Below, one piece after another: positions 1-19,882 of a stretch of 19,882 nt of DNA. Source of the DNA: Chloroflexota bacterium (lineage in GTDB: Bacteria; Chloroflexota; Dehalococcoidia; UBA1151; TMED-70). Both the position numbers and the translations under genes were made by a program. Numbering within the stretch: the stretch's first letter is position 1; each line of letters begins with the position of its first letter. The stretch is taken from contig PBLU01000016.1 in the NCBI GenBank assembly GCA_002721875.1, forward strand, positions 149,304 to 169,185, written 5' to 3'. The notes under the pieces are model-generated. The model saw only the letters and a list, made by a program, of their open reading frames with translations. It was not told the DNA's origin and searched no databases.

Positions 1-335
1 TATCTATTTCTCTTATACTTTTGGGAACAAGCTTTGGTATAAAGAACGTATTTATAATATTTTCCTTACTTTCATTTTCAAAAGTAATATTTAATACTAT
101 GAGTTCAACTATAATCCAATCAAATGTTGAAGAAAAGTTTAGAGGAAGGGTAATGAGTATTAGCCAACTTAGTTGGGGTTCAGTAGCTTTGGGTGCAATA
201 TTAGTAGGTTATTTAGGAGAATTTATATCAATATCTTTCACATTTAAGTTTATAGGATTTACGAGTTTTATTATTATTGCTATGGGAGCAATACTCTTGA
301 TTAGCACTTTAAATAGAGTAGGAAAAGTTAAATAA
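1..335 (+). CDS. MFS transporter, C-terminal part (5' end outside window)
   Basis: This is the 3' end of a multispanning membrane exporter. The reading frame is open from base 3, so the gene begins upstream of the window. The visible ~110 residues hold about three hydrophobic helices. Between them lies a loop of the form Nx(M)SSTIIQSNVEEKFRGRVMS. The RGRVMS stretch after a 'VxExxRGRVMS' context is typical of the EntS/MFS_3 branch of the major facilitator superfamily, at the cytoplasmic loop before the last helices. The protein ends in a short basic tail (NRVGKVK), as expected for a cytoplasmic C-terminus. The substrate cannot be deduced. A 14-bp hairpin follows the stop, so this gene is probably transcribed separately from the hydroxylase genes downstream. 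The family call is fairly secure; the function within the family is unknown. Confidence 0.75.
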   Translation, partial: SISLILLGTSFGIKNVFIIFSLLSFSKVIFNTMSSTIIQSNVEEKFRGRVMSISQLSWGSVALGAILVGYLGEFISISFTFKFIGFTSFIIIAMGAILLISTLNRVGKVK

Positions 336-346
336 CCTTAAAAAAT

Positions 347-385
347 TTTTATAACTCTTTGATTCTTGAGTAAAGAGTTATAAAA
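347..385 (+). terminator. AT-rich hairpin after the MFS gene
   Basis: A perfect 14-bp inverted repeat (347-360 with 372-385, 11-base loop) starts 12 bases after the MFS stop. The stem is mostly A/T with three G-C pairs, and no strong T-run follows on the + strand. It may be a weak or bidirectional terminator separating the transporter from the next operon. Confidence 0.5.
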
Positions 386-437
386 TAATAGTAAGAAGAA
401 AGAGATAAACTAAAGATAAAACTCGAAAGGAGTCATG

Positions 438-1304
438 ATGCAACCATTTGCATATGCTGCACCCTCAACAGTGGAAGAGGCTGTGGAGATATTAACTAAA
501 CATGGAGATAAAGCTAGGCCAATGGCAGGGGGAACAGATCTATTGGTTCAAGTTAGAGGTGGACGATTTGATTTAGATGTTGTAGTTGATGTAAAAAAGA
601 TACCTGAATTGACTGAGGTAAAAAATAGCAAAGATAATTTAAAAATTGGTGGAGCAGTTCCTTGTCATATGCTTTACGAAGATAAAGAAATTAGTGAATT
701 ATTCCCGGGATTAATAGATGCCGCTTCATTAATTGGAGGAATACAAATTCAGTCTAGATCAGGATTCGGAGGAAATTTATGTAATTCAACCCCATCTGCT
801 GATGGTATTTGCCCACTAATAGTCCATTCAGCTGTTGCACATGTTGAAGGGCCTTCTGGTGGAAGAGATATTCCTGTTGAAGAATTTTGTACAGGACCCG
901 GAGCTAATGCCCTAGGTAAGGGTGAAATGTTAGTTTCAATAGATATACCTAATCAAGGAGAAAAATTCGGTTCTGCTTATGAAAGATTTATACCAAGAAA
1001 CGAAATGGACATTGCAGTGGCAGCCGTCGGATCAAGTATTTTATTAGGGTCAGATGGAAAGATTAAGGATGCAAGAATAGCATTAGCTTCAGTTGGTCCA
1101 ACTCCAGTATTTGCAAAAAAAGCCTCTGAGTCATTAATAGGAAAAGATCCTAATGAGTCATCTTTCAGTGAAGCTGCAAGTATTGCTAAAACTGAATGCT
1201 CTCCTATAGAAGATATGAGAGGTACAGTTGAACAAAGACAACATTTGGTTGAAGTTCTAACTAAAAGAACTCTAACTAAGTCACTAGAAAGAATAGGAGT
1301 ATAG
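438..1304 (+). CDS. Molybdenum hydroxylase, FAD-binding medium subunit (CoxM/XdhB type)
   Basis: This is the flavin subunit of a xanthine dehydrogenase/CO dehydrogenase-family enzyme. It passes electrons from the iron-sulfur subunit to an acceptor via FAD. Two FAD motifs are visible near the N-terminus: AGGTDLLVQ (about residues 30-38) and GGNLCNSTPSAD (about 111-122). A CO-dehydrogenase-flavoprotein C-terminal domain follows. The length of ~288 residues is normal for the family. Two tandem ATGs exist at 435 and 438. AAGGAG at 427-432 lies 2 bases from the first and 5 from the second, and homologues begin with a short Pro/Phe segment, so 438 is preferred. It is the first gene of a cluster ordered medium, small, large, large. 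The subunit assignment is firm; the substrate of the complex is not known. Confidence 0.93.
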   Translation: MQPFAYAAPSTVEEAVEILTKHGDKARPMAGGTDLLVQVRGGRFDLDVVVDVKKIPELTEVKNSKDNLKIGGAVPCHMLYEDKEISELFPGLIDAASLIGGIQIQSRSGFGGNLCNSTPSADGICPLIVHSAVAHVEGPSGGRDIPVEEFCTGPGANALGKGEMLVSIDIPNQGEKFGSAYERFIPRNEMDIAVAAVGSSILLGSDGKIKDARIALASVGPTPVFAKKASESLIGKDPNESSFSEAASIAKTECSPIEDMRGTVEQRQHLVEVLTKRTLTKSLERIGV

Positions 1305-1305
1305 A

Positions 1306-1779
1306 ATGGCCACTGAAAAGATTCATGTTAAAACTACTATAAATGGTAGACCCGAAGAATTTCTCACTGATCCATACGTTAGCTTGCTAGATGCACTTAG
1401 AGAAATAGTAGGTCTTACAGGTAGTAAAGAAGGATGTTTGGATGGTAACTGTGGTGCATGTACAGTATCAGTAAACGATAGAATCGTTGATTCATGCTTA
1501 GTGCTTGCAGCTGAAGTTGATGGACAAAATATTGAAACAGTTGAAGGTATGGCTACACCTGAAGGGTTACATCCTTTGCAACAAGCTTTTCTAGAAGAAG
1601 CTGCTTTGCAGTGTGGAATTTGTACTCCTGGATTTTTAGTAGCTGCAAAGGGATTGCTAGATAATGAACCTGATCCTAGTGAAGAAAGAATTAGACATTG
1701 GCTTGCAGGCAATCTATGCCGATGTACAGGTTACGAAAATATAATAAAAGCAGTTCAGAAGGCTGCAAAGAATTCATAA
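1306..1779 (+). CDS. Molybdenum hydroxylase, [2Fe-2S] small subunit (CoxS type)
   Basis: This is the iron-sulfur subunit that relays electrons from the molybdenum site to FAD. It has the usual two domains. A plant-ferredoxin-like domain carries C44, C49, C52 and C64 (CLDGNCGAC then a lone Cys). An all-helical domain carries C103, C106, C138 and C140 (QCGICTPG and CRCTGY). All eight ligands for two [2Fe-2S] clusters are present, and 157 residues is the standard length. The ATG sits one base after the stop of the FAD subunit, with AGGAG at 1295-1299, which suggests translational coupling. The family call is very secure. A single small subunit apparently serves both large subunits encoded downstream. 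Confidence 0.96.
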   Translation: MATEKIHVKTTINGRPEEFLTDPYVSLLDALREIVGLTGSKEGCLDGNCGACTVSVNDRIVDSCLVLAAEVDGQNIETVEGMATPEGLHPLQQAFLEEAALQCGICTPGFLVAAKGLLDNEPDPSEERIRHWLAGNLCRCTGYENIIKAVQKAAKNS

Positions 1780-1794
1780 TTAAAGGAGAATATT

Positions 1795-4074
1795 ATGGTA
1801 AATGTATCAGACTCAAAAAATTATAAAGTAATTGGATCTAATCCAATACGGCATGATGGATACGATAAAGTTACTGGAAGAGCAATTTATGGAGCAGATA
1901 TAAAGCTTCCAGGGTTGATTTGGGCATCTATTGTAAGAAGTCCACATGCACATGCTGTAATCAAAAATATAGATACATCTGAAGCTGAAAAGGTTGATGG
2001 TGTTTTTGCAGTGATGACTGGTAAGGATCTACCTAAGTTAGCCGATAGTTGGATTGATCATGGTGAGGGTACCGAGAATGTATCATGGTCTTCAGAAAAT
2101 ATAATGGGAACAAAAAAAGCTCTATACAAAGGCCATGCTGTTGCAGCTGTTGCAGCCGTAGATAGATACGTAGCTGATTATGCGGCTTCAAAAGTTAAAG
2201 TAGAATATGAAGTACTTGAGTCTGTAACTAATGTAGAAGATGCTACTAAAGAAAATGCTCCAATTCTTCTAGAAGATCTTGTGGGAGACCATATCGGTGA
2301 AAAAGTAAGCAATACTAATATTGCCTCTATAACAAGGCATGAATTTGGTGATCCAGATAAAGCATTTAAGGATGCTGCCCACGTTGTAGAAAAAACATTT
2401 ACTCTCCAAATGGTTCACCAAGGTTATATTGAGCCACATAATGCAACAGCTCATTGGGATGAAGATGACAGAATTAAGGTATGGACGTCTACACAAGGTG
2501 CTTTTCCTGTAAGGACTTCAACAGCAGCTATACTAGACATGGATGTATCAAGAATAAAAGTAACTCCTCTTGAAATTGGAGGAGGATTTGGTGGTAAGAT
2601 ACCTGTCTATTTGGAACCCGTTGTTTCAATCCTCTCAAAGAAATCTCAAAGACCAGTTAAAGCTGTAATGGAGAGGTCAAGCGTTTTTCAAGCTTCAGGA
2701 CCTGCTCCAGGAGGAACTATAACTGTAAAAATGGGAACAGATAAAGATGCTAATATTATTGCTGCTGAAACTTCAATAAAATTGGAAGCTGGTGGTTTCC
2801 CCGGAGCAGCAGTAGGAGCTGCTGTTCAATGTATATTTGCTCCTTATGATATTCCAAATACTAGGATAGATGGATATGATATTGTGGTAAATAAACCTAA
2901 ATCAGCTGCTTACAGAGCACCTGGTTCACCTCAAGCTGCTTTTGCAGCAGAAACTGTTTCTGATGAGTTAGCCAGATTACATAATATGGATCCAATTGAC
3001 TTTAGGCTCAGAAATGCTTCTAAAGAGGATACTAGAAGAGCTGATGGAGTTGTATTCCCTAAAATAGGAAATGTTGAAGTTTTAGAAGCAGCAAAATCAA
3101 GTGACCATTGGAATTCTGATTTAGGTACACCCGCTCAAGGAAGAGTAAGAGGAAGAGGGGTAGCTTCAGGGTACTGGTTTAATGTAGGTTTAAAATCTGC
3201 TGTTTCACTCACAGTGAATAATGATGGTTCTGTCGCACTAGTTGAAGGTTCAACTGACATTGGAGGAACAAGAACATCAATCTCAATGCAAGCTGCTGAA
3301 GTTTTAGGTATAGGAGTAGAGAATTTCATACCATCAGTTGGAGATACAGATACAGCTGGTTATGCCGATGTAACAGGAGGATCAAGAACAACTTATGCTA
3401 CAGGGTTTGCCGCTGTCAAAGCAGCAGAAAATCTAATTGAAGTTCTAAAAGAAAGGTGTTCAATAATTTGGTCACTAGATAAAAATGATATTGACTTTGA
3501 AGATGGAACATTTTTTGCATCAAAAGATCCAGAATTGAAGTTCTCTTTCAAAGAACTTGCATCCAATCTTGATAATACAGGAGGACCTGCTTCATCTACA
3601 GGTAGTGTAGACCTTGAATCAGCTGGAGGTGCATTCGGGACTCATATTGTTGATATAGATGTTGACCCTGAAACAGGTAAAACAGATATTGCAAGATATA
3701 CTGTAGTACAAGATGTTGGAACTGCTATTTATCCTGCATATGTAAAAGGTCAAATGGCTGGTGGAGCAGTACAAGGAATAGGTTGGGCTCTAAATGAAGA
3801 GTATTATATGAAAGATGATGGGTCTCAGGCTAATACTTCTTACCTAGATTACAGAATGCCTACAGCATTAGACCTGCCAAACATTGAAACAATCATAGTA
3901 GAAGTACCAAATCCAGGACATCCGTTTGGAGTTAGAGGTGTGGGAGAAGTACCTATTTGTCCTCCTGTTGGAGCAATTGGTAATGCTCTTCACGACGCTC
4001 TTGGTAAAAGATTCTATGATGCACCAATGAAACCAGGAAAAATTCTAAACGTGTTAGGGAAAATATCTGACTAA
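1795..4074 (+). CDS. Molybdenum hydroxylase large subunit 1 (Mo-cofactor binding)
   Basis: This is the catalytic subunit of an aldehyde oxidase/xanthine dehydrogenase-family enzyme. It hydroxylates or oxidises a substrate at a molybdopterin-bound Mo with water as oxygen donor. The 759 residues show the N-terminal a/b hammerhead domain (from about 20 to 140) and the Mo-binding region. GGGFGGK is at 262-268, the active-site loop AYRAPGSPQ at 372-380 and the catalytic glutamate E718 in GVRGVGEVP. The loop is AYRAPG, not the AYRCSFR of form I CO dehydrogenase, so use of CO is unlikely. The similar motif in other family members does not fix a substrate. AAAGGAG at 1782-1788 precedes the ATG. No signal peptide is seen. 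A hairpin terminator or attenuator follows, then a paralogue. Confidence 0.92.
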   Translation: MVNVSDSKNYKVIGSNPIRHDGYDKVTGRAIYGADIKLPGLIWASIVRSPHAHAVIKNIDTSEAEKVDGVFAVMTGKDLPKLADSWIDHGEGTENVSWSSENIMGTKKALYKGHAVAAVAAVDRYVADYAASKVKVEYEVLESVTNVEDATKENAPILLEDLVGDHIGEKVSNTNIASITRHEFGDPDKAFKDAAHVVEKTFTLQMVHQGYIEPHNATAHWDEDDRIKVWTSTQGAFPVRTSTAAILDMDVSRIKVTPLEIGGGFGGKIPVYLEPVVSILSKKSQRPVKAVMERSSVFQASGPAPGGTITVKMGTDKDANIIAAETSIKLEAGGFPGAAVGAAVQCIFAPYDIPNTRIDGYDIVVNKPKSAAYRAPGSPQAAFAAETVSDELARLHNMDPIDFRLRNASKEDTRRADGVVFPKIGNVEVLEAAKSSDHWNSDLGTPAQGRVRGRGVASGYWFNVGLKSAVSLTVNNDGSVALVEGSTDIGGTRTSISMQAAEVLGIGVENFIPSVGDTDTAGYADVTGGSRTTYATGFAAVKAAENLIEVLKERCSIIWSLDKNDIDFEDGTFFASKDPELKFSFKELASNLDNTGGPASSTGSVDLESAGGAFGTHIVDIDVDPETGKTDIARYTVVQDVGTAIYPAYVKGQMAGGAVQGIGWALNEEYYMKDDGSQANTSYLDYRMPTALDLPNIETIIVEVPNPGHPFGVRGVGEVPICPPVGAIGNALHDALGKRFYDAPMKPGKILNVLGKISD

Positions 4075-4102
4075 TCCAAGATAAGAAAAAAATTGAAAAT
4101 TT

Positions 4103-4165
4103 AAAACCGTGATCTGTGAGTTTTATTAACATAATTATAAAATTTAGGTATCACGGTTTTTTTTT
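4103..4165 (+). terminator. Long-loop hairpin with T-run between the two large-subunit genes
   Basis: A perfect 11-bp stem (AAAACCGTGAT at 4103-4113 with ATCACGGTTTT at 4150-4160) encloses a 36-base AT-rich loop. It runs into nine consecutive T residues (4157-4165). This is the layout of a rho-independent terminator, but the loop is unusually long. It ends 18 bases before the start of the second large subunit, so it may trim expression of the downstream genes (partial termination or attenuation). Confidence 0.75.
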
Positions 4166-4183
4166 GAAAGGAACATAATAAGT

Positions 4184-6436
4184 ATGACAATAAATTTTGA
4201 ATCAAAAAAGGATTATAAGGTAATTGGTACCAATCCTATTAGGCATGATGGTTATGATAAGGTTACAGGGCGAGCTATCTATGGAGCAGATGTCAAGTTA
4301 CCTAATCTGATTTGGGCTGAAACATTAAGAAGCCCGTATGCTCATGCAAAAATTATTTCAATAGATACATCCAAGGCAGAAAAAATGGAAGGTGTTTTTT
4401 CTGTGATTACATCAAAAGATATACCAATTAATCAAAAGCCTGACGGAAATAAATCTATTAAAAGAGACGCTGATAATATTTTAGCTAGTAAAAAGGTACT
4501 GTATAAAGGTCATGCAGTTGCTGCAGTTTCAGCAAAAGATAGAAATACAGCTAAGGAAGCATGTAAATTAATAAAAGTTGAATATGAAGTCCTAGATCCC
4601 GTAAAAAATGTAGATGAAGCCATAGCTAAAAATGCGCCAATAATCTTAGAAGATTTAGAATCTGATCATTTGGGAGAGAAAGTTAGAAACAGCAATATTG
4701 CTCAACATTTTAGACATGCATTAGGAAACATAAAAGATGGATTTGAAAAAAGTGATCTTATAATTGAAAGAGAATTCAATCTTAAAATGGTTCATCAAGG
4801 ATATATTGAACCTCATAATGCTACAGCTCATTGGGACGAAAATGATCATTTATCATTATGGTCAAGCACTCAAGGACAATTTGCAGTGAGAGATCTAACA
4901 GCTGGATTTCTAGATTTATCAGTTTCAAAAGTGACAACCTTTCCAGTTGAAATTGGAGGAGGATTTGGAGGTAAAACTAAAGTATATCTACCTCCAATTG
5001 CGGCTATTTTATCTAAAAAATCAGGTTATAGGCCAGTAAAGATGATTATGGATAGAGTATCAGTGTTTCAAGGATCAGGTCCTGCTCCAGGAGGTAAAGT
5101 CATAGTTAAGATGGGTGTAAGTAATGATGGAAAAATACAGTCAGGATTGGTAGATCTAAAGTTTGAAGCAGGTGCCTTTCCAGGTTCTGCAATAGCAGCA
5201 GGATCAGTTTGTTGCCTTGCATGCTATAACATCCCTAACATACAAGTAGATGCATTTGACGTTTTGGTTAATAAACCTAAATCTGCTGCTTATAGGGCTC
5301 CTGGTTCACCTCAAGTATCATTTGCAGTAGAAAGTGTTATAGACGAAATATGCGAAAAAATGACTTGGGATAAAATTGATTTTAGAATCAATAATGCTTC
5401 TAAAGAAGGAACTAGAAAACCTGATGGAGTACTATTTCACAAGATAGGTTTTATCCAAACTTTAGAAGCCGCAAAACATAGTGAGCATTGGAATTCAAAA
5501 ATTAATAAAAGAAATAAAAATAAGATTTATGGCAGAGGACTTTCTTGTGGTTACTGGCATAATGGAGGAGGTAGATCAACTGTAGATCTAATGCTTCAGG
5601 ATGACGGTAATATAGCATTGAATGAAGGTTCAGCTGATATCGGAGGATCAAGAACTTCAATATCTATGCAAGTTGCAGAAACTCTTGGAATTCCCGCAGA
5701 AAGTGTACACCCATCAATTCCAGATACTGATACTATTGGATTTACTCAAACTACTGGTGGTTCTAGAACTACATATGCAACAGGATATGCAGGTTGGCAA
5801 GCAGCAAATAAATTGATTGAAGAAATGAAAAGAAGAGTTTCGATACTTTGGGAAGAACCTGAATCTGAAATTGTTTTTGATAAAGGTATTTTTATTTCTG
5901 AAGATTCAAAAAGAGAAATAGATATTTCGGAATTAGCATCAAAAATAAATCCTACTGGAGGACCAGTAACATCGACTGCTTCCGTTAATTTATCTGTAGC
6001 AGGAAACGGATTTGGGGTAGGGATTTGTGATATTGAAATTGATCCCCAAACAGGAAAAACAGATGTCATTAAATACACAGCTATCCAAGATGTTGGAAAA
6101 GCAATTTATCCTGCTTATGTGGAAGGACAAATTAAGGGTGGTGCTGTTCAAGGTATTGGATGGGCTTTAAATGAAGAGTACTATATTGAAGATGATGGAA
6201 GTATGGCAAATACTAGTTTTTTAGATTATAGAATGCCAACAGCTTTAGATATGCCAAACATCGATGTGATACTTGTAGAAGTACCTAATCCACTTCATCC
6301 TTTTGGTGTAAGAGGTGTTGGCGAAGTACCTATAGTTCCACCATTAGCAGCTGTAGGAAATGCAATTAATAATGCTATTGGGAAAAGATTATTTGAAACA
6401 CCAATGAATCCAAGAAAAATTCTAGAGGTTTTATAA
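4184..6436 (+). CDS. Molybdenum hydroxylase large subunit 2 (paralogue of subunit 1)
   Basis: This is a second catalytic subunit, 750 residues, and clearly a tandem duplicate of the upstream gene. Over residues 10-81, I count about 54 of 72 positions identical to residues 9-80 of the first copy. All key elements are kept: GGGFGGK at 258-264, AYRAPGSPQ at 369-377 and the catalytic E714 in GVRGVGEVP. It therefore looks active, not decayed. The copies differ more around residues 83-95 and 175-190, and near a Cys-rich SVCCLAC stretch (341-347), where copy 1 reads AVQCIFAP. These could alter the substrate channel or subunit contacts. No second medium or small subunit is nearby, so it probably shares them. 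A weak Shine-Dalgarno AAAGGA lies at 4167-4172. Substrate unknown. Confidence 0.9.
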   Translation: MTINFESKKDYKVIGTNPIRHDGYDKVTGRAIYGADVKLPNLIWAETLRSPYAHAKIISIDTSKAEKMEGVFSVITSKDIPINQKPDGNKSIKRDADNILASKKVLYKGHAVAAVSAKDRNTAKEACKLIKVEYEVLDPVKNVDEAIAKNAPIILEDLESDHLGEKVRNSNIAQHFRHALGNIKDGFEKSDLIIEREFNLKMVHQGYIEPHNATAHWDENDHLSLWSSTQGQFAVRDLTAGFLDLSVSKVTTFPVEIGGGFGGKTKVYLPPIAAILSKKSGYRPVKMIMDRVSVFQGSGPAPGGKVIVKMGVSNDGKIQSGLVDLKFEAGAFPGSAIAAGSVCCLACYNIPNIQVDAFDVLVNKPKSAAYRAPGSPQVSFAVESVIDEICEKMTWDKIDFRINNASKEGTRKPDGVLFHKIGFIQTLEAAKHSEHWNSKINKRNKNKIYGRGLSCGYWHNGGGRSTVDLMLQDDGNIALNEGSADIGGSRTSISMQVAETLGIPAESVHPSIPDTDTIGFTQTTGGSRTTYATGYAGWQAANKLIEEMKRRVSILWEEPESEIVFDKGIFISEDSKREIDISELASKINPTGGPVTSTASVNLSVAGNGFGVGICDIEIDPQTGKTDVIKYTAIQDVGKAIYPAYVEGQIKGGAVQGIGWALNEEYYIEDDGSMANTSFLDYRMPTALDMPNIDVILVEVPNPLHPFGVRGVGEVPIVPPLAAVGNAINNAIGKRLFETPMNPRKILEVL

Positions 6437-6437
6437 A

Positions 6438-6701
6438 TTGGCTAAAGTTTTTTTGCCTTACCAATTAAAAAAGGCTACAAATAATCAAGACTACATAGAA
6501 GTTCAAGGAAAAACCTTGAGAGAAGTTATAGATAATCTAGAAGAAATGTTTCCTGGAACTAAAGAGCATCTTGTAGAAGAAGAGAGAATAAAACCAGGTT
6601 TAGCTGCCATTTGTGGTTTTTCTGCTACAAGAAAAGGCCTTTTACAAGAACTAGAACCAGAAACAGAAGTGCATTTTTTGCCATCTATTGCAGGAGGATA
6701 A
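6438..6701 (+). CDS. MoaD/ThiS-family sulfur-carrier-like protein
   Basis: This is a small ubiquitin-fold protein of 87 residues ending in the diglycine SIAGG. That tail is the hallmark of MoaD, ThiS and related sulfur carriers, which are adenylated and thiocarboxylated there. MoaD delivers sulfur to make the dithiolene of molybdopterin, so its place directly behind two Mo-cofactor enzymes is suggestive. The sequence ([11 protein letters not shown], then [16 protein letters not shown], then [14 protein letters not shown]) follows the MoaD/ThiS pattern. No MoaE, MoaA or MoeB is in the window, so the partner is unknown. The start is TTG at 6438, one base after the preceding stop, with AGAGG at 6424-6428. 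It could also be a generic small modifier and not the housekeeping MoaD. Confidence 0.8.
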
Positions 6702-7266
6702 AATAGGTAAAGTAGATAAAAAAATCATCGAAGAATCTTTTAAAAATATTTTAGATAGTCTTAAAGATGATATTGATAAAAAAGGAACTAAAGATACACC
6801 TAAGAGAGTAGCAAAAGCGTATGAAGAACTTCTTGAAGGCTATAGTGCTGACATAGATTCAATTATTAATAATGCATTGTTTGATGTAAAACACGACCAA
6901 ATAGTAACTGTAAGAAATATAAGTTTTTACTCTTTATGCGAACACCATCTTTTACCTTTTTTTGGAAAAATTCATATTGGATATTTGCCTAAAGATAGAG
7001 TTATAGGTCTTTCTAAATTGCCTAGAATTGCATTAATGTTTGCAAGAAGACTACAGGTACAAGAAAGATTGACAGAACAAATTGGAGAGGCTATTTATGA
7101 AAAAACTGACGCATTAGGAGCAGGTGTTGTAATTACTGCTCAACATTTATGCTCAAGTATGAGGGGAGTAAAAATGCCTGGAACAGAAATGGTAACCAGC
7201 TCACTATTTGGAAGTTTTAAGTCAGATAGTAGAACAAGAAACGAGTTTCTTGACTTAATAAGGTAA
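6688..7266 (+). CDS. folE: GTP cyclohydrolase I
   Basis: This enzyme converts GTP to 7,8-dihydroneopterin triphosphate, the entry step to folates and tetrahydropterins. The 192-residue protein has the canonical core. [11 protein letters not shown] gives zinc ligands C84 and H87. Next come [10 protein letters not shown] and [15 protein letters not shown], then the third ligand C155 in [10 protein letters not shown], and a C-terminal SRTRNEFL. Length and motifs match the bacterial type IA enzyme. The gene overlaps the MoaD-like gene by 14 bases if TTG at 6688 is used. A perfect AGGAGG at 6692-6697 instead points to the ATA codon at 6703, which would shorten the protein by five residues without touching conserved parts. 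Two further pterin genes follow, so it is the head of a pterin block. Identification is firm; the start is not. Confidence 0.96.
6692..6697 (+). promoter_or_regulatory. Perfect Shine-Dalgarno AGGAGG before folE
   Basis: AGGAGG lies inside the last codons of the MoaD-like gene. In the folE frame the codon 5 bases downstream is ATA (6703-6705). The only upstream in-frame conventional candidate, TTG at 6688, lies before this site. The position therefore argues for initiation at the ATA, or for an unusual arrangement. Confidence 0.6.
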
Positions 7267-7276
7267 GGCTTTTATT

Positions 7277-7996
7277 TTGGAAATTAAAGGTAAATATGCC
7301 CTGATCACGGGTTCTGCAAATAGAATTGGTAGAGAAATAGCAATTCATTTATCTAAACTTGGGGTTAATGTAGCAATTCATTATAATAATTCTAAAGAAA
7401 ATGCAATAAGAACTTTAAATGAAGTTATGAGTAATAATGTTGAATCAGAAATCTTTAATGCAAATCTTTCAGTAGAGTCTGAATGCTTAGAACTCTACAA
7501 AAAAGTAAATGCATCTTTAGGACCAATAAGTATATTAATAAATAATGCATCAACTTTTAGAAAAAATAATTTAGAAAATACTACAACTAATGAGTTGAAA
7601 GAAGACTATTTTGTAAATGTATTGGCACCTTTTATTTTAGCTCAAAATATTTTCAAAAATAAAAATCTAAGCAAAGGAAAAATAATTAATATTAGTGACT
7701 GGAAAACAGCAAGAACTAATAGGTTTTCATATGGAGTTTCTAAATCAGGAATATTTGGACTGACTAAATCTTTAGCAGTATCTATGGCACCAAATTTCCA
7801 AGTTAATGAAATAGCTTTTGGAGCTATGCTGCCTCCTGCTGATGAGCCAGATCGCATACCTCAAAAAATCAATCTTGGGCCTATGCAAAGAATTGCAAAA
7901 ATGTCAGAAATAAATGAATGTATCGAAATGTTACTAAAAAATGATTTTATTACAGGTGAAAAAATTTACTTAGATGGAGGAAGGCATATTTATTGA
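7277..7996 (+). CDS. Pteridine-reductase-type short-chain dehydrogenase (PTR1/FolM-like)
   Basis: This is a NAD(P)-dependent short-chain dehydrogenase of 239 residues. The cofactor motif is TGSANRIG (11-18), with Arg where most SDRs have Gly. TGxxxRxG is characteristic of pteridine reductases. The NNAS motif (89-92) is followed by TF, as in PTR1/FolM. The catalytic set looks like D141 (ISDW), Y152 and K156 (YGVSK). FolM and PTR1 reduce dihydromonapterin, dihydrobiopterin or dihydrofolate, and can replace FolA-type dihydrofolate reductase. Standing between folE and folB, this gene most likely reduces a pterin or dihydrofolate; which one is not decidable here. The start is TTG at 7277 with a weak AAGG at 7265-7268. 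Its stop overlaps the start of folB. A generic ketoacyl reductase is the alternative, but the motif and neighbours argue against it. Confidence 0.82.
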   Translation: MEIKGKYALITGSANRIGREIAIHLSKLGVNVAIHYNNSKENAIRTLNEVMSNNVESEIFNANLSVESECLELYKKVNASLGPISILINNASTFRKNNLENTTTNELKEDYFVNVLAPFILAQNIFKNKNLSKGKIINISDWKTARTNRFSYGVSKSGIFGLTKSLAVSMAPNFQVNEIAFGAMLPPADEPDRIPQKINLGPMQRIAKMSEINECIEMLLKNDFITGEKIYLDGGRHIY

Positions 7997-8367
7997 TTAT
8001 GAAAAACTACGATAAGATTTTTATTGAGGGTCTAAAATTTTATTCTGTGATAGGAATAAATAATTGGGAAAAGAATACAAAACAGCCAGTCATAATTGAC
8101 TTAAGTCTTTTTATTGAAAAAATTAAGAAAAATAATAGAGATAAGATAGAAGAGACTGTAGATTATAAAAATATAAGTTATTCAATTAAAGAATTAGTTG
8201 AAAAAAATAATTTTGAACTAATTGAAACAATGGGTAAAGAGATAGCTTTTCTATGCCTAAGAAATGAAAAGGTATTGGAAGTTGAAGTAAAGATTAATAA
8301 ACCTGAGGCATTAAAAATATCTAATAATGTAGGAATCTTAATTAAACGGAGTAAAAATGAAGATTAA
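7993..8367 (+). CDS. folB: Dihydroneopterin aldolase
   Basis: This enzyme cleaves 7,8-dihydroneopterin to 6-hydroxymethyl-dihydropterin and glycolaldehyde, and may epimerise it to dihydromonapterin. The ~124 residues match the FolB family throughout. GINNWEKNTKQP carries the conserved Glu (E26). TVDY is at 55-58, and FELIETMGKEIA follows. The catalytic lysine lies in NKPEAL (K103), and the protein ends GILIKRS. The start is either TTG at 7993, which overlaps the SDR stop by four bases (TTGA), or ATG at 7999. The GGAGGAAGG stretch at 7976-7984 suits TTG 7993 better. It overlaps the next gene by 11 bases, so the block is translationally coupled. No folK or folP is in the window, so the route from here to folate must be completed elsewhere, if it is made at all. 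Confidence 0.92.
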   Translation: MIMKNYDKIFIEGLKFYSVIGINNWEKNTKQPVIIDLSLFIEKIKKNNRDKIEETVDYKNISYSIKELVEKNNFELIETMGKEIAFLCLRNEKVLEVEVKINKPEALKISNNVGILIKRSKNED

Positions 8368-9613
8368 GATGGATTATGGTAAAGAGGGTGTATATTTTGA
8401 GTTGCCTGATAATTCAGATATTCTATTACCTAATCATAAAAAAAAATTATCTGATCCAGTAAGTAAAATTATTGAGTCACTAGAAAATCCTATTGACTCA
8501 CTCCCATTAGGAGCTCTTTACAAAAAGGGAATGAAAGTTGGTGTTTCAGTTTGTGATCATACTCGAGCTCAACCTCGAAATGAAATAATTAATTCTTTAC
8601 TAAAAACTTTTGATGGTATACGAAAAGAAGATCTAATAATATTTATTGCTACCGGAAGCCATAGAGCAACTACAAAAGAAGAAATTAATGAAATTTTTAA
8701 TACTGAAATAATTTCTAATACTACAATTATAATCCATGATTCAGAGGATAGCTCTAATCTTAAAAATTTAGGTAAAACATCAAAAAAAACTCCTATTTTA
8801 ATTAATAAAGAATGGATTTCCTGCGATTTAAGAATTACAACAGGATTCGTAGAACCACATTTTTTTGCGGGATTTTCAGGGGGTCCCAAAATGACAGCTC
8901 CAGGTCTTGCAGGAATAGAAACAATTATGAACTTACATGATTATGATCGAATAAATAATCACAAATCTTCTTGGGGAATTATTGAAGGGAATCCTATTCA
9001 TGAAGAAATAAGTGAGATATCAAGAGTATTAAAACCTGATTTTTCAGTTGATCTAACTCTGAATAGAGAAAACCATATCACTGGGATCTTTTCAGGTGAT
9101 TTATTTTCAGAACATAGTATTGCTTGTAATGAAGTAAGAAAAGATTCAATGATAGAAACAAAAAAACTATATGATTTAGTTATTACTTCAAATTCCGGAT
9201 ACCCTTTGGATCAAAATCTATACCAAACAATTAAGGGTGTTTCTGCTGCTTCCCAAATAACAAAACCGGGAGGATACATAATTGCAATCTCAGAGTGCTC
9301 AGATGGAATTCCATTTAATAGCCCTTATGAAAAATTACTGAAATCTGTAAATAATCCTGAAGAATATATTGAACGTCTAAGAAATAGTGACACATTAGAG
9401 CCTGATCAATGGCAGTTACAAATTCAAGCTCAATTACAAGAAAAAAATAAAGTGTTTTTATATTCAAAACTTAATGAATTAGATACTTCAGAAGCTCATC
9501 TTTCAAAAATAGAAAATGTTGAAAAAATTATTGAAGAAATTAAAACTAAAATTAGTAATCCTTCAATATGTGTTTTACCAGAGGGGCCACAAACTATTCC
9601 TTTCAAATTATAA
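8357..9613 (+). CDS. LarA-family nickel-pincer racemase/epimerase
   Basis: This is a 418-residue member of the lactate racemase family (DUF2088). These enzymes use the nickel-pincer nucleotide (NPN) cofactor to racemise or epimerise 2-hydroxyacids. The residues known from Lactiplantibacillus LarA line up with the same spacing. H102 sits in GSHRATTKEE. H168 and the pincer-attaching lysine K178 are in PHFFAGFSGGPK, ten apart. The nickel-ligand histidine H194 is 16 residues after the lysine. DHTRAQP (67-73) and the C-terminal LPEGPQTIP are also typical. An intact NPN site is therefore likely, but substrates vary in the family. The cofactor genes larB, larC and larE are not here. The ATG at 8357 overlaps folB by 11 bases, with CGGAG at 8347-8351. 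Confidence 0.88.
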   Translation: MKIKMDYGKEGVYFELPDNSDILLPNHKKKLSDPVSKIIESLENPIDSLPLGALYKKGMKVGVSVCDHTRAQPRNEIINSLLKTFDGIRKEDLIIFIATGSHRATTKEEINEIFNTEIISNTTIIIHDSEDSSNLKNLGKTSKKTPILINKEWISCDLRITTGFVEPHFFAGFSGGPKMTAPGLAGIETIMNLHDYDRINNHKSSWGIIEGNPIHEEISEISRVLKPDFSVDLTLNRENHITGIFSGDLFSEHSIACNEVRKDSMIETKKLYDLVITSNSGYPLDQNLYQTIKGVSAASQITKPGGYIIAISECSDGIPFNSPYEKLLKSVNNPEEYIERLRNSDTLEPDQWQLQIQAQLQEKNKVFLYSKLNELDTSEAHLSKIENVEKIIEEIKTKISNPSICVLPEGPQTIPFKL

Positions 9614-10639
9614 ATGGTTCCTATAAATACTGAAAAAGTAATAAAGGAACTTACTAAAAAGGGTTTTATTAAAGATTTATCTATATCTGTATTTAGTAAA
9701 AATAAATTTATAAAAGAGTTTGAAAAAATAGGTGAAACCAGTTCTTTTTATATTTTTTCTGCTGGAAAACCATTAATAGCTTCAATAATTTGGAAGCTTG
9801 TTGAAAAGGAGATTATAAATTTTAACGATCCTATATGTAAATTTTGGCCAGAATTTGGAAAGAAAAATAAAGATAAAATTACTATAAAACATGTGCTCAC
9901 ACATTCTTCAGGAGTCTCACTAACCTCAAGTCTGCCTGATAGAGATTATACAGACTTAAATAGGGTATCGAGATGGATAGAAAATTACATTCCAGAATCG
10001 GAACCTGGAGAAAGAATTGCTTATCATGAGGTAACTTATGGTTGGATATTAGGAGAACTCATTTATAGAGTTACCAATAAAACATTTGAAGAAAATTTTA
10101 AAGATTTAGTAGGAGATCCTTTGGGATTAAGTAGTATATCTTTCAATTCAAGAACACAAAAATATCCAAAAAAAATAATTAGACATAACTCTTCGAAACT
10201 TACAACTATTCCAACAATATTTAATATTTTTTATGCAAATCAGATTCCACTAATTTCAGGAACTTGTATTTCAAATAGTTATGATTTAGCAAAATTCTAC
10301 AACGAACTTATAAACAATAATAAATGGTTAAAAAGAAAATTTAAAAAGAATATTTTAAGATCTCATATAGAAGGAAATGATTATAATAGTGAACTAAAGT
10401 TTACTAAACTAGGCCTAGGAGTAAGATTAAATAGTAAGATAATAAATATAAGTTCTAATGAGAACTCAGATACTTTTGGTCATTCAGGATTAGTTTCTTG
10501 TGTTGGATTAGGCTCATTTGAACAAAATATTTCAATTGCGATACTAAACAACCTATTGTTATCTGATGAATTAAATGAGTACAGAATGACACAACTAATT
10601 TCAGCAATAATTTTAGATTTGAATAAAATGAAGTTATGA
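9614..10639 (+). CDS. Beta-lactamase-fold serine hydrolase (COG1680-type)
   Basis: This is a 341-residue serine hydrolase of the class C beta-lactamase/DD-peptidase/esterase superfamily. The nucleophile motif SxxK is S49-A-G-K52. The tyrosine element is YHEVTYGW (Y137), and the third motif is HSG at 290-292 (GHSGLVS). The YHxxTYGWxxGE form with HSG is common in esterase/transesterase-like members and does not imply antibiotic resistance. No signal peptide is visible, so it should act in the cytoplasm. The ATG directly follows the larA-like stop. Its own stop overlaps the next ATG by four bases (ATGA), so it belongs to the same transcript. The substrate is unknown; a small ester, amide or lactone handled along with the LarA-like product is conceivable but unsupported. 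Confidence 0.82.
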   Translation: MVPINTEKVIKELTKKGFIKDLSISVFSKNKFIKEFEKIGETSSFYIFSAGKPLIASIIWKLVEKEIINFNDPICKFWPEFGKKNKDKITIKHVLTHSSGVSLTSSLPDRDYTDLNRVSRWIENYIPESEPGERIAYHEVTYGWILGELIYRVTNKTFEENFKDLVGDPLGLSSISFNSRTQKYPKKIIRHNSSKLTTIPTIFNIFYANQIPLISGTCISNSYDLAKFYNELINNNKWLKRKFKKNILRSHIEGNDYNSELKFTKLGLGVRLNSKIINISSNENSDTFGHSGLVSCVGLGSFEQNISIAILNNLLLSDELNEYRMTQLISAIILDLNKMKL

Positions 10640-11673
10640 AAAGATTTTTTTTAATTATTATAATTTCAATTTCCTGTGGTGAAGCAGTTGATATAGAAGC
10701 TACTATTGATGCAAGAGCACTAAGAATTTCAATGGATAATATAAATAATATAAGTACAGCTACCCCTCAACCTATTCCGACCCCATTACCAACTTCAACT
10801 CCTCAGCCCACACCTACTGTTATACCTTTTCAAGAAGAAAGTGTTAAGGAAATTGCAAAAGAGATTGCAGAAGTTTATGCTAATGATGTTAATGAGTTTT
10901 CTAAAGAAAGGGATAATTTTATTATAGAAGAATTTATACCAGAAGTAGTTCCTCAGCTAGCGCCTATGCCAACCCCACAACCGACTCCTACTCCACAAGC
11001 TATATCTAGTTTAGATACAGCTTATGATATTTATAAAAAGAATAGAGAAAAAGTATTGATGATTGAGGTTGGAAATAGTACTGGAACTGGCTGGGTAATA
11101 GAAGAAGGATGGATTATAACTAATGAACATGTAGTTGGATCAAATAAAAATGTGATAGTTCATATCCCAATGTCTGGCGAAGCCGCAGGATATACAAGCT
11201 TTGGAGGGAGTGTATTTGGAGTTGATAGGAAGAGAGATTTAGCTGCCATAAAATTAGATCATGGCATTGATCCAATAAAAACAAGAGAGGTTGATGTTAG
11301 AGATATTGGTAAAGATGTTTTTACCCTTGGCTACTCTGCTGGGAATCCAGGGGTACCTTCAAGCCATTCAGGTATTATTAGTTATGTAAAATTAGCTGAT
11401 ACAACACTTCAATTTGAGAAAGGAAAATCATATTATAGGGGAGATGAAGTTGATTCAAAAGTTTCTATTGTAGTCTTCGATGCTGCTGCTGATCCCGGAG
11501 ATTCAGGAGGTCCTATACTTGATAAAGACGGATATGCTATTGGTATAGTTTATGGTTTCCTTGAATCTGCTGGAGGAAAGAGAACCACAGGTCAACAGTT
11601 AGGCACTAACATGGTTTCAATAAATGATGTCTGGGAAGATCTCAAGGCTAATAGAAATACAAGTTTTGACTAA
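10636..11673 (+). CDS. Trypsin-like serine protease, probable lipoprotein with Pro/Thr linkers
   Basis: This is an exported 345-residue protease. A hydrophobic N-terminus (FFLIIIISISCGE) looks like a lipoprotein signal with Cys14, although the lipobox is atypical at -3 (Ser). Two Thr/Pro/Gln-rich linkers follow, at 42-64 and 108-121. They flank an acidic helix-prone segment (66-100) that could form a coiled coil. The protease domain starts near 127. It has the full triad: H165 in TNEHVV, D201 in RDLAAI and S290 in PGDSGGP. This is the S1/S1C arrangement, but no PDZ domain follows, so it is not a DegP of the usual build. It probably works at the cell surface or in the envelope. It is the last gene of the + strand run, and its stop lies 2 bases from the stop of the convergent hflC. 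Confidence 0.87.
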   Translation: MKRFFLIIIISISCGEAVDIEATIDARALRISMDNINNISTATPQPIPTPLPTSTPQPTPTVIPFQEESVKEIAKEIAEVYANDVNEFSKERDNFIIEEFIPEVVPQLAPMPTPQPTPTPQAISSLDTAYDIYKKNREKVLMIEVGNSTGTGWVIEEGWIITNEHVVGSNKNVIVHIPMSGEAAGYTSFGGSVFGVDRKRDLAAIKLDHGIDPIKTREVDVRDIGKDVFTLGYSAGNPGVPSSHSGIISYVKLADTTLQFEKGKSYYRGDEVDSKVSIVVFDAAADPGDSGGPILDKDGYAIGIVYGFLESAGGKRTTGQQLGTNMVSINDVWEDLKANRNTSFD

Positions 11674-11675
11674 AA

Positions 11676-12713
11676 CTATTTAGTGTTTGAATATGTTTCT
11701 AAGTACTTAAATAATTCACTTGTTGGATCCAAAATAATAGTTGAACCATCTAAAGAATTTTCATATGCTTCTAAAGATCTTACAAATCCATAGAATTCTG
11801 GGTCGGATTTCAAAGCTTCAGCTAATGCTTCAATAGCAAGAGCTTCACCCTCACCTCGAGTTATAGCAGCTTGACCATTTGCTGTTTCAAGTGTTATTTC
11901 CACTTCCCTATCAACGAAAGCTCGAATTTCTTTATCTTGTTGTTCTCCTTCAGCTCTAAATGCACTAGACTTTCTAAATCTCTCAGCTACCATTCTTTCG
12001 AATATTGAGGCTTCAACTTCATCTGGAAAGTCAGCTCGTTTTATTCTTACATCTATAATTTCAACTCCCCATACATCTTGCAAGGGGATAAAATATTTTA
12101 GCTCTATGGATGCATCTAAAGTATTGTTTAAGATAGCAGCCTTCGTATCAGAGGTTACAGGACTAAAAGAATTATCACCGGGTGATTTTGAAAAAAATGA
12201 CAAATCAGGACTCTGTAAACCGCTATCCATAGATAATGCCTCAGATTCAGAAATTTCAAATAAATTAGATGTATTTGTTACTGCTTCCATTACAGATTCA
12301 CGTTTTTCTGAAATTACCTCATCTTGTGTATCTTGAGCAATTTCTTCTCTCAATCTAGAAGCAACAATACTTCCAATTCGAGAATCAGCTGTAGTTTCAT
12401 TAGTAAGATTTTTGAAAAATAACAATGGGTTTATAATCTTATATCTAGCATATGCGTCGACTCTAATTCTTTTTTTATCTTCTGTTAGAATCGTTTCAGG
12501 TGGTACATCAACTCTCTGAAGCCTTTTATCAAATTTAGTAACAGAATCAATAAATGGAACTTTTGTTTTTAATCCAGGGTCAGTGTATGAGGACTTAAAC
12601 TCACCAAAAGTTGTTACAATAGCCACTTCTGTTTCATCAACGGTAAATATTGATTGAAACCCTACTACTGCTAATATTACTAATCCTATTAATATTGGAG
12701 TTGTTTTTTTCAT
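11676..12713 (-). CDS. hflC: HflC-like SPFH/band 7 membrane protein
   Basis: This is one half of the HflK/HflC complex. That complex forms a large cage in the membrane around FtsH proteases and tunes turnover of membrane proteins. The 345 residues comprise one N-terminal membrane helix (about 6-23) and an SPFH domain (VDETEVAIVTTFGE onward). An insertion of about 60 residues (148-210, rich in Ser/Asp) splits the domain. A helical stretch then ends in the typical SDPEFYGFVRSLEAYENSL. E. coli HflC has an insertion at a similar place, so this is not abnormal. The start lies 3 bases after the hflK stop. It is the last gene of an operon that also holds etfB, etfA and a metallopeptidase. FtsH itself is not in the window. 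Confidence 0.9.
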   Translation of the reverse strand: MKKTTPILIGLVILAVVGFQSIFTVDETEVAIVTTFGEFKSSYTDPGLKTKVPFIDSVTKFDKRLQRVDVPPETILTEDKKRIRVDAYARYKIINPLLFFKNLTNETTADSRIGSIVASRLREEIAQDTQDEVISEKRESVMEAVTNTSNLFEISESEALSMDSGLQSPDLSFFSKSPGDNSFSPVTSDTKAAILNNTLDASIELKYFIPLQDVWGVEIIDVRIKRADFPDEVEASIFERMVAERFRKSSAFRAEGEQQDKEIRAFVDREVEITLETANGQAAITRGEGEALAIEALAEALKSDPEFYGFVRSLEAYENSLDGSTIILDPTSELFKYLETYSNTK

Positions 12714-12716
12714 AAT

Positions 12717-13799
12717 TTATTGGTTAGGTTCTATATCTAAAAGTGGTAAAATTTTGGAATCATTAATGATGTACTTATTAAAATTTGGAAAGACTCTTTC
12801 GACCATTTCAAGATAAAGTCTTTGCCTTGTAACATCTGGAGATTTTTCATAAGCCTCTAGCAGTTTTTTAAACCCTTCTGCTTCACCTTCTGCTCTTGCA
12901 ATCCTTCCTTGCTTGAAAGCATTTGCAGACTCAGTTATTTTAGCTGCTTCACCGATAGCTTTTGGAATTTCTGATTCTTGATATGCTTGAGCCAAATTAA
13001 TTGTCCTGTCTCTTTCTTCTCTAGCACGGGTTACATCATCAAATGCATCCTGAACTTGTACGGGTGGGTTAACATTTTGTAATCTTACTGCAATTATTTC
13101 AAGACCTGTATCGTAATTTTCCGCAAGGGATTTCATTAGCCTGAGAACTTCATCCTGAACTTCTCCTTTTTGAGTAGTTAGAACATCATCGATATTTCTC
13201 TTACCTACTACTTGTCTAAGAGCAGTCTCAGTTATATCTCGTAATGTAACTCCATCTGGACTTCCAGGGCTTACATCACGGTCTTGTTCACCTGGATCAT
13301 CAACAAAGAATAAATATTTTCTTAAGTCTATAATTTTGTACTGAATTACAGTTTGAACATCTACAAGGTTTTCGTCACCCGTGATCATCATTGATTCATA
13401 TCTGACGGGTTTAGTTATTTCCTGCCCTTCGGATCTAAATCCTAGTTCTAATTGTCTAGTAGCAGTAACAACAACTGTATCTGTTTGACCTATTGGAGAA
13501 GGCCACCACCAATGCAATCCATTACCTTGAATTGACTGAAATTTTCCAAACATTCTTGTAGCTGCTTGTTGATCAGGCCCAACTGTATATATTCCTGACG
13601 CTGCCCAAATAATTAGCAATATAACTAATCCAATAACAATAAACGATCTATTTCCATTGGGTAAATTATTTAAGAAAGGTATATTTTTTTTGAGATTATC
13701 AAAAAACTCTTGAAAGGAAATATCATATTCCTCACGACCTCCTCCTGAAGGGGGTCTATATGATTTAGCAATACCAAATGTCCTCTTTAGAAATTCCAT
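12717..13799 (-). CDS. hflK: HflK-like SPFH/band 7 membrane protein
   Basis: This is the partner of HflC, with 360 residues. A soluble N-terminal stretch contains a short Pro/Gly segment (PPSGGGREE, 16-24), much shorter than the Gly-rich region of E. coli HflK. A membrane helix follows at about 52-71, then the SPFH domain starts (IYTVGPDQQAATRMFGKF). Typical later elements are GLHWWWPSPIG, DENLVDVQTVIQYKI and a long helical tail with AEGEAEGFKKLLEAYEKSP. Together with hflC it is expected to enclose FtsH and limit its access to substrates. It lies 23 bases after the metallopeptidase stop on the same strand, with no clear promoter between them, so co-transcription is likely. Identification as HflK rests on sequence and on its pairing with hflC. 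Confidence 0.92.
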   Translation of the reverse strand: MEFLKRTFGIAKSYRPPSGGGREEYDISFQEFFDNLKKNIPFLNNLPNGNRSFIVIGLVILLIIWAASGIYTVGPDQQAATRMFGKFQSIQGNGLHWWWPSPIGQTDTVVVTATRQLELGFRSEGQEITKPVRYESMMITGDENLVDVQTVIQYKIIDLRKYLFFVDDPGEQDRDVSPGSPDGVTLRDITETALRQVVGKRNIDDVLTTQKGEVQDEVLRLMKSLAENYDTGLEIIAVRLQNVNPPVQVQDAFDDVTRAREERDRTINLAQAYQESEIPKAIGEAAKITESANAFKQGRIARAEGEAEGFKKLLEAYEKSPDVTRQRLYLEMVERVFPNFNKYIINDSKILPLLDIEPNQ

Positions 13800-13822
13800 A
13801 ATTACAATTATATATTATTTTA

Positions 13823-14857
13823 TTAATTTTCAGTCGTTTTTAGAATTATTAATCTATTAAATTCTTCAATTGAGTTTATTTTTTTTAGATCATCAATATA
13901 ATCATTTAGATATTTGTATTCAGTTCTTAATAATCTTAATTTTTGATCGTAATCTGAAATTGAAGATGGTGAAGATCCATAGTTACCATGGAATGCAAAA
14001 TAGGCTTGATTGATTTTTCTTATTTTATAACCATTTTTATTCAAGATAAGCCTTCTGTTTTCCATATAAATTTCAGCTTCTTGTACTTGATTATTAGATA
14101 ATAATCTATCTGTTTCTAATCTTGTTTCTTTCATGAAATTGTTATAAAAGTCATCGGGATAAAAAATATTATTTTCATTGGAGCCTGATATTTCTTCTCC
14201 AAAAATATCAGCTAAAGATTCATTAAGAGATATCATTTCACCTCCTTTGAAATATGACTGACCAAGAGGAGAAAAAAATAAGTATTGATGGAGCCATTCG
14301 TGAGCTATTGTTGAAACAATATAGTCATAATCTGATCTTTTCTTTATGAGACTAGGATATGCAGCAAATCCACCTGTGTTAACTATAATTCCTGATAAAT
14401 TTTTTTCATAAATTTTATTTTCTATATCTGAAATTCTTTCAGAAGAAATTTCAGGAGAAATTAACAACGCAAATTCTTGATAAATCCTATCTCTGGGAGA
14501 AATAATTAAGACTTTAGGTGTTTTTTGAAAAGTAAAATCTAAAGGAGGAAATAAAAAATTTTTATTTAGTTTATTCTTTATTTTTTTTGAGACTTCTTTT
14601 TCTAAAAATAACTCAATTTCGTTTACACTAATTTCATTATCACCCAACAGAGCTTTACGAACTTGATCCTCTTTAAGATCTGCAGAGCTAAAAATAGTAA
14701 AATATTTTTTTGGAAAATTCTTAAATTCCCATGAAATAATATCAAACTGAACTCCAGAAGTAATTTTATCAACATAAGAGATATGTGAACGATCTCCTGA
14801 GAAAAGAAAAATTACAGAAATTAGAAAACTTATAAAAATATTTTTTAATTTACTAAT
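13823..14857 (-). CDS. Exported HExxH zinc metallopeptidase; start codon probably non-standard
   Basis: I do not recognise the exact family. HEWLH (116-120, counting from the TTG at 14647) followed by NESLAD (E143, D147) is the HExxH...ExxxD layout of gluzincin zinc peptidases. The first conventional start is TTG at 14647 (about 274 residues), but the frame stays open upstream to a TGA at 14867-14869. The extra ~70 codons begin SKLKNIFISFLISVIFLFSG, which looks like a signal peptide or membrane anchor. No ATG, GTG or TTG precedes it. The best candidates are ATT at 14855-14857, overlapping the etfA stop, or ATT at 14861-14863, 7 bases after GAAGAG. The longer form is annotated here. Export would place the peptidase outside the membrane next to HflKC, so a role in envelope protein turnover is plausible. 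Boundaries are uncertain; the coding frame is sound. Confidence 0.65.
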   Translation of the reverse strand: MSKLKNIFISFLISVIFLFSGDRSHISYVDKITSGVQFDIISWEFKNFPKKYFTIFSSADLKEDQVRKALLGDNEISVNEIELFLEKEVSKKIKNKLNKNFLFPPLDFTFQKTPKVLIISPRDRIYQEFALLISPEISSERISDIENKIYEKNLSGIIVNTGGFAAYPSLIKKRSDYDYIVSTIAHEWLHQYLFFSPLGQSYFKGGEMISLNESLADIFGEEISGSNENNIFYPDDFYNNFMKETRLETDRLLSNNQVQEAEIYMENRRLILNKNGYKIRKINQAYFAFHGNYGSSPSSISDYDQKLRLLRTEYKYLNDYIDDLKKINSIEEFNRLIILKTTEN

Positions 14858-15803
14858 TTGAATTTTTCAACTCTTCAATAATTTCTTTTATAAATTCATT
14901 GCAATCTGCAACCACACCAAATCTAGAATGATTAAATATAGATGCATCAGGATCTGTATTAACTGAAATTATATTTTTTGAATTTGAACACCCTGCTAAA
15001 TGTTGACTAGCCCCTGATATACCAAAAGTCATATAAAGCGAAGGGCTAATCCATTTACCTGTAAGTCCTACTAAATTAGTAGGCTCTATCCATTCTGACT
15101 CAACAGCAGCTCTTGATGCCCCAACTGCCCCATTCAATATTGAGGCAAGTTCTCTAATATCGTTAAAACCATCTTTACTACCTAATCCCCTACCTCCAGA
15201 AATGACTATTTCGGCCTCCTCAAGTTGAATACCTTGAGGTTTTGATCTTTGTGTTTCAAGTATCCTAAAAGTATTATTTTTTGGTTCAGCAAGGATAATA
15301 TCTTTAACATCATTATAAGTATCTAACAACTCTTTCTTCTCAAAGGAACTTTTTCTTATCTTAAGAACAATTGTTGTTTCTTGACTTATGCTGTAAACAC
15401 CTTCTGCCGCCTCACCATGAATTGGTCTTATAAATTTCAAATCTGAATTTTTATTTATTAAAGCCTTTACATCTGGTAAATAGGGAAATTTTTTCCTGTA
15501 TGATAATGCAGGTGCAATATAATTTGAAAAATCATCTTTTTGGAACAATATATAGTCAAACGATTTATTTTCAAGAAATTTCTCAATAGTATCAATGATA
15601 TGAGAGGGATTTTCAGTTTCAGAATTTATATCAACATAAAAATTTTCATCAGTTGGCAATTTAGAAATTATTTTTTTATCTCCACCAAAACATAGTGATG
15701 AAATATTACTATCAGAACTTAAAATATCTATAAATGAAAATATCTCTAAACAAGAATCATCAAACTTATCATTTTCATTAAAAATTATCGATAATATATT
15801 CAT
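14853..15803 (-). CDS. etfA: Electron transfer flavoprotein, alpha subunit
   Basis: This is the FAD-carrying subunit of ETF, which takes electrons from acyl-CoA and related dehydrogenases and hands them to a quinone reductase or bifurcating partner. In its 316 residues the N-terminal domain is weakly conserved. The C-terminal FAD domain is clear: SGGRGLGS at 202-209, GAVGASRAAVE, then VGLTGKWISPSLY (245-257), GISGASQHLAG (261-271) and VNTDPDASIF (281-290). The motif usually written VGQTG reads VGLTG, so a glutamine near the flavin is replaced by leucine (L247). The ATG directly abuts the etfB stop. Its own end overlaps the metallopeptidase frame. The type of ETF cannot be told from sequence alone. 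Confidence 0.92.
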   Translation of the reverse strand: MNILSIIFNENDKFDDSCLEIFSFIDILSSDSNISSLCFGGDKKIISKLPTDENFYVDINSETENPSHIIDTIEKFLENKSFDYILFQKDDFSNYIAPALSYRKKFPYLPDVKALINKNSDLKFIRPIHGEAAEGVYSISQETTIVLKIRKSSFEKKELLDTYNDVKDIILAEPKNNTFRILETQRSKPQGIQLEEAEIVISGGRGLGSKDGFNDIRELASILNGAVGASRAAVESEWIEPTNLVGLTGKWISPSLYMTFGISGASQHLAGCSNSKNIISVNTDPDASIFNHSRFGVVADCNEFIKEIIEELKNSN

Positions 15804-16598
15804 TTATATTATTCCCTCTTCTCTCAACTTAGAAATCAAGATTGCAGCTTTCTCTTTATTATCTTTTCCTTCAATAATCTCTACTTGATTATCATTTTTT
15901 GGAAAATATATTTCCTCAAGATTTACTTTAGAATTTATTTCATTTTTACTAATTTCTAAATCATCTAAAGTGAAGTTTTTTATTTCTTTTTTGGATGCAG
16001 CCATTATACCTTTTAGAGTTGGATATCTTGGATCTCCAACTTGATTCCCAGCAGTAATAATTAATGGTAATTTAGCTTCTATCACTTGAAGGCCATCAGT
16101 AATAACTCTATCTAGAATTAGGTTTTCACCTTCAATCTTGATGCTTTTCACGATATTCACAATTGGAATTGACAAAATTTCAGAAAGTGCGAATGGTACA
16201 GTTGCCATATCAAAGTCTGAGGCGTGTCTACCTGAAAAAATAACATCATATGGTCCTGTTTTTTCAATAATTTTAGAAATAATATGAGAAATTGCATTAA
16301 TATCGAGATTATTTAAGCCTTCTTCGTCACAAGTAATTATTTCATCTGCTCCCATGGCTATAGGCTTTTTTATTACATCACTTGTTAGATTGTGACCTAC
16401 GGAAATTATTGATATAGAAGAATTTTCAAAATTTTCAGAAAACCTCAATGCCAATTCAACTGCATTAAGATCAAATGTGTTTACTATATTTGAAATATTT
16501 TCAGTTGGCTTTATTTCTAGATTTTCATTATCTATCTTAAGTTTATTTGAAGGAACATCTGAATCAGGTACTTCTTTGATACAAACACATATTTTCAT
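15804..16598 (-). CDS. etfB: Electron transfer flavoprotein, beta subunit
   Basis: This is the partner of EtfA; the two form the heterodimer that holds FAD and usually AMP or a second FAD. It has 264 residues. It opens with MKICVCIKEVPDSD, typical of the family. It keeps the adenine-binding-type pattern FSGRHASDFDMATVP (where many ETFs have GxQAxDxD) and the beta-subunit signature PRYPTLKGIMAASKK, preceded by NQVG. It is the first gene of the five-gene - strand operon. Its start is separated by 57 bases from the divergent rsmG, and this gap is largely taken up by a palindrome. No strong Shine-Dalgarno is visible before the ATG. Dehydrogenase partners are not encoded in the window. Confidence 0.92.
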   Translation of the reverse strand: MKICVCIKEVPDSDVPSNKLKIDNENLEIKPTENISNIVNTFDLNAVELALRFSENFENSSISIISVGHNLTSDVIKKPIAMGADEIITCDEEGLNNLDINAISHIISKIIEKTGPYDVIFSGRHASDFDMATVPFALSEILSIPIVNIVKSIKIEGENLILDRVITDGLQVIEAKLPLIITAGNQVGDPRYPTLKGIMAASKKEIKNFTLDDLEISKNEINSKVNLEEIYFPKNDNQVEIIEGKDNKEKAAILISKLREEGII

Positions 16599-16618
16599 AA
16601 CAATTTTATTGAAGGTAA

Positions 16619-16644
16619 TATAATATAACTCTAGTTATATTATA
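16619..16644. promoter_or_regulatory. 26-bp palindrome in the etfB-rsmG divergent promoter region
   Basis: Twelve-base arms (16619-16630 and 16633-16644) form a perfect inverted repeat around a 2-base centre. Each arm contains TATAAT reading outward (16619-16624 on +, 16644-16639 on -), so both divergent genes may have a -10 box inside the palindrome. No good -35 partner is seen. It could bind a dimeric regulator that controls both directions, or simply reflect back-to-back promoters. Confidence 0.5.
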
Positions 16645-16655
16645 CGAAAGATAAA

Positions 16656-17402
16656 TTGGAAAGAGTAAAAAAAAGTTTACTTGAATTAGATATTGATTTT
16701 TCAAATGAAGTAATAGAGAAATTAATTTTTTTTAGTAATAAATTATTCGAAACATCTAAAAATTTTAATCTTACAGGATATAAAAGTATTGATGAAATAG
16801 TTGACTTCTTACTTATAAGGTCATTCAGATACATCAAAGCGATTAAGAATTATAAAAATAATAATTTATTTCTGAAAGAAAACTTACATGTTTTAGACTT
16901 AGGAACGGGTGCGGGAATTCCATCATTACCAATTAAGTTTATCTACCCAGACTTAGACTTAAAACTTGTTGATTCATCTGAAAAAAAATGTGAATTTATC
17001 GAAGAAATTATCACGATAATGGAATTAAAAAAAATAAATATACAGTGCACTAGAGCAGAATTGTTGGGAGTTTCTAAAGAAAGAGAAAAATATGACATTG
17101 TTCTAACAAGGGCATTAGCTAAGCTTCCAACTCTAGCTGAACTATCAGTTCCTTTATCAAGAGTTGGTGGATTTGTAATAACTGCAAAAGGTGAATTCCC
17201 AAAGATTGAACTTGAACAGTCTAAATATATTACAAATATTTTAGGTGTGAAAAAAACTGATATCATTCTCATTGAAGCCCCCAAATATTTACCAAAAGAT
17301 AATTTTATAATTTGGAAAAAAAATAGTAAAACACCAAAAGGTTACCCAAGAAGAAATGGAATACCAAAAAAAAATCCTATAATTAATAAAAAAGTAATTT
17401 AA
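16656..17402 (+). CDS. rsmG: 16S rRNA (guanine527-N7)-methyltransferase RsmG
   Basis: This SAM-dependent methyltransferase modifies G527 of 16S rRNA, in the 530 loop. The 248 residues show [11 protein letters not shown] (38-48), the SAM motif [13 protein letters not shown] (80-92), the acidic [12 protein letters not shown] and the [12 protein letters not shown] segment (151-162). The C-terminal [12 protein letters not shown] signature is typical of RsmG. The start is TTG at 16656 with only a weak purine-rich upstream sequence. The stop shares a base with the ATG of the following lipoprotein (TAATG). rsmG often sits near parA/parB or gidA, but here its neighbours are etfB and a lipoprotein. 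Identification is secure. Confidence 0.95.
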
Positions 17403-18985
17403 TGAAAAAATATATATTTATTCTTTCTATAATTGTGCTCTCAGCATGTGCCGAAGCTGAAAATCAATCACCAAATATGGTGGAAAATATTATTTTACCT
17501 ACTCAAAGTCCTCTCGATCCTATATCTGAAGATCCAATTCCTACTCAAATTATTGATGAAGAGAAAGAGAATACTAGAAATTTCGAGAGAAAGATCTTAC
17601 CAACCATAAGTAAATCATCTGATTCTTCAAAATATAGAGAAGCTTATGTCTACAACACCCCAACATCTACACCCACTCCGACTTCACCTGATGTATTTAT
17701 ACCAGACATTAATTTAGAAAAAATCATTCGATTTGAGATAAATAAAATAGATGGAAATATAACAGAAAGAGATATGCAAAAGTTGAACTCTTTATCTGGG
17801 TCAGGAAGAGGAATTTCGGATTTAACTGGAATAGAATTTGCTTACAATATCACTAGTTTAGACCTACCAAATAATCAAATCTTGAATCTGAAACCATTGA
17901 GCAATCTAACTAAAATAACAAACTTAAATTTATTTGAAAATGATATTAGATCAATTGCACCTCTATCAGGATTATTTAATCTAAAGCAGTTAAACTTAAA
18001 TTCTAATTATATTAGTGATATTTCTTCATTAGAAAATATTAACTCATTAGAGTTACTAGATTTTTCTGAAAATCAAGTTTCAAATATTTATGCCTTATCA
18101 AATAAAGATTACCTAAGCATCTTAATTGCGAATGATAATAATATTGGAGATGTAAGGCCAATATTTACATTGAATAGCTTAAAATCTATAAAAATAGAAG
18201 ATAATCCGATAAATGACATAAGAGGACTTGGACCAGTCTGCTGGTCAGATAAAGTGAGTTGTGACGTTGTTATACCAACACCAACACCTACCCCCACTAT
18301 GACACCTACACCTACTATGACAGCTACACCTACTATGACAGCTACACCTACTACAACTCCTACTCCTACTATGACTCCTACACCTACTATGACTCCTACT
18401 CCCCAACCAAATGCTACTATGACTCCTACACCTACCATGACTTCTACGCCTATACCTACACCTACTGCTACTGCTACAGCTATAGCAATTATTGATAATT
18501 GGGCTTATACAACATACTCTCAAACCTTAATTGATCCAAGTATTGGCGATACTCCTAGTTTCAGCTTAGAAAAAGGATTCCCTGTAATAGATTTTGATCG
18601 AGATGGAGATATACTTGATGAAATATATATTTTGATATGTCCTGTTGGAACAAGTATAACGGATATTAGCTGGATACAAGAGTCTTTCAGATCAAATGTA
18701 AATAGCGTTATGACAGGTTATGAATATGGTGAAAATGGAATAGGTTATGCAAAAGCTGAGTGCAATAGTATGAGAGAAGTTGAAGTATCAATTGTATCTG
18801 TTGCAAATGGAAACTCAGCGAATAATCCTAATCAAGCACCTTTAGTAACAATAGTATTTCCAGATCAAGACACAGATGGAGGGTTTCTACAAAGATTGTT
18901 CAATAGACCAGGTCAAGTAAGAGCTCTAGACACAATTTGGTTTGTATATAATTCAATTAAAGATGAATCCAGAGGATATTATTAG
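17402..18985 (+). CDS. Leucine-rich-repeat lipoprotein with TPTPTM linker
   Basis: This is a predicted surface lipoprotein of 527 residues with a clean lipobox LSAC (Cys16). After a low-complexity region comes a cap ([28 protein letters not shown]). Five consecutive 22-residue leucine-rich repeats of the SDS22/internalin-like class follow (161-182, 183-204, 205-226, 227-248, 249-270), with a partial one on each side. A Thr/Pro/Met linker (292-360) made of TPTPTM units separates this from a C-terminal domain of about 165 residues. I do not recognise that domain; it contains a calcium-loop-like [11 protein letters not shown] (397-407). LRR domains usually bind proteins, so a role in adhesion or surface binding is likely but not proven. 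It is translationally coupled to rsmG, an odd pairing. Confidence 0.85.
18275..18481 (+). repeat. 18-bp minisatellite encoding the TPTPTM linker
   Basis: The linker of the LRR lipoprotein is built from imperfect 18-base units coding for TPTPTM or TATPTM, with one longer unit ([10 protein letters not shown]). Arrays like this can change length by slippage without breaking the frame. The repeats are inside a coding region and show no CRISPR-like spacers. Confidence 0.8.
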
Positions 18986-19007
18986 AAATATTCAAGACTG
19001 ATAATAT

Positions 19008-19024
19008 TTGATACCTAGTCTCAA
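19008..19024. promoter_or_regulatory. Operator-like palindrome, copy 1 (one mismatch)
   Basis: TTGATAC-CTA-GTCTCAA has the same half-sites as the other three copies, with one change in the right arm. It starts 89 bases before copy 2. Confidence 0.5.
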
Positions 19025-19096
19025 TAATGTGTAACTAGAAATTTATTTACAAATCATATCAATAAGTTGGAATCAACGTATGTACAGTAAAGTTAA

Positions 19097-19113
19097 TTGA
19101 TACATAATATCAT
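19097..19113. promoter_or_regulatory. Operator-like palindrome, copy 2 (near-perfect)
   Basis: TTGATAC-ATA-ATATCAT departs from consensus TTGATAy-N3-rTATCAA only at the last base. The arms also show a C-A mismatch at the centre-proximal position. It starts 77 bases before copy 3. Confidence 0.5.
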
Positions 19114-19173
19114 TATTATAAATTATGCAAATCTAAAATTAATAATGTATAATTTATAAATCGCTAATATTTA

Positions 19174-19190
19174 TTGATATTGCATATCAA
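19174..19190. promoter_or_regulatory. Operator-like palindrome, copy 3 (perfect arms)
   Basis: TTGATAT-TGC-ATATCAA has perfect 7-base arms around a 3-base centre. It lies about 45 bases upstream of the TATAAT at 19236. A lone half-site TTGATAT follows at 19197-19203. Confidence 0.65.
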
Positions 19191-19235
19191 AAATTATTGA
19201 TATAAATTTTATATATTTAGCGCCTTAAACTTGTT

Positions 19236-19241
19236 TATAAT
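19236..19241 (+). promoter_or_regulatory. Probable -10 box of the metal-binding protein gene
   Basis: A consensus TATAAT lies 70 bases before the ATG. No convincing -35 hexamer is present at the usual distance. Transcription would start near 19248, just before operator copy 4, so a bound regulator there would block the polymerase. Confidence 0.5.
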
Positions 19242-19262
19242 AGCTTAAGAATTAAAAAACAA

Positions 19263-19279
19263 TTGATACTAAGTATCAA
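19263..19279. promoter_or_regulatory. Operator-like palindrome, copy 4 (perfect 8-1-8)
   Basis: TTGATACT-A-AGTATCAA is a perfect palindrome with 8-base arms. It lies between the inferred transcription start and the Shine-Dalgarno, a classic repressor position. It starts 89 bases after copy 3, the same interval as copies 1 to 2. Confidence 0.65.
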
Positions 19280-19311
19280 ATACCAAAGATTTAGTAATGG
19301 AGGAAAAATAA

Positions 19312-19882
19312 ATGTTTCTTAAACATCTATCCAAGCTCGCATTGATAAGCATTTCAGTTATGATCTTTTTCGCATGTGAAAGTGCAGAAGAGACAATAAC
19401 CGATGTAGTATCTTCAGAAGATACTACAGAAGTTGTAATTGAAAGCGAAGAATTAGAAAAACTAAATGTTTTAGCGACTACACCTATGATTGGAGAATAC
19501 GTAAAGCAGGTAGGTAGTGATAATATAGACCTAAATATTTTGATGCCTTACTCTGTCGATCCACATGGTTTTGAGGCTTCCCCACAAGATGCAAAAAAAA
19601 TTGCAGATGCAGATCTGATTTTTTATGTTGGATTAAAATATGAATCAACAAGTCTAGTAGAACTGCTAGAAAATTCAGCCAAATCCCAGGATATTCTAAT
19701 TGAAATTGGTGAAAGTATAGACCCGATAGAATATTCTGAAGAAGGACATGATGACCACGAAGGGCATGATGACCATGAAGGACATGATGACCATGAAGGA
19801 CATGATGACCATGAAGGACATGATGATCATGACAAAGATAAAGATGATCACGAAGGGCATGATGACCATGAAGGACATGATG
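19312..19882 (+). CDS. Zinc/manganese-type ABC transporter substrate-binding lipoprotein (ZnuA/TroA-like), 3' end outside window
   Basis: This protein captures a divalent metal outside the membrane for an ABC importer. The ATG at 19312 follows GGAGGA at 19299-19304. The frame runs open to the window end, giving about 190 visible residues. A lipoprotein signal ends in FFAC (Cys22), followed by an acidic linker. The TroA-like fold then begins at LNVLATTPMIGEYVKQVG. VDPHGFEASPQDAKKIADADLIFYVG contains the first metal-ligand histidine in the family pattern DPHxFE. After IEIGESIDPIEY comes a His/Asp-rich loop of repeated GHDDHE units. That loop is the position and character of the zinc-scavenging loop in ZnuA-type proteins. 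Zinc is the best guess; manganese is possible. The upstream operator array fits a metal-sensing regulator. Confidence 0.9.
   Translation, partial: MFLKHLSKLALISISVMIFFACESAEETITDVVSSEDTTEVVIESEELEKLNVLATTPMIGEYVKQVGSDNIDLNILMPYSVDPHGFEASPQDAKKIADADLIFYVGLKYESTSLVELLENSAKSQDILIEIGESIDPIEYSEEGHDDHEGHDDHEGHDDHEGHDDHEGHDDHDKDKDDHEGHDDHEGHD
19744..19882 (+). repeat. 18-bp tandem repeat encoding the His/Asp-rich metal loop
   Basis: Units of 18 bases coding GHDDHE begin at 19744, 19762, 19780, 19798 and 19816. A 21-base interruption (DKDKDDHE region) follows, and units resume at 19855 and 19873 up to the window edge. Near-identity at DNA level suggests recent expansion. The array is coding and not CRISPR. 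Confidence 0.85.

Follow-up and report, generated by a model that had tools for sequence, protein, structure and literature searches.

The window, as we call the whole 19,882-base stretch of Chloroflexota DNA analysed here, carries repeated copies of one palindrome in the gap before a znuA-type gene, which raises the question of whether these copies are operators and, if so, of which regulator and for which metal. An initial annotation had described four 17-base palindromes in this 326-bp gap, two perfect and two with a single change, with starts 89, 77 and 89 bases apart; both the positions and the spacings were confirmed (Table 1). The gap (18986-19311) has a G+C content of 19.9% and contains all four TTGATAY-N3-RTATCAA palindromes, and the whole window holds no other match with up to two mismatches. 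An extra half-site, TTGATATAAATTTTATATA, lies just after copy 3 (19197-19215) and is retained in G001, the nearest genome compared, which has 60% of sampled 31-mers in common with the window.

Table 1. Coordinates of predicted operators, promoter elements and genes (window positions unless a locus is named)
Feature	Position	Strand	Remarks
Predicted Zur box, copy 1	19008-19024	n/a	TTGATACCTAGTCTCAA, 1 mismatch; counterpart at the same place in G001 is TTGAGACTAGGTATCAA
Predicted Zur box, copy 2	19097-19113	n/a	TTGATACATAATATCAT, 1 outer mismatch, 15-bp core intact; identical in G001
Predicted Zur box, copy 3	19174-19190	n/a	TTGATATTGCATATCAA, 0 mismatches; exact TATAAT 20 bp before
Predicted Zur box, copy 4 (proximal operator)	19263-19279	n/a	TTGATACTAAGTATCAA, 0 mismatches; ATG 32 bp on
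Possible -10 element, upstream promoter before copy 3	19148-19153	+	Exact TATAAT, also in G001; inferred
Probable -10 element, proximal promoter	19236-19241	+	TATAAT; exact TATAAT ahead of the proximal box in 7/7 promoters
znuA-type metal-binding lipoprotein, 5' part	19312-19881	+	PF01297; runs off the window end
Hydrophobic microprotein	L017:11204-11296	+	Conserved, 29-30 aa
Hydrophobic microprotein	L123	-	Conserved, 29-30 aa
Hydrophobic microprotein	L125:5568-5657	+	Conserved, 29-30 aa

The four palindromes in the window are beyond chance. Shuffles of the window are expected to yield 0.97 matches with up to two mismatches, and four were reached in 1 of 200; in dinucleotide shuffles of the 326-bp gap, one copy with up to one mismatch appeared in 15 of 5000 and two copies in 0 of 5000. 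A motif-independent test, which takes any perfect palindrome with 7-base arms and a spacer of 1 to 5 together with its relatives within two mismatches, counted four copies, a number reached by 0 of 2000 shuffles. This stricter version was run after a looser one had given a weak result, with five copies observed and 20 of 400 shuffles matching or beating that number. The even spread of the four sites has a probability of about 0.009 by chance.

We examined conservation in nine genomes of the genus (G001 to G009), a set that does not include the assembly of the window. The binding protein has relatives at the 17 loci compared, of which the five closest (L016 to L020) were assigned to G002, G004, G005, G008 and G009, in the same genus as G001. 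Seven znuA promoters were read, those of the window, G001 and L016 to L020; G007 was left out, as its contig starts inside the gene. Sites with up to two mismatches recur upstream of the znuA orthologues in the genus (four in G001, three each in L016, L017 and L019, two in L018 and one in L020), which supports the predicted operator array ahead of a gene for metal uptake. Six of the seven promoters have two to four boxes at wide spacing, as does a second target described below. The middle box of L016 centres a 37-bp palindrome, AGAGATTTAA-box-TTAAATCTCT (L016:5878-5914).

The relatives keep these sites within different flanks, which speaks against a simple duplication, a reading already set aside at the outset. 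Chance or sequence duplication in an AT-rich gap would draw on the G+C content of only 19.9%, on the looser palindrome test with its 20 of 400 shuffles, and on the 15 of 38 core matches in the genus that fall inside ORFs; but with the sites conserved despite different flanks, 0 of 2000 shuffles reaching the observed number in the stricter test, and 20 of 30 zur loci carrying the box while a control pattern occurs at none of the 30, we regard this explanation as vanishingly improbable.

To describe the box, 38 sites were listed by hand from the znuA, ZIP, zur and second-target promoters, a set distinct from the 38 core matches in the genus. They give the consensus TTGATAYNNNRTATCAA, in which the outer bases are weaker; TGA is invariant, and TCA is invariant except for two cells at its A. 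The sites conform to the 15-bp 7-1-7 inverted repeat of the Fur family, although both this agreement and the consensus are partly circular because the sites were selected by motif. In the window, the 15-bp core TGATAYNNNRTATCA agrees with a Fur-family 7-1-7 box in length and in its TGATA/TATCA arms. The earlier view that no known box could be matched with confidence, and that the regulator might be new, is not supported: the core has the geometry of the Fur family.

The proximal box ends 18 to 33 bp 5' of the ATG in all seven znuA promoters read, and an exact TATAAT ends 14 to 21 bp 5' of the same box in each. The last copy in the window, thought initially to lie between the likely transcription start and the ribosome site, does start 21 bp after the TATAAT and before the likely ribosome site. 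Among the 38 hand-listed sites, 11 have an exact TATAAT upstream, versus 7% of shuffled flanks, while hexamers matching TATAAT at five of six positions show no clear enrichment (19/38 versus 41% in shuffled flanks). A sigma-70 consensus scan, which also requires a -35 element, did not list the TATAAT promoter at 19236, and its yield in the gap region was near background (five promoters found versus 3.8 expected).

The gene downstream of the array, which the initial annotation had called a zinc-type binding protein, encodes a binding protein that matches the ZnuA family PF01297 at 74.3 bits (cut-off, 29). The reading frame ends in an Asp/His-rich stretch at the window edge. This repeat falls at the window end (19740-19882) and at contig ends in other assemblies (G001:C6, G005:C31 and G007:C5), so the operon is often split. 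In relatives, the operon order is znuA, an ORF with an HExxH-like motif, znuC and znuB. The HExxH ORF between znuA and znuC was located at L017:7547-7987 (+), L018:7319-7747 and L121:752-1180; the copy in L017 matches nothing in Pfam, and its match to the metallohydrolase model TIGR04338 is weak and below the cut-off. We considered G001:C1:1796 as the missing znu half and rejected it, as the position lies inside an unrelated ORF.

We then considered how the motif is distributed across genomes. In G001 (1.3 Mb), there are just two exact 17-mers, both in the znuA promoter; of 14 places with up to one mismatch, four are in that promoter and the other ten are all inside ORFs. Exact matches to the 15-bp core number 38 across the nine genomes of the genus, against three for the reversed pattern, and the znuA and ZIP promoters are among its targets. 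Sorted by mechanically called ORFs rather than annotated genes, 14 of these matches lie before znuA, 2 before ZIP, 6 at the second target, 1 elsewhere between genes and 15 in ORFs. The lone other intergenic match lies between convergent genes in G006. At L124, also of G006, box-like palindromes at 4853-4869 and 4897-4913, 44 bp apart, sit between convergent genes where no promoter is expected.

The ZIP matches come from G003 and G006, where the core is upstream of a ZIP transporter gene (PF02535); these are the two genomes (92% and 83% complete, respectively) in which a ZnuA search of the nine detected none. As in a Zur regulon, the box thus stands upstream of zinc-type uptake genes, whether znuA/znuACB or ZIP. 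At the second target, G002 and G005 have two boxes 86 bp apart before a DUF418/YeiB-like gene, G008 and G009 have two boxes (82 and 86 bp apart) before an uncharacterised ORF of 98 to 101 amino acids, and G007 has one box before this ORF. One box is changed in the core in every such pair except that of G005. Directly 5' of the 98- to 101-amino-acid ORF and downstream of the boxes is a conserved hydrophobic microprotein of 29 to 30 amino acids (Table 1), whose C-terminal pattern, with up to one mismatch, matches in 3 of 21 genomes. The longer ORF is present in six of the nine genus genomes, and its copies in G002 and G005 have no box nearby (up to three mismatches).

The search for a regulator covered the Fur, DtxR and ArsR families. 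A Fur-family protein was found in eight of the nine genus genomes, the exception being 64% complete; G002 has two near-identical copies and G001 a single one. The candidate regulator, 140 amino acids long in its G001 form, matches PF01475, the Fur family, at 83.8 bits (cut-off, 23.1). Its gene, zur, is flanked in G001 by SmpB and rhomboid genes. A rhomboid gene likewise stands ahead of fur-znuC in G012, as it does, by tblastn, in G140. DtxR/MntR and ArsR-type regulators control metal genes elsewhere, and one of them could in principle bind the sites here; this is highly improbable, as the DtxR C-terminal domain (PF02742) was found in 0/9 genus genomes, with 11 of 14 control genomes positive, and ArsR (PF01022) in 0/9 above the cut-off, with one weak match in G003 and 14 of 14 controls positive. 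With none above the cut-off in these nine genomes, both families were rejected as regulators.

For the Fur protein, 147 genomes of the order were searched with a protein alignment, and a match was found in 137. We read the 30 best-scoring loci of these 137 genomes, a choice made by score and not at random. The core, with up to one mismatch, lies within 200 bp before the Fur match in 20 of these 30 best zur loci, 8 of them exact, and no box was found in the other 10; the reversed-pattern control gave 0 of 30. With five already known genomes removed (G001, G010, G014, G018 and G019), the box is present in 17 of 25 loci, 6 of them exact. tblastn detected znuA- or znuC-like sequence in 23 of the 30 best loci, in 22 of them on the zur strand. 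In G019, an exact 17-mer lies immediately 5' of fur-znuA-znuC-znuB, where the last ORF of the run is read as znuB by its position, and in G010 fur-znuC-znuB begins with a copy that has one mismatch and an intact core. PF01297 genes are likewise preceded by one box in G011 and by two, 104 bp apart, in G012. Of the linked regulators that the initial annotation had proposed to scan for, of the Fur, DtxR or ArsR type, the one found is a Fur-family gene, in zur-znu operons that the box precedes. The sites are probably bound by a Zur-type member of the Fur family, which in relatives has this box ahead of its own gene, and not by a new type of regulator.

Within the genus itself, a zur gene carrying the same box, as found at 20 of 30 loci across the order, occurs at none of the nine zur loci, each examined over 450 bp upstream. 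The link within the genus is therefore made through target and clade and not through autoregulation. In a tree of 29 Fur proteins, a clade of 16 members with support of 100/98 includes all nine proteins of the genus, which come from eight genomes; five of the seven members from outside the genus are znu-linked. In genomes with a Fur protein outside this clade (G013, G015 and G021), there are five core matches, four of them in ORFs, and two ZnuA loci of G015 have no box upstream with up to two mismatches. The NCBI Zur equivalog model NF008646 (PRK11639; cut-off, 167) does not recognize the proteins, with 23.5 bits for G001, 27.0 for G019 and 28.9 for G010; the genus proteins score higher to Fur and PerR models, all below the respective cut-offs.

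We consider it very probable that the palindromes are operators of Zur, which would repress znuA when zinc is plentiful in this genus of marine SAR202-type Chloroflexota. At the level of sequence, this reading draws on the conserved array and the genes it targets, on the joint occurrence of box and Zur clade, and on the zur-znu operons that the box precedes. Binding, zinc as the effector, repression, the start sites and the mode in which sites cooperate are what we infer from these.

Zinc rather than manganese would be the metal. The solved relatives of the binding protein are ambiguous, as they include both manganese and zinc binders, the top one binding manganese; zinc is therefore suggested by the ZIP transporter in place of ZnuA, by the stretches rich in Asp and His, and by a match to AztC (zinc) that is below the cut-off but the best in NCBIfam for the protein. 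A Fur-family manganese or iron sensor (Mur- or Fur-like) over an operon importing manganese or a metal mix seems decidedly unlikely. It would be consistent with the manganese-binding relatives MntA and PsaA, found beside YcdH, a zinc-type protein of Bacillus subtilis; with the better, though sub-cut-off, scores of the Fur protein to Fur and PerR models; and with its being the sole Fur-family protein found in G001. The Asp/His-rich stretches, the ZIP transporter targeted where ZnuA is undetected and AztC as top match nevertheless favour zinc.

The box resembles operators described for other Fur-family proteins. The Zur box of Streptomyces coelicolor, tGaNNatSatNNtCa, is likewise a 15-bp 7-1-7 inverted repeat with TGA...TCA ends before znuA, a gene that there also has two boxes (PMC5472717). 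The SAR202 box differs from it in its inner arm, TAY...RTA, and in occurring in up to four copies with neighbours 75 to 127 bp apart. The B. subtilis Fur box, TGATAATNATTATCA (PMC5467902), also 7-1-7 (PMC5007448), is equal in length and has TGATA/TATCA arms at equal spacing (PMC5467902), whereas the SAR202 box has YNNNR rather than ATNAT at positions 6 to 10 and lies before zinc-type uptake genes and zur. The E. coli Zur box, TRWNAYRWTATAWYRTNWCA, which takes two dimers, is also a palindromic operator before znu genes (PMC6103462), but the SAR202 box differs in sequence, and the SAR202 protein scores below the PRK11639 Zur cut-off. Multiple Zur boxes in one promoter are known from B. subtilis yciC and S. 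coelicolor znuA, each with at least two boxes, overlapping the -35 and -10 elements (PMC6103462). In the genus studied here, unlike in these two promoters, the proximal box is downstream of the probable -10 element, and the other boxes end about 95 to 290 bp 5' of the ATG.

With plentiful zinc, a zinc-loaded Zur dimer would sit on each 15-bp core. At the proximal box, which lies shortly after the probable start of transcription, it would block promoter use or escape; at the upstream boxes, it may cover another possible promoter together with the DNA ahead of it, giving tighter or graded repression of the operon. As zinc falls, Zur would release the DNA and uptake would turn on. A review that notes promoters with at least two Zur boxes regards the boxes as most likely independent and as tightening repression (PMC6103462).

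The four even sites had earlier been taken to suggest cooperative binding or looping; for looping, we found no positive support. Box spacing ranges from 75 to 127 bp with a mean of 92.6 (n = 19, non-independent), and the helical phase of these 19 non-independent spacings is weak (R = 0.34), with no clear signal, so looping lacks support. Within the Zur reading, we consider it unlikely that the array acts through looping of the DNA or through Zur oligomers that cooperate over long distances. The two to four wide-spaced boxes in six of seven genus znuA promoters and at the second target would suit such action, as would the even spacing in the window (P of about 0.009) and the oligomeric binding of Zur described at S. 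coelicolor zitB (PMC5472717). The spacing is variable, however, with its weak phase concentration, L020 has a single box, and the proximal box and some others are downstream of their own TATAAT, an arrangement that fits separate operators. A bolder version, in which Zur is the only Fur/DtxR/ArsR-type sensor left in this streamlined marine genus and has lost its own operator, and in which the arrays of znuA and the second target (the hydrophobic microprotein with the small membrane ORF, or the YeiB-like gene) act together in a graded or switch-like manner, with Zur bridging distant sites, is less likely still.

Repression by Zur is a known type of switch, whereas the operator sequence and the wide spread of several sites seem to be peculiar to this lineage. 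The distinguishing points are the TAY-N3-RTA inner arm, the two to four widely spaced copies, and Zur as the only Fur/DtxR/ArsR-type sensor found in the genus. Among the papers searched, none dealt with SAR202 together with zinc uptake, and those that touch on both Chloroflexota and Zur are, judged by title, about other matters. RegPrecise 3.0 has a Chloroflexi collection of five genomes and lists Zur with the regulators that occur in over 25 groups; it may therefore already contain a Zur motif for Chloroflexi.

For SAR202-type ocean bacteria, the array offers a zinc-regulon signature open to testing, and it suggests a role in zinc rather than iron control for their Fur-family protein. If Zur is the sole sensor of its kind, iron regulation in these cells becomes an open question. 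The arrays of two to four sites would also form a natural series for the effects of operator number and spacing on a Fur-family repressor.
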